In this document: in pieces, positions 1 to 64,000 of the stretch
Numbering within the stretch: position 1 is the stretch's first letter
Layout of the letters: the number at the start of each line of letters is the position of its first letter
Assembly (NCBI RefSeq): GCF_014174375.1
Contig: NZ_JABEQE010000003.1
Span: 186,001-250,000, forward strand
Direction of reading: 5' to 3'
From: Gluconacetobacter asukensis
Lineage (GTDB): Bacteria > Pseudomonadota > Alphaproteobacteria > Acetobacterales > Acetobacteraceae
DNA length: 64,000 nucleotides
Program-made: the position numbers and the translations under genes
The notes under the pieces: generated by a model
The model's input: only the letters and a program-made list of their open reading frames with translations
What the model was told of the DNA's origin: nothing
Database searches by the model: none

Positions 1-235
1 CCTCCGACGATGGATGAAGTTACATGGCCTGAAACATGCCGGGCCTTGACTTTGGCGGGTGAATCGACCACCTGCACACCACTTGTAATTTGTCAGATGC
101 GATAGAATGGCCGTTTCGTATCCGGAGGTTTGCATCCCACGCGCTTAAGGTGGGACCGGATGTGAGGCAGGGCCGGCGATGCCGTGGCGCGGCGAAAGCG
201 TGGCGGCGGGTTAGCGCTTAGGGATAGGGCAGGCG
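1..235 (+). promoter_or_regulatory. rpoD upstream region with weak promoter candidate
   Basis: This is the region upstream of rpoD and holds no recognisable gene. A TAGAAT element at 103-108 preceded by TTGTAA at 83-88 resembles a sigma-70 promoter, but the 14-base spacer is too short. A TTGACT at 46-51 has no good -10 partner. The alphaproteobacterial RpoH consensus does not fit either CTTG in the region. Confidence 0.3.
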
Positions 236-2172
<1,937 letters not shown>

Positions 2173-2173
<1 letters not shown>

Positions 2174-2340
2174 GAGCCTGACCGAAAATGTGGGCTGGTG
2201 AGCGAGAGCGGGCCGCCGGGGCCGCGCCCGGCGTGTGTTTCCGAGCATCGGAGCGGAGCGGCCTTGACGGCCGTGAGCACCGAAGCACAGGAAATGCGCG
2301 TCGGATCGCCATCAGCGCGCATTTCCGGTCAGGCTCTGAG
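2173..2340. repeat. Palindromic repeat, copy 1 (abuts the rpoD stop)
   Basis: About 165 bp bounded by inverted ends: AGAGCCTGACCGAAAATG at 2173-2190 and its near-perfect complement at 2320-2337. The first base is the A of the rpoD TGA stop. An inner inverted repeat pairs AAATGCGCG (2292-2300) with CGCGCATTT (2316-2324). In reverse complement the element matches the copy after hslU along its length, including the internal CGGAAACACACG-type segment. The position directly at a gene end suggests a role as terminator or mRNA 3' stabiliser; that role is inference. Confidence 0.9.
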
Positions 2341-2351
2341 GGCCGGGTGTC

Positions 2352-2927
2352 GTGAATGCGATGATCGGGTCCGGGTCGACGACCCGGATCGTCGTCGACG
2401 TGACGTTCCTGTGCATGGACGCGCCGCCTGCGGGCGTCGCGCCCGTGCTGCCGGATGCGTATCGGATCGTGCGTCAGCCGGCGCCGGACTTCGCCTTCTA
2501 CCGGTTTCTCTATGACGGTGTGGGGCAGGATTATTGCTGGTGGATGCGCCGGGTCATGCCCGAGCGGGAGCTGACCGTCCTGCTGCGCGATCCGCGCGTC
2601 GAGGTGCATGTGCTGTGGCGGGACGAAGAGATCTGCGGGTTCTTCGAGCTGGACCGGCAGGTGCCCGACGAGGTCAACCTGGCCTATTTCGGCCTGATGC
2701 CGGGGCAGATCGGGCTGGGGATCGGCCGGATTTTCCTGCGCGCCGCCCTGGACGCGGCCTGGGCGTCGCGGCCCCAGAGCGTGCGGGTGAATACCTGCTC
2801 GGCCGATCATCCCAGGGCGCTGGAGACCTATCTGCAGGCCGGATTCCGCAAGGTGCGCACGGTGCGCGAGGTGTGGGACATTCCCGACCGGCTGGGGATG
2901 AGCGTGCCGTCCTGGCTGCGTGTGTAG
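2352..2927 (+). CDS. GNAT family N-acetyltransferase
   Basis: Probable acetyl-CoA-dependent N-acetyltransferase of 191 residues; the substrate cannot be read from the sequence. The GNAT fold is suggested by the central strand EEICGFFELDRQ, followed by NLAYFGLMPGQIGLGIGRIF, which resembles the acetyl-CoA binding motif A loop and helix. A later segment, NTCSADHPRALETYLQAGFR, matches the typical 'N..A...Y...GF' motif B. The open frame starts at a GTG just after the palindromic repeat. An internal ATG at 2415 (MDAPPAG) is an equally plausible start because neither has a strong ribosome site. The gene stands alone between rpoD and the ribosomal operon. Confidence 0.8.
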   Translation: MNAMIGSGSTTRIVVDVTFLCMDAPPAGVAPVLPDAYRIVRQPAPDFAFYRFLYDGVGQDYCWWMRRVMPERELTVLLRDPRVEVHVLWRDEEICGFFELDRQVPDEVNLAYFGLMPGQIGLGIGRIFLRAALDAAWASRPQSVRVNTCSADHPRALETYLQAGFRKVRTVREVWDIPDRLGMSVPSWLRV

Positions 2928-3080
2928 TTTTTTCTTGTGATCGGGCGGGGTTTGTGCTTCACACCCCTCCTTCCCTGCTCGGGCGCGGCATCGCCCCGGC
3001 TATACCCATGCCCCCCGGGAGGGGCGCCGTGCGGACCGTGTCCGAGGCGGCCGGGTTGACCTTATCCGAAGGGAGTTCCC
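2928..3080 (+). promoter_or_regulatory. Leader of the rpsF-rpsR-rplI operon
   Basis: Intergenic region expected to hold the promoter and leader of the ribosomal protein operon. A GC hairpin can form around 3010-3028, and a short one (CGGAC/GTCCG with a 3-base loop) around 3034-3046. A GGGAG ribosome site at 3071-3075 precedes rpsF. Many bacteria autoregulate this operon through an S6:S18-binding leader; I could not align that motif here with confidence. Confidence 0.35.
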
Positions 3081-3557
3081 ATGCCGTTATATGAGACCGT
3101 GTTCATCGCACGGAATGACGTGTCGCAGCAGCAGGTCGAAGCCGTCGCCGACGGAATCGCCACCCTGCTGGAGACTGACGGCGGCGCCGTCAAGAAGCGC
3201 GAATATTGGGGCCTGCGCAGCCTGGCTTACCGCATCAAGAAGAACCGCAAGGGGCACTACATGCTCCTGGGTCTGGATGCGAAGCCGGAGACGATCAAGG
3301 AGATCGAGCGCCAGCTGAGCCTCAACGAGGACGTGATGCGCGTCCTGACCCTGCGCGTCGAAGAGATCGACGAGGCGCCGTCCGTGATCCTGTCCCGCAA
3401 GGGCGACGAGCGCGAGCGCGGTTTCCGTGGTCCGAAGCCGGCCGGCCGGTTCGAGAGCGGCCGCGGCGGTCCCCGTCGCAGCTATGACGACCGCGAGGAA
3501 TTCCGTGCCCGTAACGAACGGGACGAGCCGCGCGACACCGACGGCGAAGCGGAGTAA
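3081..3557 (+). CDS. rpsF: 30S ribosomal protein S6
   Basis: Small-subunit ribosomal protein S6, which pairs with S18 on the central domain of 16S rRNA. The N-terminus MPLYETVFIARNDVSQQQVE and the segment REYWGLRSLAYRIKKNRKGH are typical S6 sequence. At 158 residues it exceeds the usual 95-130 because of a charged Arg/Gly/Glu tail after about residue 112, as in many alphaproteobacteria. It is first in rpsF-rpsR-rplI, with 6 bases to rpsR. The ATG follows GGGAGTTCCC. Confidence 0.97.
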   Translation: MPLYETVFIARNDVSQQQVEAVADGIATLLETDGGAVKKREYWGLRSLAYRIKKNRKGHYMLLGLDAKPETIKEIERQLSLNEDVMRVLTLRVEEIDEAPSVILSRKGDERERGFRGPKPAGRFESGRGGPRRSYDDREEFRARNERDEPRDTDGEAE

Positions 3558-3563
3558 GAATCC

Positions 3564-3839
3564 ATGTCCGACACCACTGAAATCAATCCCGCCGCCCGTC
3601 GCACGGCCGTGGGCGCCCGTCGGCCGTTCTATCGCCGCCGCAAGTCCTGCCCGTTCTCCGGCCCCAACGCGCCGAAGATCGACTACAAGGACGTGCGTCT
3701 GCTCAGCCGCTTCCTGTCCGAGCGCGGCAAGATCGTGCCGAGCCGCATCACCGCCGTTTCGGCGAAGAAGCAGCGCGAGCTGGCCCAGGCGATCAAGCGG
3801 GCCCGCTTCCTGGCCCTGCTGCCTTATATCGTCGGTTGA
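3564..3839 (+). CDS. rpsR: 30S ribosomal protein S18
   Basis: Ribosomal protein S18, 91 residues. The core [20 protein letters not shown] and the Arg-rich segment ending in [11 protein letters not shown] are diagnostic. It binds 16S rRNA as a heterodimer with S6, whose gene lies 6 bases upstream; rplI follows after 12 bases with a GAGGGAGG ribosome site. The N-terminal basic segment [15 protein letters not shown] is the standard bacterial form. Confidence 0.97.
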
Positions 3840-3851
3840 GGGAGGCAGATC

Positions 3852-4418
3852 ATGTCCGCAGTAGAACTGATCCTGCTCCAGCGCGTCGAGAATCTGGGGC
3901 AGATGGGCGAGATCGTGAAGGTGAAGCCGGGCTATGCCCGTAACTTCCTTCTGCCCCAGGGCAAGGCGATCCGTGCCAACGGCATGAACCGCGAGCGCTT
4001 CGAGCGCGAGCGCGTGCAGCTGGAAGCGCTGAACCTGAAGCGTCGCGAGGAGGCCGAGCGCCTGTCCGAGCGCATGCATGGCCTGTCCGTCATCCTGATC
4101 CGTCAGGCCGGCGACAGCGGCAGCCTGTATGGCTCGGTCACGACCCGTGACGTGGCTGACGCCACCACGGCCGCCGGGCTGACGATCGCGCGCACCCAGG
4201 TGGTCCTGGAGCACCCGATCAAGCAGCTGGGCCTGTACACCGTGCGCGTGGCGCTGCACCCGGAAGTCTCGATCCCCGTCACGGTCAACGTGGCGCGTTC
4301 GGAAGAGGAAGCCGAGCGTCAGGCACGCGGCGAGGCCATCGGCGTCGAGGACGAGCCTGCCGGTTTCGTCGAGGAAGCGCTGATCGAAGAGACGGAAGAG
4401 GCCTCGGCCGAAGCCTGA
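3852..4418 (+). CDS. rplI: 50S ribosomal protein L9
   Basis: Large-subunit protein L9, 188 residues. The N-terminal RNA-binding domain reads [20 protein letters not shown] followed by [13 protein letters not shown], the L9 signature. A long connecting helix (about residues 42-75) leads to a C-terminal domain that ends with [20 protein letters not shown]. An acidic tail of about 35 residues extends past the usual 150. It is the last gene of the operon and is followed by a strong intrinsic terminator. Confidence 0.97.
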
Positions 4419-4452
4419 TCGACCTGCGCGGCGCAGACGCGCCAGAGCTGCG

Positions 4453-4487
4453 AAAGGCCCGGAAGAGTTCGCTCTTCCGGGCCTTTT
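4453..4487 (+). terminator. Rho-independent terminator after rplI
   Basis: A perfect 15-bp stem pairs AAAGGCCCGGAAGAG (4453-4467) with its complement (4472-4486) around a TTCG tetraloop, and ends in a TTTT run. This is a textbook intrinsic terminator for rpsF-rpsR-rplI and separates it from cfa. Confidence 0.95.
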
Positions 4488-4577
4488 GTCGTTGAAAAGC
4501 CATCGAAAGCCCCTTCGCTCGTTCTTTACGGATGGCGCCGCAGACTTCATGCTGTTCCCCGCACGACAGGGAGCTGA

Positions 4578-5840
4578 ATGATGACGCCGGTGATCGACAG
4601 GATCTTTCGCAGCTTCATCACACAGGGACGGCTGGATGTCGTCTTTTCGGACGGGTCGCGGCGGACCTATGTCGGGACGGAGGGCCCGGTTGCGTCCATG
4701 CGGATTCTCGCGCCTTCGGTGGAGCGGCGGCTGATCGCCAATCCCGGCCTGGCCTTTGGCGAGGCCTATATGGACGGGCTGGTCGAGCCGGTGGGCTGCA
4801 CGCTGTACGATCTGCTTGATCTGCTGATGACCAACAGCATGCAGGCCGGCCATATCGGCGAAGCCGTGGCGGCGGTGATCCGCTATGGCAAGCGCACCTG
4901 GACCCAGTTCAATCCGGCATCGCGGTCGCGGCGGAACGTCGCGCATCATTACGACCTGAACGGGGCGTTGTACGACCTGTTCCTGGATAGCGACCGGCAA
5001 TATTCCTGCGCCTATTTCCCGCGGGGGGACGAGACGCTGGAAGAGGCGCAGGTGGCCAAGAAGCGGCATATCGCCGCCAAGCTGCGCCTGGACCGGCCGG
5101 ACCTGGAGGTGCTGGATATCGGCAGCGGCTGGGGCGGCATGGCGCTGACGCTGGCACGGGATTATGGCGCCCGCGTCACGGGCATTACCCTGTCGGAAGA
5201 GCAGCTTGCCGTCTCGCGCCGTCGGGCCATGGAGGAAGGGCTGGCGGACCGGGTCCGGTTCGAACTGGTGGATTACCGGGACGTGACGCGACGCTTCGAC
5301 CGTATCGTGTCGGTCGGCATGTTCGAGCATGTCGGGGTTGGCCATTACCGGCAGTTTTTTGAGCGGGTGCGTGCGATCCTGGCGCCGGACGGGGTGATGC
5401 TGCTGCATTCCATCGGGCGCAATGACGGGCCGGGCTCCACCAATCCTTGGATAGACCGCTACATCTTTCCCGGCGGCTATTCGCCGGCGCTGAGCGAGAC
5501 CTTTGCCGCGATCGAGAAGGCGGGGCTATGGGTGACGGATTGCGAAATCCTGCGCCTGCATTACGCGCAGACCATCGCCCATTGGCGGGAGCGGTTTGCC
5601 GCCAACCGCGACCGTGTGGCCGCGCTGTATGACGAACGGTTCTGCCGGATGTTCGAATTCTATCTGGCCGGGGCGGAACTGTCGTTCCGCGTCCAGGGCC
5701 ATCTGAATTTCCAGTTGCAGATTACCCGCTCGATCGATGCAGTGCCGTTGACCCGCGATTACATGGTCGAGGCCGAGCGGGAAGCTGCCGCCCCGCCGGG
5801 CCGCCGGGGGCGTGCCCGCAAGGCCGGGACGTCGGGGTAG
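4578..5840 (+). CDS. cfa: Cyclopropane-fatty-acyl-phospholipid synthase
   Basis: Transfers a methylene group from S-adenosylmethionine to cis double bonds of membrane phospholipid acyl chains, a modification linked to acid and stress tolerance. The 420 residues contain the family N-terminal lipid-binding domain, the SAM motif DIGSGWGGMALTLARDYGA near 179, and the family motifs SVGMFEHVGVGHY and FPGGYSPALSE. Two consecutive ATG codons follow ACAGGGAGCTGA; the first is used here. The C-terminal 20 residues are basic and non-conserved. It faces rsmA tail to tail. Confidence 0.95.
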   Translation: MMTPVIDRIFRSFITQGRLDVVFSDGSRRTYVGTEGPVASMRILAPSVERRLIANPGLAFGEAYMDGLVEPVGCTLYDLLDLLMTNSMQAGHIGEAVAAVIRYGKRTWTQFNPASRSRRNVAHHYDLNGALYDLFLDSDRQYSCAYFPRGDETLEEAQVAKKRHIAAKLRLDRPDLEVLDIGSGWGGMALTLARDYGARVTGITLSEEQLAVSRRRAMEEGLADRVRFELVDYRDVTRRFDRIVSVGMFEHVGVGHYRQFFERVRAILAPDGVMLLHSIGRNDGPGSTNPWIDRYIFPGGYSPALSETFAAIEKAGLWVTDCEILRLHYAQTIAHWRERFAANRDRVAALYDERFCRMFEFYLAGAELSFRVQGHLNFQLQITRSIDAVPLTRDYMVEAEREAAAPPGRRGRARKAGTSG

Positions 5841-5862
5841 GAGGGCCGCCCGCTCCGGCTCA

Positions 5863-6723
5863 TCAGGCGGTGCGGGTGGCGTGGCAGCGTGCCAGCCGGT
5901 CGAATTCGGCGATCGACAATGTTTCCGCCCGTCGTTCGCCGCTGATGCCGGCCTGGTCCAGCAGGGTTTCGCCGCCGATCCCGCGCAGGGAGCCGCGCAG
6001 CATCTTGCGTCGCTGGCCGAAGGCTGCGGCCGTGACCTGTTCCATGGCCCGGAACAAAGCGGGTTCGGGCTGGGTTTCGTGCGGGGTCAGGCTGACGACG
6101 GCGGAATGGACCTTGGGCGGCGGGGAGAAGGCGCCGGGGGGGATGCGCATGACCATGCTGGCCTGGCTGGTCCATTGGGCCAGCACCGCCAGGCGGCCAT
6201 AATGGCTGGTGTTGGGGGCGGCGCAGATCCGTTCGGCCACCTCCATCTGGAACATCAGGGTCAGCCGTTCCCACGATGCGGCCTGGCGCAGCCAGCCGAC
6301 CAGCAGCGGGGTGCCGACATTATAGGGCAGGTTGGCGATGATCTGGCGCGGTGCGGGGCAGAGTTCCGTCAGGTCGCGCGTCGTCGCGTCGGCTTCCACC
6401 AGCCGTAGCCGGTCGGGGAAATGGGCGACCAGTTCCTCGATGACGGCGACGGCCCGACGATCGATTTCCACCGCCGTCACGCTTGCGGCCGGGGTGGCCA
6501 GAAGGGAACGCGTCAGGCCGCCGGGACCGGGGCCGACCTCGACCACATGCCGGCCGGTCAGGTCGCCGGCCAGGGCGGCGATCCGCGCGGTGATGCCGGG
6601 ATCGAGCAGGAAATGCTGGCCCAGTGCCTTGCGGGCGTCCAGCCCGTGGCGGGCGATGACGTCGCGCAGCGGCTCCTGGGCCGGATCGGGCATGGCCATG
6701 GCCGGATGGTCCGGGCTGGTCAC
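5863..6723 (-). CDS. rsmA: 16S rRNA (adenine1518-N6/adenine1519-N6)-dimethyltransferase
   Basis: KsgA/RsmA dimethylates two adjacent adenines in the 3' terminal hairpin of 16S rRNA during 30S maturation. The 286 residues show KALGQHFLLDP near 33, the SAM motif VVEVGPGPGGLTRSLL near 60, and the catalytic IIANLPYNVGTPLL near 128. The GTG start overlaps the surA stop by four bases (GTGA), so translation is probably coupled. MAMPDPAQ, nine residues in, is an alternative start. It is the last gene of the lptF-lptG-lptD-surA-rsmA operon; E. coli has a related lptD-surA-pdxA-rsmA order, and pdxA is absent here. Confidence 0.95.
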   Translation of the reverse strand: MTSPDHPAMAMPDPAQEPLRDVIARHGLDARKALGQHFLLDPGITARIAALAGDLTGRHVVEVGPGPGGLTRSLLATPAASVTAVEIDRRAVAVIEELVAHFPDRLRLVEADATTRDLTELCPAPRQIIANLPYNVGTPLLVGWLRQAASWERLTLMFQMEVAERICAAPNTSHYGRLAVLAQWTSQASMVMRIPPGAFSPPPKVHSAVVSLTPHETQPEPALFRAMEQVTAAAFGQRRKMLRGSLRGIGGETLLDQAGISGERRAETLSIAEFDRLARCHATRTA

Positions 6724-8117
6724 ACTTTCGACCGGATGTCGATGACCGCGCGGCGGCGCAGGTCGCGGTTCAACTGCCGCGATGTCTGCTCCACCCGCTC
6801 GTTCATCAACTGGTCCGCGATTTCGCTGGGCGTCTGCTGGGCGAAATTCTTCTGCTGGCGCGCGCAGACCATCAGCACGGCGATGCCGTCGCCCGAGACC
6901 AGGGGGTGGCTGGCCTGGCCGGGGGGCAGGTTGGCCAGGATCTGCTGCATCTGCGGATTGATGCGCTCCAGCTGCAGGTCGCCGGGATTGGCGGGGCGCT
7001 TGTCGCCGTAACGGTGGTTCGCCGCCTCGAGATCGGCGCAGGAATGCGCGCTGGCGGCAAGCTGCTGGGCCTGTTGCAGCATCGCGCGCTGCTGCTCCGA
7101 AGGGGCCTGGGGATTGAGCGGCGTGGTGAAGGGCAGGTAGGCCTGACGCAGCGTCAGCATCGTGCCCATCTGGTGGCCGATGACGCGGCGGCCGTTCAGC
7201 GTGGCGATGACGTAGCCGCCGGCGACGCGGATCGGGTTTGAGATGGCGCCTTCCGGCATGGCGCGTGCGACGGCGACCACTTCCGGGTCCAGGCTGTCTT
7301 CCTGCACCCAGCCCATCATGCCGCCTTCCAGCGCCGTCTGGCTCTGCGAGAACTGGGCGGCGACGATGGGGAAGGGCGCGCCGTTGCGCAGTTCCTGGAT
7401 GATCGTCTGGGTGAATTTGAGCTCGTCCTCGGAGTGACGGGCGTCATCCACCGGGATGAAGATCTCGCTCATCAGATATTGCGACTTGCCGTCTTCGCGG
7501 CGCAGCGCTTCCTCGCGCTGGGCGATCTCGGCGGCGGTGGTGCGGCCGCGCGATCCCATTTCCTCGCGCAGGACCTGGGTCCAGCCCAGCTGAACCCGGA
7601 TCTGGTCGATCATGGTGGTCAGGGAAATGCCGTCGGCGGCCAGATGGTCGCGCAGGGCATTGTGGGGCATGTTGTTGCGGCGCTCGATATCGGCGATCGA
7701 GGCGGCGATCTGCTCGGGCGGCACGTTGATGTGGCGCGAGAGCATTTCCTGCTGGCGCAGGCGCTCGTCGATCAGCTGCCGGACGATCTGCGGGCGCAGG
7801 CGGGTCATCAGGTCGTCGGTCAGGTCCAGGCCGGCGGACAGGGCGAACAGGCGGCCACGATTTTCTACGTCACGCCGTGTCAGCACCGTGCCGTTGATGA
7901 CGGCGACGATCGAATCCTGGGGGATCGAGCCGTCCGAGGCCTCGGCGGCTGGTTTCGGTGCCAGCGCATGCGCGGCATCTGCCGGCACGATCGCGCCTGC
8001 CGTCCAGGCGGCCAGCCCGGCGGCCGCGATACGGGCCATGAGGTTCGATGGAAATCCGGTCGGGGAAAGGCGGCGTCGCATTCTGTTCGGTCTCTCGCGC
8101 GTCGTCGGGTCAGCCAT
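6720..8117 (-). CDS. surA: Periplasmic chaperone / peptidyl-prolyl isomerase SurA
   Basis: Chaperone that escorts outer-membrane proteins, including LptD, through the periplasm. The 465 residues have a leader with a hydrophobic stretch ARIAAAGLAAWTAGAIV and an AxA-type cleavage site, a SurA N-terminal domain beginning SIVAVINGTVLTRRDVENR, and a parvulin (PPIC) domain with MSEIFIPVDD, FSQSQTALEGGMMGW and PIRVAGGYVI. Only one clear PPIC domain is visible, as in many alphaproteobacteria. I chose the ATG that overlaps the lptD stop by eight bases; a TTG nine bases upstream is in frame. Confidence 0.92.
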   Translation of the reverse strand: MADPTTRERPNRMRRRLSPTGFPSNLMARIAAAGLAAWTAGAIVPADAAHALAPKPAAEASDGSIPQDSIVAVINGTVLTRRDVENRGRLFALSAGLDLTDDLMTRLRPQIVRQLIDERLRQQEMLSRHINVPPEQIAASIADIERRNNMPHNALRDHLAADGISLTTMIDQIRVQLGWTQVLREEMGSRGRTTAAEIAQREEALRREDGKSQYLMSEIFIPVDDARHSEDELKFTQTIIQELRNGAPFPIVAAQFSQSQTALEGGMMGWVQEDSLDPEVVAVARAMPEGAISNPIRVAGGYVIATLNGRRVIGHQMGTMLTLRQAYLPFTTPLNPQAPSEQQRAMLQQAQQLAASAHSCADLEAANHRYGDKRPANPGDLQLERINPQMQQILANLPPGQASHPLVSGDGIAVLMVCARQQKNFAQQTPSEIADQLMNERVEQTSRQLNRDLRRRAVIDIRSKV

Positions 8118-10461
8118 GGATACCAAAGGCCCCGATGGTCTTGAAGGTCAGGGTGAACATGATGGTCGAATTGCGCTGTTCGCCGCCGATCGAGGTATAT
8201 TGCTTGATATACATGATATTGAAGGCGAAGCAGTCATTCTGGTAGCCGGCATTGCCGCCCATGCTGACGAACTCCTGGCGGGACAGGCTGCGCCGGACGA
8301 AGCCGGAGAGGCTGTAGCCGCTCCAGTTCGTCGTGGCGCCGAGCGTCAGCTCGTTGGTGCGGACGAAGTAGGCGGAGGTCGGGCTGCCGGTCTGGAGGTT
8401 GGTGGCATAGTAATAATAGGGCGTCACCGGCTCGTAGACATAGCCGCCCGTGACGCGGAAATGCTGGACGCCGGTGGAGAACAGCGCGTCGCCGAAATCG
8501 ATGCGTCCGGCATAGGGGTCGATGCGGGTGCGGCCGGTAAAGTCGACATACTGGTTGGGGGCGATGCGCGCCCGGGCCACCACATCGGACAGGTGATGGT
8601 TCAGCCCCGAATAGGGGATGCGGTTGTGGTCGATATGTTCCTGGACGCTTTCGCCGACCAGCGTGTCGATTTCATGTCCGTCCCATGTCCAGTTGGCATG
8701 GACGCCGAAATTGCCGCGCAGGCCGCCGTCCAGCCTGTCGGTTCCAGGATAGCGGTTCAGCGAGAACAGGGTCGAGTCGGTGAACTCGTATGCCAGGCTG
8801 TCTTCGTTGGGCATGTTGCGGGTGACGCTGTTGCCCGTATTGGGAGCGGCGATGATCTGGGCGATCGGCTCCAGGATCTGGGTGCCGCCGCCATGCTGGA
8901 AGGTGCGGAGGAACGGCCAGTTCATCTTGAGCGCCACGGTCGGCAGGACCTGGCCGGTGACAACCGCGCGGCGGGCCGCCGTCGGGTCATAGAGCGGTTG
9001 CTGGTTCAGGCTGGTGGCGCGATGGATGGCCGATTCCAGATGCAGGGTCAGCGTCCAGAGCTGGCCCAGCCGGTTGCGGAACGGCCGGTCCCAGTTGGCC
9101 GAGAGCTGGGCGCGCTGGTCCGACACGCCGTCATTGCGGTAGACGTAGAAATCGTTGGTATCCAGCGCCAGACGGCCGCCCCAGGCGTCGGGCTGGCCGA
9201 AATAGCTGAAATTATAGTGCGGCAGCACCCAGGGCAGGTCGTTGTTGCGGATGACGCCCTGGTTCAGGCCCTGATAGGCCTGGGCGTCGAGGCGCGAATA
9301 GGAACCGGTGCCGAACCCTTCGAGGAAGACGTTCGACGTCAGCATTTCCTGCCCGTAGCCGGTCACCCGGTAGTCGCGCATGTAGTTGGCGGAGGTGGCG
9401 AGGTTGATGTTCATCCCCGCTCGCCATTCCCGCGAGAGCGAGGCCTGGCCCTGGGCGAAGATGTAGCCCTGCACCCCGTGCTCGTTCGCCGAGCCGACGG
9501 TGTTGCCGAATGTGTTGATGTACGCCCCCTGACGATGGGTATCGTACGCAAGGCCGCCAAGGATGTTCAGCGTGCCCCAGTTGAAGAGGTTGCGGTACTG
9601 CGTGCTGACCTGCGGCCCGGTGCGGGTCGAGAACAGGCCCTGGACGGTCAGATCGGACTGGCCGTCGATCACCCAGTAATAGGGAATGGTGGCGTAGGCG
9701 CCCAGATAGCGGTCGTGCGGTGTGATGCCGGGGGTGAGGAAGCCGCTCTGCCGCCGGACCGAGGGGTCCGACATCGAGAAGACCGGCAGGTACATGACCG
9801 GAATCCCGAACATGTCGAGATAGGCGTCACGGAATTCGATGCGCTTGTGCTCGGTATCGTCGATCGCATCATAGGCCCGCAACTGCCAGAATGGCGGGCG
9901 GGTGGGGTGTTTGGCGCAGATCTCGCAGGCGGTATAGACGGCGCGGGTCATGTCGTTGACGCGCCCGCCGGTCCGGCGCATGCCGTTGGCGGCAAGCTTG
10001 GCGTTGTCGGCCATCAGCGCGTGCAGGCGCGTCATGATGCCATCGCGCATGCCGTTGCTGAGTTCGGCATAGTCGCTGAACAGCACGGTGCCGTCCGCCT
10101 CGACGATCGCGACATTGCCCCGTGCCGCCGCGATGCCGGTATTGCGGTCATAGGTGACCGTATCGGCCCGCAGCACATGGTCGTTCTGCCAGATCTGGAC
10201 GTTGCCCGACCAGGTGATGGTGCCCTGGGCGTTGTCGTACGACACCTTGTCGGCCTGGAACGTCACCGGGGCCTTCTGGGAAACCGGCGAGCCCGCGTCG
10301 ACATGCAGCGGGTGGACCTGCGCATGGGCGTGATGGATCTGGACCGCGGCCCCCAGCAGCGTGCCGCCAAGCATGGTGGCAGCCAGCAGCATGCCGCGTG
10401 CCTGCGCGGATTGGCCCCCGACGGGGAGAAACAGGCGACGAGGCAGGAGAAAGGGCATCAT
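8110..10461 (-). CDS. lptD: LPS-assembly protein LptD
   Basis: Outer-membrane beta-barrel that inserts lipopolysaccharide into the outer leaflet with LptE. The 783 residues start with a signal peptide (MLLAATMLGGTLLGAAVQ, then AHAQ). An OstA/LptA-like jellyroll follows (VTFQADKVSYDNAQGTITWSG, VLRADTVTYDRNTGIAAARG), then the long LptD barrel with Pro-rich lateral-gate segments such as FGIPVMYLPVFSMSDPS. Two cysteines (YTACEICAKHP) and one near the C-terminus (QNDCFAF) could form the family's disulfides. The ATG overlaps the lptG stop by four bases. Confidence 0.95.
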   Translation of the reverse strand: MMPFLLPRRLFLPVGGQSAQARGMLLAATMLGGTLLGAAVQIHHAHAQVHPLHVDAGSPVSQKAPVTFQADKVSYDNAQGTITWSGNVQIWQNDHVLRADTVTYDRNTGIAAARGNVAIVEADGTVLFSDYAELSNGMRDGIMTRLHALMADNAKLAANGMRRTGGRVNDMTRAVYTACEICAKHPTRPPFWQLRAYDAIDDTEHKRIEFRDAYLDMFGIPVMYLPVFSMSDPSVRRQSGFLTPGITPHDRYLGAYATIPYYWVIDGQSDLTVQGLFSTRTGPQVSTQYRNLFNWGTLNILGGLAYDTHRQGAYINTFGNTVGSANEHGVQGYIFAQGQASLSREWRAGMNINLATSANYMRDYRVTGYGQEMLTSNVFLEGFGTGSYSRLDAQAYQGLNQGVIRNNDLPWVLPHYNFSYFGQPDAWGGRLALDTNDFYVYRNDGVSDQRAQLSANWDRPFRNRLGQLWTLTLHLESAIHRATSLNQQPLYDPTAARRAVVTGQVLPTVALKMNWPFLRTFQHGGGTQILEPIAQIIAAPNTGNSVTRNMPNEDSLAYEFTDSTLFSLNRYPGTDRLDGGLRGNFGVHANWTWDGHEIDTLVGESVQEHIDHNRIPYSGLNHHLSDVVARARIAPNQYVDFTGRTRIDPYAGRIDFGDALFSTGVQHFRVTGGYVYEPVTPYYYYATNLQTGSPTSAYFVRTNELTLGATTNWSGYSLSGFVRRSLSRQEFVSMGGNAGYQNDCFAFNIMYIKQYTSIGGEQRNSTIMFTLTFKTIGAFGIHG

Positions 10462-11567
10462 CCATCTTCTAAATGAAGCAGAAGAGAAACTGCAAGGCAG
10501 AGACCCGCTCCGGTCGGGGCCCAGGCAGCAAGAATCGGCGGCATGGCGCCGGATTCCCCGAATTGCGCCGCCACCTTGGATACCGTGAACAGCGCGAAGC
10601 CCGCCGCCACCCCGCCGCCGATCATGCGCGCCACGCCGCCGCGCCGGGTCGGGCGCATCGAAAAACCGGCCGCGACCAGCGCCATGGTGCCTGCCAGGAT
10701 CGGCAGCGTGAGCAGCGACTGGAAATGCAGCCGGTGCCGGATGGACGAGAAGCCCGAGCGCTCGAGAAGCGAGATGAAGCCCGGCAATGCCCAGACCGAC
10801 AGCGTGTCGGGCGAGGCGAAGCTTTCCTGGACGCGCGCGAGCGTGAGGTCGGTCGGCAGGGTGAAGCGTCCCACCTGGACGGGCAGGCGGTCGGGCCGGA
10901 TGGTGTGGGTATCGTCAAGCACCCATTCCCCCTGGCCCAGATGCCCGCTGGGGGCTTCCACGCGGACGATCATGCGGTCGGTCTCGTCCAGCCGGAACAG
11001 GCTGATGCCGCTGATCCGCAGCACGCCGTCCTGCAGGTGCACGCCACGGGCATGCAGGATCGCCACCCCGTGGGGGGCCAGGGCATTGTCGGCCTGACGG
11101 ATCCACAATGCGCCGTCGGCGAGATTCAGCGGGCCGCCGCTGCGCAGATAGACATGATCCAGTGTTTCCGCCCGCCGGTACATGAGCGAGGACAGCGGCG
11201 ACAGCGCGCCGGTGGCCAGCGCGCCGATCAGCAGGGCGCAGGCCAGCGGGCCGGTCAGGAACTGCCACGCCGAAATGCCGGCGGCCCGCGCCACGATCAA
11301 CTCGGACGAGCGCGTCAGTCGCCAGAAGCAGACGAGCCCGCCCAGCAGCACGCCGAAGGGCAGGATTTCGATCGTGAAATAGGGGATGTGCAGGAGCGCG
11401 ATCTCGCTGACCAGGCGGGTGGGCACGTTGGGACGCGTTGCGACCCGCCGCAGCAGGTCGATGAAATCGAACAGCGAGACCAGCCCGGTCAGCGACAGGA
11501 TCATCGCCAGGACCGCCAGCGTGAACTGCCGCGCGATGTAGAAGGAGAGGGTGACCGAGACGGTCAT
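10458..11567 (-). CDS. lptG: LPS export ABC transporter permease LptG
   Basis: Inner-membrane permease that with LptF and the ATPase LptB extracts LPS and pushes it along the Lpt bridge. The 369 residues show the YjgP/YjgQ layout: N-terminal membrane segments (FYIARQFTLAVLAMILSL), a periplasmic beta-jellyroll (ADGALWIRQADNA, WVLDDTHTIRP), and C-terminal membrane segments. The ATG at 11567 overlaps the lptF stop by four bases. The open frame extends further upstream, but only inside lptF, so that extension was discarded. Confidence 0.92.
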   Translation of the reverse strand: MTVSVTLSFYIARQFTLAVLAMILSLTGLVSLFDFIDLLRRVATRPNVPTRLVSEIALLHIPYFTIEILPFGVLLGGLVCFWRLTRSSELIVARAAGISAWQFLTGPLACALLIGALATGALSPLSSLMYRRAETLDHVYLRSGGPLNLADGALWIRQADNALAPHGVAILHARGVHLQDGVLRISGISLFRLDETDRMIVRVEAPSGHLGQGEWVLDDTHTIRPDRLPVQVGRFTLPTDLTLARVQESFASPDTLSVWALPGFISLLERSGFSSIRHRLHFQSLLTLPILAGTMALVAAGFSMRPTRRGGVARMIGGGVAAGFALFTVSKVAAQFGESGAMPPILAAWAPTGAGLCLAVSLLLHLEDG

Positions 11568-12760
11568 GGGCGGGGCGCCTGGCCGGACGGGATGGATGCG
11601 GGAAGCGGCGGCCCCGCCATCGGCTGCTGCCGCTGGCGCCATTCGGGCAGGAAGAGCGTGATGGCGCACACGGCGCCCGGCAGGATGGCCTCGATCCACA
11701 TCAGGGGCACCAGCCCGGGATTGCGGCCGGCCAGGTTCTGCACCATCAGGCTGAGGGCCAGCAGGCACACCACGCTCATGATCGCGGTGAATGGCCGCAG
11801 GATGTTGCCGTGCCGCGAGAAGGTGCCGCCCAGCACGCTGACCAGCCCGATCATCGCGAAGGAAAAGGCGGTGAAGGGCGAGGTCAGGCGCCGCCAGGCC
11901 TCGACCGCGAACTTGCCGCGATCGCGGTCCGAGACCTGGTGCGGGTCGGGATGCAGCAATTCGTGCAGTGCCATCTCGCTGGCGTCGCGATAGCGGGTCT
12001 GCTCGCCCCGGGGAGTGGTCAGGTCGATGGTGTTGCGCGCGAAGGTCAGCACGTTCAGCCGGCCGGTCCGGCGGTCGATTTCCTGCCGCGAGCCGTCGAA
12101 GAGGACCACGCGGGGCTGGTCGTTGATGACCAGCATGGTACCGCGCTCGGCCAGGATGGTCGAGGGATTGTCGGGCTGGCGGCCGTCCTCGACCATGATG
12201 CCGTGGAGCGTGCCGTCATGATCGCGGGAGCGGACATAGACGGTCATGGTATTCGACAAGGGTGTGAAGACGCCGTCCTGCAGCATGAAGGCCGCGATGC
12301 GGTTGCGGATCTGGAATTCGTACTGCTTGAACGCGTGAAAGGCCTGCGGGACGATCCACACATTCAGGAGCAGGCAGAGCAGCACCGACGCGCCGGCGCA
12401 CAGCAGGCCGGGCCGCGCCACATGGAAGGGCGACAGGCCGGCCGCGCGCATGACCGTCAGTTCGCGATCGCTGGCCAGGCGCTGATAGATGAACTGCACC
12501 ACAACGAAGGTCGTGATCGGCAGGATGATGGCGACGAAGGAGGGGACGAGCAGGCTGGTCAGTCCGATGAAGACCCGCAGGGACAGGCCGCGTTCGACCA
12601 CCAGGGAGACGAAGCGCAGGGACTGGGTAAGCCAGATCAGGGCCGCCAGGCCGCCCGTGGTTGCCGCCAGTGCCATGAGGAGCTGCCGCAGCACGTAGCG
12701 GTCGAGCATCGGCAGGTGCGCCCTTGACGGACGTCTGATTGCGGATCGGGCGAACGACAT
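11564..12760 (-). CDS. lptF: LPS export ABC transporter permease LptF
   Basis: Partner permease of LptG, 398 residues, with the characteristic start MLDRYVLRQLLMALAATTGG, six predicted membrane segments and a periplasmic domain (NTMTVYVRSRDHDGTLHGI, NPSTILAERG). I chose the ATG at 12760 because GGGGAG lies 11 bases upstream. The ATG at 12709 (MLDRY), closer to the usual family start, has no ribosome site. It opens the operon, so its promoter should lie in 12761-12988, where I could not identify one. Confidence 0.9.
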   Translation of the reverse strand: MSFARSAIRRPSRAHLPMLDRYVLRQLLMALAATTGGLAALIWLTQSLRFVSLVVERGLSLRVFIGLTSLLVPSFVAIILPITTFVVVQFIYQRLASDRELTVMRAAGLSPFHVARPGLLCAGASVLLCLLLNVWIVPQAFHAFKQYEFQIRNRIAAFMLQDGVFTPLSNTMTVYVRSRDHDGTLHGIMVEDGRQPDNPSTILAERGTMLVINDQPRVVLFDGSRQEIDRRTGRLNVLTFARNTIDLTTPRGEQTRYRDASEMALHELLHPDPHQVSDRDRGKFAVEAWRRLTSPFTAFSFAMIGLVSVLGGTFSRHGNILRPFTAIMSVVCLLALSLMVQNLAGRNPGLVPLMWIEAILPGAVCAITLFLPEWRQRQQPMAGPPLPASIPSGQAPRP

Positions 12761-12988
12761 AGGCTTGTGTAGCTCCCCGGAGGATGTGGTGAAAAGCCCT
12801 GTGTCCAGGGGTGGTGCGACCGTTACGGCTGGTCGTCCCACCGGTTCCCGACCGTCATCAAGCACCGGCCGGCTGAAGCAGATCCCGTCCCGATGGTTTT
12901 ATTGGGGCCGGCGAGGATGCCAGTGGAAAATCGAGGAGCCGGAAAGAGGTCCATGGGCCGCCCCCGCGCGGGACACGCGGACGGTACG

Positions 12989-14437
12989 CTAGCCTGCCGG
13001 GGGGAACAGCGTGCCGGGATTCATCAGCCCGTGCGGATCGATTGCGTCCTTGATCCGGCGCATGGTGGCCAGTTCGGCGCCTCCGCGCCAGCCGGGCATC
13101 ATGTAGGGCTTCAGGCGTCCGACGCCATGTTCGGCCGAGAAGGAGCCGTCCAGGTCGCGCACGATGGCGGCGACCGCGTCCATGATCCGGTGATCCTGCG
13201 CCAGGAATGCGGCCGGGTCCATGCCCTCGGGCTGCACCAGGTTGAAATGGATGTTGCCGTCGCCGATATGGCCGAACGGCGCGGGGCGGATGCCCGGGAT
13301 CAGGGCCGCGCAGGCGGCGCTGGCGCGGTCGATCAGTTCCGGCACGCGCGAGACGGGGACCGAGACGTCGTTCTTCACGCTGGCGCCGGCGCGGCGCTGG
13401 GCCTCGGCATGCTCTTCGCGCAGTTTCCACAGCGCCAGGCGCTGGCCCTCGCTTTCCGCGATCACGGCGTCGCTGACCGTGCCGGCCTCGAACATGCAGG
13501 CCAGGACGTCTTCCAGCACTGTGCGCAGGTCGGCATTGCGGCGCGGGGTCGCCAGTTCCACCAGCACATAGGCCGGGGCGGGCTCGGCCAGCGGCAGGCT
13601 GGTGCCGGGCACCAGCCGCGTGACCAGGTCCATCCCGGCGCCCGACATATATTCGAAGGCCTGGATCAGCGCCGGGTCCTGGGCGCGGAAGGCGCTGAAC
13701 AGCGCCAGCGCCGCGCCGGCGTCGGCGACCGCGCACAGCGCGGCCTCGACCGCGCGCGGCTGGGGCTGCAATTGCAGGATGGCCGAGGTGATGAAGCCCA
13801 GCGTGCCCTCGGACCCCACGAAGAGCTGGCGCAGCGCATAGCCCGTATTGTCCTTGCGCAGCCGGCGCAGCCCGTTGAAGACGCTGCCGTCGGGCAGCAC
13901 GACCTCCAGCCCCAGCACCAGCTCCCGCGCATTGCCGTAGCGCACGGTGTTGTTGCCGCCGGCATTGGTGGCCAGCACGCCGCCGATCTGGGCCGAGCCT
14001 TCGGACGAGATCGAGAGCGGCAGCATCAGGCCGGCTTCGCGCGCCGCGTCCTGCGCCGCCTTCAGCGTGACGCCGGCTTCGATGTCCATCGTGTGGTCCA
14101 GCGGGTCGATCTGCCGCACGCGGTTCATCCGCGACAGGCACACCACGATGTCCCGCCCGCTCTCGTCGGGCGTGGCGCCGCCGACCATGCTGGTATTGCC
14201 CCCCTGCGGCACCATCGCGACCCCGGCCGCGGCGCATAGCGAGACGGCCTGGGCCAGTTCGGCGGTGCTGGCCGGGCGCAGGACGGCCGCCGCGCGCCCG
14301 TGATAGAGCGAGCGCCAGTCGGTGCAGTAGGGCGCGACGTCTGAGGTCTCGGTGAGGATGCCCGACGGTCCCAGCAGATCCGCCAGACGGGCCAGCAGGT
14401 CGGCGGTCGGGGGAGCGGAGGAGGGGGTGGCGGTCAT
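12989..14437 (-). CDS. FAD-linked D-2-hydroxyacid dehydrogenase (GlcD / D-2-hydroxyglutarate dehydrogenase type)
   Basis: Flavoenzyme of the vanillyl-alcohol-oxidase superfamily that oxidises a D-2-hydroxyacid (D-lactate, D-2-hydroxyglutarate or glycolate). The 482 residues contain the FAD pyrophosphate loop PQGGNTSMVGGATP, the second FAD segment AQIGGVLATNAGGNNTVRYG, the C-terminal metal/substrate histidine motif HIGDGNIHFNLVQ, and AEHGVGRLK. This pattern fits D-2-hydroxyglutarate dehydrogenases best, but the substrate is not certain. It is not adjacent to the lut genes and appears monocistronic. Confidence 0.85.
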   Translation of the reverse strand: MTATPSSAPPTADLLARLADLLGPSGILTETSDVAPYCTDWRSLYHGRAAAVLRPASTAELAQAVSLCAAAGVAMVPQGGNTSMVGGATPDESGRDIVVCLSRMNRVRQIDPLDHTMDIEAGVTLKAAQDAAREAGLMLPLSISSEGSAQIGGVLATNAGGNNTVRYGNARELVLGLEVVLPDGSVFNGLRRLRKDNTGYALRQLFVGSEGTLGFITSAILQLQPQPRAVEAALCAVADAGAALALFSAFRAQDPALIQAFEYMSGAGMDLVTRLVPGTSLPLAEPAPAYVLVELATPRRNADLRTVLEDVLACMFEAGTVSDAVIAESEGQRLALWKLREEHAEAQRRAGASVKNDVSVPVSRVPELIDRASAACAALIPGIRPAPFGHIGDGNIHFNLVQPEGMDPAAFLAQDHRIMDAVAAIVRDLDGSFSAEHGVGRLKPYMMPGWRGGAELATMRRIKDAIDPHGLMNPGTLFPPAG

Positions 14438-14518
14438 GGCGGGTTTCCGGTGGCGATGGATGATCGGCGCGGGGGACGGCGCCTGTCTTGGGACAGAATG
14501 ACCGGCAAGGCAATGTCC

Positions 14519-14554
14519 GGCCCCAGGTCTGGCCCCAGGTCTGGCCTTGGGGCC
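14519..14554 (-). terminator. GC-rich hairpin downstream of the coiled-coil membrane protein gene
   Basis: A direct repeat of CCCCAGGTCTGG (14521-14532 and 14533-14544) is followed by GGGGCC (14549-14554), which can pair with either upstream GGCCCC. Read on the minus strand it lies just after the stop at 14565. There is no clear T run, so intrinsic termination is only possible. Confidence 0.35.
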
Positions 14555-14564
14555 GATGGTTCCG

Positions 14565-15110
14565 TCAGTTGAGGGCCGTCGTCCGGAACGGGACGGTCGG
14601 CACGTCCATGGCGCGCACCATGCCCATGCCGATCGCGCCCACCAGGGCGCCGACGGCGACGGCCAGGGCGACGACCGAGCGGCGGCGCGGCGTGGGGCGT
14701 GCCCGCATCACGGACAGGGCGGCCTGCGTTTCGGCGCGGGCCTGCTGGGTCAGGTAGAGCTGCGACCGCAATTCCTCATTGCGGGCGCGTGCGCTGCGCA
14801 GGTCGAGATCGAGCCGGTTGACGCTTTCGGTCAGTTGCATGATCCGCGTGCGCGCGGCCTGCATTTCCTCGGTGGCGGCAGCGCCGGATGCGGCGCGGGA
14901 GGCGCGGGGGCGGGGCGGGGGGCGCTGCGGCGGGTTCGGCGCGATGGCGGTGAACAGGTTCTTCAGGGCCCCGCCGGTCATGGCGTTGCGGCGGGCACGG
15001 TTGCGGATGGCGTCCAGCGCATTGGCGGACTGTCCCGGATGGTCCTCCAGGACCAGGGCCAGGATATCCGCCAGAATCTTCAGTTCCTTGGGATCGAGTT
15101 TGTCGCTCAT
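14565..15110 (-). CDS. Hypothetical coiled-coil protein with C-terminal membrane anchor
   Basis: Not recognised. The 181 residues have an N-terminal helical region (DPKELKILADILALVLEDHP), a basic Pro/Arg linker around 60-80, a predicted coiled coil at about 82-130 (TRIMQLTESVNRLDLDLRSA, RNEELRSQLYLTQQARAE) and one hydrophobic segment at about 148-166 (VVALAVAVGALVGAIGMGMV) close to the C-terminus. It may be a tail-anchored inner-membrane protein. It lies 49 bases downstream of the sua5 stop on the same strand and may share its transcript. Confidence 0.7.
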   Translation of the reverse strand: MSDKLDPKELKILADILALVLEDHPGQSANALDAIRNRARRNAMTGGALKNLFTAIAPNPPQRPPPRPRASRAASGAAATEEMQAARTRIMQLTESVNRLDLDLRSARARNEELRSQLYLTQQARAETQAALSVMRARPTPRRRSVVALAVAVGALVGAIGMGMVRAMDVPTVPFRTTALN

Positions 15111-15159
15111 GGCGGCGGATCACGATGCTCGGGGCAGGCGGTTGCGGACGGATGCGGCA

Positions 15160-16131
15160 TCATGCGGGACGGGGGGAGGCCGCGCGGCGCAGGCGGTCGC
15201 GGATGGCCAGCCCCAGCCCGGCGCGGGGGATCGGCATGGCGGCGATGCGGGTCAGGCCGCGCCGCGCGCCCTCGCTGTCCAGGAAGCGCAGCCCGGCGAA
15301 CAGGCGGGCCGCGGCTTCGTCCACCGTGCCGGAGGGGCTGAGATTCCAGACCAGCCCGGCCCCCGGCAGTTCCGGCCCGAAGGCCAGCAGGGCCTCGTCG
15401 GTGCCGACCTCCTGCGCGTCCAGGCGGACCGGCAGGGAGGGGGCGTAGTGCGATTCCATCCGGCCGGGCGAGACCGGCAGGGTGTCGGCATAATCGTCGG
15501 GATGGGAGATCGGGCCGCAGATCTCGGCGAGGGCCTCGATCGTGACGCCGCCGGGGCGCAGCAGCATGGGCGCGGTGCCCGTCAGGTCGAGGACCGTGCT
15601 TTCCACCCCGACCTGGCACGGGCCGGAATCCAGCACCGCGTCGATGCGGCCGTTCAGGCCGCGCATGACGTGATAGGCGTCCGACGGGCTGACCTTGCCG
15701 GACAGGTTGGCCGACGGGGCCGCGACCGGGCGGCCGGTGGCGCGCAGCAGGGCCGCCGTGACCGCGCCGCGCGGCACGCGGACCGCCACCGAGGGCAGGC
15801 CGGCGGCGGCGAGGTCGGAGATCGTGCCGCCCGGCTGGCGCGGCAGGACCAGCGTCAGCGGGCCGGGCCAGAACCGCTCGGCCAGGCGCCGGGCGAGATC
15901 GTTGGGCATGGCCTCGGTGAAGGCGGCTTCGGCATCGGGGAAATGGCTGATCAGCGGGTTGAAGCGCGGGCGCTCCTTGGCGGCGAAGATACGGGCCACG
16001 GCGGTATCATTGGTCGCGTCGGCGCCAAGCCCGTAGACGGTTTCCGTCCCGAACGCGACCAGGCCGCCTGCCCGCAGCAGGTCGGCCGCGCGGGCGATGC
16101 CCGCGTCGTTTGCTTCCAGGCGTTCCGTCAT
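15160..16131 (-). CDS. tsaC: L-threonylcarbamoyladenylate synthase (Sua5/TsaC)
   Basis: Makes threonylcarbamoyl-AMP from threonine, bicarbonate and ATP, the first step of t6A37 modification of ANN-decoding tRNAs. The YrdC domain is evident from GGLVAFGTETVYGLGADATN, AKERPRFNPLISH, RFWPGPLTLVLPR, VAVRVPRG and PVAAPSANLSGKVSPSD. At 323 residues the protein also carries the C-terminal Sua5 domain (SPGRMESHYAPSLPVRL), so it is the long Sua5 form. The ATG at 16131 follows AGAGGGGAG. The frame is open to 16176, just beyond the cysQ stop, so a longer start is possible. Confidence 0.92.
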   Translation of the reverse strand: MTERLEANDAGIARAADLLRAGGLVAFGTETVYGLGADATNDTAVARIFAAKERPRFNPLISHFPDAEAAFTEAMPNDLARRLAERFWPGPLTLVLPRQPGGTISDLAAAGLPSVAVRVPRGAVTAALLRATGRPVAAPSANLSGKVSPSDAYHVMRGLNGRIDAVLDSGPCQVGVESTVLDLTGTAPMLLRPGGVTIEALAEICGPISHPDDYADTLPVSPGRMESHYAPSLPVRLDAQEVGTDEALLAFGPELPGAGLVWNLSPSGTVDEAAARLFAGLRFLDSEGARRGLTRIAAMPIPRAGLGLAIRDRLRRAASPRPA

Positions 16132-16182
16132 CTCCCCTCTACCCGTCCGTTCGTGGCCGATCATGTCGTTGATCATAACGCG

Positions 16183-16983
16183 TCACGCGCCTGATTGCTC
16201 CCGCTTTCCGGCGCAGATGAAGTGCGGGTTGCGCCAGTGGGGCTTGCCGTAGCGCAGCGGTGCGCCATCCATCACGGTAACGCTACCGCCGGCGGCCTCG
16301 ACAATGACCTGCGGGGCGGCGGTATCCCATTCCATCGTCGTGCCCAGGCGGGGGTAGAGGTCGGCCGCGCCTTCGGCCACGCGGATGAATTTCGCGGCGG
16401 AGCCGATATTGCCCAGATGGGCGATCTGCCGGCCGCCCAGGAACGACGCCAGGCGCGGATCGTCGGCATAATGGCGCGAGGCCAGCACCGTCAGCCCCTC
16501 CGGCGGAACAAGGCGGGCGTGGATGGCATGCGTGCCGGCTGCGTCGATACGGTGCGCGCCGGTGGCGACATGGCCGGCATAGAGCTGGTGATAGGCCGGC
16601 AGGGCGACGGCCCCCAGAACGGCGCTTCCGTCACGGACCAGGCCGATATTGACGGTGAAATCGTCCCGGCCCGCCGCGAATTCGCGCGTGCCGTCCAGCG
16701 GGTCGACCAGCCAGAATGTGTGACCGGCCTCGACGCGCACGCCGGCGGCGGCTTCTTCCTCGGCGATCACGGGAATTTCGGGCGCGGCGGCGCGCAGCCC
16801 GGCCAGGATATGGGCCTCGGCGGCGTGATCGGCCTCGGTCACCGGGGACGAATCGGATTTCGTCACGGTTTCGAACCCGCGCGCACGGATCGCGCGGATC
16901 AGTTCGGCGGCCTCGGAGGCCAGGCGGGTTGCCAGGTCCAGCAACGCGTCGTCGCCGGGATGGAGCAGGGAGGAACGATTCAT
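16183..16983 (-). CDS. cysQ: 3'(2'),5'-bisphosphate nucleotidase CysQ
   Basis: Lithium-sensitive phosphatase of the inositol monophosphatase superfamily that hydrolyses PAP to AMP during sulfate assimilation. The 266 residues contain the metal-binding signature EEEAAAG followed by FWLVDPLDGTREFAAG and the second motif GTTMEWDTAAPQVIVEAAGG. The gene is divergent from pepA and immediately precedes sua5 on the minus strand. Confidence 0.92.
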   Translation of the reverse strand: MNRSSLLHPGDDALLDLATRLASEAAELIRAIRARGFETVTKSDSSPVTEADHAAEAHILAGLRAAAPEIPVIAEEEAAAGVRVEAGHTFWLVDPLDGTREFAAGRDDFTVNIGLVRDGSAVLGAVALPAYHQLYAGHVATGAHRIDAAGTHAIHARLVPPEGLTVLASRHYADDPRLASFLGGRQIAHLGNIGSAAKFIRVAEGAADLYPRLGTTMEWDTAAPQVIVEAAGGSVTVMDGAPLRYGKPHWRNPHFICAGKREQSGA

Positions 16984-17155
16984 GGGTTCATGGGATTAGC
17001 TCACTCGCGGCCGCGCGTCATGCGCCTTTCTCGAATCTTCGGGGTTTCGACGGGCCGGCTTTGGACAGATGCGCCCGCATGCGGCATGCTGGGGCACCTG
17101 TTCCAGGGTCCGGGGCGCGACCCTGACCGACCGATCGTTGCGGAGTATCAGCGCC
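16984..17155. promoter_or_regulatory. Divergent cysQ/pepA intergenic region
   Basis: 172 bases between divergent genes must hold promoters for both directions. I found no -35/-10 pair good enough to name. GGAG at 17142-17145 is the pepA ribosome site. Confidence 0.4.
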
Positions 17156-18625
17156 ATGTTGCAGACCGGTTTTTCCGATGCCGTCCTTCCCGCCGATGGC
17201 GTCCTGGCCATCCTGGTGTCCGAGGACGGGCCACGTCCGGCCACCTATCTTGCCGCCGACCGGGCGACCGGCGGCGCGCTGGAGCGCGCGGTCGGCGCCG
17301 CGTCGTTCACGTTCGGTGCCGGCCGGACCTGCATGTTGCTGGCCCCCGGCGGCGGGTTCGACCGTATTCTGCTGGTCGGGCTGGGCAAGGTGGCCGAGAT
17401 CGGCGCCCGCACCGTTGAGAACGCGGCCGGCGCCGCCGTCACGGCGCTGGGCAAGCTGGCTGCTGCGGCGCGGATCGCGGCCGATGGCGTGGCACCCGCG
17501 CTGGTGGCCCATGTCGCCCAGGGTGCGACGCTCGCCGCCTTTCGCTTCGACAGCTACCATACCCGCCTGCCCGAGGATGCGCGCTGGCGGCTGACGGAGA
17601 TCACGATCCTGACCCCGGCCGCCGCCCAGGCGGAGGCGGCGTGGGCGGACCTGTCCGCCGTGGCGCGGGGTGTCTATCTGGCGCGCGATCTGGTCAGCGA
17701 GCCGGCGAACGTCCTGCGTCCGCCCGAATTCGCGACCCGGATCGAGGCGCTGCGCGAACTGGGGGTGGCGGTCGAGATCCTGGATCGGGATGCGATGGCC
17801 GAGCTGGGCTTCGGCGCGCTGCTGGGGGTGGCGCAGGCCAGCGATGCCCCGCCGCGCACGGTGCTGATGCGCTGGAACGGCGCCGGCGATGATTCGGCGC
17901 CGCTGGCCTTTATCGGCAAGGGCGTGACCTTCGATTCCGGTGGAATCTCGATCAAGCCGGCGGCCGGCATGGAGGAGATGAAGACCGACATGGCCGGCGC
18001 GGCCGCCGTGGTGGGGCTGATGGCGGCGCTGGCCGGCCGCAAGGCGCGGGTCAATGTCGTGGGTGCGGTCGGGCTGGTGGAGAACATGCTGGCCGGCAAT
18101 GCCCAGCGGCCGGGCGACGTGGTGCGGACCTATTCCGGCCAGACGGTCGAGGTGATCAATACCGATGCCGAGGGGCGGCTCGTGCTGGCCGACGTGCTGT
18201 GGTACGTGCAGGAGCGGTTCAAGCCGCGCCTGATGGTCGATCTGGCCACGCTGACGGGCGCGATCGTCGTTGGGCTGGGGCATGAATATGCCGGGCTGTT
18301 CTCGAACGATGACGCGCTGGCCGGGCGGCTGGCCGCGGCGGGCGAGGAAACGGGCGAGCTTCTGTGGCGCATGCCGCTGTCCGATGCCTATCGCGACGCG
18401 CTGCGCTCGGACATCGCGGATTTCAAGAATGTCGGCGGGCGGCCGGGCGGGTCGATCACGGCGGCCAAGTTCCTGGAACATTTCGTCAATCAGGTGCCGT
18501 GGGCGCATCTGGACATTGCCGGCACCGCCTGGGCGCGGAAGACCGTGCATTGCACGCCCAAGGGAGCCACGGGTTTCGGCGTGCGTCTGCTGGAGCGCTT
18601 CGTGCGGGAAAACCACGAGGGTTGA
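17156..18625 (+). CDS. pepA: Leucyl aminopeptidase (cytosol aminopeptidase, M17)
   Basis: Two-metal aminopeptidase that removes N-terminal residues from peptides in the cytosol. The 489 residues include the catalytic segment GKGVTFDSGGISIKPAAGME, the M17 signature NTDAEGRLVLADVL, and the C-terminal SDIADFKNVGGRPGGSITAA. The frame is open from 17069, but the ATG at 17156 has GGAG at the right distance and gives the family's normal N-terminus. holC follows after 19 bases; pepA-holC is a common order. Confidence 0.95.
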   Translation: MLQTGFSDAVLPADGVLAILVSEDGPRPATYLAADRATGGALERAVGAASFTFGAGRTCMLLAPGGGFDRILLVGLGKVAEIGARTVENAAGAAVTALGKLAAAARIAADGVAPALVAHVAQGATLAAFRFDSYHTRLPEDARWRLTEITILTPAAAQAEAAWADLSAVARGVYLARDLVSEPANVLRPPEFATRIEALRELGVAVEILDRDAMAELGFGALLGVAQASDAPPRTVLMRWNGAGDDSAPLAFIGKGVTFDSGGISIKPAAGMEEMKTDMAGAAAVVGLMAALAGRKARVNVVGAVGLVENMLAGNAQRPGDVVRTYSGQTVEVINTDAEGRLVLADVLWYVQERFKPRLMVDLATLTGAIVVGLGHEYAGLFSNDDALAGRLAAAGEETGELLWRMPLSDAYRDALRSDIADFKNVGGRPGGSITAAKFLEHFVNQVPWAHLDIAGTAWARKTVHCTPKGATGFGVRLLERFVRENHEG

Positions 18626-18644
18626 GGCGGGATCGCGGCGCGCC

Positions 18645-19094
18645 ATGGCGGAAATCGGCTTCTATCACCTGACGCGGACCAGCGTCGACCAGGCGCTGCC
18701 GGCCCTGCTGGGCCGGACGCTGGAGGCCGGGCGGCGTGCCGTGCTGCGCTGTGGCGACGCGCAGCGGGTCAAGGCGATGGACGAGGCCCTGTGGCGCGCC
18801 ACCGATCCGGTCTGGCTGCCGCATGGCAGTGCCGCGATGGGGCACGGGCCGTTGCAGCCCATATGGCTGACGGCCGGGGACGATGTGCCGAACGGGGCGA
18901 CCTATCTGTTCCTGATCGACGGGGTGAACTGTCCGGACGCGGCCGCGTTCGAGCGGGTGTTCGACCTGTTCGATGGAGGCGACCCGGAGGCCGTGGAAGC
19001 GGCCCGCCGGCGGTGGACCAGTGCCCGCGAGGCCGGGCACACGCTTGTCTACTGGCGGCAGCAGGCAAAAGGATGGACCCGAGGGGCGCGCTGA
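18645..19094 (+). CDS. holC: DNA polymerase III chi subunit
   Basis: Clamp-loader accessory subunit that links DNA polymerase III to single-stranded DNA-binding protein. The 149 residues match HolC: MAEIGFYHLTRTSVDQALPA, RAVLRCGDAQRVKAMDEALW, DPVWLPHG and a C-terminal helix. It follows pepA by 19 bases and is probably cotranscribed. Its TGA stop overlaps the start of a short palindromic repeat copy. Confidence 0.93.
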   Translation: MAEIGFYHLTRTSVDQALPALLGRTLEAGRRAVLRCGDAQRVKAMDEALWRATDPVWLPHGSAAMGHGPLQPIWLTAGDDVPNGATYLFLIDGVNCPDAAAFERVFDLFDGGDPEAVEAARRRWTSAREAGHTLVYWRQQAKGWTRGAR

Positions 19095-19147
19095 GCCTGA
19101 CCGCAAATGCGCGCTGGTGGCGATCCGACGTGCGGTCGGACTCTGAG
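19092..19147. repeat. Palindromic repeat, copy 2 (internally deleted, at the holC stop)
   Basis: A 56-base miniature of the element after rpoD and hslU. The left end AGCCTGACCGCAAATGCGCG begins inside the holC TGA stop, continues with the shared core TGGTGGCGATCCGACG, and then jumps to a right end GCGGTCGGACTCTGAG that resembles the right end of copy 1. The two ends still pair (AGCCTGACCGCA with the complement of TGCGGTCGGACT, two mismatches). About 110 bp of the interior is missing. Confidence 0.85.
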
Positions 19148-19197
19148 GGTGGCTTTCGCGCATGGCAGCACAGAATCTGTGAGGAGGACCGCGCGGC

Positions 19198-20052
19198 ATG
19201 GTCAATTCCGTCATGTTTCCGGGTGGTGCGCGCGTGCCGGCGCTGGGCATGGGGACCTGGGCGCTGGGCGACAGTGCCGAGCGCCGGACGCAGGAGATCG
19301 CCAGCCTGCGGCTGGGGCTGGATCTGGGGTTGCGGGTGGTCGATACCGCCGAGATATACGGGACCGGGCGGTCGGAACGGCTGGTGGGCGAGGCGATCGC
19401 CGGCCGGCGGGATGAGGTCTTTCTGGTCACGAAGGTGCTGCCGTCCAATGCCTCGCGCGCCGGGGTGGCAGCCAGTTGCCGGGCGTCGCTGCGGCGGCTG
19501 GGCACCGATCGGATCGATCTGTACCTGCTGCACTGGCGGGGGGCCGTGCCGCTGGGCGAGACGATCGGGGCCTTCGAGCGGCTGAAGCGGGAAGGGCTGA
19601 TCGGCGCGTGGGGTGTATCGAATTTCGATGTCGGGGATCTGGATGACCTGGCGCGCGTCGCCTCGCCCGATCCCTGTGCCGCCAACCAGATCCTCTACAG
19701 CCTGGATTATCGCGGGGTGGAATTCGATCTGCTGGAGGCGGACCGGCGCCGGTCGATCGTGACCATGGCCTATTCCCCGCTGGGACAGGGCGGGAACCTG
19801 CTGCACCAGCCGGTGCTGGCGCGGATCGCAGGTCGGCACGAGACCAGCCTGGGGCCGGCGACGCCCGCCCAGGTGGCGCTGGCCTGGGTGCTGCGGCAGC
19901 CGGGCATGCTGGCGATTCCCAAGGCGGGCAGCCCGCGGCATCAGCGCGAGAACGTGGCGGCCACCGAACTGGTGCTGACATCGGAGGATCTGGCGGCGAT
20001 CGACCGGTCGATCCCGCCGCCGCGACGCAAGGTCCCCCTCGCCATGATCTGA
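19198..20052 (+). CDS. Aldo/keto reductase (YeaE-like)
   Basis: NADPH-dependent carbonyl reductase of the AKR TIM-barrel family, 284 residues. The catalytic tetrad can be placed: Asp in RVVDTAEIY, Tyr in the same motif, Lys in FLVTKVLP and His in LYLLHWRG. GAWGVSNFDV and the C-terminal IPKAGSPRHQREN (NADP phosphate binding) are also present. Its substrate is unknown. A GAGGAGG ribosome site precedes the ATG. The hyf-like genes start 70 bases downstream and could be cotranscribed. Confidence 0.9.
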   Translation: MVNSVMFPGGARVPALGMGTWALGDSAERRTQEIASLRLGLDLGLRVVDTAEIYGTGRSERLVGEAIAGRRDEVFLVTKVLPSNASRAGVAASCRASLRRLGTDRIDLYLLHWRGAVPLGETIGAFERLKREGLIGAWGVSNFDVGDLDDLARVASPDPCAANQILYSLDYRGVEFDLLEADRRRSIVTMAYSPLGQGGNLLHQPVLARIAGRHETSLGPATPAQVALAWVLRQPGMLAIPKAGSPRHQRENVAATELVLTSEDLAAIDRSIPPPRRKVPLAMI

Positions 20053-20122
20053 GCGGCGTGGTTTGATGGCGGTTCGATCGGACCCGTGATTCGGGGATGG
20101 GGCCATCCTGCCGCTGTTTCTC

Positions 20123-21886
20123 ATGCTTGTGCTGTCGGTGCTGCTGCTGGACGGCCTGATGCCCCGGTTCGCGGTGCCGCAGGCGGCCCGCGCGGGGTGG
20201 GGGCTGGCCCTTGTGCTGGCACTGGCGATGGCCGTCCTTCCTCCGGGCCCGGTGTCGGTTCCGGAAGCGGGGGCGATGGCCCTGTTGCGCGTCGATGCGC
20301 TGTCCTTGCCATTCGTGCTGATCCTGTCGGTGGCCGGCCTGGCCTCGGGCGAGCGGACGCCGGTGCTGGCCGGCGCGGCGCTGACGGTCGGCACCGGCAA
20401 TCCCCTCCTGTTTTCGATCGGCGCGGCGGCCTTGTTGCCGCTTCTGTGGGCTCGGGGTGCCGTGCCGCGTGCCATGGTGGCCTGGGGGAGTGTCGGGGTG
20501 GCGACGGCGACCGCCCTGCTGGCGGGTTCGGGCGGCTGGCGGCTGATCGTGCTGCCGGTTCCGGCACTGGTGGCGGCCGCGGCGCTGATGGGGCTGTCGC
20601 TGCGGCCGCTGTCTGGCGCACGGCATGGCGCGCCTGTCGGGGTTGGGCATCTGGCGGGGATGGTGGCCGGGCTCTGCCTTGCCGTGCGCATGCTGGTCGA
20701 CTGGCCCGGGGGGGCGGTCGGCGCCTTCTGGGGGGGCGCGCTGGTCGTTGTGGGGTTGATGCTGGCCCTGGTGGCGTGTGGACGCGCCCTGAGCGCGCGC
20801 GATGCGGGCCGTGTGATGGCCGGCATGCTGGGGGGCTGGGGTGGCTTGGCGCTGCTGCTGGTCGGGCTGGTGGTGACCGGGCGGGCGGATGACCTGCCCT
20901 TGCTGGCGCTGGGGGCGTTCCGTGCCCTGATGCTGCTGATGGGTGGGGTCGGGTTGGCGTTTCTGGCCGCGATCCTGACATTGGCGCGGATTGCCGAGGC
21001 GGCGGGTTCGCTGGGGCTGATGCGTGCCGGGGGGCTGGCGGCCCTGATGCCGAAGGCGTCGGGCATGCTGGCCCTGGCGCTGGCCGGGGCGTGCGCCCTG
21101 CCGCCGTCGGGCGGGTTTGCGGTGGCGTGGCTGCTGGTCCAGTCGCTGCTGGCGCTGCCGCGTGCCGAAGGGCTGGCGGGCGCGATGCCGTTGCTGGCAT
21201 CGCTGGCCGGAGTCGGGCTGGTCGGCGGGTTGTTGATCCTGGCGGCGGTGCGTCTGTTATCCTGCCTGGTTCTGGGGCGGCCGCGCACGCCGCGCGCGGC
21301 CGGGGCGACCGACCCCGCGACGGGAAAGCTGGCGGCGCCGGTCGCGTGCCTGGGGGGGAGTGCGGTCATGGTGCTCGTGCCCGGAATCTGGCTGTGGCTG
21401 ACGCGCGGCGCGGGGTGGGACATTGCCGGCCTGCGCGGGATGATTCCATCGGGTGCGCGGCCGGACTGGCTGGTTCTGGCGGCGCCGGGTGGTGGCGGGG
21501 TGCTGTATCCGATCGGCATTGTGGCGCTGTTGGGGCTGGCGGGCGCCGGTGTGCTGGCATTGTCGCGTCTGGCCGGCACGGTGGCGTCGCGCCCGGTGGC
21601 GGCCTGGACCGAAGGGGCGCCGCCTTCGCCGCCGTGGATGCCGTTCGGCGAGCCGGCGGCGCAGGCCGGGCCGGCACAGTTTGCCGGTGCGCTGGCGTGG
21701 GGCCTGGGGGGTGGATGGCCCCTGCGGCGCACTGTACGGCGGATGGCGCGCAGGGTACGGGATGCGGGTCGTCGCATGCTGGCGCTGACGGAGGGGGGCG
21801 TGGCCTGGGCGTCGCGCCATGCCATGGGGCTGGTGCTGCTGTGGCTGGCCGTGGCGGCGCTGGTCCGGATGTGGGGCCGTTCGTGA
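20123..21886 (+). CDS. HyfB/NuoL-like membrane subunit of a hydrogenase-4-like complex
   Basis: Large polytopic protein of 587 residues with 14 or more hydrophobic segments. The best landmark is GGLAALMPKASGMLALALAG followed by CALPPSGGFAVAWLLVQSLL, which aligns by eye with the HyfB/NuoL motif 'GGL..RMP.T...FLIG.LA...LPPLNGF.SEWL..Q'. The Glu of SEW is replaced, and no Glu is visible in the usual membrane-helix position. There are only two lysines in the whole protein. By homology it would be an antiporter-like proton-channel subunit, but these losses make pumping doubtful. No good ribosome site precedes the ATG; an upstream non-ATG start in frame is possible. Confidence 0.72.
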   Translation: MLVLSVLLLDGLMPRFAVPQAARAGWGLALVLALAMAVLPPGPVSVPEAGAMALLRVDALSLPFVLILSVAGLASGERTPVLAGAALTVGTGNPLLFSIGAAALLPLLWARGAVPRAMVAWGSVGVATATALLAGSGGWRLIVLPVPALVAAAALMGLSLRPLSGARHGAPVGVGHLAGMVAGLCLAVRMLVDWPGGAVGAFWGGALVVVGLMLALVACGRALSARDAGRVMAGMLGGWGGLALLLVGLVVTGRADDLPLLALGAFRALMLLMGGVGLAFLAAILTLARIAEAAGSLGLMRAGGLAALMPKASGMLALALAGACALPPSGGFAVAWLLVQSLLALPRAEGLAGAMPLLASLAGVGLVGGLLILAAVRLLSCLVLGRPRTPRAAGATDPATGKLAAPVACLGGSAVMVLVPGIWLWLTRGAGWDIAGLRGMIPSGARPDWLVLAAPGGGGVLYPIGIVALLGLAGAGVLALSRLAGTVASRPVAAWTEGAPPSPPWMPFGEPAAQAGPAQFAGALAWGLGGGWPLRRTVRRMARRVRDAGRRMLALTEGGVAWASRHAMGLVLLWLAVAALVRMWGRS

Positions 21887-22839
21887 TGGTGTCGTGGGCG
21901 ATGATGTCGGCCGGGATCGTGGGATGCGCGCTGCTGGCGGTGCATCTGGTGCTGATGGTCGCCTGCGCGCCGCTGGCGCGGGGGCTTCTGGCGGCCGGCA
22001 TGGCCTGGGCGGGCAGTACCGAGCGTGTCCCGGTGCTGGCGCGCTGGCGGCTGATCCGGTCCTGCGCGCGCCGGCATGGGGTGCGCGCTGCCGGCGTGGC
22101 CGAGATTGCGCCGGCGATGACGCTGGCGACTGTGCTGGCCGCCTGTGCGCTCGTGCCCTCCTTCGCGCTCGGCCTGCCGGGAAGCGGGCTTTCGGACCTG
22201 CTGACGGTTTCGGGGCTGCTGGTGCTGGCGCGTCTGCTGCCGCTGCTGGCGGCATTGGCGCCGGGCGGCGCACGGGCCGGGTTGGCGTCGGCCGGAGGCG
22301 TGGGCGCCCTGGCGGCGATGCAGGCGGTTTTTCCGCTGGCGGTGGCGGCGGCAATCATGGCGACCGGGCATGGGGGGATCGATGCCCTGCTGGCGCGGCT
22401 GCGCGACCCCGATCCGGGGGGCGGGCGGGTGTCGGCGATGTTGCTGGCCGTCGCCCTGTTGCTGGCCGGGCCGGATATCGGCCCCGGCGATGATGCGCGC
22501 GCGGCGGACATGATGGTCGATCTGGGCGGACGCGGCCGTGCCGCCATGGAACTGGCACGGGATCTGGGGCTGATCGCCTGGATCACGCTGGCGGGGGATC
22601 TGGCCTGGCCGGGTGGGCTGGCGATGCCGCGGGACGGGGCGCTGTTGCCGGCGGCTGCATCGCTGCCGGGTGCCGTGGCGGCATGGCTGGCGCGGACGGG
22701 GGTGATCTGTGCCGGCATCGTCGCGGCGCGGGTGGTGGTGATGGCCTCGGCGCGCGGGGCGCGCGGCCGGCTGGTGCTGGCGCTGCTGTTCGCGGCGCTG
22801 GCGGTCGTGGTGCTGTTCGCGGATCAGGAGGTCGCGTGA
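21886..22839 (+). CDS. HyfC/NuoH-like membrane subunit
   Basis: A 317-residue membrane protein corresponding in length and position to HyfC (NuoH family), which connects the peripheral arm to the membrane arm. The segment AEIAPAMTLATVLAACALVP resembles the HyfC region 'P..Y......A.LVP', and MVDLGGRGRAAMELARDLGL resembles the family loop 'LEFSGR..A..E....LK'. I see no lysine in it. The ATG shares one base with the upstream stop (TGATG). Confidence 0.7.
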   Translation: MVSWAMMSAGIVGCALLAVHLVLMVACAPLARGLLAAGMAWAGSTERVPVLARWRLIRSCARRHGVRAAGVAEIAPAMTLATVLAACALVPSFALGLPGSGLSDLLTVSGLLVLARLLPLLAALAPGGARAGLASAGGVGALAAMQAVFPLAVAAAIMATGHGGIDALLARLRDPDPGGGRVSAMLLAVALLLAGPDIGPGDDARAADMMVDLGGRGRAAMELARDLGLIAWITLAGDLAWPGGLAMPRDGALLPAAASLPGAVAAWLARTGVICAGIVAARVVVMASARGARGRLVLALLFAALAVVVLFADQEVA

Positions 22840-23393
22840 TGGGATCGCCGCTTCCCGGCCTGCTGATTGCCGCCTCGGTCGTGCTGTCGGGCTTGCGCTG
22901 GGCCTTGCCCTGGCAGGCCGGGCTGGTGGTGCTGACATTGCTGGCGGCGGCGCTGGATGTCGACGCGCCGGTGCGTCCCTGTCTGGCGGCCCTGTTCGTG
23001 GTGGCGGGGACGGCGCCGCTGGTATGGGGGCTGGCGCGGCTGGAGGATCGGCCGCCGGTGCCGGCGGAGCGGATATCGGGGGTGGGCGGCGGCCTGATGC
23101 TGACGATCCTGGCCGTGCTGGCGGTGCCGCGCGGCCTGATCGACGCCGTGACGCGGCCGGACCTGATTGCGGCGCTGGTGGCCATTCTGTGCGGTGTGCT
23201 GGCGGCCGCGGTCCGTCGTTCGGTGGTGGGGCAGTGCGTGGGGCTGGCGGCGGCCCTGAACGGATTGATGCTGCTCGCCGGGCTGGCCGGGCGGGACGCG
23301 GTGCTGGCGGGGGCTGTGGCATTGCAGGCGGCGCTGCTGGTGGTGGCCTTTGTCTGCCTGCGCCGGATTGCCTGGGGGCGGGAACCGACGTGA
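22839..23393 (+). CDS. HyfE-like membrane subunit
   Basis: A 184-residue protein with about six hydrophobic helices, in the position and with the general build of HyfE (216 residues in E. coli), a NuoK-like subunit. The tail RRSVVGQCVGLAAALNGLML resembles the HyfE/NuoK segment 'R...IGQ..G.L..ENGI'. The Glu usually found at 'ENG' is replaced by Leu-Asn. No lysines are visible. The start overlaps the upstream stop (TGATG). Confidence 0.65.
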   Translation: MGSPLPGLLIAASVVLSGLRWALPWQAGLVVLTLLAAALDVDAPVRPCLAALFVVAGTAPLVWGLARLEDRPPVPAERISGVGGGLMLTILAVLAVPRGLIDAVTRPDLIAALVAILCGVLAAAVRRSVVGQCVGLAAALNGLMLLAGLAGRDAVLAGAVALQAALLVVAFVCLRRIAWGREPT

Positions 23394-24568
23394 GCATTCC
23401 GCCTGTTTCGCTGCCGGTTTCCCTGCCGGTGCTGATGCCGCTGGCGCTGTGCTGGCCGTTCCTGTCGATGGGGGTGCTGGCGGCCTGCTCGCCGGCCTCG
23501 GCGCGGGCGGCGGGGATGGGTCTGTCGGCGGTCGGGCTGGGGCTGGCCGCCCTGGCGGTGGCGTTGCGGAGCGTCTGGCCGGCGACGCCCTTTGCCGTGC
23601 CGCCCGGCGCGTTGGGACTTCTGCTGCCGTTGCCGCTGCTGGCGCTGTTTCTGGCCTGTCTGTCGGCCGACATGGCGCCGGGACGGCGGGGGGCGGGCGT
23701 GCTGATGCATGGGTTGGCCGGTGGCGCGGCCGTTGCCACCGCCTGCGCCGATCCGCTGTCGGGCGCGGTCGCGGTTGGTGGGGTGGCGATGCTGGTGGCG
23801 CTGGCGACCGCCGTGACGCGTGGCGCGGCACGGGCGGGGTGGGATCTTTTTCGTCTCAGCCTGTCCGGCATCCTGCTGGCCGTGCCGGGTGCCGCGCTGC
23901 TGGCGGCGTCTGACGCGGCGGGACGGCTGGAAGGGCTGGGCGGCCTGTTGCTGACGGTCGGGCTGGGGACTGTCGCGGGGCTGGGGCCTGCCGCCCCGGT
24001 CGTGCTGGCGGCCGGGGATGCGGTGGCGCCCATGGCCCTGGCGCCGGTCATGACCGCGATCCCGGTGCTGCGTCATCTGGCGCAGGGCCAGGACCGGATA
24101 GGGGTGATGGCGCTGGGGCTGGTGACGCTGTGGCTGATGGCGCTTTCCATCCGCGTGGCGCCCCCGGAGCGGCGGGGCCGGTTGTCGGTCGGGTTGATGA
24201 TCGGCCTGGCGGCGGTAGCGGCCGGAGCGGGTGGCGGTGCCGGTCAGGCGGGATTGGTGGCGCTGCTGCTGTCGGTCGCGCTGATGGGGCCGCTGGCGCG
24301 GCAGGCGGGACCCGGCCGGCGTGGGCCGTGGGAGGGGGGCATTGCGCCCTTGATCCATTCGCCGTTCCTGCCGTTCGGGGGACTGGTGCTGACGCTGGTC
24401 GCGCTGGGCGATGCAGCGCCGATTCTGGTGCTGCCGGTGGCGGTCGGGGTGGTGGTCGGCAGCCCGCTGCCTGTCGGTGGCGCGGTCCGGATGGGCTGGC
24501 TGGGACGGGGCGTGACCGCCATGCTGCTGGGCGGTCTGGTGGTGCTGGTGCTGCGAGGGTGGCGATGA
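23390..24568 (+). CDS. HyfF/NuoN-like membrane subunit (short)
   Basis: A 392-residue polytopic protein assigned to the HyfF (NuoL/M/N) family mainly by position and build; E. coli HyfF has about 526 residues, so this one is much shorter. Segments such as LGTVAGLGPAAPVVLAAGDA replace the HyfF/NuoN region 'GYGTKMGLAPLHTWLPDAH'. The trans-membrane Lys and His used by antiporter subunits are missing, and the protein contains no lysine at all. The GTG start overlaps the upstream stop (GTGA). Confidence 0.62.
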   Translation: MSIPPVSLPVSLPVLMPLALCWPFLSMGVLAACSPASARAAGMGLSAVGLGLAALAVALRSVWPATPFAVPPGALGLLLPLPLLALFLACLSADMAPGRRGAGVLMHGLAGGAAVATACADPLSGAVAVGGVAMLVALATAVTRGAARAGWDLFRLSLSGILLAVPGAALLAASDAAGRLEGLGGLLLTVGLGTVAGLGPAAPVVLAAGDAVAPMALAPVMTAIPVLRHLAQGQDRIGVMALGLVTLWLMALSIRVAPPERRGRLSVGLMIGLAAVAAGAGGGAGQAGLVALLLSVALMGPLARQAGPGRRGPWEGGIAPLIHSPFLPFGGLVLTLVALGDAAPILVLPVAVGVVVGSPLPVGGAVRMGWLGRGVTAMLLGGLVVLVLRGWR

Positions 24569-26073
24569 TCCGCGCCGAGCCCGATCCGGCCCCGCGTACG
24601 GCCGCCGCGCTGATCAGGCGCGGAGAGGCTGAAGCCGGCGGGTGGCGCTTTCGGCTGGAGGAGGAAGGCTGGCACGATCTGGCCGAGGCGCTGCGGCATG
24701 ACCCGCTGCCGTTCGTGACCCTGTGGGCCGATGGGCGGGATGTGCATGCCCTGTTCCTGGAGGGGGGCGAGCGCCCGTTGGTGGCGAGCGTCGAACCCTA
24801 TGGCGGGCGCTATCTGGGCCTGTCCCCGGAGCGTCCGGCGGCGGCGCCGTTCGAGCGTTGCGTGCAGGATCTGTGGGGGTTTTCGGCGATGGAGGCGCGG
24901 GATGTGCGTCCATGGCTGGACCATGGGCTCTGGACCGCGACCTGGCCGCTGAGTGCGCGGCCGGGGCCGGCCGCCTGGCCGCCCGACCCGCCGGATTTTC
25001 GGCCGGTGCCGGGCGAATGCATGATCCTGGGCAGCGGGCCGGCCGATGGCGGGCACCATACGCCTGCCCATCTGCGCCTGGCGGTGGATGGCGGGGGCGT
25101 GGTCGGGCAGGCGGAATGGCGGCTGGGTTATGCGCATCGTGGGGTGGTGGCCCGGCTGGTGGGGCTGGATGCCGATGCTGCGGTGCGGTTGGCCGGACGG
25201 GCCGCCGCCGGGGCGTCGGTCGCCCATCAATCGGCGTTGTGCCGGGCGATCGAGGTGGCGGCGGGGCAGGCTGCCGATGCCGCCACCGTGCGCACGCGCG
25301 TGCTTCTGGCGGAAATCGAGCGGGCGGCGACGCATCTGCATGATCTGTCGCGCGTGGCGCGGGCGGCCGGAGGGGCGGCTCTGGCGGCGGAATGCGAGCG
25401 GCTGCGCGAGGCGATCCTGGACCAGTGCGGCCGGATCGGCGGCCACCGGCTGCTGATGGACCGGGTTTGCCCTGGTGGAGCGGGCGATCCGGCGATGGAC
25501 GACGCGGCCGTTTCCATTGGCGGCCGGGTGGCGGATCTGCTGGAGGCCGGCCGGGCCGCGCTGATGCGCGGTCGGGGGTGGCCGGGGCTGGAGGCGCGCA
25601 TGGCCGGGGTGGGCGTGCTGGAGCAGTCGGCGGCGCGGGCGCTGGGCGTGGGGGGCGTCGTGGGCCGGGCGTCGGCGCGCGAGGAGGATCTGCGGCGGCT
25701 GGTGCCGGGCTATCGGCGCGAATGGCTGGATAGCGGCGTGCGGCGCGGTGGCGATGTGGCGGCGCGCATCGACCTTCGGCTGACGGAGCTGGGCGGCGTC
25801 GCGCGGCTGTTGCGGGCGGCGGCCGGCAGCATGCCGGATGCCGGGTGGAAACCGCAGGCGGTCGGTGAGGGAGTCGGCTTTGCCGAGGGGCCGCGCGGCG
25901 CGGTGTGGTATTGGGTTCGTATGGTCGATGGCTGTGTTGCGGCGGCGCATGCGTGCGACCCCGCGCTGGCCCAGGCCTGTGCGCTGGAGCATGTGCTGGC
26001 CGGGGCGCAGGCCGAGGATGTGGGGATGATCGTGCACTCGTTCGGCCTCTCGGCCGCGGGCGCGGACCTGTAG
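24565..26073 (+). CDS. HyfG/NuoCD-like large subunit lacking NiFe ligands
   Basis: A 502-residue fusion of a NuoC-like N-terminal domain (about 1-150, ending RDVRPWLDHGLW) and a NuoD/[NiFe] large-subunit-like domain (HTPAHLRLAVDG, RLGYAHRGVVARLVG, LLAEIERAATHLHDLSRVA). Catalytic hydrogenase subunits have two CxxC pairs. Here the N-terminal pair is absent (GGHRLLMDRVCPGG) and the C-terminal DPCxxC is DPALAQAC. The enzyme therefore cannot hold a NiFe centre. The complex I quinone-site His (HPAAHG) is changed to HTPAH. The ATG overlaps the upstream stop by four bases. Its function is unknown. Confidence 0.75.
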   Translation: MIRAEPDPAPRTAAALIRRGEAEAGGWRFRLEEEGWHDLAEALRHDPLPFVTLWADGRDVHALFLEGGERPLVASVEPYGGRYLGLSPERPAAAPFERCVQDLWGFSAMEARDVRPWLDHGLWTATWPLSARPGPAAWPPDPPDFRPVPGECMILGSGPADGGHHTPAHLRLAVDGGGVVGQAEWRLGYAHRGVVARLVGLDADAAVRLAGRAAAGASVAHQSALCRAIEVAAGQAADAATVRTRVLLAEIERAATHLHDLSRVARAAGGAALAAECERLREAILDQCGRIGGHRLLMDRVCPGGAGDPAMDDAAVSIGGRVADLLEAGRAALMRGRGWPGLEARMAGVGVLEQSAARALGVGGVVGRASAREEDLRRLVPGYRREWLDSGVRRGGDVAARIDLRLTELGGVARLLRAAAGSMPDAGWKPQAVGEGVGFAEGPRGAVWYWVRMVDGCVAAAHACDPALAQACALEHVLAGAQAEDVGMIVHSFGLSAAGADL

Positions 26074-26084
26074 GGAGGCGATTC

Positions 26085-26552
26085 TTGGCGCTGCTGCGTG
26101 CGATTCTGGCGCGGGGAGTCCGGCCTGCCATCCGCCTGCCGACCGTGGGGCCGATGGCGGTGTTTCACGTGGATACAGGCGGGTGCGAGGGATGCGCGAT
26201 GGAGGTCTCGGCGCTGGACGGGGCGGCCTATGCGCTGCCGGCGACGGGCCTGCGTTTCGTGACGACGCCGCGCCTGGCCGATGTGCTGCTGGTGACCGGG
26301 CCGCTGACCCGCGCCATGGCCCCGGTGCTGGAGGCGGCATGGCATGCCATGCCCGACCCGAGGGCGCTGGTGGCGGTGGGGGCCTGTGCGATCGATGGCG
26401 GCCCGTTTGGGGAGAATTATGCCGTTCTGGGCGGGCTGGAGGGCCGGGCGCCGCTGGATGCGTCGATCCCCGGCTGTCCGCCTTCGCCGGCGTCCATCGT
26501 CGCCGGGCTGGCGGCGTTGCTGGGGGCCTCCGGATTGTCTTCCTCGGCCTGA
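26085..26552 (+). CDS. HyfI/NuoB-like small subunit with [4Fe-4S] ligands
   Basis: A 155-residue small subunit of the complex I/hydrogenase-4 type. It keeps all landmarks of the proximal cluster: GGCEGCAMEVSAL, VLLVTGPLTRAMAPVL, VAVGACAIDGG and IPGCPPSP give the CxxC...C...CP ligand set. The TTG start at 26085 is chosen because GGGAGG lies seven bases upstream; the first ATG is 23 codons later. Its last 136 bases lie opposite the 3' end of pssA. It is the last of the hyf-like genes; there is no HyfA, HyfD or HyfH homologue. Confidence 0.82.
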   Translation: MALLRAILARGVRPAIRLPTVGPMAVFHVDTGGCEGCAMEVSALDGAAYALPATGLRFVTTPRLADVLLVTGPLTRAMAPVLEAAWHAMPDPRALVAVGACAIDGGPFGENYAVLGGLEGRAPLDASIPGCPPSPASIVAGLAALLGASGLSSSA

Positions 26553-27391
26553 AGAGCCAGAGCCTCCTGCTTCAGGCGGTGGAAGCTGCGGCGGCTGAGG
26601 GGGAGCAGGGCGATGTAGATCACGCCCGCGGCGGCCAGGGCGCCCCACGGGTCGGCGACCAGTACGGCGGCATAGGCGCCCGTGCCCAGCATCAGCGGCA
26701 GCACATAGGCCGATGGGACCTTGAAATTCTTGAACGACCAGACGGGCAGCGTGGAGACCAGCAGGAACGCGGTGAAGCTGAGCGTCAGCGCCGGCAGGAT
26801 GGGCAGGCGGGTCAGGTCGTAGATCTGGTTCCAGCCCAGCTTGTGGGCCTCCAGGCCCAGGAACAGCGGAAACATCGCCAGTCCAGCCCCGGCGGGGGCC
26901 GGGACGCCGGTGAAGAAATTGCTGGCGTATTGGGGCTTTTCGGTATCGTCCAGGCTGGCGTTGAAGCGCGCCAGGCGCAGCGCCATGCAGACCGTGAACA
27001 TGATGCAGGGCAGGTAGCCGTAGCGCCCGGCATCGCGCAGCGCCCACAGATACAGGACGAAGCCCGGCGCCACGCCGAAACACAGGAAATCGGACAGGCT
27101 GTCGAATTCCGCGCCGAAGCGGCTGGTGCCGCGCAGCAGGCGGGCGATGCGGCCGTCCAGCCCGTCGATGCACGCGGCGATCAGCAATGCCACCGCCGCG
27201 TCGCCGAACCGTCCGTCCAGCGCGAAGCGCATGCCCGTCAGCCCCGCGCACAGGCCCAGCATCGTCATGATGTTGGGGATCAGCCGGTTGAAGGACGGGC
27301 CGCGAACGCGGGGCCGTCGTCTGCGAATCAGCCGGCGGCGCCGCCGCGGCGTGGCCGGGGCGGAGGAGGGGGGCGTGTCGGGCAGGGCCAT
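26417..27391 (-). CDS. pssA: CDP-diacylglycerol-serine O-phosphatidyltransferase
   Basis: Makes phosphatidylserine from CDP-diacylglycerol and L-serine in the membrane. The CDP-alcohol phosphatidyltransferase motif appears as DGLDGRIARLLRGTSRFGAE with FDSLSDF. The 324 residues have a basic N-terminus, about eight membrane segments and a C-terminal Glu/Ala/Pro tail of about 50 residues. That tail lies opposite the coding end of the hyfI-like gene. The psd stop lies six bases upstream of its start, and psd-pssA is the standard pair. Confidence 0.93.
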   Translation of the reverse strand: MALPDTPPSSAPATPRRRRRLIRRRRPRVRGPSFNRLIPNIMTMLGLCAGLTGMRFALDGRFGDAAVALLIAACIDGLDGRIARLLRGTSRFGAEFDSLSDFLCFGVAPGFVLYLWALRDAGRYGYLPCIMFTVCMALRLARFNASLDDTEKPQYASNFFTGVPAPAGAGLAMFPLFLGLEAHKLGWNQIYDLTRLPILPALTLSFTAFLLVSTLPVWSFKNFKVPSAYVLPLMLGTGAYAAVLVADPWGALAAAGVIYIALLPLSRRSFHRLKQEALALQAEEDNPEAPSNAASPATMDAGEGGQPGIDASSGARPSSPPRTA

Positions 27392-27396
27392 CGGGG

Positions 27397-28074
27397 TCAG
27401 AGACGCGCCATGACCGTTTCGCCGCCGATCATGGTCTGGCCGGCCGAGACCAGTGGTTCCACGCCCGGGGGCAGGTACAGGTCGGTGCGCGAACCGAAGC
27501 GGATCAGGCCGAAGCGCTCGCCGGCTTCATAGGTCATGCCTTCCTCGGCATCGCACAGGATGCGCCGGGCGATCAGGCCCGCGATCTGCACCACCGCCAA
27601 GTTGCGCCCGTCTTCCAGCGTCAGGCGCAGGGCATTGCGTTCGTTGAGGTCGGACGCCTTGTCCAGGCTGGCGTTGAGGAACTGGCCGGGGTGATAGGCC
27701 ACACGCGTCACGGTTCCGGCGGCGGGCATGCGGTTGACGTGCACGTCCAGCACCGACAGGAAGGTGGCGATGCGCCAGACCGGTGCGTCGCCCATGTCGA
27801 GCGATGCGGGGGGAGAGATCTTTTCCACCGACACCACGCGGCCGTCGGCGGGGGCCACCGCCAGATGCGGGTCGGCCGGCGGCACGCGCTCCGGATCGCG
27901 GAAGAAATAGAGGCAGAAACCGAAGAACAGCCCCGCCGCGTGGCTGAGCCAGCGGGCCGGGCGCCAGGGCAGGAGCCGGGCCGCCAGCGCGGTTGCACCC
28001 GACGCCAGGAGGAAGGGACGGGCGGCCGGATGCGGCCGCGCGAGGACGAGTTTGATGGACTGGATCAGGGACAT
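27397..28074 (-). CDS. psd: Phosphatidylserine decarboxylase proenzyme
   Basis: Decarboxylates phosphatidylserine to phosphatidylethanolamine. The 225 residues are the short PSD type. They contain [42 protein letters not shown], and the self-cleavage site [14 protein letters not shown], where Gly-Ser cleavage gives the pyruvoyl prosthetic group. The frame is open to 28143, but the ATG at 28074 ([15 protein letters not shown]) matches the family N-terminus. Confidence 0.93.
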
Positions 28075-28158
28075 GGATCGAGCTTCATGGGGTTTGCGGG
28101 GGGATGGGTCAAGCGTGGCGCCGGTGGGACACCAGTGTGGCATGGATCGGAGGGACGG

Positions 28159-28884
28159 TCAGCCGGGTTCGTAGATCCGTCGTGGCGCGCGGATCAGGGC
28201 CGGCGCGGTCAGGGCCGGAACGCCGGAATAGACGTCCTTGACCGCCTCGATGACGAAGACGCCGCCCAGTTGCGGCAGCAGCATGTGGCCGGCATTTTCG
28301 GCCAGCGTGCCGGCGCGCCGGTGCCGGGCCCCGGGCGGGGGCATGAATAGCGCGCCGTCATGCCGTTCGGCGCACAGGAAGGCCTGCGACAGGCGCCGCG
28401 TGATCTGGCGGGCGGAAAAGGGCTCGCCCTGGCCGAAAGGCGTGCCGTCGGAATGGGCCCACCAGCCGGCGCGGTTGGGCACCACCAGCAGCAGGCGGCC
28501 ATGATCCTTCATGACCTTCCATACCGAGCGGAGGAGGGCGTCGGGTCGTGGGGTGATTTCCAGTGCGTGGACCAGTAATACCCGGTCGAAGGACAGGTCG
28601 GGGAAGGGCAGGCGGTCTTCGGCCGCCAGGCAGTCGCGCACGCCCTCCGGCCTGAAGACGGGGGCGTCGCGGGTGACGGGTGTGTCCATCCGCGCCGAGA
28701 TGCAGGGCGCGCCGTCCGGCCGGGCCCAGAGCGGCAGGAAGGGCAGCGTGTAGCCCAGCCCCAATATCCGGTCGTTGCCTGTATGGGGCCAGAACGCATG
28801 CAGGCGATGCCGCAGCAGCCGGGCGGTGTTCTCGCCCGCGCGGCCGGCATAGAATCTGGCTGCTGTGCAGATATCGTCTTGCAT
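28159..28884 (-). CDS. Class I SAM-dependent methyltransferase
   Basis: A 241-residue protein with a methyltransferase type 11 layout. RILGLGYTLPFLPLWARPDG stands where the SAM-binding loop would be, followed by LPFPDLSFDRVLLVHALE (motif II region) and MKDHGRLLLVVPNRAGWWAH. The glycine-rich SAM loop is degenerate (GLGYTLPF), so activity is not assured. It is divergent from gloB, a pairing seen often in alphaproteobacteria. Its substrate is unknown. Confidence 0.8.
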   Translation of the reverse strand: MQDDICTAARFYAGRAGENTARLLRHRLHAFWPHTGNDRILGLGYTLPFLPLWARPDGAPCISARMDTPVTRDAPVFRPEGVRDCLAAEDRLPFPDLSFDRVLLVHALEITPRPDALLRSVWKVMKDHGRLLLVVPNRAGWWAHSDGTPFGQGEPFSARQITRRLSQAFLCAERHDGALFMPPPGARHRRAGTLAENAGHMLLPQLGGVFVIEAVKDVYSGVPALTAPALIRAPRRIYEPG

Positions 28885-28956
28885 CAGGCCCGATTAGCAC
28901 AAACTGTTGGATAATGGCGGGCCGCCCCGGAACCGCGTAGGAGACGGAGAGAGATC

Positions 28957-29685
28957 ATGGTGCTTGCCATTCACCCGGTGCCGATCCTGGCCGACAATTA
29001 TGCCTGGCTGCTGCGCGACGAGGAAAGCGGTGCCACGGCGCTGGTCGATCCGGCCGAGGAGGCGCCGCTGGTCGCGGCGGTGGAGCAGGCCGGGGGCCGG
29101 CTGGACCAGATTTTCCTGACGCATCATCATGCCGATCATGTGGCGGCGACCGATGCGCTGCGCAAGCGCTACGGTGCGATTGTGACCGGGGCGGCGGCCG
29201 ATGCCTACCGGCTGCCGATGCTGGACCAGGCGGTGAATGACGGCGACGGCGTGACGCTGGGCGGGGCCATCGGCACCGTGATGGAGACGCCGGGCCATAC
29301 GCGCGGGCATATCGCCTATTACTTTCCGCTGACCCCGGCGCTGTTCTGCGGCGACACGCTGTTCAGCCTGGGCTGTGGGCGGCTGTTCGAAGGCACGGCG
29401 GAAGAGATGTTCCAGTCCCTGCGCCGGATCGCCGCCCTGCCGGACGCGACGCTGATCTGCTGCGGGCATGAATATACGCAGTCCAACGCGCGCTTCGCGC
29501 TGGCGGTCGATCCCGACAATGAAGCGTTGCGCGAACGTGCCGCCGAGATCGACAGTCTGCGGGCCGAGGGACGGCCGACCGTGCCGGTGCGGCTGGGGGT
29601 GGAAAAACGCACCAATCCGTTCCTGCGCGCCCCCGACGTGGCGGCGTTCGCACGGCTGCGGCGGGAAAAGGACGGTTTTCGTTAA
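28957..29685 (+). CDS. gloB: Hydroxyacylglutathione hydrolase (glyoxalase II)
   Basis: Metallo-beta-lactamase-fold thioesterase that hydrolyses S-D-lactoylglutathione to D-lactate and glutathione in methylglyoxal detoxification. The metal motif THHHADH is at about residues 56-62, with ETPGHTRGHIAYYF, FCGDTLFSLGCGRLFEG, and the glyoxalase II C-terminal CCGHEYTQSNARFALAVDP. The 242 residues are normal. Its TAA stop shares the sequence TTAA with the stop of the convergent SDR gene. Confidence 0.93.
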   Translation: MVLAIHPVPILADNYAWLLRDEESGATALVDPAEEAPLVAAVEQAGGRLDQIFLTHHHADHVAATDALRKRYGAIVTGAAADAYRLPMLDQAVNDGDGVTLGGAIGTVMETPGHTRGHIAYYFPLTPALFCGDTLFSLGCGRLFEGTAEEMFQSLRRIAALPDATLICCGHEYTQSNARFALAVDPDNEALRERAAEIDSLRAEGRPTVPVRLGVEKRTNPFLRAPDVAAFARLRREKDGFR

Positions 29686-30437
29686 CGGATCGTATAGCCT
29701 CCATCGACGACCAGGTTTTCGCCGTTGACCATCGCGGCGGCGTCGCTGACGAGGTAGGTGACCGCGCAGGCGATCTCGTCGGGCTGGGCGAAGCGGCCGG
29801 TGGGGACCTGGGCGCGGAAGGCGTCGCCGACGGGGCCGGACCAGACCTGCTTGCCGAGTTCGGTTTCGACCACCGTGGGCGAGATGGCGTTGGTCGTGAC
29901 GCCGCGCGGGCCCCATTCGAGGGCGAGGGTCTTTGTCAGGCCGAGGATGCCGGCCTTGCTGGCTGCGTAGGCCGCGTGGCCCTCGAGCGCGACCAGGGCC
30001 GCCTGGGACGCGATATTCACGATCCGGCCGTAGCCGTTGGCGCACATCAGCGGGCCGAGGGCGCGCGCGAAGAGGAACGGCGCGCGCAGATTGATGGACA
30101 GGGTGGTGTCCCAGGCCTGGGTGCTGAGTTCGGCAGCCGGCGCGATCAGCGCGATTCCGGCGTTGTTGATCAGGATGCCGATCTTGCCGGCCTGCGCGAT
30201 GGCTGAGTCGCAGGCGCGGGTGATGGCGGCTTCGTCGGTGACGTCGGCTTCGATGCCGATATGGCCGGACCCGAGGCGGGAGGCGGTCTCCCTGACGGTG
30301 GGGCTGCGGTCGACGAGGCAGAGGCGGGCGCCCTGCTCGGCCAGGCGTTGCGCGATGGCGAGGCCGATGCCCGACGCGCCGCCCGTGACCAGGGCGGTGC
30401 GGTTGCGCAGGGAGAAGAGTTCAGGAAACGGTTTCAT
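29682..30437 (-). CDS. SDR family oxidoreductase, probable polyol (tetritol) dehydrogenase
   Basis: Classical short-chain dehydrogenase, 251 residues. It has the NAD-binding loop TGGASGIG, LINNAG, the catalytic serine (VNIASQAAL) and YAASKAG. Family members beside polyol transporters and DhaK-type kinases oxidise sugar alcohols to ketoses. In characterised D-threitol catabolism an SDR (DthD) makes D-erythrulose, which would then be phosphorylated by the kinase encoded here. That substrate is inferred from context only. It is the last gene of the minus-strand arm (kinase, transporter, SDR). Confidence 0.85.
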   Translation of the reverse strand: MKPFPELFSLRNRTALVTGGASGIGLAIAQRLAEQGARLCLVDRSPTVRETASRLGSGHIGIEADVTDEAAITRACDSAIAQAGKIGILINNAGIALIAPAAELSTQAWDTTLSINLRAPFLFARALGPLMCANGYGRIVNIASQAALVALEGHAAYAASKAGILGLTKTLALEWGPRGVTTNAISPTVVETELGKQVWSGPVGDAFRAQVPTGRFAQPDEIACAVTYLVSDAAAMVNGENLVVDGGYTIR

Positions 30438-30482
30438 GTTCGATTGTCCTTGGTGTGTCTTGAGGGTTCTGGATCGGTCTGT

Positions 30483-31865
30483 TCATTTGGCCAGGCTGGC
30501 GTGGGGCAGGGGGCGGACCGCCGGCGCCCTGGAAGATCGCCTTGCCCGGTCGAGTTCGGCCTGGAGGTCGGGCTCCAGGGTCAGGAACCAGGTCAGGATG
30601 GCGCTGAGCACGTAGATCGCGGCGTAGACCAGCATGACGCCGAAGATCCCGAATGAGGGCTCGACGAGATAGACCACGGCGGGGCCGATCCAGACGCTGG
30701 CGCCGGCGCCGAGATTGAGCAGCGACATGGCGGCGGGTTTGTCGTCCGGCGCGAGGTAGGGCATCAGCGCGGAAAGCGGGACATAGGCGGCCAGCGTCAT
30801 GCCGTAGAGAGCCCCGGCGAACAGGGTCGGCATGATATGCTCGGGGCCGAACCAGGTGGGGCACCAGTAGAGCAGCATGGTGCTGACGGCCGAGCCGATG
30901 CCGCCGCCGATCATCACCGTGCCGCGCCAGCTCAGCCAGTCGCTGAGGATGCCGAACAGCAGGTTCCAGATCACGTTCGAGATGAAGATGGCCTGCAGGA
31001 CCAGCAGCCACTGGCTGAGGGTGAAATGCAGGTCGTGCATGAAATAGATCGGCAGGCAGACGAGGAATCCGAATTCGGCGGAAGTGTCGATGGCGCGGAC
31101 GATGCAGCCGATGCCGACTTTCGGCCGCTGCCAGGCGATGGAGAGCGAGGCGAACAGGGTCCGCAGCGGATGCTTTTCAGCGCCTGGGACATGCTGGTTG
31201 CCGTGGGGTTCGCGGATGCCTCGGAGGGCCATTGCGCCACCCAGGATGACCAGCAGCAGGGCCGTCCATAACGTATGGATTGAGCCGATCCAGGGAATGG
31301 TCGTTCGTGCGAACATCGAGCCCAGCGTGGGCATGCCGCCGGTGAAGCAGAACCAGAACCACCCGACGGCAGAGCCGAGGCGGCGTGGATGGACGGAGGT
31401 GACGACCCAGACCAGGAAGCCGAAGGCGAAGAGCGGGTAGCCGAATCCCCTGATGCCATAGAACAGGATCATCAGCGGGTAGGAGTTGGACGGCAGCGCG
31501 AAGGCCAGGAATCCGACCTGGAAGACGATCCAGATGGCCAGCCCGGTCATCATGACGCGGCGGGCGCCCCACAGGTCGGAAAGTGCGCCGGACAGCCAGG
31601 CGGAGATGGCGGCGCTGAGCCCGTAGATGGTGAAGAGCAGGGCGACATCATGTTCCGTCAGGCCCGTGCTGACGAGATAGGAGGAAAGATAGCCGCTTTC
31701 CACGCCGTCGCCGGACATGAAGATCAGCAGGCCGATGAAGCCCCATGCGAGTGATGGCGGCATGCCGATGCCGAGAAGCAGGCGCCCGATCGCCGTGCGC
31801 GGACGTTCCTCGGCGGGGATTTCGTCCTGGGGACGAACGGGATATGTCGTGATGGTTCCAGCCAT
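30483..31865 (-). CDS. MFS transporter, polyol permease (RbtT/DalT-like)
   Basis: Twelve-helix major facilitator of 460 residues. The loop between helices 2 and 3, GALSDLWGARRVMMTGL, carries the MFS signature, and SGDGVESGYLSSYLV is characteristic of the ribitol/arabitol permease group. It probably imports the sugar alcohol used by the neighbouring dehydrogenase and kinase by proton symport. The start follows GGGGCAACAAAA. Confidence 0.83.
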   Translation of the reverse strand: MAGTITTYPVRPQDEIPAEERPRTAIGRLLLGIGMPPSLAWGFIGLLIFMSGDGVESGYLSSYLVSTGLTEHDVALLFTIYGLSAAISAWLSGALSDLWGARRVMMTGLAIWIVFQVGFLAFALPSNSYPLMILFYGIRGFGYPLFAFGFLVWVVTSVHPRRLGSAVGWFWFCFTGGMPTLGSMFARTTIPWIGSIHTLWTALLLVILGGAMALRGIREPHGNQHVPGAEKHPLRTLFASLSIAWQRPKVGIGCIVRAIDTSAEFGFLVCLPIYFMHDLHFTLSQWLLVLQAIFISNVIWNLLFGILSDWLSWRGTVMIGGGIGSAVSTMLLYWCPTWFGPEHIMPTLFAGALYGMTLAAYVPLSALMPYLAPDDKPAAMSLLNLGAGASVWIGPAVVYLVEPSFGIFGVMLVYAAIYVLSAILTWFLTLEPDLQAELDRARRSSRAPAVRPLPHASLAK

Positions 31866-31999
31866 TTTTGTTGCCCCGGTTTGGTGGCCCGCAGGCGTGG
31901 GCGCCCGCGGGCCGTGAAGGCATTCTTTTTTTATTTATGGTGACTGTATCGTCGGTATTTCTTGTTTTTTTGGTCCCTTTGGGCGTTCGGAGCCGCCCT
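31866..31999 (-). other. Kinase-transporter spacer with a strong hairpin
   Basis: A 134-base spacer inside the minus-strand operon. It holds a very stable hairpin: GGCCCGC (31887-31893) pairs with GCGGGCC (31908-31914), and GGCG with CGCC inside, around a 4-base loop. A T-rich stretch (31921-31975) lies on the kinase side. The hairpin could separate kinase expression from transporter expression by RNA processing or attenuation; no T run follows it on the minus strand. Confidence 0.5.
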
Positions 32000-33772
32000 T
32001 CAGGCTGGGTCGATTTTTGCCAGTTCTTCCGCCATCGTCTGCAGGATCAGGCAGCAGGAGGTCGCGCCGGCATCGAGGACGCCGCGCGAGCGCTCGCCGA
32101 GGCGGCTGGCGCGGCCGATGCGGGCGACGAGGTTGATGGTGGAATCGCGGCCTTTCTCGGCGGCGGCCGAGGTGGCGGCCAGGGCGGCTTTCAGCCCCTG
32201 TGCTTCGGCGGCGTGGCAGGCCCGGACGGCGGGGACGAGCGTGTCCATGAGCGTCTTGTCGCCGACATCGGCATTGCCCAGCGAGCGGATGCCGGCCTCG
32301 GCGCCGTCGAGCATGAGGCCGAATACCTTGGCGTCGATATAATCGGTGTTGGCGAGCGGCAGGGCCATGCCGGCGAAGAAGCGCCCATAGAGCGGGCCCA
32401 TCGACCCGCCGATTCCGGCCAGGAGGGCGTCGGACAGGATCTGCAGGGCTTCCTGGAGCGGTGGCGGGTTGGCGCCGAGCGCCTGGCCGCAGCGTTCGAA
32501 CCCCTTGGCCATGTTGATGCCGTGGTCGCCGTCGCCGATCTTGCCGTCGATTTCGCTCAGCCAGTCCCGGGCGCCGACGATCGCGTCGATCAGGGCGGGG
32601 ATGACGGATCTGGTATCCGTTACGGGAATACCCTTGCCGGCGCTGTATTTTTCGGCGGTGAAGACATTTTCGACATCGGCCTGCGTCGCGGCGGCGATGG
32701 CGGGGGCTTCGACCGGTGGCGCCGTGTAGAAGGTGCCGATGCGGGTGAGGCCGATCGAGTGGGTGGGGTGGGACATCAGCCGGTCCAGCTCCGCATCGAG
32801 CTTCATGACCGTCAGGGTCGCGCCCTTCATTTCCAGCGAGGTGAAGAAATTGCCGACGAAACTGTGCCGGATTTCGATCCCGCGCTCTTTCATGATCTCC
32901 GCCACGTCGGCGAAGAGCACATAGAGTTCGATGATCGGGGTCGCGCCCAGGCCGGAGAGGAGGACGACGACATCGTCACCGGCCGAGAAGGGCAGGTCGC
33001 CCAGCACATGGTCGCACATCATGCGCGCGATCTCGTGCGAGCGTTCGAGCGGGCGCACTTCGACGCCCGGTTCGCCGTGATGCCCGATGCCGACTTCCAT
33101 GGTCCCGGCGTCGATGGTGAAGTTCGGGTGGCCGTTGGCGACGATCGTGCAGGGCGACAGGCCGACCCCGATGGAGCGGGTGTTGTCGATGGCCTTCTGC
33201 GCGGCCGCCAGGACCTCCTCGAGCGAGCCGCCTTCTTCCGCGCGGGCACCGCCGGCCTTCCACATCAGGATTTCGCCGGCGACGCCGCGCCGGCGGCCGG
33301 CATCGCCCCTGGGCGCGGAGGCGACGTCGTCATTCGCGACGACCGATCCGACCGTGATGCCTTCCCTGGCGGCGTCGCTCATGGCGAGGCGCACATTCAT
33401 GGTGTCGCCGGCATAATTGCCGAACAGGCAGGCGACGCCCGCCCCCATGTCGGCGACGCGCATGGCATCCAGGAAGCTCGCGGCGGTGGGGGACGAGAAG
33501 ATCTCGCCGATGGCGGCGGCATCGAGCATGCCGGTGCCCACGTACCCGAGGAAGGCCGGCTCGTGACCCGAGCCGCCGCCCGTGATGACGCCGACTTTCC
33601 GGACCGGGCTGCCTTCGCGGCGGCGGACGACGCGCGGATTGTCGGTCGCGGCCAGGATGTTCGGGTGGGCGAGCAGATACCCGCGGACGGCATCTTCGAC
33701 GATGTGGTCTGGACTGTTGAAGATGCGGTCCAGCTTGGGAATGGAGCGGGACTTGGGATCGATAGTGTTCAT
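32000..33772 (-). CDS. Fused DhaK-DhaL kinase (ATP-dependent dihydroxyacetone/tetrulose kinase)
   Basis: ATP-dependent ketose kinase of 590 residues. The N-terminal DhaK domain contains GVITGGGSGHEPAFLGYVG and the substrate-binding histidine region VGIGHHGEPGVE. The C-terminal DhaL domain contains the Mg-ATP motif KIGDGDHGINMAKGF and GGSMGPLYGRFFAGM. The organisation matches single-chain dihydroxyacetone kinases and the erythrulose kinases DerK/LerK. With an SDR and an RpiB-like isomerase alongside, phosphorylation of an erythrulose to its 4-phosphate fits best; dihydroxyacetone is the alternative. A GGGGAAAT ribosome site precedes the ATG. Confidence 0.9.
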   Translation of the reverse strand: MNTIDPKSRSIPKLDRIFNSPDHIVEDAVRGYLLAHPNILAATDNPRVVRRREGSPVRKVGVITGGGSGHEPAFLGYVGTGMLDAAAIGEIFSSPTAASFLDAMRVADMGAGVACLFGNYAGDTMNVRLAMSDAAREGITVGSVVANDDVASAPRGDAGRRRGVAGEILMWKAGGARAEEGGSLEEVLAAAQKAIDNTRSIGVGLSPCTIVANGHPNFTIDAGTMEVGIGHHGEPGVEVRPLERSHEIARMMCDHVLGDLPFSAGDDVVVLLSGLGATPIIELYVLFADVAEIMKERGIEIRHSFVGNFFTSLEMKGATLTVMKLDAELDRLMSHPTHSIGLTRIGTFYTAPPVEAPAIAAATQADVENVFTAEKYSAGKGIPVTDTRSVIPALIDAIVGARDWLSEIDGKIGDGDHGINMAKGFERCGQALGANPPPLQEALQILSDALLAGIGGSMGPLYGRFFAGMALPLANTDYIDAKVFGLMLDGAEAGIRSLGNADVGDKTLMDTLVPAVRACHAAEAQGLKAALAATSAAAEKGRDSTINLVARIGRASRLGERSRGVLDAGATSCCLILQTMAEELAKIDPA

Positions 33773-33851
33773 GGGATTTCCCCGGGCTCGCGGGCGGTAT
33801 GGGCCGCCCTGTCGTTTTTATGCGGATGGACCTGAACGAAACATTGGAATC

Positions 33852-33867
33852 AGGAACATTTGTTCAA
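33852..33867. promoter_or_regulatory. Operator-like palindrome 1 (kinase side)
   Basis: AGGAACATTTGTTCAA is an imperfect palindrome around a central TT. It follows the same pattern, TTGnACA-TT-TGTnCAA, as the site at 33993. It lies 80 bases upstream of the kinase start. SorC-type regulators bind such palindromes, and a SorC gene lies in the island; binding is inferred. Confidence 0.6.
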
Positions 33868-33992
33868 GGCGTGGTATGGTCCGGCTGATGGGCCTTGTGG
33901 GTGTTTTGGCGATTAACGCATAGTTTTGGGTGGGAACGGTATCACTAATCTGTGAATATGGCGCCAACGCCCCGGATCTCGGTCCTTGCGTC

Positions 33993-34027
33993 TTGAACAT
34001 TTGTGCAATTTGATTTGCATTTGTGTA
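33993..34027. promoter_or_regulatory. Operator-like palindromes 2 and 3 (rpiB/sorC side)
   Basis: TTGAACATTTGTGCAA (33993-34008) is symmetrical except at one position and matches palindrome 1. A weaker relative sharing CATTTGTG lies exactly 20 bases further on (34012-34027), about two helical turns away. They overlap the best promoter candidate for the plus-strand arm, so autoregulation by the SorC protein is likely. Confidence 0.6.
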
Positions 34028-34119
34028 GTGGCCCGCGCAGTCTCCGCAAGACGCGGGGTCGGTTGCCGCTCCTGAAACGGGACGTCAGGCATCGGCGCGC
34101 GAGCGTTAAGGAGGACGGG

Positions 34120-34569
34120 ATGAGAATCGCCATCGGCTGCGACGAGGCGGCCACCACACTCAAGGACATCATCAGGCTCGCCGTGACGGAGGATGGGCAT
34201 GACGTCACCGATTACGGGACGTTCGGGGCCGAGCCTGTGCTCTACCCGGATGTCGCGGTCGCGGTCGCGAAGGCGATCATGGCGGGGAAGCATGATCGCG
34301 GCATCCTGCTGTGCGGGACCGGGATCGGGGTTGCGATCAGCGCCAACAAAGTGCCGGGCATTCGGGCCGCGCAGACCCATGACACCTATTCCGCCGAGCG
34401 GGCCATGAAGAGCAACAACGCGCAGATCATCACGCTCGGCGCCCGGGTCATCGGGCCGGAGCTTGCCAAGTGTATCGTGCGTGCGTACCTGTTATCCGAG
34501 TTCGGCAATGGGGCATCGGCGGAGAAGGTCGATCGCATTGCGTATTATGAGGGCCTTCTTCCAGCATGA
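34120..34569 (+). CDS. RpiB/LacAB family sugar-phosphate isomerase
   Basis: A 149-residue isomerase of the ribose-5-phosphate isomerase B family: MRIAIGCDEAATTLKD, YPDVAVAVAKAI, GILLCGTGIGVAISANKVPG, and SNNAQIITLGARVIGPELAK. Besides ribose 5-phosphate isomerases, this family includes D-erythrulose-4-phosphate isomerases (DerI/EryI) that yield erythrose 4-phosphate. Placement beside a DhaK-type kinase and polyol SDR favours that role. A strong AAGGAGG site precedes the ATG. The sorC gene follows after four bases. Confidence 0.88.
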   Translation: MRIAIGCDEAATTLKDIIRLAVTEDGHDVTDYGTFGAEPVLYPDVAVAVAKAIMAGKHDRGILLCGTGIGVAISANKVPGIRAAQTHDTYSAERAMKSNNAQIITLGARVIGPELAKCIVRAYLLSEFGNGASAEKVDRIAYYEGLLPA

Positions 34570-34573
34570 ACGC

Positions 34574-35638
34574 ATGAGGGACGAGTCTGACTGCCCGGAC
34601 GGCGCGCCATCGCCCCAGGCCCCTGACGAGGGGGCGCGGGGCAATGGAGAAGCGCGCCGGAGCACGCGCGCGGACATCTCGCCCGAGCAGCTGACGGAGA
34701 TCGCGGCCCTTTATTATCTGGAGCAGGTGACGCAGGAAGAACTGTCGCGGCGTTTCGCGCTCTCGCGGCCCACGATCAGCAAGCTGCTGAAACGGGCGCG
34801 GGAAGAGGGGATCGTCGAGATCCGGGTGCGGACGCGGCCGGCCGCGTCGGCGGAGCTGGAGCAGGAATTCCGCAGGCGCTTCAGGATCGAGCGGCTGCTG
34901 ACGGCGGTGGAGCAGCGCGACCCGGATGCGCAGCGGGACGGTGTTGCCGCGTTGCTAGCGTCTCATCTGGAAAACATTCTGCGCGACGAGATGATCGTGG
35001 CGGTCGGGATGGGCCGCAATGTGGCGGCCATTGCCGACCAGGTGGGCACGCAGGTCGCGCGGGAGATCGTGTTCGTCTCGGCGATCGGCGGGTCGACGCG
35101 CGCGGGCGAATATATGAGTTCCGACCATATCTGCCGGCGGCTGGCGGCCCGGTTCGGCGGGGAGAGCGAGACGCTCTATGCGCCGGCGCTGGTGGCGGAC
35201 CCGGAGATCCGGCGGGCGCTGATGCAGAACGAGGTGGTGCGGCGCACGCTGCACCGGGCGCAGAGGGCCGACGTGGCGCTGATCGGGATCGGCGATGTCA
35301 GCGAGGAGAGCAACATGGTCCGCATGGGCTGGTTCTCGCCCCAGGAGGTGGCGGCGGCCAAGCTGGCGGGCACGGTCGGCGACATGATGGGATATGATTT
35401 CATCACCGTCGACGGCCAGGCGGCCGATGTTCCGATGCAGGGGCGGGTGATCGGACTGTCGCTGGACGATCTGCGGCGGATTCCCAATGTCGTGGCGATT
35501 GCCAGCGAGAGTTCGAAACTCGTGGCCATCATGGCCGCGTTGCGCACGGGCACGATCACGACGCTGGCGACGACGGAGACGATCGCACGCGATATTCTCC
35601 GCCTCGATGGGGAGAGCGATCCTGTTCGTGCCCGTTGA
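34574..35638 (+). CDS. SorC/DeoR-type transcriptional regulator with sugar-binding domain
   Basis: A 354-residue regulator. An N-terminal helix-turn-helix (LYYLEQVTQEELSRRFALSR, PTISKLLKRAREEGIVEI) is followed by a SorC sugar-binding domain (VGMGRNVAAIADQV, VSAIGGST, LIGIGDVSEES, and a C-terminal TGTITTLATTETIARDIL). SorC effectors are phosphorylated sugars, so a tetrulose phosphate is a plausible inducer. It probably acts on the palindromes in 33852-34027. The ATG at 34574 lacks a clear ribosome site; an in-frame ATG at 34547 inside the rpiB-like gene is the alternative. Confidence 0.87.
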   Translation: MRDESDCPDGAPSPQAPDEGARGNGEARRSTRADISPEQLTEIAALYYLEQVTQEELSRRFALSRPTISKLLKRAREEGIVEIRVRTRPAASAELEQEFRRRFRIERLLTAVEQRDPDAQRDGVAALLASHLENILRDEMIVAVGMGRNVAAIADQVGTQVAREIVFVSAIGGSTRAGEYMSSDHICRRLAARFGGESETLYAPALVADPEIRRALMQNEVVRRTLHRAQRADVALIGIGDVSEESNMVRMGWFSPQEVAAAKLAGTVGDMMGYDFITVDGQAADVPMQGRVIGLSLDDLRRIPNVVAIASESSKLVAIMAALRTGTITTLATTETIARDILRLDGESDPVRAR

Positions 35639-35686
35639 TTGTGCCGGTCGCCGGTGTGCGACGGACTGCCGGAGGATAGCCGTCCG

Positions 35687-36283
35687 ATGAAGCTCTATCA
35701 CGCCCCGCTGAGCCCCTATGCGCGCAAGGTGCGGGCCGCCGCGATCCTGCTCGGGCTGGAGGCGCGCGTGACCGAAATTGCGGTGCGGGTTTCGGACTCG
35801 CCGCCTGCCGTGCTGGCGGCGAACCCGCTTTGCAAGATCCCGACCCTGGAACTGCCGGATGGCGAGGGCGTGTACGACAGCCGGGTGATCGTGGATTATC
35901 TGGACGGGCTGGCCGGAGGCGGGCGGCTGGTCCCTGCCGGGGGCGAGGCGCGCCGGCGGGTGCTGCGGATGCAGGCGCTGGGCGATGGGCTGGCCGATGC
36001 CGCGATCCTGGTCCGGACGCTGATCCCCGCCGGGCTGGCCCACGACCATCCGCTGGTCCAGCGCCAGCTTGCGGCGGTCAGGCGCAGCCTGGACCGGCTG
36101 GAAAGCGAGCCGCCCGCGCTGGAGCCGATCGATATCGGCGGCCTGTCGGTGGCGTGTGCGCTGGGATATCTGGATGTACGCTTCGCCGATGATCCGTGGC
36201 GGCTGGACCGTCCGGCGCTGGCGGCCTGGTACGAGGCGGCCTGCCGGCTGCCGTGCCTGGCCCGGACGGCGGTCACCTTATAA
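35687..36283 (+). CDS. Glutathione S-transferase family protein
   Basis: A 198-residue GST. The thioredoxin-like N-terminal domain reads MKLYHAPLSPYARKVRAAA, with the cis-proline NPLCKIPTLELPDG and the glutathione gamma-Glu site YDSRVIVDYLD. The C-terminal domain is helical with GLSVACALGYLDVRF. Its substrate is unknown. GGAGGA at 35671-35676 sets the start. It follows sorC by 48 bases but need not belong to the island. Confidence 0.88.
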   Translation: MKLYHAPLSPYARKVRAAAILLGLEARVTEIAVRVSDSPPAVLAANPLCKIPTLELPDGEGVYDSRVIVDYLDGLAGGGRLVPAGGEARRRVLRMQALGDGLADAAILVRTLIPAGLAHDHPLVQRQLAAVRRSLDRLESEPPALEPIDIGGLSVACALGYLDVRFADDPWRLDRPALAAWYEAACRLPCLARTAVTL

Positions 36284-36504
36284 TCCGATCGGGGCGGGCA
36301 CTGCCGGGCCGCCGGCGCGTTAGGCGTTGCGGGCGCGCGGCCTGTGCATCGGATAGGCGGTCATGCTACGGTTTTCGACCCTGTTGCCGATATCCGGGTG
36401 GTCGTCCTGCGATTGCCTTGGGTGGATGTCATTTTCGTGTTGTCTCGCCGGAGCTTGCACGGCGGTTCGTTTCATGCCCCGGCCACCCGCCGGCCCAGCC
36501 GTTG

Positions 36505-37131
36505 ATGGAGGGTATATTGCCGGATGCCAGCCGCCCGTGCGCCCCGGTCGTCATCAAGAAATATGCTAACCGACGTTTGTACGACACCGAACGCTCGATC
36601 TATATCACGCTCGACGCGCTGGCCGACATGGTCCGTTCCGGCAGGGATTTCGTGGTTTTCGATGCCCGTACGGGCGACGACATCACCCGCGCCGTGCTGA
36701 CCCAGATCATCATGGAGGAAGAGACCAAGGGGCGCGCCATGCTGCCCGCGAGCTTCCTGCGGCAGATCATCCGTTTCTATGGCGACAGCATGCAGGGGCT
36801 GGTGCCGGAATATCTGGACCAGATGATGGAGCGTTTCGCGGCCAACCATCACCAGGTCCGTACCACCATGCAGCGGACGATGGCGGCGTTCCTGCCGCCG
36901 GAAATGGAGACGCTGGATCGCCAGGACATCGAGATGATGGACCGGGCGATGTCGGTGTTCGCCTCGTTCTGCGAGCCGGCGGCTTCGCATGAGGATGGGA
37001 ACGGTAACGCGGTGACGGTGGTCGAGGGCGCGGCCGGGAGCGGCGAGAGCATGGAAGAGGAAGTGCTGCGTCTGCGCCGCGAGGTTGCGGCCCTGCGGGC
37101 CGCGCTGGCCGCGTCGTCCGGCGCAGGCTGA
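36505..37131 (+). CDS. phaR: Polyhydroxyalkanoate synthesis repressor PhaR
   Basis: Regulator that binds DNA and PHB granules and controls phasin and PHB genes. The diagnostic N-terminal domain is VVIKKYANRRLYDTERSIYI through VVFDARTGDDITRAVLTQII. The C-terminal PHB-accumulation domain includes MLPASFLRQIIRFYGDSMQG. It ends in a coiled coil (EEEVLRLRREVAALRAAL). The 208 residues are typical. The chosen ATG has no obvious ribosome site, and 36284-36504 upstream shows nothing else I can name. Confidence 0.93.
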   Translation: MEGILPDASRPCAPVVIKKYANRRLYDTERSIYITLDALADMVRSGRDFVVFDARTGDDITRAVLTQIIMEEETKGRAMLPASFLRQIIRFYGDSMQGLVPEYLDQMMERFAANHHQVRTTMQRTMAAFLPPEMETLDRQDIEMMDRAMSVFASFCEPAASHEDGNGNAVTVVEGAAGSGESMEEEVLRLRREVAALRAALAASSGAG

Positions 37132-37142
37132 GGCGCATGAAT

Positions 37143-38243
37143 TCAGTTGAGCCAGTCTGTCAGGTGGCCTAGCGGAATTGTGCCGACGAACAGCGTGCCG
37201 ACGAACAGCGTGCCGGCGCTCAGGCGCAGCGGCAGGCTCAAAGGGCGGTCGGTGGGGGGTGGGGCCTCGGGTGTGGCGGGTGCGGTGCCGCCCGGATAAC
37301 GGGTGGCCAGCCGGTCGATCGTCGTGACGGCCCTGGCGAGGTCGGGGGACAATATGCCGGCCTGGTCCAGCGTGCGGACGGTCTGGCCGATCCCTGCCAC
37401 GGAGAGGGTGAAACTGCCCTCCGGGCCATTTTGCACCGAGAGATGGGCGTTTCCTATCACCGACAGGGACAGGTGTGTCCAGCGCGCATGCAGGTCCTGC
37501 ACCAGCAGGGTGGGCTCCGTGCCGCCCGGGAGGGAGAGGGTGAGGCCGGCATCCGACAGGCGGTGCGCGTCGGTGAGCGCGGGCGGCAGGGGCAGGGTTG
37601 GCGGCAGGTCGATCGCGGCGGCATGGCTGGTCAGGGCGATGCGGCTGGCGTCGGGGCCGGCGCGGTCGTTCCATAATCCGTGGCCGCGCAGATCGTGCAG
37701 TGTCAGGTCGGTCGTGCGGCCGTCCGGTTGCAGGATCTGGAGGGTGAGCGCGCGGGCGGCCCATGCGGCCTGACCGGCCACGGCCCCCGGCGGCAGGCCG
37801 AGCGGGACGAAGATGCGGGCATCCTCTCCCTGGACCCTGACGGCCCGGATGGTGTCGGGGCCGGTCATGCGGGCGGCCTGCGTGCCCTCGAGGCCGATCC
37901 GGATGGTCAGCGGGTGCAGCATGGACAGCGACAGCGTGACGCTCTGTGCGCCCCAGGCGATGGTCCGGCCGCCGGCCTGGCCGTCCAGGCGGGGGTTGCG
38001 CAGGGTGAGCCGGGCGGTCAGGGGGGAGCCGCCCCGGGTAGGGAGGCCGGGCTGCACGGTCCAGCCCTGCTGGCGCAAGCGGGTGCTCCAGCCTGCCGCC
38101 ATCCTGTCAAGCGCGTGCTGCGCGGCCTGCCAGGCGAGGCCGTCGATGGCCGCAACCCCCAGCAGGGCCAGCGCGGCGCGGCGGAGCCACGGGCGGCGGC
38201 CGGATGGGCGATGGCGCACGGGCCGGGGGGAGTGCTGCGGCAT
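37143..38243 (-). CDS. DUF2125 domain protein (putative periplasmic)
   Basis: A 366-residue protein with an N-terminal membrane/signal segment (RRAALALLGVAAIDGLAWQ) and a DUF2125-like body (WQAAQHALDRMAAGW, WTVQPGLPTRGGSPL, RIGLEGTQAARMTGPD). The family is found in alphaproteobacteria and has no assigned function; it is probably periplasmic and anchored in the inner membrane. Near its C-terminus a 15-bp tandem duplication (37181-37210) encodes a repeated TLFVG unit. It is convergent with phaR, and the DnaA-box region lies upstream of it. Confidence 0.75.
   Translation of the reverse strand: MPQHSPRPVRHRPSGRRPWLRRAALALLGVAAIDGLAWQAAQHALDRMAAGWSTRLRQQGWTVQPGLPTRGGSPLTARLTLRNPRLDGQAGGRTIAWGAQSVTLSLSMLHPLTIRIGLEGTQAARMTGPDTIRAVRVQGEDARIFVPLGLPPGAVAGQAAWAARALTLQILQPDGRTTDLTLHDLRGHGLWNDRAGPDASRIALTSHAAAIDLPPTLPLPPALTDAHRLSDAGLTLSLPGGTEPTLLVQDLHARWTHLSLSVIGNAHLSVQNGPEGSFTLSVAGIGQTVRTLDQAGILSPDLARAVTTIDRLATRYPGGTAPATPEAPPPTDRPLSLPLRLSAGTLFVGTLFVGTIPLGHLTDWLN
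37181..37210 (-). repeat. 15-bp tandem duplication in the DUF2125 gene
   Basis: Two identical copies of TGCCGACGAACAGCG lie head to tail, in frame, and repeat five residues in the protein C-terminus. It looks like a recent slippage event. Confidence 0.9.
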
Positions 38244-38285
38244 GTCGTTCTTGATAAGGCATCTTGCGGAAGGCCGGGAACAGAT

Positions 38286-38599
38286 TGATTCACAAATCTT
38301 TCACATGCCGCGCCCGGTTGGAAAAAAGAGCGGGGGACCGAATTTATCCACAGTTTCGGCGAACGGGGAGCGGGCGGCAGCGCGCGCAGAGGCCGCCGGC
38401 AGGCCCGGCGCCGGGTCTGTCGGGAAAATATATTAAAAATAGGTGTGAATTTAATATGTTATTGCGCGATTTTCGGCTGTCCGCCGGATGATGGCGTGGC
38501 GTGGAGGCCGCCGGTAGCGGAGGGGCGCCAGCCTGTGGGCAAACGGACAGTCACAGGCCCGCCGGATGACCGGTCTGACTGCCCACAGAGTTATCCACA
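38286..38599. other. DnaA-box cluster with AT-rich segment (candidate replication origin)
   Basis: Two perfect DnaA boxes TTATCCACA lie at 38344-38352 and 38591-38599. Near-matches are TGATTCACA (38286-38294), CTGCCCACA (38579-38587, 12 bases before the second perfect box) and TGTGGGCAA (38534-38542, opposite strand). Between them is a very AT-rich stretch at 38424-38463, exceptional in this GC-rich window, which could be an unwinding element. The region 38244-38550 has no gene. An origin is plausible; a DnaA-regulated region is the alternative. Typical alphaproteobacterial origin neighbours such as hemE are not present. Confidence 0.5.
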
Positions 38600-39354
38600 G
38601 GTTTCTCCGCGCCCTCGATCCTGCCGAACCGGCTGGACGATTCCTGCCATCGTGCGGTGATTTCGCTCAGGATGCGGGCCTTGCCCACATCGGCGGGCAG
38701 GGCGGGGCCGATGGCGATGTGGATCGGCCCGGGACGTTTGACGAAGGCGTTGCGCGACCAGCGCAGGCCGGAATCGGTCGCCACGGGGATGATGGGCAGG
38801 CCGGTATGGGTGGCCATGGCGACGATGCCGGGGTGCAGGCGCCTGGTCTCGCCGGCCTGGGTGCGGGTGCCCTCGGGGAAGATGACGATCTGGCGCCCGT
38901 TGGCGGCCGCCTGACCGGTGGCGGTCAGCAGCGCGCGCAGGGCGCGGGCGCCATCGGCGCGGCGGACCGGGATCATGCCGGCCAGCAGCAGCATCGGGCC
39001 GACCAGCGGGATGCGGGTCAGTTCCTCTTTCATCACATAGGCCGGGCGGTCGACCAGGTTCATCCACACCAGCGTGTCGAAGGCCGACTGGTGCTGCGAG
39101 GCGAGAAGGCAGGGGCCCGCCGGCAGGTGTTCGCGGCCCGTCACGACGACCCGGATGCCGCAGATATGGCACAATCCCGCCACCGAGAGCCGGGTCCACA
39201 GCTTGGCGTACGGCAGGGCGAGGCGCCGGGCGAACAGGCGGATGGGCATGGCGGCGATGCCCATCACGACCGTCAGCAGGACGAAATAGAGATTGAACAG
39301 GCACGCGCGGACGAAAATCATGACGGGCGGGGGCATTCCGGACAGGTCAGGCAC
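38551..39354 (-). CDS. 1-acyl-sn-glycerol-3-phosphate acyltransferase (PlsC family)
   Basis: Membrane acyltransferase that converts lysophosphatidic acid to phosphatidic acid or acylates a related lipid. The 267 residues have an N-terminal membrane segment (FNLYFVLLTVVMGIAAMP), the catalytic HX4D motif ASQHQSAFDTL, and the substrate motif VIFPEGTRT. The C-terminal tail is encoded across the last two DnaA-like boxes. It lies downstream of the ftsE-ftsX-DUF218 genes on the same strand. Confidence 0.9.
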   Translation of the reverse strand: MPDLSGMPPPVMIFVRACLFNLYFVLLTVVMGIAAMPIRLFARRLALPYAKLWTRLSVAGLCHICGIRVVVTGREHLPAGPCLLASQHQSAFDTLVWMNLVDRPAYVMKEELTRIPLVGPMLLLAGMIPVRRADGARALRALLTATGQAAANGRQIVIFPEGTRTQAGETRRLHPGIVAMATHTGLPIIPVATDSGLRWSRNAFVKRPGPIHIAIGPALPADVGKARILSEITARWQESSSRFGRIEGAEKPVDNSVGSQTGHPAGL

Positions 39355-39420
39355 GACTGGCGTGCGACGGGGCGGCGTACATCAGAAAAACGGCCGCGAG
39401 ACAAGAGCCGGTCGCTTCCG

Positions 39421-40056
39421 TCAGTTCTGTGCCCGGGTCGTCATGTTGCGGGTGAGGCCCAGGCTGGCCATCAGCCACTTGTCGTATTCCGTCGCCAGCA
39501 GCCGCAGCGAGGAGCCGCGCAGCGGCGCACGCAGCGCCGGGGGACGGACCGCGTAGGGATAGAGCGCCACGTCGGGCAGGGTGCGGTGGATTTCCATGAT
39601 CGCGCGGCGGATATGGTAGCCGGCGGTGACCACGATCAGCGAGCGCAGCCCGTTGGCGCGGGCCCATTGCGCGGTTTCGTCGGCATTGCCGATGGTCGAG
39701 GTGGCGTGGCGGCCCAGCGTGACCTGCCGCCACAGTGCGGGCGGCAGGCTGGCCGCGAGGTCCGGCGGGAGGGCGCCGGCGACGCTGGCGGTGGTAGCGT
39801 GGGGGGCGACGCCGGAGATGAGCAATTGGCGCGCCTGACCGCCGGCCAGCAGCCGCAGCGAGGCCTCGATCCGGCCCTGGCCGCCGGTGAGGGCCACGAT
39901 GCCGTCCGCGACGGGGGGGCGAGAGGGCGATTTCAGTGCGTCGTGGACGAACCAGGCGAAGCCCGTTCCCCACAGGAGCATGCAGCCCAGCAGGCCGGCC
40001 AGCGTGCCAAGGAGGAATCGTCTGGCCGTGCCGCCCCGGTTCATTACGGGAGTCAT
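39421..40056 (-). CDS. YdcF/DUF218 family protein
   Basis: A 211-residue protein with one N-terminal membrane segment (FLLGTLAGLLGCMLLWGTGFAWF) and a DUF218 domain: DGIVALTGGQGRIEASLRLL, LLISGVAPHATT, STIGNADETAQWARANG and SLIVVTAGYHIRRA. Relatives (ElyC, SanA, YdcF) are linked to envelope integrity. The ATG shares bases with the ftsX stop (TAATG), so it is in the ftsEX operon, consistent with an envelope role. Confidence 0.85.
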   Translation of the reverse strand: MTPVMNRGGTARRFLLGTLAGLLGCMLLWGTGFAWFVHDALKSPSRPPVADGIVALTGGQGRIEASLRLLAGGQARQLLISGVAPHATTASVAGALPPDLAASLPPALWRQVTLGRHATSTIGNADETAQWARANGLRSLIVVTAGYHIRRAIMEIHRTLPDVALYPYAVRPPALRAPLRGSSLRLLATEYDKWLMASLGLTRNMTTRAQN

Positions 40057-41028
40057 TACGGCAGGTTTCGCAGCCAGGCGCGCACCGTGGCCTGGGTCGT
40101 CAGCCAGCCGATCAGCGCCGCCGCCGGGGCGAGGGCCAGCAGGGTGGCGACCAGGGGGGTGGGCAATGTGGCGAGCAGCGTGTGGGCCAGCATGGTCCAG
40201 TCGGCTGAAGATGCGGGCGTGGGCGTTGGGGTTGCCGCCGCGAAGGGGGCCGCCACGCGGGACAGCAGCACCAGGATCGGCAGGGCCAGCACGCTGCCCG
40301 CCAGCCCGCCGATGAAGGCGAGCAGGGCGGTGCGGCGGGCGAAGCGCCCGGCGATATAGCCGTCGGTCGCGCCCATGGCGTGGATCAGTTCGATCGGCAG
40401 GCGCCGGGCCGCCAGCCCGGCGCGGGTGGTGGCCGCGATCAGCACCACCGCGATGCCGACCACGATCGCCACCGCCAGCAATGCGCAACTGTGCAGGCTG
40501 TCGGCCAGCCGGCCCAGCCGCTCGCCCCATTCGGCATTGCGTTCGATCAGTGTGCCGGGAGCGATGGTGTTCAGGCGGCGGGCGAGTGCCGTGGCGTCGG
40601 CTTGCGTGCCGGTGGCCATGTGCAACTCGATGATGGCGGGCAGGGTCAGGGCGAAATCATGGTCCTGCCCGAGCCAGGGGGCCAGCAGGGCGCCCAGTTC
40701 CGCCTTGTCCAGCCGGTGGACGCGCGAGGCGCCGGGACTGTCCGCCAGGGCGGCCAGGACGGCGTCGGAGCGCGTGAGATGGGCAGTGGTGCCTGCTGTC
40801 GTTGTCGGGGTCTCCGGGTCGGGGACCTGGATGGTCAGCATCGACGCGGCGCCGTTCGACCAGCGGGCGGAGAGGATCTGTGCGCCCGTGGCGCCCGCGA
40901 GCGCCAGGGCGGCCAGGACCGCCATGGCGGCGACCAGCAGCGGCAGCAGCCGGTCGGGCAGGGCGCGGCGCAGGGCCAGCCCGTCCGCGCGCCTTGCCTG
41001 GTTCCAGCGGGTGAAGAGGCCCGGCCGC

Positions 41029-41036
<8 letters not shown>
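40056..41036 (-). CDS. ftsX: Cell division ABC transporter permease FtsX
   Basis: Permease of the FtsEX complex that controls peptidoglycan hydrolases at the septum. The 326 residues have the four-helix FtsX layout: helix 1 (LLPLLVAAMAVLAALALAG), a periplasmic domain, and three C-terminal helices (LLAVAIVVGIAVVLIAATT and others) with ELIHAMGATDGYIAGRFARR. The open frame begins at 41072, but the ATG at 41036 overlaps the ftsE stop by eight bases (ATGGCTGA) and is preferred. Confidence 0.88.
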
Positions 41037-41709
<673 letters not shown>

Positions 41710-41734
41710 GGGTGAGGGTCGGGCAGCGCGTGCG

Positions 41735-42145
41735 TCACATCTCGCGGGCCGCGACGGCGGCGAGCGCGGCGCAGACCGCCGCCGCCGCCATCATCAGCAG
41801 CCCGTCGACCACCAGCGAATCGGCCGTCACGACATGCGAGCCGATGACGATCTGGTGCGGGATGGTGCCGGCGACATGGGTGACGATATCGCGGGTCTGC
41901 GGATCGGCGGAGGCGGCACTGGTGCCGATGGCGCCGACGATATGGGGCAGTGCGCCCCAGCCCACGCCCAGGATCAGGACCAGCGGGGCCAGCAGTTCGG
42001 TGACCTGCTGGACGAAATAGAAAAGCCCGTAAAACACGGCGCATATCGCCACGCGGGCGATGCGGGCGATGGGAAAGCGCTGCGATCCGCCCGCGCGGGG
42101 CGGGAGGAACCGGTCGGTGGCGCGGCCCGAATTGAAACTGTCCAT
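41735..42145 (-). CDS. Hypothetical membrane protein
   Basis: Not recognised. The 136 residues contain one hydrophobic segment at about 41-61 (FVQQVTELLAPLVLILGVGW) and one at the C-terminus (VDGLLMMAAAAVCAALAAVA), with a short loop between them. It lies 25 bases upstream of ftsE on the same strand and is probably the first gene of that operon. The ATG at 42145 follows GGAGATCC; the frame is open to 42199. Confidence 0.6.
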   Translation of the reverse strand: MDSFNSGRATDRFLPPRAGGSQRFPIARIARVAICAVFYGLFYFVQQVTELLAPLVLILGVGWGALPHIVGAIGTSAASADPQTRDIVTHVAGTIPHQIVIGSHVVTADSLVVDGLLMMAAAAVCAALAAVAAREM

Positions 42146-42295
42146 GACGGTCGGATCTCCGGCGGCGGCTGCGGCGCGCCCGATCTGCCGGGTACGCATC
42201 CCTGCCGGAGGTAGCCGTCACTTGTCATAAATGCAATCTTCGGGGAGAAAAGCAGGCAGCAAACGCGCCGGCAAGGCTTTGCCGGACCGGCTCGG

Positions 42296-42826
42296 GTGGA
42301 AGGCAGCAAAGCCCCGGTGTCAGTGGCCGTCGTCATCTTCCGTCTTGTGGATACGTGTTACGGCCTGCCCGCGCCCGCGGTGCGGGAATGCATGCCCATG
42401 CCGGCGCTTGTCCGCCCGGCCGGGACGCCCGCGCCGGTGCTGGGATTCTTTCGCCTGGGTGCGGAACGCGTGGTTGTCATCGATCTTGCAGTCCTGCTGG
42501 GGTTGCGGGCGTGGAGCGCGCCGGACGATGACGCGATGCTGTATCGCCCGCTGCTGCTCTGCGATCCGGGTGCCGGGATGAAGGTGGCCTTCATGGTCGA
42601 CAGCGTACTGGATGTGCGGCAGAGGACGGGGGCGGTGATGGCGCTGCCCGCCGATGGCATGCCGGCCGGCGGCTGGCTGGCGGGGGAGGTCGAACTGGCC
42701 GGAGGAATGACCGCGTTGCTGATGGACCCTGACCGGCTGCTGATGGAGCGCGAACGGCAGCGGATCGAGGCCCTGGCCCTGGATGCGGCATTGCGCGATG
42801 CAATGTGGGAGAGCGCGGATGGCTGA
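42296..42826 (+). CDS. CheW-like scaffold protein (first)
   Basis: Couples chemoreceptors to CheA. The 176 residues form a CheW domain: VVIFRLVDTCYGLPAPAVRE, PAPVLGFFRLGAERVVVIDL, LLLCDPGAGMKVAFMVDSVL. The C-terminal extension ends in a Glu/Arg-rich helix. The start is a GTG at 42296; a second GTG at about 42317 is possible. It opens the chemosensory operon. The stop overlaps the cheR start (ATGGCTGA). This position corresponds to wspB in Wsp systems. Confidence 0.85.
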   Translation: MEGSKAPVSVAVVIFRLVDTCYGLPAPAVRECMPMPALVRPAGTPAPVLGFFRLGAERVVVIDLAVLLGLRAWSAPDDDAMLYRPLLLCDPGAGMKVAFMVDSVLDVRQRTGAVMALPADGMPAGGWLAGEVELAGGMTALLMDPDRLLMERERQRIEALALDAALRDAMWESADG

Positions 42827-44219
42827 CCGGCAAGGCACCCTGGAGCGGCTGGCCACCCGGATCGTCGCGCGGACCGGGCTGCATTACTACGTCGACAAGA
42901 TGGACCTGCTGGAGATGGTGCTGCTGCGGCGCATGGATGCCTGTGGCTGTGCCTGCCCGATGGATTATCTGTCGCGGCTTTCGGACGATGCGGCGGGCGA
43001 GGCCGAGTGGCGGGCGCTGGAATCGGCCGTGACGATCGGCGAGACGTTCTTCTTCCGCTACGCCGAGCAGTTCCATGCGCTGGAACGCACGATCCTGCCC
43101 GACCTGATCACCCGGCTGCGCCCGCTGCGGACCATCCGGATCTGGAGCGTCGGGTGCTCCAACGGTGCCGAACCCTATTCGCTGGCCATTCTGCTGCACC
43201 GGCTGCTGCGGGCGCGGGGGGAGCAGGACTGGACCGTCGATATCCTGGGCACCGACATCAGCGATCTGGCGCTGGAGCGGGCCCGGCGCGCGGAATATGG
43301 GGCGTGGTCGCTGCGCGATGTCGGTGCCTCGGAACGGCGGCAATGGTTCCGCCCCGCCGCCAGCGGGCGGCACTGGACCCTGCGCGATGTCTATCGGCGC
43401 ATGGTGCGCTTTGAATATGGAAACATCATGGACCTGCCGTCGGGCGGGGGGCCGGCCGGGCCGTTCGACCTGATCCTGTGCCGTAACGTGCTGCTGTATT
43501 TCGAGACGAAGCAGGCGCTGGAGCTGGTGCGGGCGCTGGCGGACCGGCTGTCGCCGCCGGGTTGGCTGCTGCTGGGCCATTCCGACCCGATCGGCGAATG
43601 CGGCGATTTTCTCGAGACCGTGACGTTCGCCGGTACGGTGGCGTTTCGTGCCGCGGGCTCGCGCCAGGGGCCGGCCGTGCCGCGCCGGGGCGCGCTGTCC
43701 TGCCTGCCGGATGCGCCGCTTGCCCCGCCGCCGCCGTTTCGCCCGGCGCGGGAGCGGGCGCCCGATATCCTCGCCCGCGCCGATGCGGGGCTGGCGCGGG
43801 CCGAGGCCCGGGCGCTGGCCGATCGCGGTGCGCTGGCCGAAGCGCGGGCCTGTTGCGGCGCGGCGCTGGCCCTGCATCCGCTGGATGCCGAGCTGCATTT
43901 CCTCTCGGCCGTTCTGGCGGAGGATTCCGGGGCCGCGGAGGATGAGTTCCGGCGCACGCTCTATCTGGATCGCGAGCATGTCATGGCGCATGTGCATCTG
44001 GCCCGGCTGCTGCGGGATGCCGGACAGACGGACGATGCCGAACGGGTGCTGCGGCAGGCCCGGACCCTGCTGCGCCGGTTGCCCGCCGACGCGCCGGTCG
44101 CGGATGGCGGCGGGCTGACCGTGGCCGGATTGCTGCGGCTGGTCGGCGGAGACGGGGCGGCGGATGCCGATGACGCGCGCGAGGATGGTTCGCCGATGCT
44201 GGCGCGGAGCGTGTCCTGA
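42819..44219 (+). CDS. CheR methyltransferase with C-terminal TPR region
   Basis: SAM-dependent protein-glutamate methyltransferase that methylates the receptor. Within 466 residues the CheR domain spans about 1-275: MDLLEMVLLRRMDA, VTIGETFFFRYAEQF, RIWSVGCSNGAEPYSLAI, ILGTDISDLALERARRAEYG, FDLILCRNVLLYF. Residues about 330-440 form helical TPR-like repeats (ALADRGALAEARACCGAALA, HLARLLRDAGQTDDAERVLR). CheR-TPR is the WspC type. The ATG overlaps the cheW stop. Confidence 0.92.
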   Translation: MADRQGTLERLATRIVARTGLHYYVDKMDLLEMVLLRRMDACGCACPMDYLSRLSDDAAGEAEWRALESAVTIGETFFFRYAEQFHALERTILPDLITRLRPLRTIRIWSVGCSNGAEPYSLAILLHRLLRARGEQDWTVDILGTDISDLALERARRAEYGAWSLRDVGASERRQWFRPAASGRHWTLRDVYRRMVRFEYGNIMDLPSGGGPAGPFDLILCRNVLLYFETKQALELVRALADRLSPPGWLLLGHSDPIGECGDFLETVTFAGTVAFRAAGSRQGPAVPRRGALSCLPDAPLAPPPPFRPARERAPDILARADAGLARAEARALADRGALAEARACCGAALALHPLDAELHFLSAVLAEDSGAAEDEFRRTLYLDREHVMAHVHLARLLRDAGQTDDAERVLRQARTLLRRLPADAPVADGGGLTVAGLLRLVGGDGAADADDAREDGSPMLARSVS

Positions 44220-44233
44220 CCGGTCGGGGCGGC

Positions 44234-44779
44234 ATGCCGGGGGCGACGGGCCCGCGGGACGCGTCCGCCGGGAGCGCGGGCGGCTATGCCCGCCGGGTGA
44301 TGGCGGAGCGTGCGCGGCAGCTGGCGGCGCGCGGGCAGGCGCCGGCCGATGATGCGGGGCGCCGCGCGGCGGTGATCCTGGACGTTGGCGGGCAGATCTA
44401 TGCCATCGACCTGCATCATGTGCTGCGCATGGCCGAGCCGGCCTGGAGCGTCATGCCCCGGCGGCCGGACTGCCCGGCTTCGGTGCGGGGTGTCTATGGC
44501 TATGTCGGCCATCTGTATACAGTGATCGATCTGTCGGTTCTGCTGGGCGGGGCGCCGATGGATCATGCCGGGGCCATGGCGCTGCTGCGCCCGGTGGCCG
44601 GCCTGCCTGTGGCGCGGATCGCGCTGCTGGCCGGGCGGACGCTGGGTGTGGACGACGTGGTGGGGGCGCCGGCCGCCGCACCGGTATCGGCCCACCCGAT
44701 GGCGGCCCTGCCTGATGGGCGGCTGGTCGCGGTGCTGGACCCCGCCCGCCTGTTCGCCGCGCGTCAATTCGGAGTCTGA
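44234..44779 (+). CDS. CheW-like scaffold protein (second)
   Basis: A second CheW domain protein of 181 residues: AAVILDVGGQIYAIDLHHVL, GVYGYVGHLYTVIDLSVLL, and a C-terminal LVAVLDPARLF. The first 45 residues are a non-conserved Arg/Ala extension. Two CheW proteins flanking cheR is the Wsp arrangement (wspB, wspC, wspD). mcp starts six bases after its stop. Confidence 0.87.
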   Translation: MPGATGPRDASAGSAGGYARRVMAERARQLAARGQAPADDAGRRAAVILDVGGQIYAIDLHHVLRMAEPAWSVMPRRPDCPASVRGVYGYVGHLYTVIDLSVLLGGAPMDHAGAMALLRPVAGLPVARIALLAGRTLGVDDVVGAPAAAPVSAHPMAALPDGRLVAVLDPARLFAARQFGV

Positions 44780-44785
44780 CCTGTC

Positions 44786-46468
44786 GTGACAATTGCCAAT
44801 CGTCTTCTGTTCGGGTTCCTGGTCGGCGTCATGCTGATGGTGTCGATCGGCGTCTATGCGCTGGGGCAGATCCGCAATGTCCGCGACGAGATGACGGTGA
44901 TCGTGACCCGGGACCTGCTGGTCTATCGCCACCTGAACCATCTGCGGGTGCTGGAGAACGACCTGGTGGCGCGGCGGCTGTCGATCCTGTCGCATTATTA
45001 TGCGCGGGATTACCAGAAGGACCCGGCGATGCTGGACGCGGCGGTCACCGACTGGACCGGGGTGGACCGGCAGGCGGAGGATACGCTGGTGCAGGCGATG
45101 GCCGCAGCCAGCCAGGCCGATGACGAGGCGCGGATCGACGCGCGCCGCGCCATGTTCGCCGCCATTTCGGCCCGCCTGCACGAGGCGCTGGACCAGGCGC
45201 GCCAGAATGCCGAGGCGGCGTCGGACCTGTTCGCGGCCATCCGCCAGGGCGATGATGCGGCGGTACGCCAGCAATCGGCGCGGTCGGACACGCGCGACCA
45301 GACTATCGACCGGCTGATCTCCGACGCCGGGACCACGCTGGATGGCGGGGTGCAGGCGGGCGAGATGCAGAGCAGCGCGCTGTATGAATTCAGCCGCCGG
45401 TCGCTGATCCTGGGGCTGGCGGTGGCGGTGATCGTCGCGCTGATCGTCACCTTCTGGACCCGGCGGTCGATCCTGGCCCCGCTGGCGGCGCTGATGCGGG
45501 TGATGGAGCGGGTGGGGCAGGGCGACCTGTCGACCCATGTGACGGTCGGTGGCTCGGGCGGCGGACGGGATGAGTTCGAACGCCTGGCCGACGGGCTGAA
45601 CCGGATGATCGACGGCCTGCGCGAGATCGCGCAGCAGAGCCGTGATGCCACGCGCAACCTGGATGCGGCGGTGGCCGATATCCGCGCCTCTGCCCAGCAG
45701 CAGGCGGCGAGCGTGGAGGAACAGTTCGCGGCGGTGCAGGAGACGGCGGCGACGGTGGACCAGATCACCCATTCCGGCGCGCAGATCAGCAAGCGCGCGC
45801 GGGAAGTGATCTCGTCGGCCGAGACCATCGTCCACAGTTCGGCCAGCGGGCTGGAGGCGGTGGAGGAGACCGCGCGGGCCATGGAGCGCACGCAGGAAGG
45901 CGCGGAGGCCGTGGCGTCGAACATCGTCGCACTGTCCGAGCGGACGGATGCGATCAGCGAGATCATCACCGCCGTCAACGATCTGTCGGAACGTTCGCAC
46001 CTGCTGGCGCTGAATGCCGCGATCGAGGCTGCCGCCGCCGGCGAACATGGGCGCTCCTTCGCCGTGGTCGCGGCCGAGATGAAGATCCTGGCCGACCAGT
46101 CGCGCGATGCCACCCAGCATGTGCGTGCGATCCTGGGCGACATCCAGCGCGGCATCAACACTTCGGTCATGCTGACGGAGGAGGCGGTGAAGCGCGTCTC
46201 GGCCGGCAAGGAACGGACCGATATCGCCTATCGCACCATCGAGCGCATGACGGGCGGCATCGAGGAAGGGGTGAACGCGTTCCAGCAGATCGTGGCTTCG
46301 ACCAACCAGCAGCAGATCGGCATCGAGCAGGTGATGACCGCGTTGCAGAGCATTCGCCAGGCCAGCCAGCAGACGGCGGCGGGGACCCGCAACCTGGAGG
46401 CATCCGCCAGCAATCTGGGCAGCCTGTCGCACCAGCTCCTGGCCATTTCCGCGCGTTACCGGACCTGA
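44786..46468 (+). CDS. Methyl-accepting chemotaxis protein
   Basis: Membrane chemoreceptor of 560 residues. Helix 1 is at about 5-27 (LLFGFLVGVMLMVSIGVYAL). The periplasmic domain (about 28-205) is helical and resembles the four-helix-bundle type. Helix 2 is near 208-228 (LILGLAVAVIVALIVTFW). HAMP is at about 228-285. The cytoplasmic signalling hairpin tip reads SERSHLLALNAAIEAAAAGE at about 397, followed by HGRSFAVVAAEMKILA. No C-terminal CheR-docking pentapeptide is seen, consistent with a dedicated CheR. The start is a GTG. Confidence 0.92.
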   Translation: MTIANRLLFGFLVGVMLMVSIGVYALGQIRNVRDEMTVIVTRDLLVYRHLNHLRVLENDLVARRLSILSHYYARDYQKDPAMLDAAVTDWTGVDRQAEDTLVQAMAAASQADDEARIDARRAMFAAISARLHEALDQARQNAEAASDLFAAIRQGDDAAVRQQSARSDTRDQTIDRLISDAGTTLDGGVQAGEMQSSALYEFSRRSLILGLAVAVIVALIVTFWTRRSILAPLAALMRVMERVGQGDLSTHVTVGGSGGGRDEFERLADGLNRMIDGLREIAQQSRDATRNLDAAVADIRASAQQQAASVEEQFAAVQETAATVDQITHSGAQISKRAREVISSAETIVHSSASGLEAVEETARAMERTQEGAEAVASNIVALSERTDAISEIITAVNDLSERSHLLALNAAIEAAAAGEHGRSFAVVAAEMKILADQSRDATQHVRAILGDIQRGINTSVMLTEEAVKRVSAGKERTDIAYRTIERMTGGIEEGVNAFQQIVASTNQQQIGIEQVMTALQSIRQASQQTAAGTRNLEASASNLGSLSHQLLAISARYRT

Positions 46469-46477
46469 CGGCCGGCC

Positions 46478-48577
46478 GTGGAGGCTCTGCGACAGGAACT
46501 GCTGGCGGTCTTCGATGCCGAATATCGCGACCATCTGCGCGTCGTGCGCGACATTCTGGCCGCCGGACCGCTGGATGGGCGCGGGATCGGCGAGATCTTC
46601 CGGCGCGTTCATTCGCTGAAGGGTGCGGCCCGCGTCGTCGAGCGCGCCGATATCGAGACCATTGCCCATGCGCTGGAGGGGCGGCTGTTCGGGCTGCTGG
46701 ACGGGCAGCAGCCCGTGACGGCGGAGGATATCGCCGCCATCGGCACCGCCATGGACCAGGTCGACGCCCGCATGCAGGATCTGGCGGAGGCGCCGGTCGG
46801 CCCTGACGGGGGCGAGGCGGGGCCGCCGGGGCGGGAGGAGCCGGCCGACAGCTATGTGCAGGTGCCCGTGTCGCGCCTGGATGCGCTGGTCGGCGTCATG
46901 CACGACATGATGGGCATTGCCGAGCGGCAGGAACGGCTATGGGCCGATCTGGAAGACCTGACCGCCGCCGCGGCGCGGCGGACGGGGCCGGCCGCCGACC
47001 CGGCGGCGGAATTGTCGCGCCTGACCCGCGCCCTGTTTGCCCTGTCGCGCGAGCGCGGGCGGATCGCGGGGCAGGCCGACCGGGCCATGATGCGGCTGGA
47101 CGAGGAAGTGCGGGCGGTGACGCTGGTGCCGGCCGGGACGGTCTTCGGCTCGCTGACCGGCATGGTGCGGCAGATCGCGCGCGAGCATGGCAGCGGCGAG
47201 GTGACGGTGCGCCTGCTGGGCATGGATGTGCGCGCCGACCGGCGGGTGATGCAGGCGCTGCGCGACCCGGTGATCCATCTGCTGCGCAATGCCATCGTCC
47301 ATGGGCTGGAAAGCCCGGCCCGGCGGCAGGCCGAGGGCAAGCCGGCGGAGCCGGTCCTGACCCTGTCGGTGCGGATGCTGGGCGTGCGCCTGCTGGTGTC
47401 GGTCAGCGATGACGGGCGCGGCCCGGACCTGGAGGCGATCGCCGCGCGCGCCATCCGCCAGGGGCTGATGCAGCCGGATGATCCGGGCTTGCCCGAAACC
47501 CTGCTGAGCCTGGTGTTCGCGCCCGGTTTTTCCACGCGGGCCGAGGCCGACCGGCTGTCCGGCCGGGGCATGGGCCTGTCGGTGGTGGCGGAGGCCGCGC
47601 GTGCCCTGCAGGGGTCGGTCCGCATGGAGGCGGGCAACCCCTGGGGAACGGTGGTGACGATGGCGGTGCCGGTCTCGCGCCGGCAGCGCACCACGCTGGT
47701 GGTCGAGGCTGGCGACATGACCATCGGCCTGCCCGGGCGGGTGATCGAGCGGCTGGCGCGGGTGCGGCAGGCCGATATCCGCATGGTCGATGGCCGGGCC
47801 TGTTTCGCCCTCGACCGGCGGCGCGGGCCGGGGAGCGGGCAGGATGCGGGGGCTGCGCTGGTGCCGGTGGTGCCGCTGGCCGCCTTTCTTGGCCGGCCGG
47901 ATGCGGCGTTGCCGGTCCATGACGGGGCGCTGTCGGTCGTCGTGCTGGGCATGGTGGATGGCGGGTGCTGCGGCTTTGCCGTCGACCGGATGCGCGAGGT
48001 CCGCATCCTGCATATTTCCGACGCCGAGGCGGCGGGGCTGGACAGCGAGCTGATCCCCGGTGTGGGCTGGCCGCGCGGGGACCGGCCGGTCTTCGTCCTC
48101 AATCCCGACACGCTGCTGGAACGGTGGCGGATGGCGGGGGCCACGGGGGGGCATTTCGACGGTGCCGGCGATGCGGGGCCGGACGGCGGGGCGCCGGCGG
48201 CCCGCCGGGTGCCCACCGTGCTGGTGGTTGACGATTCGATTACCACACGGACTCTCCAGAAGACGATCCTGCAGACCCACGGCTATGATGTGCTGCTGGC
48301 GACGGACGGGGTCGAGGCCCTGGCGCTGCTGCACCGGTCGCCACGTCGGATCGACGTGATCGTGACGGACGTGGAGATGCCCCGGATGGATGGTTTCGCA
48401 TTGCTCGACGCGGTCAGATCGGACCCGCGCCTGTCCCGCATTCCGGTGGTGCTGATGACGTCGCGCAACGAGGAAGCCGATATCAGGCGCGGGCTGGAGG
48501 GTGGCGCCCGGGCCTATGTGACCAAGCAGGGGTTCGAACAGGGCGAATTGCTGGACATTATCCGAGGCGTGCTGTGA
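46478..48577 (+). CDS. CheA-type histidine kinase fused to a receiver domain
   Basis: Chemosensory hybrid kinase of 699 residues. The Hpt domain carries the phosphorylated histidine in RRVHSLKGAARVVE (about residue 45). The kinase core has an N-box HLLRNAIVHGLESPARRQ, SVSDDGRGPDLEAI and GRGMGLSVVAEAARAL. A CheW-like domain lies at about 405-550. A C-terminal receiver (about 575-695) has DDSITTRTLQK and the phospho-acceptor Asp631 in IVTDVEMPRMDG. This is the WspE/CheA3/FrzE type. The GTG start is nine bases after mcp. Confidence 0.93.
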   Translation: MEALRQELLAVFDAEYRDHLRVVRDILAAGPLDGRGIGEIFRRVHSLKGAARVVERADIETIAHALEGRLFGLLDGQQPVTAEDIAAIGTAMDQVDARMQDLAEAPVGPDGGEAGPPGREEPADSYVQVPVSRLDALVGVMHDMMGIAERQERLWADLEDLTAAAARRTGPAADPAAELSRLTRALFALSRERGRIAGQADRAMMRLDEEVRAVTLVPAGTVFGSLTGMVRQIAREHGSGEVTVRLLGMDVRADRRVMQALRDPVIHLLRNAIVHGLESPARRQAEGKPAEPVLTLSVRMLGVRLLVSVSDDGRGPDLEAIAARAIRQGLMQPDDPGLPETLLSLVFAPGFSTRAEADRLSGRGMGLSVVAEAARALQGSVRMEAGNPWGTVVTMAVPVSRRQRTTLVVEAGDMTIGLPGRVIERLARVRQADIRMVDGRACFALDRRRGPGSGQDAGAALVPVVPLAAFLGRPDAALPVHDGALSVVVLGMVDGGCCGFAVDRMREVRILHISDAEAAGLDSELIPGVGWPRGDRPVFVLNPDTLLERWRMAGATGGHFDGAGDAGPDGGAPAARRVPTVLVVDDSITTRTLQKTILQTHGYDVLLATDGVEALALLHRSPRRIDVIVTDVEMPRMDGFALLDAVRSDPRLSRIPVVLMTSRNEEADIRRGLEGGARAYVTKQGFEQGELLDIIRGVL

Positions 48578-49662
48578 CCGGCCTGGCCGGGCCGCGCGTC
48601 CGGGTGCTGGTCGTCGAGGATTCGGCTGTGGTCCGGCATGTGCTGGTGCGGCTGATCCGCGACGATCCGCGGCTGGAACTGCTGGAGGCGGTGGAAACGG
48701 CCGAGGAGGCGCTGCGCCTGGTGCCGATGCTGCGGCCCGACGTGATTTCGATGGATGTGCGGCTGCCCGGCATGGACGGGTTGGAGGCCACGCGGCGCAT
48801 CATGGCCGAATGCCCGACGCCGATCGTGATCGTCAGCGACTCTTCGACCGATCCGGCGCTGCGGATCTCGATGAATGCGCTGCGTTCCGGCGCGCTGTCG
48901 GTGGTGCAGAAGCCGGCCGGATGGCCGGTCGATGCCGCCGGGGGGGCGGCGATCGCGACCCAACTCTACATCATGAGCCAGGTGCCGGTGATCCGTCACC
49001 GGCTGCATTATGGGGCGGTGGTGCCGGATGTGGGGACTCCGCCGCCGCCGCGTCTGCGCCCGCGCCTGGTCGGCATGGCGGCATCGACCGGCGGGCCGCA
49101 GGCCTTTGCGCATATCATGGGGGCGCTGCCGGTCAGCTTTCCGTGGCCGATCCTGCTGGTGCAGCATATGGGCACGGGGTTCATGGAAGGTTTTGCCGCC
49201 TGGCTGGATACTCAGACCCGGCTATCGGTCGCGCTGGCCCGGCAGGGGGAGATCATGCGGCCGGGGCATGTCTATGTGGCGCCGGCCGAGGCGCATCTGA
49301 CCCTCGGGCTGAGCGATGAGATCCGGTTGTCGAACGCGCCGCCGCTGGGCGGGCAGCGGCCGTCGGCCACCGCCCTGTTCGCCTCGATGGCGCGGGTGGG
49401 GGCTGGGGCGATCGGCATTCTGCTGACCGGTATGGGCGAGGACGGGGCCGTGGGGCTGCGCGACATGCGCCGGGCGGGCGGATACACGATCGTCGAGGAC
49501 CGGAGCACGTCGATCGTGCATGGGATGCCCGGTGCGGCCGAGCGGATCGGCGGGGCCTCGATCAGCCTGCCCCTGGGGCAGATCGCGCCGCATCTGGTGG
49601 CCGTGGCCTCGGCCGCCGCGCCCTTGCCGGTGGTGGCCGGGATGGAAGGACGGGGGCCATGA
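48574..49662 (+). CDS. CheB protein-glutamate methylesterase
   Basis: Receptor demethylase of 362 residues. The N-terminal receiver has VVEDSAVVRHVL and the Asp in VISMDVRLPGMDG. The C-terminal methylesterase has the Ser in GMAASTGGPQAF, the His in LVQHMGTGF and the Asp in GMGEDGAVGL. It corresponds to WspF/CheB3. The GTG start overlaps the cheA stop by four bases. Confidence 0.93.
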   Translation: MTGLAGPRVRVLVVEDSAVVRHVLVRLIRDDPRLELLEAVETAEEALRLVPMLRPDVISMDVRLPGMDGLEATRRIMAECPTPIVIVSDSSTDPALRISMNALRSGALSVVQKPAGWPVDAAGGAAIATQLYIMSQVPVIRHRLHYGAVVPDVGTPPPPRLRPRLVGMAASTGGPQAFAHIMGALPVSFPWPILLVQHMGTGFMEGFAAWLDTQTRLSVALARQGEIMRPGHVYVAPAEAHLTLGLSDEIRLSNAPPLGGQRPSATALFASMARVGAGAIGILLTGMGEDGAVGLRDMRRAGGYTIVEDRSTSIVHGMPGAAERIGGASISLPLGQIAPHLVAVASAAAPLPVVAGMEGRGP

Positions 49663-51560
49663 CCGACGCCTCCGCCGAGGCGCAGGTGCCGCCGACGCTG
49701 CTGCTGGTCGAGGATTCCGACACCCAGGCGCTGCGCATACGCCGGATGCTGGAAAGCCACGGTTTCGCGGTGACGCGGGTGGCCAGTGGCGAGGCCGCGC
49801 TGGATACGCTGGATACGCGGATTCCGGATCTGGTGGTCGCCGATTATCATCTGCCGGGCATGAATGGCGGGCAGATGGCGCGCCAATTGCGCATGAGTGC
49901 GGCCACCCGCATGATCCCGGTGCTGATGCTGACCGAAGGGGGCGAGCCGGGCCTGGAGCGCGAGGGGCTGGAAAGCGGCGCCGATGCCTATGTGCCCAAA
50001 TCGGCCGAACCGGACCTGATCGTCTTTCGCATCCGTGCGCTGCTGCGCGAGGGGGCGGGCACGGGGGCCGGTACCGGGCAGCGGGATGCCAGCCCGCTGT
50101 TCCGCCGGGCGCGAATCCTGATTGTCGGCGGCGAAGGGGCGCGGGAGCATGCGGTGGCGGCCCTGGCGGCCCTGATGCGCAATGACGGGCATGATGTGAC
50201 CGTGATCGGCCATCCGGGCGCGATGGAGCGGGGGGACTGGTTCGACCCTGCGCGTGCGCCCGACTGCGTGGTGGTCGACCTGGTGTCCGATCGGTTCGAC
50301 GGCATCGCCTTCTGCCAGGAACTGGACGATCTGCGGCAGGATGTCGTGGTGGCGGGCGGAGGGGCGCCCCGCATCCTGGGGCTGAGCGGGCCGGGTGCGG
50401 CGCGCGGTGTCTTTCCCGCACGGGCGTTCGAGGCCGGTGTGGACGACATGGTGGCCGACGATATCGAGCCCGATGTGCTGGCCCTGCGGATTCGGGCGCT
50501 GGTGCGGCGCAAGCTGCTGCAGGACGATGCGCGGCGTATCGACCTGGACCGGCAGGCGCGCGAGATCGCGGTCGAGGCCGCGCGGGCCGAGGCGGCGGCG
50601 ATCGCCTCCAAGGCCTCGCTGGCCGAGGCGCTGGAACAGGCGAATGCCGAACTGGCCGATGCCAACCGCCGGCTGATCGAGACCCAGGGCAAGCTGGTGC
50701 AGACCGCCAAGATGGCGTCGCTGGGCGAGCTGGTGGCGGGCATTGCGCATGAGATCAACAATCCGCTGGCCTTCATCCTGGCCCACAAGGAGACGGTGGC
50801 CCGCCTGCTGGCGCAGGTGATTGCCGAGGAGGACCTTGGCACGGATGCGGATGGGAGCCGGCACGCGGCGCTGATGAAATGCCGCGACCGTGTCGAATCG
50901 ATGAGCCTGGGCCTGCGGCGCATCCAGAACCTGGTCCTGAACCTGCGAAAATTCTCGCGCCTGGACGAAGGGCTGTTCCAGGTGATCGACGTGCCCGAGG
51001 CGCTGGAGACGGTGCTGGCCCTGCTGACGCAGAAATTCGGCAACCAGATCGTGGTGGAGCGGGATTATCGCGCGCCCGAGCGCCTGTATTGCCAGTCCGC
51101 GCTGCTGAACCAGGTGATGATGAACATCATCAGCAATGCCGCCGACGCGATTTATTCCATGCTGGAGGATGCCGGCGAGGGCGACCCGGCGGGGCCGGCG
51201 CGGGGGGTGATCAGGATTGCCACCGAATTGCGTGTCAGCGAAGGCTCGGGCGAGCAATCATATGTCTTTATCGTGACGGATAACGGTCCGGGCATTCCGC
51301 CGGAGATGGCGGAGCGGATCTTCGAGCCGTTCTTTACCACCAAGCCGGTGGGGGCGGGGACGGGGCTGGGGCTGGCCATCGCCTATAGTGTCGTGCAGGC
51401 GCATCATGGCACGATCACGATTGCCGACGCGCCGCGCAGGGCCGGCGGTGCCGGCACCGATGGAGGACGGGGAACGATGTTTACGATTTCGGTGCCCTGG
51501 CAGCCGCATCTGGAAGCGATGGCCGAGCCTGCACGGGGTGCTGCGGAGATGCAGGCGTGA
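49659..51560 (+). CDS. Hybrid histidine kinase with two N-terminal receivers (CheS3-like)
   Basis: 633 residues with no membrane segment. Receiver 1 (about 13-128) is intact, with VEDSDTQ, Asp62 in [12 protein letters not shown] and a conserved Lys in YVPKSAEPD. Receiver 2 (about 145-260) keeps Asp207 ([12 protein letters not shown]) but has lost the acidic pair ([10 protein letters not shown]). A coiled coil (about 275-345) leads to HisKA with His364 in [11 protein letters not shown] and a HATPase ([47 protein letters not shown]). In Rhodospirillum centenum, CheS3 with a similar build is phosphorylated by CheA3. The ATG overlaps the cheB stop. Confidence 0.88.
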
Positions 51561-53479
51561 CCGACCGCCCCGTCGTGCTGCTGGTGGATGACGAGCCCGA
51601 GATCCTGGTGGCGCTGACCGACCTGCTGGAAGACAGTTTCACCATCCTGTCGACCACCTCGCCGGTCGAGGCGCTGGATATTCTGGCCCGGCGCCGCGAT
51701 GTCGATGTCATCGTCTCGGACCAGCGCATGCCCGAGATGGGCGGCGACGTGATGCTGGCGCGGGCGCGCGGGATGTGCGACGCGCAGGCGATCCTGCTGA
51801 CCGGGTATGCCGATATCGGCGCCGTGGCGGCGGCGCTGAACCAGGGGCGGATTTCCTTCTATTCGCACAAGCCCTGGGATGGGGATGCCCTGCGCGCGAT
51901 GGTCGTCCAGGCGGCGCATCGCCACAAGCTGGAAGGCGAGTTGCAGACCGAGCGGATGCTGCTGCGCGGCCTGCTGGGGAATCTGCGCGCCGGCCTGGCC
52001 TTCAAGGACCCTGATGGGCGCTTTATCCGCATCAACCGCAATGCCGCCGCCTTCTATGGCCGGGACGAGGCCGATTGTCTGGGGCGGCGGGAGGAGGATT
52101 TGTCCGATCCGGCTCTGCTGCCGGCGCTGCATGCGGCCGAGGCGCGGCTGGAGGCCGAGGGCCGGGACGAGGAAGTGCTGCCGGTTTCCGGCCCCGGCGG
52201 CAGTGTGAGCTGGCGGGAGTTCACCCGTGCGCGTCTGGGCGTGAATGCGCGGGGCGAGGCCTATTCGGTGCTGATCAATCGGGACATTACCCGCCAGCGC
52301 GAGATGGAGGCGCGCCTGCGCCAGGCGGAGAAGATGCAGGCGCTGGGCACCATGGCCGGCGGAATCGCGCATGATTTCAACAATCTGTTGACGGCGGTGA
52401 TGGGGTCTCTGGAACTGGCCGTCGATATGGGCGAGGGGCTGGACGACCGCACGACCCATCTGCTGGACAATGCGATGGGCGCGGCGCGGCGGGGGGCCGA
52501 CCTGACGCGGCGGCTGCTGAATTTCAGCCGGCCGCGCGATCTGAGCCTGCAACCGGTCGATGTGAACGCCCTGTTGCGCGGCATGCATGACCTGCTGGTG
52601 CAGGGCGTGACCGCGCGGCGGCGCGAGGGGGCGGCGGGGCGCCCGCCGGTCGAGATCGGGATGGAGACCGCGGACCCGGGCGGGGAGGTGCCGCTGGTGC
52701 GGACCGATGCCGGGCAACTGGAACTGGCGCTGCTGAATCTGTGCCTGAATGCCAGCGACGCCATGCCGGATGGCGGTGGGATCATGCTCTCGACCCAGGT
52801 GGCGCGGCTGGAGGCTCCCGTGACCGAAGGGGACCTGCCCCAGGGCGAGTATGTGGTGGTGTCGGTGGCCGATCAGGGCACGGGCATGGCGCCCGAGACA
52901 CTGGCGCGGATCTTCGAGCCGTTCTTCACGACCAAGGATGTCGGGCGGGGGACCGGGCTGGGCCTGTCGATGATCTATGGTTTCGTGCGCCATGCCGGGG
53001 GCGATGTGCGGGTGACCAGCGCGCCGGGGCAGGGGACGCGGGTGGATCTGTATCTGCCGGTCCATCGCTGCCCGGTGGCGGCCCTCGATCGGCCGGAGGC
53101 GCTGGAGCCTCTGCCTGTCCGCAAGGGGTTGCGCATCCTGGTGGTGGATGACGAGGCCACGGTCAGGACCGTGACGGCCGGCTTCCTGCGCGGCATGGGG
53201 CATGAGGCGATCGAGGCGCCGGGCGGCGAGGAGGCGCTGGCGCAAATCGGTGCGATGGCGCCCCATCGGCCCGACCTGGTGGTGCTGGACGTCATGATGC
53301 CGAAAATGGGCGGCGAGGAGGCGGCGCGGCGGATCGGCGCGCTGTATCCCGAAACGCGTATCCTGTTCCTGACCGGCTATGCCGACAATGCCGTGTTGCC
53401 GGAGGATGCGCTGGTGCTGCGCAAGCCCTTCACCCAGGCCGAATTGTCGGGGCATGTCGCCCGCGCGATGGGCGGATGA
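51557..53479 (+). CDS. Hybrid histidine kinase REC-PAS-HisKA-HATPase-REC
   Basis: 640 residues, soluble. The first receiver (about 5-120) has VDDEPEIL, Asp55 in IVSDQRMPEMGG and HKPW at the end. The PAS domain is at about 140-250 (GLAFKDPDGRFIRINRNAAA). HisKA has His272 in AGGIAHDFNNLLTAVMG. The HATPase has NLCLNASDAMPDGGG and GTGLGLSMIYGFVRHAGGDV. The second receiver has VVDDEATVRT and Asp578 in VVLDVMMPKMGG. It is the last gene of the operon; its GTG overlaps the preceding stop. It is the likely route to the unknown output. Confidence 0.9.
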   Translation: MTDRPVVLLVDDEPEILVALTDLLEDSFTILSTTSPVEALDILARRRDVDVIVSDQRMPEMGGDVMLARARGMCDAQAILLTGYADIGAVAAALNQGRISFYSHKPWDGDALRAMVVQAAHRHKLEGELQTERMLLRGLLGNLRAGLAFKDPDGRFIRINRNAAAFYGRDEADCLGRREEDLSDPALLPALHAAEARLEAEGRDEEVLPVSGPGGSVSWREFTRARLGVNARGEAYSVLINRDITRQREMEARLRQAEKMQALGTMAGGIAHDFNNLLTAVMGSLELAVDMGEGLDDRTTHLLDNAMGAARRGADLTRRLLNFSRPRDLSLQPVDVNALLRGMHDLLVQGVTARRREGAAGRPPVEIGMETADPGGEVPLVRTDAGQLELALLNLCLNASDAMPDGGGIMLSTQVARLEAPVTEGDLPQGEYVVVSVADQGTGMAPETLARIFEPFFTTKDVGRGTGLGLSMIYGFVRHAGGDVRVTSAPGQGTRVDLYLPVHRCPVAALDRPEALEPLPVRKGLRILVVDDEATVRTVTAGFLRGMGHEAIEAPGGEEALAQIGAMAPHRPDLVVLDVMMPKMGGEEAARRIGALYPETRILFLTGYADNAVLPEDALVLRKPFTQAELSGHVARAMGG

Positions 53480-53489
53480 GGGGGCGGCT

Positions 53490-53520
53490 CTTGTCCTGAG
53501 GCGCGAACGGCCTATTTCTG
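53490..53520 (+). promoter_or_regulatory. RpoH (sigma-32) heat-shock promoter of hslVU
   Basis: CTTG (53490-53493), then exactly 17 bases, then CCTATTTCTG (53511-53520). This matches at every specified position the alphaproteobacterial heat-shock consensus CTTG-N17-CYTATNTNNG. Transcription should start about 7 bases beyond, at or beside the hslV ATG at 53527. Confidence 0.85.
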
Positions 53521-53526
53521 TCAGTC

Positions 53527-54117
53527 ATGCAGAACATACACGCGACCCCCCATGATCCAGTCGGCTGGCATGGAACGACGATCCTGTGCGTGCGACGTGG
53601 CGCAGAGGTGGCAATGGCCGGTGACGGGCAGGTGACGCTGGGCGCCACCGTCATCAAAGGCAATGCGCGCAAGGTGCGGCGGATCGGGCCGGCCGGCACC
53701 ATCCTGGCCGGCTTTGCCGGCGCTACCGCCGATGCCTTTACCCTGCTGGAGCGGCTGGAGGCCAAGCTGGAGCGGTTTCCCAACCAGCTTGAGCGCGCCT
53801 GTGTCGAACTGGCCAAGGACTGGCGGACGGACCGCTATCTGCGCCGGCTGGAGGCGATGATGGCGGTGGCCGATCTGGAACGCTCCTTCACCCTGACCGG
53901 CAATGGCGATGTGCTGGAGCCCGAGGATGGCATCATCGCCATCGGTTCGGGCGGCAATTATGCGCTGTCGGCCGCGCGGGCGCTGGCCGAGGTGGACGGG
54001 ATGTCGGCGGCCGAGATCGCGCGGCGGGCGATGCGCATTGCCGGCGAGATCTGTGTTTATACCAACCATTCGGTGATCCTCGAGACGCTGGGTGAAAAGG
54101 GAAGGGAGGACGCATGA
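53527..54117 (+). CDS. hslV: ATP-dependent protease subunit HslV
   Basis: Proteasome-like threonine peptidase that forms a double hexamer capped by HslU. The 196 residues include the catalytic Thr17 after a short propeptide ([16 protein letters not shown]), [40 protein letters not shown] and [14 protein letters not shown]. The ATG lies six bases after the heat-shock -10 element and has no ribosome site, so the mRNA may be leaderless. Its stop overlaps the hslU start. Confidence 0.95.
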
Positions 54118-55433
54118 TGGATATTCCCAACCATTCCCCGCGCGAGATCGTCTCGGAACTCGATCGCTTCATCATCGGCCAGGGAGACGCGAAGCGCGCG
54201 GTGGCCATTGCGCTGCGCAATCGCTGGCGGCGGGCGCAACTGGCCGATGGCATGCGCGATGAGGTCGTGCCCAAGAACATCCTGATGATCGGGCCGACCG
54301 GCTGCGGCAAGACCGAGATCGCCCGGCGGCTGGCGCGGCTGGCGCAGGCGCCGTTCCTGAAGGTCGAGGCCACCAAGTTCACCGAGGTCGGCTATGTGGG
54401 CCGCGATGTCGAGAGCATCGTCCGCGATCTGGTCGAGGTGTCGCTGAACATGCTGCGCGACCTGCGCCGCCGCGACGTGCAGGCGCGGGCCGAGCAGGAG
54501 GCCGAGAACCGGCTGGTCGATGCGCTGGTGGGCGAGGGGGCCTCGGCCGATACCAAGAACAAGTTCCGCCGCATGCTGCGCGCGGGCGAGCTGGAGGAGA
54601 AGGAGGTCGAGATTTCGGTCGCCGATGCCCAAGGCGGCCCCGGCATGGGCGAGATGCCCAACATGCAGCCCGGTACCGTCATCAATTTCTCCGACATGAT
54701 GAAGGGGCTGATGAACCGCGTGCCGCAGCGCCGGCGCATGACCGTTGCGGCGGCGCGCGAGGCGCTGACCCGCGAGGAAGCGGACAAGATGCTGGACAAT
54801 GACGCCCTGGTCGGTGAGGCCGTGGCGCATGCCCAGGATCATGGCATCGTGTTCCTCGACGAGATCGACAAGGTCTGCGCCCGGTCGTCGGAGAGCGGTT
54901 TCCGGGGCGGCGATGTCTCGCGCGAGGGGGTGCAGCGCGACCTGCTGCCGCTGATCGAGGGGACCACGGTTTCGACCAAATACGGGCCGGTGAAGACGGA
55001 CCATATCCTGTTCATCGCCTCGGGCGCGTTCCATATCGCCAAGCCGTCGGACCTGTTGCCGGAATTGCAGGGGCGGCTGCCGATCCGCGTGGAACTCTCG
55101 CCGCTGACGCGCGAGGATCTGCGGCGCATCCTGACCGAGCCGGAACATTCGCTGCTGAAGCAATATACGGCGCTGCTGGGGACCGAGGGGCTGGATCTCG
55201 ATTTCTCGGACGATGCGGTGGATGCGCTGGCGGAGCTGGCCGCCGACATCAACGAGCGGGTCGAGAATATCGGCGCGCGGCGGCTGGCGACGGTGCTGGA
55301 AAGGCTGCTGGAGGATGTGTCCTTCACGGCGGCCGACCGATCGGGCCAGACCGTGCGGATTACCGCCGCCGATGTGCGCGACCGGGTGGAGCCGCTGGCC
55401 AGGAAGGGCGACCTCAGCCGCTTCATCCTCTGA
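54114..55433 (+). CDS. hslU: ATP-dependent protease ATPase subunit HslU
   Basis: AAA+ unfoldase that feeds substrates to HslV. The 439 residues include the start [20 protein letters not shown], Walker [35 protein letters not shown], the intermediate domain (about 110-240), Walker [14 protein letters not shown], sensor [15 protein letters not shown], and the C-terminus SRFIL that activates HslV. Consecutive ATGs at 54114 and 54117 follow GGGAGGACGC. A palindromic repeat begins in its stop codon. Confidence 0.96.
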
Positions 55434-55596
55434 GTTTGTGCCCGTAAACGCGCGCTGGTGGCGATCCGGCGCGCGTTTCCTGTGCTCCGATGCTCACGGC
55501 CCACAAGGCCGCTCCGCTTCGGTGCTCGGAAACACACGCTGGCCGTGCCGCTGCGCGGCACTCTCGCTCACCAGCCCACGTTTCCGGGCACAAACT
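55433..55596. repeat. Palindromic repeat, copy 3 (full length, at the hslU stop)
   Basis: 164 bp bounded by AGTTTGTGCCCGTAAACG (55433-55450) and its near-perfect complement (55579-55596). The first base is the A of the hslU TGA. Inside, AAACGCGCGC (55446-55455) pairs with GCGCGCGTTT (55469-55478), and GTGCCGC (55545-55551) with GCGGCAC (55555-55561). Compared with copy 1, paired positions change together (AAAC/GTTT against AAAT/ATTT; TIR AGTTTGTGCCCG against AGAGCCTGACCG), so pairing is preserved. Confidence 0.92.
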
Positions 55597-55853
55597 GAGC
55601 GGCACAGGGGGCTGGTGGCGATCCGGCGCGCGTTTCCTGTGCTCCGATGCTCACGGCCCACAAGGCGGCTCCGCTTCGGTGCTCGGAAACACACGCCGGG
55701 CGTGCCGCTGTGCGGCACTCTCGCTCGCCAGCCCACGTTTCCGGGCACAAACTTTGTGTTCGGGGCCCCATCGCGGGTCGCGGGTTTCTGGTGAGTGGGG
55801 ATGTGGTTTAGTCTCTGCTCGCCCATTTGATTGTTTTTTGTCAGGTAGCCTTG
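55434..55853. other. hslU-sufE intergenic region
   Basis: 420 bases with no credible gene. Most is occupied by repeat copies 3 and 4. The remaining 100 bases (55754-55853) are T-rich near sufE and must hold its promoter, but I could not define one. The open frames here are repeats read in several frames. Confidence 0.7.
55609..55753. repeat. Palindromic repeat, copy 4 (left end missing, in tandem with copy 3)
   Basis: A second copy in the same orientation, about 95% like copy 3 by eye, starting at GGCTGGTGGCG. The left terminal repeat is replaced by unrelated sequence, while the right end CGTTTCCGGGCACAAACT is intact. The internal GTGCCGC/GCGGCAC hairpin has a one-base loop change. Confidence 0.9.
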
Positions 55854-56297
55854 ATGACTGATCCTTTCGTCACGCCCCAGGATGCGACTGCCGCCGACGC
55901 GATTGCCGCGATCGGTGAGGAGCTGGACCTCTTTGATGACTGGATGCAGCGCTACCAGTACATCATCGAACTGGGCCGCACGATGCCGCCCTTTCCCGCC
56001 GAATGGATGGATGACGCCCATCGCGTGCCCGGCTGCCAGAGCCAGGTGTGGCTGGAAATGACCGCGCGTGACGGTGTGCTGTTCTTTGCCGGGGCGTCGG
56101 ACGCCGCCATTGTCTCGGGCCTGGTGGCGCTGCTGCTGCGGGTCTATTCGGGGCGGCCGGCGGAGGAAATCCTGGCGACCGATTCCGGTTTCCTGCGCGA
56201 TCTGGGGCTGGTGCAGGCGCTGTCGACCAATCGCGGCAACGGGGTCGAGGCGATGGCGCGGGCCATCCGGCATGCGGCAGCACAGGTCGGCGCGTAG
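55854..56297 (+). CDS. sufE: SufE family cysteine desulfuration protein
   Basis: Sulfur acceptor that takes persulfide sulfur from the desulfurase SufS and passes it to SufB for Fe-S cluster assembly. The 147 residues include DDWMQRYQYIIELGRTMPPF, the active cysteine in HRVPGCQSQVWL, SDAAIVSGLVALLLRVYSGR and the C-terminal LSTNRGNGVEAMARAI. The ATG at 55854 is preceded by an in-frame TTG. No suf operon is nearby. Confidence 0.93.
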   Translation: MTDPFVTPQDATAADAIAAIGEELDLFDDWMQRYQYIIELGRTMPPFPAEWMDDAHRVPGCQSQVWLEMTARDGVLFFAGASDAAIVSGLVALLLRVYSGRPAEEILATDSGFLRDLGLVQALSTNRGNGVEAMARAIRHAAAQVGA

Positions 56298-56312
56298 ACA
56301 CGCGGCTTGCGG

Positions 56313-56336
56313 CGACCCGGCGCGCGGGCCGGGTCG
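56313..56336. terminator. Hairpin between convergent sufE and the DUF2272 gene
   Basis: CGACCCGGC (56313-56321) pairs perfectly with GCCGGGTCG (56328-56336) around a 6-base loop. It lies in the 48 bases between convergent genes and could terminate both. No T run follows on either strand. Confidence 0.55.
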
Positions 56337-56345
56337 TGTCGCGGT

Positions 56346-57263
56346 TCAGTCTTGCCCGGCTGGTTCGGCGTCGGCGTCGTACAGCACCTGCAGCACGACG
56401 CACCATGGATAGCGCGGGTCGTAGCTGTGGCCGGTGGCGTCGGCCAGTTTTCCATCCGGCCCGACCGGGACGTGGGTCAGGGCCACCGTGTCGTCGACAT
56501 TGCCGCCGATGATGCTGATCTGGCGGCCGAAGGGCTGTCCGTTCTGGCCGGTGGCGACCACGATGCCGCAATGGGCCGGGAAACCATACCGCGTCGGCAG
56601 GTCGGCGAAGCGGACCGATTTGCTGGCACCCCGGCCGACGCAGATCAGATCGCCCAGTGCCGGGGCGTAGGCGGCCGGGTCCTGCGCGCGGACGCCGCTT
56701 TCGGTGCCGGAGGCGGCGGCGTTGATATAGGTGGAATGGTTGGGCGAATAGGCGAAGCGGTCGTTCGCGCCGGCTACCCGCATGACATAGGAAATGAAGG
56801 CCGCCGACCAGGCGAACATGGCGTCATGGACATAGTCGGTGATCGCGCCTTCGGTATTGTGCTTGCCGGTCCAGGCGACCTCGCTTTCGCTCGGGTCCTG
56901 GCCGATCCACCAATATTCGCCCACCCTCTGCCACAGGCCGGGCATGCGTTCCGGCTTGACGGTCGCGCTGGCGGCCTCGGGGCGCTGTTCGGGGTCGTCG
57001 TCATCGACCGCCTGTCCGAACATCCGCCATTCCCGCATCGCGATCGCGGCCACATCCTGGCGGGTGAAGGGTTCGAAATTGCGGCTGGCGAAGTCGGGGA
57101 CATGCTCGTCCACCACCAGCGCGCCCTGGCCGTTCGCGTATTGCGCCGATGGCGTATGGGCTCGGTGCGGGGAGGGATAATGCGGGGCGCAGGCGGCGAG
57201 GAACGCCAGGGGGGCCATGAGGGTAAGCGTGCGTGATGCCGTCATTGCGACCTTGCGCGACAT
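56346..57263 (-). CDS. DUF2272 domain lipoprotein
   Basis: A 305-residue probable lipoprotein: the signal segment LTLMAPLAFLAACAP contains a lipobox with Cys as the acylated residue. The body matches the DUF2272 family by eye: AWSAAFISYVMRVAGANDRF, YAPALGDLICVGRG, FPAHCGIVVATGQNG, with conserved Trp/Ser and His/Cys that recall CHAP-like folds. Its function is unknown; an envelope amidase-like role is only a guess. The start follows GGAGAAGCGAATCA. Confidence 0.8.
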   Translation of the reverse strand: MSRKVAMTASRTLTLMAPLAFLAACAPHYPSPHRAHTPSAQYANGQGALVVDEHVPDFASRNFEPFTRQDVAAIAMREWRMFGQAVDDDDPEQRPEAASATVKPERMPGLWQRVGEYWWIGQDPSESEVAWTGKHNTEGAITDYVHDAMFAWSAAFISYVMRVAGANDRFAYSPNHSTYINAAASGTESGVRAQDPAAYAPALGDLICVGRGASKSVRFADLPTRYGFPAHCGIVVATGQNGQPFGRQISIIGGNVDDTVALTHVPVGPDGKLADATGHSYDPRYPWCVVLQVLYDADAEPAGQD

Positions 57264-57597
57264 TGATTCGCTTCTCCATTCAGCGCGGGCCGGCTGTGTC
57301 GCGCGCACGACGCCGGCTCCCTACCCATAGGACGCGACGCGTGGCAGGAAAAGAGGCCCCGGCGGGGAAGCCGGGGCGGGCGACCGGGCGCGTCCACCTG
57401 GAGTTTAGCAATATTGTGAAATGTTTTTTCATTGCCGCGTGGCCGGTTCTGGCGCCCGATGACAGATGACGGCTCGGCCGTCGCTTGCATACGAGGGAAA
57501 GACTTGGCCGGGGCGTGCGTACGCTCCGGTCCTTTTTGCGTTCTTTCCCCGTCGTTGAGTCCGCTCTCGATGAGAGGCGGGCAGGAAGGAGCATTTC
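57264..57597 (+). promoter_or_regulatory. Structured leader region upstream of the second aldo/keto reductase
   Basis: 334 bases without a gene between divergent genes. An AT-rich stretch (57403-57434) may carry promoters. On the plus strand, hairpin GACGGC/GCCGTC (57468-57482) is followed by an intrinsic-terminator-like hairpin and by a hairpin (about 57560-57580) just before the AAGGAGC ribosome site. An outer 8-bp helix GGGAAAGA (57495-57502) with TCTTTCCC (57542-57549) encloses the terminator. Confidence 0.45.
57507..57537 (+). terminator. Terminator-like hairpin in the leader
   Basis: GCCGGGGCG (57507-57515) pairs with CGCTCCGGT (57522-57530), including two G-U pairs, then CC and five T (57533-57537). 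No plus-strand gene precedes it closely, so it could be an attenuator for the downstream gene or the end of a small RNA. Confidence 0.55.
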
Positions 57598-58581
57598 ATG
57601 CCGATGGAAAACATTGCCGTCTCGGGCATTCCCTTTCCGGTCTCGCGCATTGCGCTGGGCACATGGGCGATCGGTGGCTGGATGTGGGGTGGCGCGGATG
57701 ACCGCCAGGCCATCGCCACGATTCACGAGGCGCTGGATCTGGGGATCAGCCTGATCGACACTGCGCCGGTCTATGGGTTCGGCCATTCGGAGGAAGTGGT
57801 GGGGCAGGCGCTGGACGGGCGGCGCGACAAGGTGGCCATCGCCACCAAGGTCGGGCTGGACTGGAAGGACGGCAAGCCGTTCCGCAACTGCTCCGCCGCG
57901 CGCATCCGGCAGGAAATCGAGGATTCGCTGCGCCGGCTGCGCACCGACCGGATCGACCTCTACCAGATCCACTGGCCCGACCCGTCGGTGCCGCTCGACG
58001 AGACCGCGCGGGTGCTGGAGGATCTGCATCGCGAGGGCAAGGTGCTGGCGCTGGGGGTGAGCAATTTCTCGGTCGCGCAGATGGAGCAGTTCAGCGCCGT
58101 GGCGCCGCTGGCTGCCGTCCAGCCGCCCTATAATCTGTTCGAACGTGCGATCGAGGCCGATATCCTGCCTTGGTCGGTCGAGCATGGTCTGGCCGTGCTG
58201 GCCTATGGGCCGCTGTGCCGGGGGCTGCTGTCGGGCAAGATGAAGGCCGACAGCCATTTCGGGAATGATGATCTGCGGAGTGCCGATCCGAAATTCCAGG
58301 CGCCGCGCTTTGCCCAGTATCTGGCGGCGGTTGCGGCGCTGGAGGCGTTTGCGAAGGAACGGTTCGGGCGGTCGGTGCTGGCGCTGGCGATCCGCTGGGT
58401 GCTGGACCAGGGGCCGACCATCGCACTGTGGGGGGCGCGCAAGCCCGAGCAGATCGCGGGGATTGATCAGGCGTGCGGCTGGACGCTGTCGGCAGACGAC
58501 AAGGCTGAAATCGACCGTATTCTGGCGGCCCACATCACCGACCCGGTGGGGCCGGAATTCATGGCGCCGCCGGGCGGCTGA
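57598..58581 (+). CDS. Aldo/keto reductase (AKR11/YajO-like)
   Basis: A 327-residue TIM-barrel reductase: IGGWMWGGADDRQAIATIHE, the catalytic Asp/Tyr in LIDTAPVYGFGHSEEVVG, Lys in IATKVGLDW and His in LYQIHWPDPSVP. Also present are LGVSNFSVAQMEQF, NLFERAIEADILPW and a cofactor site IALWGARKPEQI. This group includes general-stress and dihydroxyacid reductases; the substrate is unknown. A strong AAGGAGC site precedes the ATG. Confidence 0.9.
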   Translation: MPMENIAVSGIPFPVSRIALGTWAIGGWMWGGADDRQAIATIHEALDLGISLIDTAPVYGFGHSEEVVGQALDGRRDKVAIATKVGLDWKDGKPFRNCSAARIRQEIEDSLRRLRTDRIDLYQIHWPDPSVPLDETARVLEDLHREGKVLALGVSNFSVAQMEQFSAVAPLAAVQPPYNLFERAIEADILPWSVEHGLAVLAYGPLCRGLLSGKMKADSHFGNDDLRSADPKFQAPRFAQYLAAVAALEAFAKERFGRSVLALAIRWVLDQGPTIALWGARKPEQIAGIDQACGWTLSADDKAEIDRILAAHITDPVGPEFMAPPGG

Positions 58582-58607
58582 GGCTGATCACATCGGAGGC
58601 TTGTCGT

Positions 58608-58913
58608 TCAGAAACCGGTCAGGAGCAGGTCGAGGGCTCGGGTGATGTCGTCCTGGTGGATGGCGAAAGACGCCACCACCTTATTGAGCTCTCGATCGGG
58701 CACGGCGGCGAGGTACTGGGTCATCATGACCCAGGGCAGCCCGTCGAACGCGAAGACCGGATTCAGTCCTTTGGCGGGTTTCGGGGCTTTGTCGGGCGGC
58801 AGGAGCGGCACGACGACGCGGGTGCCGAGTTCCTGGAGCAGATCGGCCTGCACATCCAGAGCGTAACGCGCCTCTTCCCGGCCGGCGAGGCGGTAGACAT
58901 CGAAGCGGGCCAT
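58608..58913 (-). CDS. ccdB: CcdB-family gyrase-poisoning toxin
   Basis: A 101-residue toxin: MARFDVYRLAGREEARYALD, VQADLLQELGTRVVVPLLPP, NPVFAFDGLPWVMMTQYLAA and the C-terminal ALDLLLTGF. CcdB inhibits DNA gyrase, and the C-terminal Trp-Gly-Ile of plasmid CcdB is replaced by Thr-Gly-Phe here. The ATG overlaps the antitoxin stop (TGATG). Chromosomal ccd pairs are common, and activity is unproven. Confidence 0.88.
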   Translation of the reverse strand: MARFDVYRLAGREEARYALDVQADLLQELGTRVVVPLLPPDKAPKPAKGLNPVFAFDGLPWVMMTQYLAAVPDRELNKVVASFAIHQDDITRALDLLLTGF

Positions 58914-59158
58914 CAGAAGGTGCGGAAATCTGCCAGCGGTAGGCCGTTCTCTTCGACGTAGCGACGGGAGCTTTCCAGCGCCTCGCGATTCTCGGCCAGC
59001 CACTGGCGCGCCCGGACGGAGGCGATGGCGGCGGCCAGGCCCTGCGCGCAGGCCTGGGAGATGTTCAGGTCGAGCGCTCGCGCTTCGGCGAGCAGGTCGG
59101 GCGGCAGCGTGACATTAGTCGGGCGGCGCATGGGCGCTGTCTTGGACGGGCGAGGCAT
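58913..59158 (-). CDS. ccdA: CcdA-family antitoxin
   Basis: An 81-residue antitoxin with an N-terminal ribbon-helix-helix (RRPTNVTLPPDLLAEARALD) and a C-terminal toxin-binding region ending RQWLAENREALESSRRYVEE, with NGLPLADFRTF after it. This is the typical CcdA tail. The frame extends to 59269, but the ATG at 59158 has GGAGGA upstream. The operator-like palindrome lies just before it. Confidence 0.88.
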   Translation of the reverse strand: MPRPSKTAPMRRPTNVTLPPDLLAEARALDLNISQACAQGLAAAIASVRARQWLAENREALESSRRYVEENGLPLADFRTF

Positions 59159-59188
59159 GGAGAGAGTCCTCCGAAATGGCACGGGACC

Positions 59189-59221
59189 TGTATAGCGCAT
59201 TTCTATGCGCATCGAAATGCG
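59189..59221 (-). promoter_or_regulatory. ccdAB promoter and operator palindrome
   Basis: On the minus strand TTTCGA, a 17-base spacer and TATACA form a promoter. The inverted repeat CGCATTTC (59196-59203) / GAAATGCG (59214-59221) spans the -35 and spacer, with TGCGCA in its centre. This is the place expected for CcdA autorepression. Confidence 0.6.
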
Positions 59222-59247
59222 TGTCCGCGGCTTCCTCCAATCTCGTT

Positions 59248-59273
59248 GTCCCCTGATGATATCCTTCATGAGG
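59248..59273 (-). terminator. Weak hairpin downstream of lutC
   Basis: CCCCTGATG pairs with CATGAGGGG with one mismatch, 24 bases past the lutC stop. No T run follows, so termination is uncertain. Confidence 0.35.
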
Positions 59274-59296
59274 GGCTGGGCGTGCCTGATTCCCTC

Positions 59297-59887
59297 TTAT
59301 CGGGGTGTGAAGCAGACAGACAGGCTGCGGACACCCTGGGCGCCGCGGATGAGGACGCCCTGGATGTCGGCGGTGGCGGAGGGGCCGCTCATCAGGACGC
59401 CGTAGCGGGCGGTGTGGAGTTCGGGGCGCAGGTAGGCGGTGTGCATGTTTGCCGTGATCTGCGCCGGGTCCAGCAGGACCACCATGTGCTGGGTGAGGTG
59501 GGCCAGGGCGTTGAGGTGGAGTTGGGCTTCGCTGAGGAAGATCGAGCCGGTTTCGGCGATGCCGAATGCGGCGCGGACGATGGTGACGTCGACCGGTTCG
59601 GCGGCTTGCGGGGTGGGCAGGTCTTCGATTTGTACGGTGCCGGTGGCTTCGGGGACCAGGGAGCAGATCATCAGGCCGGGTTTGGGGAAACGGCGGGCGA
59701 TGGCTTGGTCCAGCGTTTCGTCAGGGCGGCGGTCCAGCATGGTGCCGCCCATCGGGATGAGGTTGGTGGTGAAGCGTTCCGGGCTGGCGTCGGATTCACC
59801 CAGCAGGGCCGGCTCCGGCAGCGGGTGGGCGGCCGGGTCGGGGCTGTTGCGGCGCAGGGTGGCCAGAATGGTGTCGCGGGCGCTCAT
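59297..59887 (-). CDS. lutC: LutC-type lactate utilisation protein
   Basis: Third component of the LutABC L-lactate oxidation complex (LUD domain). The 196 residues contain MSARDTILATLRRNSPDPAA, ICSLVPEATGTVQIE, AAFGIAETGSIFLSEAQLHL, LTQHMVVLLDPAQI and the C-terminal SGPSATADIQGVLIRGAQG. The start overlaps the lutB stop by four bases. It is last in the lutABC operon. Confidence 0.92.
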   Translation of the reverse strand: MSARDTILATLRRNSPDPAAHPLPEPALLGESDASPERFTTNLIPMGGTMLDRRPDETLDQAIARRFPKPGLMICSLVPEATGTVQIEDLPTPQAAEPVDVTIVRAAFGIAETGSIFLSEAQLHLNALAHLTQHMVVLLDPAQITANMHTAYLRPELHTARYGVLMSGPSATADIQGVLIRGAQGVRSLSVCFTPR

Positions 59888-61302
59888 GGCGTGTTCTCCG
59901 CAATGTCGAGTTTGCCGGGCTTTGCTGCCGGGCGGTTGCGGCGGTACCAGCTGTGGAAGGTTTCCGTGACCGGTTCGGGGAGTTCCCGGTTTTTGCCCCA
60001 GGGGTTCAGCCAGTTATAGAGCGCGAAGCGGGGCAGGGTGCCGAGTGCGGTTTCGGTGCCGGCGATGGCAGCGCGGTAGAGTTTGGGCTGGCCCATCAGC
60101 TTGCCGGCCATGTGCATGATCTCGCGCTTCACGAACGGCATCTGGTGGTGCTCGACCAGGACCTGGCGCCATTTGAAAAGCTGTTCGTGGATATTGATCT
60201 TGACCGGGCAGACATTGGTGCAGCTGCCGTTGAGCGTCGAGGCGTAGGGCAGGGTGCTGTATTTGCGCTCGTTGAAGGTAGGATCGATGATCGCGCCGAT
60301 CGGGCCGGAATAGACCGCGCCATAGGACAGGCCGCCCGAGCGGCGGTAGACAGGGCAGGTGTTCATGCACGCGCCGCAGCGGATGCATTTCAGGGACGTC
60401 CAGAAATCGTCCATGCCCAGTCGGGCGGAGCGGCCGTTATCGACCAGTATGACGTGCATTTCGCTGCCATCCTGCGGGCCGCGGAAATGGCTGGTATATT
60501 GGGTGATGGGCGAGCCCAGGGCGCTGCGCGAGAGCAGGCGGATGAACACGCCGAGATCGGCCATGCGGGGCACGACGCGTTCGATGCCGATGGTGGCGAT
60601 ATGCACGCCCGGCACGGTGGCGCTGAGATCGGCATTGCCCTCGTTGGTGCAGACGACGAACGTGCCGGTTTCAGCCACGAAGAAATTGCCGCCGGTCATG
60701 CCTGCGTCGGCATGCAGGATGACCGGGCGCGCGGCCAGGCGCTGTGCCTCGGCCAGTTGATGGGGATCGTCGGCGTTGGGATCGGTGCCGTAATGCCGGG
60801 CGAAGATCCGGGCCACGTCTTCGGTCAGTTTGTGGACCGACGGCACGACGATGTGGCTGGGCAACTGGTCGTCGAGCTGCTGGATGCGTTCGCCCAGGTC
60901 GGTTTCGGTGACCGTGACGCCGCGCGCCGCCAGATAGGAACGGAGGTCGCATTCTTCGGTCACCATCGACTTGCTCTTGATGAGCGTCCTGGCGCCGCGT
61001 GCGGCCAGGATTTCGGCGACGATGCGGTTATGCTCCGTGCCGTCGGCGGCCCAGTGGACGTGGATGCCGTTGCGTTTGGCGTTGCGTTCGAATTCTTCCA
61101 GATAGTCCGCGAGGTTTGCCAGCGCGTGTTCCTTGATGGCCGACGCCCGGCTGCGCAGTTCCTGCCATTCGGGCAGCAGGTGCATCTGGGCGTCGCGCTT
61201 CTGGCGCATGTCCCACAATCTTGCATCGTGGAAGTCCAGGTGCGGCTTGTCGGCGATGAAGGTGGCGGCGGCGCCGGCGTGGTTGATGGGCTTCTCCTTC
61301 AT
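59884..61302 (-). CDS. lutB: LutB-type iron-sulfur lactate utilisation protein
   Basis: Iron-sulfur subunit of LutABC, 472 residues. A LUD domain (about 60-300) contains TKSKSMV-like TLIKSKSMVTEECDLRSYLA, DAGMTGGNFFVAETGTFVVC and NEGNADLSATVPGVHIATIG. It is followed by ferredoxin motifs CIRCGACMNTCPVY and CTNVCPVKINIHEQLFKWRQ. Electrons from lactate probably pass to the respiratory chain. The ATG overlaps the lutA stop by four bases. Confidence 0.93.
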   Translation of the reverse strand: MKEKPINHAGAAATFIADKPHLDFHDARLWDMRQKRDAQMHLLPEWQELRSRASAIKEHALANLADYLEEFERNAKRNGIHVHWAADGTEHNRIVAEILAARGARTLIKSKSMVTEECDLRSYLAARGVTVTETDLGERIQQLDDQLPSHIVVPSVHKLTEDVARIFARHYGTDPNADDPHQLAEAQRLAARPVILHADAGMTGGNFFVAETGTFVVCTNEGNADLSATVPGVHIATIGIERVVPRMADLGVFIRLLSRSALGSPITQYTSHFRGPQDGSEMHVILVDNGRSARLGMDDFWTSLKCIRCGACMNTCPVYRRSGGLSYGAVYSGPIGAIIDPTFNERKYSTLPYASTLNGSCTNVCPVKINIHEQLFKWRQVLVEHHQMPFVKREIMHMAGKLMGQPKLYRAAIAGTETALGTLPRFALYNWLNPWGKNRELPEPVTETFHSWYRRNRPAAKPGKLDIAENTP

Positions 61303-62048
61303 TGCCGGGCTCCGTTCAGGATTTCAGCGATGTGGATGAAGCGGATGTTCACGCCGGCGCGCTCGGCGCAGCCGCGCTGGTGCATCATGCACGAGGAATC
61401 GGCCGACACGATATATTCGGCGCCTGCCTGGTGGTGGTCGCGGACCTTGTCGAGGCCCATGCGGGCGGACACGGCTTCCTCGGAGACGGAAAAGGTGCCG
61501 CCGAAGCCGCAGCATTCGTCGGGCCGGGCGGGGGTGGCGAAGCGGATGCCCTTGACGCCGGACAGCAGGGTCATGGGTTTGGAGAAGGCAGGTTCGCCCA
61601 GTTCAGACATGCTGGCGGTGCGGAGCGCGCGCAGGGACGAGCAGCTATTGTGCAGCCCGACCGTGTGGGGAAATTCCGCCCAGGGGAAATCGCGCACTTT
61701 CAGCACGTCGTGCAGGAATTCGACCAGTTCGTAGGTGTGGGCGCGGACGTGGCGCACCGCGTCGGTCTGTTCGATGGCGTCGAAATGCGCGCGGACGTGA
61801 TGGGTGCAGCTTCCCGAGGGCATCACGATCGCGTCGAAGCCGGCGAACAGGCGCACGAACAGGGCCTCGGCCGCCGCGGAATCCGACACGCAGCCGGCGT
61901 TCGTCATCGGCTGGCCGCAGCATGTCTGTTCCTGCGGATAGGTGACGTCCTGGCCCAGCCGTTCCAGCAATTCGAGCGTCGCGATGCCGACGCCGGGGTA
62001 GAAGGCATCGATATAGCAGGGCACGAACAGGCCTATTTTCATTCGCAT
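61299..62048 (-). CDS. lutA: LutA-type lactate utilisation protein
   Basis: 249-residue CCG-domain protein, related to GlpC/HdrB. Two cysteine-rich CCG motifs appear: TCCGQPMTNAGC, with NSCSSLRAL later, and DECCGFGGTFSV near the end. It starts MRMKIGLFVPCYIDAFYPGV after GAGGGGGG. A longer frame to 62069 is open. It is first in the operon, with a promoter and palindrome just upstream. Confidence 0.92.
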   Translation of the reverse strand: MRMKIGLFVPCYIDAFYPGVGIATLELLERLGQDVTYPQEQTCCGQPMTNAGCVSDSAAAEALFVRLFAGFDAIVMPSGSCTHHVRAHFDAIEQTDAVRHVRAHTYELVEFLHDVLKVRDFPWAEFPHTVGLHNSCSSLRALRTASMSELGEPAFSKPMTLLSGVKGIRFATPARPDECCGFGGTFSVSEEAVSARMGLDKVRDHHQAGAEYIVSADSSCMMHQRGCAERAGVNIRFIHIAEILNGARQ

Positions 62049-62131
62049 CGGGCTTTCCCCCCTCGGCACCGCCGCCCGTGCGGGCCGTCATGATGGGCCG
62101 TTCCCGGCCTTCTCGGTTCTTGGATCGGCGA

Positions 62132-62161
62132 TTGTTATAACAAGATGCGGGGGTGACTCAA
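62132..62161 (-). promoter_or_regulatory. lutABC promoter with GntR-type palindrome
   Basis: On the minus strand, TTGAGT (complement of 62156-62161), a 16-base spacer and TATAAC (complement of 62134-62139) form a good sigma-70 promoter. The -10 lies inside a perfect 12-bp palindrome TTGTTATAACAA (62132-62143). FadR-subfamily GntR regulators bind TTGT-N-ACAA patterns, and lactate genes are often controlled this way. No such regulator gene is in the window. Confidence 0.6.
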
Positions 62162-62207
62162 CCGGGCGTTTTGGGGGGATTTCGCGCCCGGTGGTCAGTC
62201 CCTGTGA

Positions 62208-62570
62208 TCAGTCACTGTCGGGCCGGTCGCCGGCTGCGTTGCCGGTGATGCGTATCCAGGCGCCCTGGCTTTCCATGCAGACGGCGTATTGGGTCTTCAG
62301 GCGCTTGAACTGGTTGCCGCCGCCGCCGCCACCGCCGCTCATCACCGTCGTGGTGCCGCTGGTGGCCGCGTTGACGGAGGCATTGGTCTGGCAGAAGGCG
62401 TCGGCGGAGTGATAGGCGTCGCTGTTGCGGTCCATGATCGCGCGATAGCCGGAAACGGAACCGTAGATCGAATGTTCCTTGTGCGGGTGCGCCTGTGCCG
62501 GGCCGGCGAGGCTCATGCCCGTTCCGGCCAGCAGCAGAAGCAGGCGGCTTGCGTCGATGCGGAGGGTCAT
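62208..62570 (-). CDS. Small secreted hypothetical protein
   Basis: A 120-residue protein with a signal peptide (LLLLLAGTGMSLAGPAQAH, cleavage after AQA). The mature part has two cysteines (DAFCQTN and YAVCMES) that could form a disulfide, a seven-glycine run, and the C-terminal GAWIRITG. I do not recognise the family. AAGGA lies upstream of the ATG. The same frame stays open to 63566, but that is antisense to cbpA and discounted. Confidence 0.65.
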   Translation of the reverse strand: MTLRIDASRLLLLLAGTGMSLAGPAQAHPHKEHSIYGSVSGYRAIMDRNSDAYHSADAFCQTNASVNAATSGTTTVMSGGGGGGGNQFKRLKTQYAVCMESQGAWIRITGNAAGDRPDSD

Positions 62571-62646
62571 GGTCGAAATCCTTGTTTTTGCGGCCTCCGC
62601 CGGGAGGGCGCGCACGCAGGATAGCAGCCCTGCGCGCCGGCTTACA

Positions 62647-62676
62647 TTGACCGTCCGGCGGGGGCTCCCCATTATT
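62647..62676 (+). promoter_or_regulatory. Candidate sigma-70 promoter for cbpA-cbpM
   Basis: TTGACC (62647-62652), then a 17-base spacer and CATTAT, or an 18-base spacer and ATTATT, about 100 bases upstream of cbpA. The rest of 62571-62777 shows nothing else definite. Confidence 0.45.
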
Positions 62677-62777
62677 TCGGGTAAGGGGCGTGCCTGCATG
62701 ACGGGGCGCCGGGGCGCAGCCGGGCGGCGCGCCCGTTTGTTCGACATCGCGTCCAGCCAGGGAGAAGACGCAGAACC

Positions 62778-63695
62778 GTGAGTACCGATCCGTACGAGAT
62801 CCTGGGCCTGTCGCGCACGGCCAGCCAGGACGACATCCGCAAGGCCTATCGCAAGCTGGCCAAGAAATATCATCCCGACCTCAACCCGGGTGACAAGGTG
62901 GCCGAGGAGAAATTCAAGGCGATCGGCTCGGCCCATGCGTTGCTGTCGGATGCCGATCAGCGTGCGCGTTTCGACCGTGGTGAGATCGATGCCGCGGGCC
63001 AGGAGCGTGGCTGGCCCGGCGGAGGGGGCGGTGGCTATCGCGACCATGCCGAGGGGGCACAGGGGTTCCGCTATTCCGCCGGCGGGTTCTCCGAGGATGA
63101 TCTGGGCGATGTTTTCGGGTCGATGTTCGGACAGCGGGGGTTTCGCCGCCGGCCGCAGGGGCCGGCGCGGGGCGACGACCGGAATTTCTCGCTGACCGTC
63201 AGTTTCGAGGATGCGGTCAATGGCGGCACGTCGCGCGTGACCCTGCCGGGCGGCGGGACGCTGGATGTGAAGATCCCGCCCGGGATCGAGGACGGGCAGG
63301 TGATGCGCCTGCGCGGCAAGGGGGGCGAGGGCCATCAGGGCGGGCCGGCCGGTGATGCGCTGATCACCATCGGCATTGCCCCCAGCACGACCTATACCCG
63401 TGACGGCAATGATGTGCGCATGACCCTGCCCGTGGGGGTGAAGACGGCCGTGCTGGGCGGGCCGATCAAGGTGCCGACGCCGAGCGGGTCGGTATCGATG
63501 AACGTTCCGGCCCATTCCGACAGCGGCAGCGTGCTGCGCCTGCGCGGCAAGGGCGTGAAGGCCCATGGCGGGCAGGAGGCCGGGAATCTGTACGTGACGT
63601 TGCAGGTCACGATCGGCCCCACGGACGCGGCGTTGGAGAACTTCCTGAAATCCTGGACCCCACCGGGCGAGGCGAAGGGGGGAGGTGCCGCATGA
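62778..63695 (+). CDS. cbpA: DnaJ-class co-chaperone (CbpA-type)
   Basis: 305-residue J-domain protein that stimulates DnaK. The J domain (about 1-68) starts [20 protein letters not shown] and has the HPD motif in [12 protein letters not shown] Gly-rich linker follows ([12 protein letters not shown], then GFRYSAGGF). The C-terminal substrate domain ([38 protein letters not shown]) lacks the DnaJ zinc-finger cysteines, which makes it CbpA/DjlA-like rather than DnaJ. The start is a GTG. The next gene overlaps by four bases. Confidence 0.9.
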
Positions 63696-64000
63696 TCACG
63701 ATCGAGACCCTGTGCGTGCAGGTGGGCAATGTCAGCGCGGTCGATGTCCAGCACTGGATCGACAGCGCGTGGCTGCGGCCGGAAGGCGAACCCGGGGCCT
63801 ATGTCTTTCATGATATCGACGTGGCCCGGGCGCGGCTGATTGCCGAACTGACCGGGGATCTGGGAATCGGCGACGAGGGGATGCCGGTGGTGCTGTCCCT
63901 GCTGGACCAGCTTTATGACGCGCGGCGCCAGATGCTGCATCTGCGCGCGGTGCTGGACCGCCCCCAGGCGGGCGACCTGCGCACGCGCCTGGCCGCCCTG
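63692..64000 (+). CDS. cbpM: CbpM-like chaperone modulator, partial at the window edge
   Basis: The first 103 codons of an open frame that runs off the window. CbpM binds the CbpA J domain and inhibits it; it is related to MerR proteins. The visible part has [16 protein letters not shown] and [20 protein letters not shown], the MerR-like helix pattern of CbpM, then [20 protein letters not shown]. The ATG overlaps the cbpA stop (ATGA), as expected for the cbpAM pair. Confidence 0.85.

Follow-up and report, generated by a model that had tools for sequence, protein, structure and literature searches.

What kind of sequence begins exactly at the stop codons of several genes, and why do its two ends remain complementary while their sequence changes? 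The question is raised by the window, the whole stretch of 64,000 nucleotides of the Gluconacetobacter asukensis genome that was analysed, in which an earlier note had described related palindromic elements at or inside the TGA of rpoD, holC and hslU, together with a truncated fourth copy; the coordinates given below confirm that description. The element is a mobile hairpin repeat of about 163-165 bp, of which the genome holds well over a hundred copies. The explanation favoured here, to which about even confidence is assigned, is that it forms a MITE-like, non-coding family of the IS5/IS1031 type, whose copies at stop codons are retained in one favoured orientation and work as a 3'-end module.

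Copies in the window and spread of the family

The sigma-70 gene rpoD (236-2173, plus strand; Pfam Sigma70 domains and gene call) ends with a TGA at 2171-2173, behind which lies a full palindromic element of 163 bp (2174-2336, family orientation minus; covariance-model match of 179.8 bits), followed by a second TGA (2337-2339, plus strand). The latter is a 3-bp target duplication of the rpoD stop, as judged from empty sites in relatives, which have a single TGA/TCA; the filled site holds one extra C/G beside the duplication. The rpoD orthologues of several relatives end with the same terminal TGA without the element, which is present at this site in genome G007 and absent in G004, G005, G010, G001 and G003. 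This copy is reversed relative to rpoD, an arrangement that is rare family-wide and opposite to that of the hslU and holC copies.

The stop codon of holC (18645-19094, plus strand; Pfam DNA_pol3_chi; stop at 19092-19094) contains the beginning of a 51-bp, internally deleted copy (19093-19143, plus strand), found by blastn within the window, and short copies occupy the same place in G007 and G004. The hslU gene (54114-55433, plus strand; Pfam AAA_2/ClpB_D2-small; stop TGA at 55431-55433), directly 3' of a Proteasome-family gene (53614-54117), is followed by a full element in the usual orientation with the stem GTTTGTGCCCG (55434-55595, plus strand; covariance-model match of 172.5 bits). At the same stop, full copies with altered stems are found in G007, G005, G010 and G001, and a 79-bp copy in G004. 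By sequence, a TGA 3' of the hslU copy (55596-55598, plus strand) is a possible duplication, which has no counterpart beside the G007, G005, G010 and G001 copies. The fourth copy (55611-55753, plus strand) stands in tandem, is 5'-truncated by about the first 20 nt and is 96.5% identical to the first hslU copy over 143 nt; the corresponding place in G007 holds one copy, not a tandem. Head-to-tail arrays of partial copies, in which the later copies lack the outer left stem, occur here at 55611-55753 and also in the stretches L034, L036, L177 and L095, and their layout resembles the outcome of slippage or unequal exchange more than that of insertion. Elsewhere in the window, at 56295-56340, the TAG of a SufE-like gene directly abuts another palindrome rich in G+C with a slight resemblance to the element (blastn E 0.002 and 0.007), possibly a decayed copy.

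The ends of the window copies differ from one another (GAGCCTGACCG versus GTTTGTGCCCG), with pairing within each copy. The earlier statement that each copy's two ends pair thus holds for the full copies, but not entirely for the short holC copy, in which two stem positions are not Watson-Crick and the arms are 85% complementary. The compensating change reported in the inner helix (AAAC/GTTT versus AAAT/ATTT) is indeed present.

With a covariance model built from 31 copies, at least 139 matches at E 0.01 or better were obtained in this genome, a lower bound because the best 150 of 7042 candidates were scored. The element occurs in all 14 Gluconacetobacter genomes, with at least 7 to at least 136 matches per genome among the best candidates scored, and in four of ten genomes from other genera of the family Acetobacteraceae. 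Its core was recovered from 80 stretches among the matches listed, all of named Gluconacetobacter species. The set of own copies analysed below came from 76 stretches around copies, in which the best 150 of 240 matches gave 137 copies after removal of overlaps. Seven of these, which measured less than 110 nt or lacked complete flanks, were left out of the stop-distance count (130 remaining), and 29 outside 150-170 nt were left out of the stem-pairing test (108 remaining); for other genera, the best 30 loci were read. Within the 64-kb window there was no Rfam match at gathering score, in keeping with the earlier remark that no known family fits, and the best match below threshold in the region 2120-2400 had an E of 3.1.

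The site of the G007 copy L279:19046 is occupied by a full copy in G. tumulicola and G. aggeris, while in G. asukensis and G. takamatsuzukensis (L315, L308) it holds 14-17 nt resembling a small hairpin remnant.

Target duplication and relation to known elements

The same TNA trinucleotide stands on both flanks in 13 of the 40 best-scoring own copies, in 3 of the next 40 and in 4 of the last 50 (20 of 130 in all), and in 18 of 94 copies from other species. Seven own copies, counted by eye, are absent in another species with alignable flanks; they were drawn from 36 short-gap cases, with tandem-copy matches and one ambiguous case left out. A TNA duplication is seen at four of these empty sites, namely rpoD (TCA on the element's strand, with the one extra C), L134 (TGA), L169:15556 and L171:1501, one triplet copy being changed by one base at each of the last two. 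At the three sites without duplication (L180:1501, L165:10761 and L171:8491), the relative may have lost the element by deletion, or the insertion may be older.

Ends such as GAACCTGTCTGG and GAGCCTGTTTGG resemble GAACCTGTCTAGTATCT, the inverted repeat of ISLrh, a member of the IS1031 subgroup that is inserted at a TGA (PMC12016507); the likeness was judged by eye against this one published repeat and holds for part of the family, many copies having unrelated ends. In the same report, the subgroup is said to prefer TNA and to produce a 3-bp repeat (PMC12016507). The element thus has in common with it the ends GA(A/G)CCTG..., the 3-bp TNA duplication and the TGA target, yet it is short, has no transposase gene, contains long inner hairpins and has an outer sequence that is free as long as it is paired. 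Together, the TNA duplications, the empty sites and the IS1031-like ends mark it as MITE-like, of the IS5/IS1031 type, presumably moved by a transposase encoded elsewhere. The G. asukensis genome has six DUF4096 matches, and both proteins that were checked are IS5-type. One IS5-family element (L339:1378-2274) has unequal ends, GAGCCTGTTTTAGA/GAGTCCGTTTGATA, between TTA and TCA; these also resemble the ISLrh repeat by eye, and this element is a candidate source of the transposase.

Integron attC sites, whose core sites are RYYYAAC/GTTRRRY, were considered as well, in view of the stop-codon position and strand-specific fold of the element. Several traits are shared with the MITEs known as NEMIS/Correia, ERIC, RUP and YPAL, which, as described in PMC2229807, are also shorter than 200 bp, bear terminal inverted repeats, are mostly intergenic and duplicate their target; their RNA folds have been proposed to act on the neighbouring mRNA, and the effect of ERIC depends on orientation. 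Most of them are A+T-rich with TA ends (YPAL differs), whereas the present element has a high G+C content, targets TNA, lies directly against stop codons in a single orientation and shows extreme covariation in its stem. The E. coli REPs that lie within 15 nt of stops (PMC12306157) are likewise hairpins directly behind the stops of many genes, but the element described here is larger, has a branched fold and duplicates its target in a genome devoid of Y1 transposase matches. Br-REP1 and Br-REP2 of Bradyrhizobium (PMC5082802) are repeated stem-loops in alphaproteobacterial 3'-UTRs, too; the portion of that paper available mentions neither a target duplication nor a fixed join to stops, so that they are set apart by description, not by sequence. 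A literature search conducted mostly without subscription journals yielded no recognisable description of the family: a word search of the main text of two G. diazotrophicus genome papers found neither "palindrom" nor "MITE", and one paper on acetic acid bacteria mentions MITEs and REPs in general terms. Relative to MITEs and REPs, the element is a new variant.

Position and orientation at stop codons

Gene calls around the copies came from a finder for which rpoD and hslU of this genome served as training genes, and which was applied unchanged to the other species and genera. Among the 131 copies flanked by genes on both sides, 111 have the 3' end of a gene on one particular side of the element, here termed left. 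Of 130 near-full copies, 85 have a stop codon between -14 and +15 nt from the left end, and it is directly adjacent in 43 (40 TGA, 2 TAG and 1 TAA; TGA makes up 274 of the 383 stops in the same stretches). Tabulated by distance, as the earlier note had proposed, the copies are therefore not randomly placed relative to stops. The join is also orientation-specific, a feature absent from that note: a stop this close occurs at the left end of 89 of the 137 copies versus the right end of 10, and the corresponding figures are 66 versus 5 (of 95) in other species and 21 versus 3 (of 33) in other genera. Stops at position 0 fall in the flank; those at -8 and at -14 to -12 fall within the element and thus mark where reading ends, not the native stop. 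The stops of hslU and rpoD are native, since the genes terminate at the same position in relatives that lack the element. Copies with GAGGCTG...CAAAAGCC were at one point taken for a separate "type B" family, a distinction that was rejected, and they were kept in the family because they match the same model and have the same size. They are less tied to stops (10 of 19 at the left end and 3 at the right, compared to 65 and 4 of 89 for the main type).

The exact join to stops, which had raised the idea of targeted insertion at 3' ends, is real, but targeting is not required, because the join is largely explained by the 3-bp TNA duplication. In the proposed mechanism, the element would insert at TNA trinucleotides and duplicate them; TGA being both such a target and the commonest stop, insertion there would duplicate the stop and leave the gene whole. 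Harmless random insertion alone is nevertheless not expected to give the observed pattern, since TNA stop codons represent just 12% of the stop-plus-intergenic TNA sites. Nor can the coincidence of target and stop explain the one-way orientation, because both ends start nearly identically; the two orientations differ in the interior, where the gene strand is C-rich and the other strand G-rich. An orientation set by the central base of the target was also considered and was unsupported, the left flank of 45 copies away from stops being TGA in 7 and TCA in 6.

The pattern of stops and orientation probably arises after insertion, as suggested by the seven polymorphic own copies. L134 alone lies at a stop in the favoured orientation, the rpoD and L165:10761 copies have the stop at the other end, and four of the seven are not at a stop's left end. 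Copies missing in relatives thus mostly lack the favoured arrangement and the bulk of the family has it, which fits retention after insertion, whereby copies in one orientation directly behind a stop would be preferentially kept, perhaps by selection.

Paired ends, strand preference and possible roles

The outer stem is nearly arbitrary in sequence, with 89 different 12-nt ends in 108 copies. In these copies the ends of the same element pair at 14.84 of 17 positions by Watson-Crick rules, compared to a mean of 9.71 with swapped partners (maximum 10.17 in 200 shuffles). The covariation score observed was reached in none of 500 shuffles, both for 31 own copies and for 95 copies from other species, and among the 59 pairs both-side changes were found in 23 and 38, respectively. 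The suggestion that a structure, not a sequence, is kept, and that a larger alignment would hold an excess of compensatory changes, is thereby very strongly borne out. The mean column identity of the 31-copy alignment is 90%, the variation being concentrated in the outer stem and the loops, and two conserved internal stem mismatches remain uncorrected in most copies. Other alignments, among them the one with the best 150 own matches, had been made by fitting the copies to the model of the gene strand, and the main claim was therefore not based on them.

Stems at orthologous stops vary from species to species, in most cases without loss of pairing. Both arms of the hslU stem read GTTTGTGCCCG in G. 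asukensis and GTTTGTGGCCG in G. liquefaciens, while G. tumulicola has one arm of each kind and thereby a C.C mismatch, and a single A.C position is present in G010 as well as in G. takamatsuzukensis; three of the four relatives with full copies at this site have one unpaired or wobble position among the stem changes. At L182:1501, three distinct stems are found among four genomes. At L214, the two arms are unlike in G. asukensis (GTTTTGG and GTTCAGG), whereas both read GTTTTGG in G. tumulicola and both read GTTCAGG in G. liquefaciens. Over three bands of flank identity, the stem diverges by 9, 17 and 21%, which lies between the core (7, 12 and 11%) and the downstream intergenic sequence (19, 33 and 32%). 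In the same bands, stem changes affected both sides in 39, 90 and 34 cases versus one side in 36, 44 and 17, the pairs compared not being independent; the comparison excluded a 17-member cluster made up mostly of tandem copies, any copy outside 155-168 nt and every pair with over five non-Watson-Crick positions. At some sites, six or seven pairs have changed between flanks that are at least 95% identical, a pattern suggestive of templated correction, block replacement or a second insertion in addition to ordinary substitution. The pairing constraint may thus stem from a role at the 3' end or from hairpin-templated correction, and traces of both are present.

The orientation, the C-rich unpaired sequence and the compensatory change in place suggest a 3'-end role, perhaps in Rho-type termination. 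A C-rich, G-poor composition is what Rho prefers. The gene strand of the element has 37.7% C and 29.8% G, and 105 of the 106 copies have more C than G on it; at its unpaired positions the composition is 39% C, 33% T, 24% A and 4% G. The best 78-nt stretch has a C/G ratio above 1.4 in 98% of 106 elements versus 53% of 57 control gene ends, and the whole-element ratio averages 1.27 versus 1.10 for the 165 nt behind 57 other genes. The C-rich, G-poor stretch behind the stop, a trait of Rho terminators, is therefore present, yet the transcript is tightly folded (either strand forms a very stable fold, that of the gene strand having a mean of -94.7 kcal/mol), and this is unfavourable for Rho loading, strongly folded RNA being a poor Rho substrate. 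The C-richness is, moreover, inherited by nearly all copies and thus provides no test of selection. The terminator or stabiliser role put forward in the earlier note is plausible, but an intrinsic terminator was rejected because no U-tract follows the stem: position +1 is T in 91 of 130 copies, and at each of positions +2 to +8 a T occurs in 14-26 of them. Under the favoured reading, the transcribed element would act as a portable 3'-end module, C-rich and G-poor and usable by Rho once translation ends; its long hairpin would protect the trimmed 3' end, and its outer stem would evolve in place under a constraint on pairing, not on sequence. The fuller scenario, in which a transposon whose target triplet coincides with the stop codon has become a portable gene-ending module for unrelated genes in several genera, occupying their stop codons in one orientation and combining Rho-type termination, 3'-end protection and a pairing-only constraint, is offered as a tentative possibility. 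If such a function is true, the family is a natural replicated experiment, in which a mobile element spread via a harmless target and then became a 3'-end signal for many genes.

An ordinary MITE with no host function is a rather unlikely explanation. Insertions would occur at TNA anywhere, harmless copies at stops would survive, reversed or displaced ones would be lost and pairing would be restored by quasi-palindrome correction during replication. It agrees with the absence of the favoured arrangement in six of the seven polymorphic own copies, and with adjacent bases changing together on one arm, as in the L214 copy, whose relatives are matched. The sites with many changed pairs between closely similar flanks also fit such correction. 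The 89 versus 10 bias is, however, hard to derive from harmlessness alone given ends that are near-identical in sequence; correction has left the two internal mismatches in place, and the arrangement persists in other genera. Far less probable still is a family of the REP/BIME kind mobilised by a Y1 transposase of the RAYT type, a thought prompted by the many palindromic copies behind stops, as for part of the E. coli REPs (PMC12306157). A search of the draft G. asukensis genome for Y1_Tnp (PF01797) gave no match, the control search being positive in 5 of 14 genomes, E. coli included, and the TNA duplications and IS5-like ends point elsewhere.

The functional molecule may also be the strand opposite the upstream gene, as RNA or single-stranded DNA, serving either as a structure for mobility or as a block to antisense transcription entering the gene; this is judged improbable. 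That strand gives the more stable fold in 105 of 108 own copies (by 17.5 kcal/mol on average) and in 82 of 83 from other species, and its unpaired bases are purine-rich, as the complement of the gene-strand counts. Mismatches in the outer stem point the same way, an A.C mismatch on the gene strand being a G.U pair on the opposite one: in well-paired copies A.C exceeds G.T by 47 to 22 (95 own copies, after 13 of the 108 with more than four non-Watson-Crick outer pairs were left out) and by 31 to 8 (72 copies from other species). The bias shrinks, however, to 48 versus 34 when poorly paired copies are kept (83 copies), is absent in the inner helices (AC 68, GU 60) and amounts to only 18 to 11 among one-sided events in place. 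Nothing is known to transcribe this strand in tandem gene pairs, and a C-rich gene strand would yield the same asymmetry.

Even without a function, the many copies, some of them at orthologous stops, allow stem evolution to be traced with its intermediates, and the copies at orthologous stops make selection on pairing directly separable from hairpin-templated correction. The outer stem is also the part that is kept in short versions of 51-65 bp, which have lost the inner hairpins (19093-19143 in the window, L292:1429-1493 in G005 and L182:10407-10463) and occupy the same places in several species.
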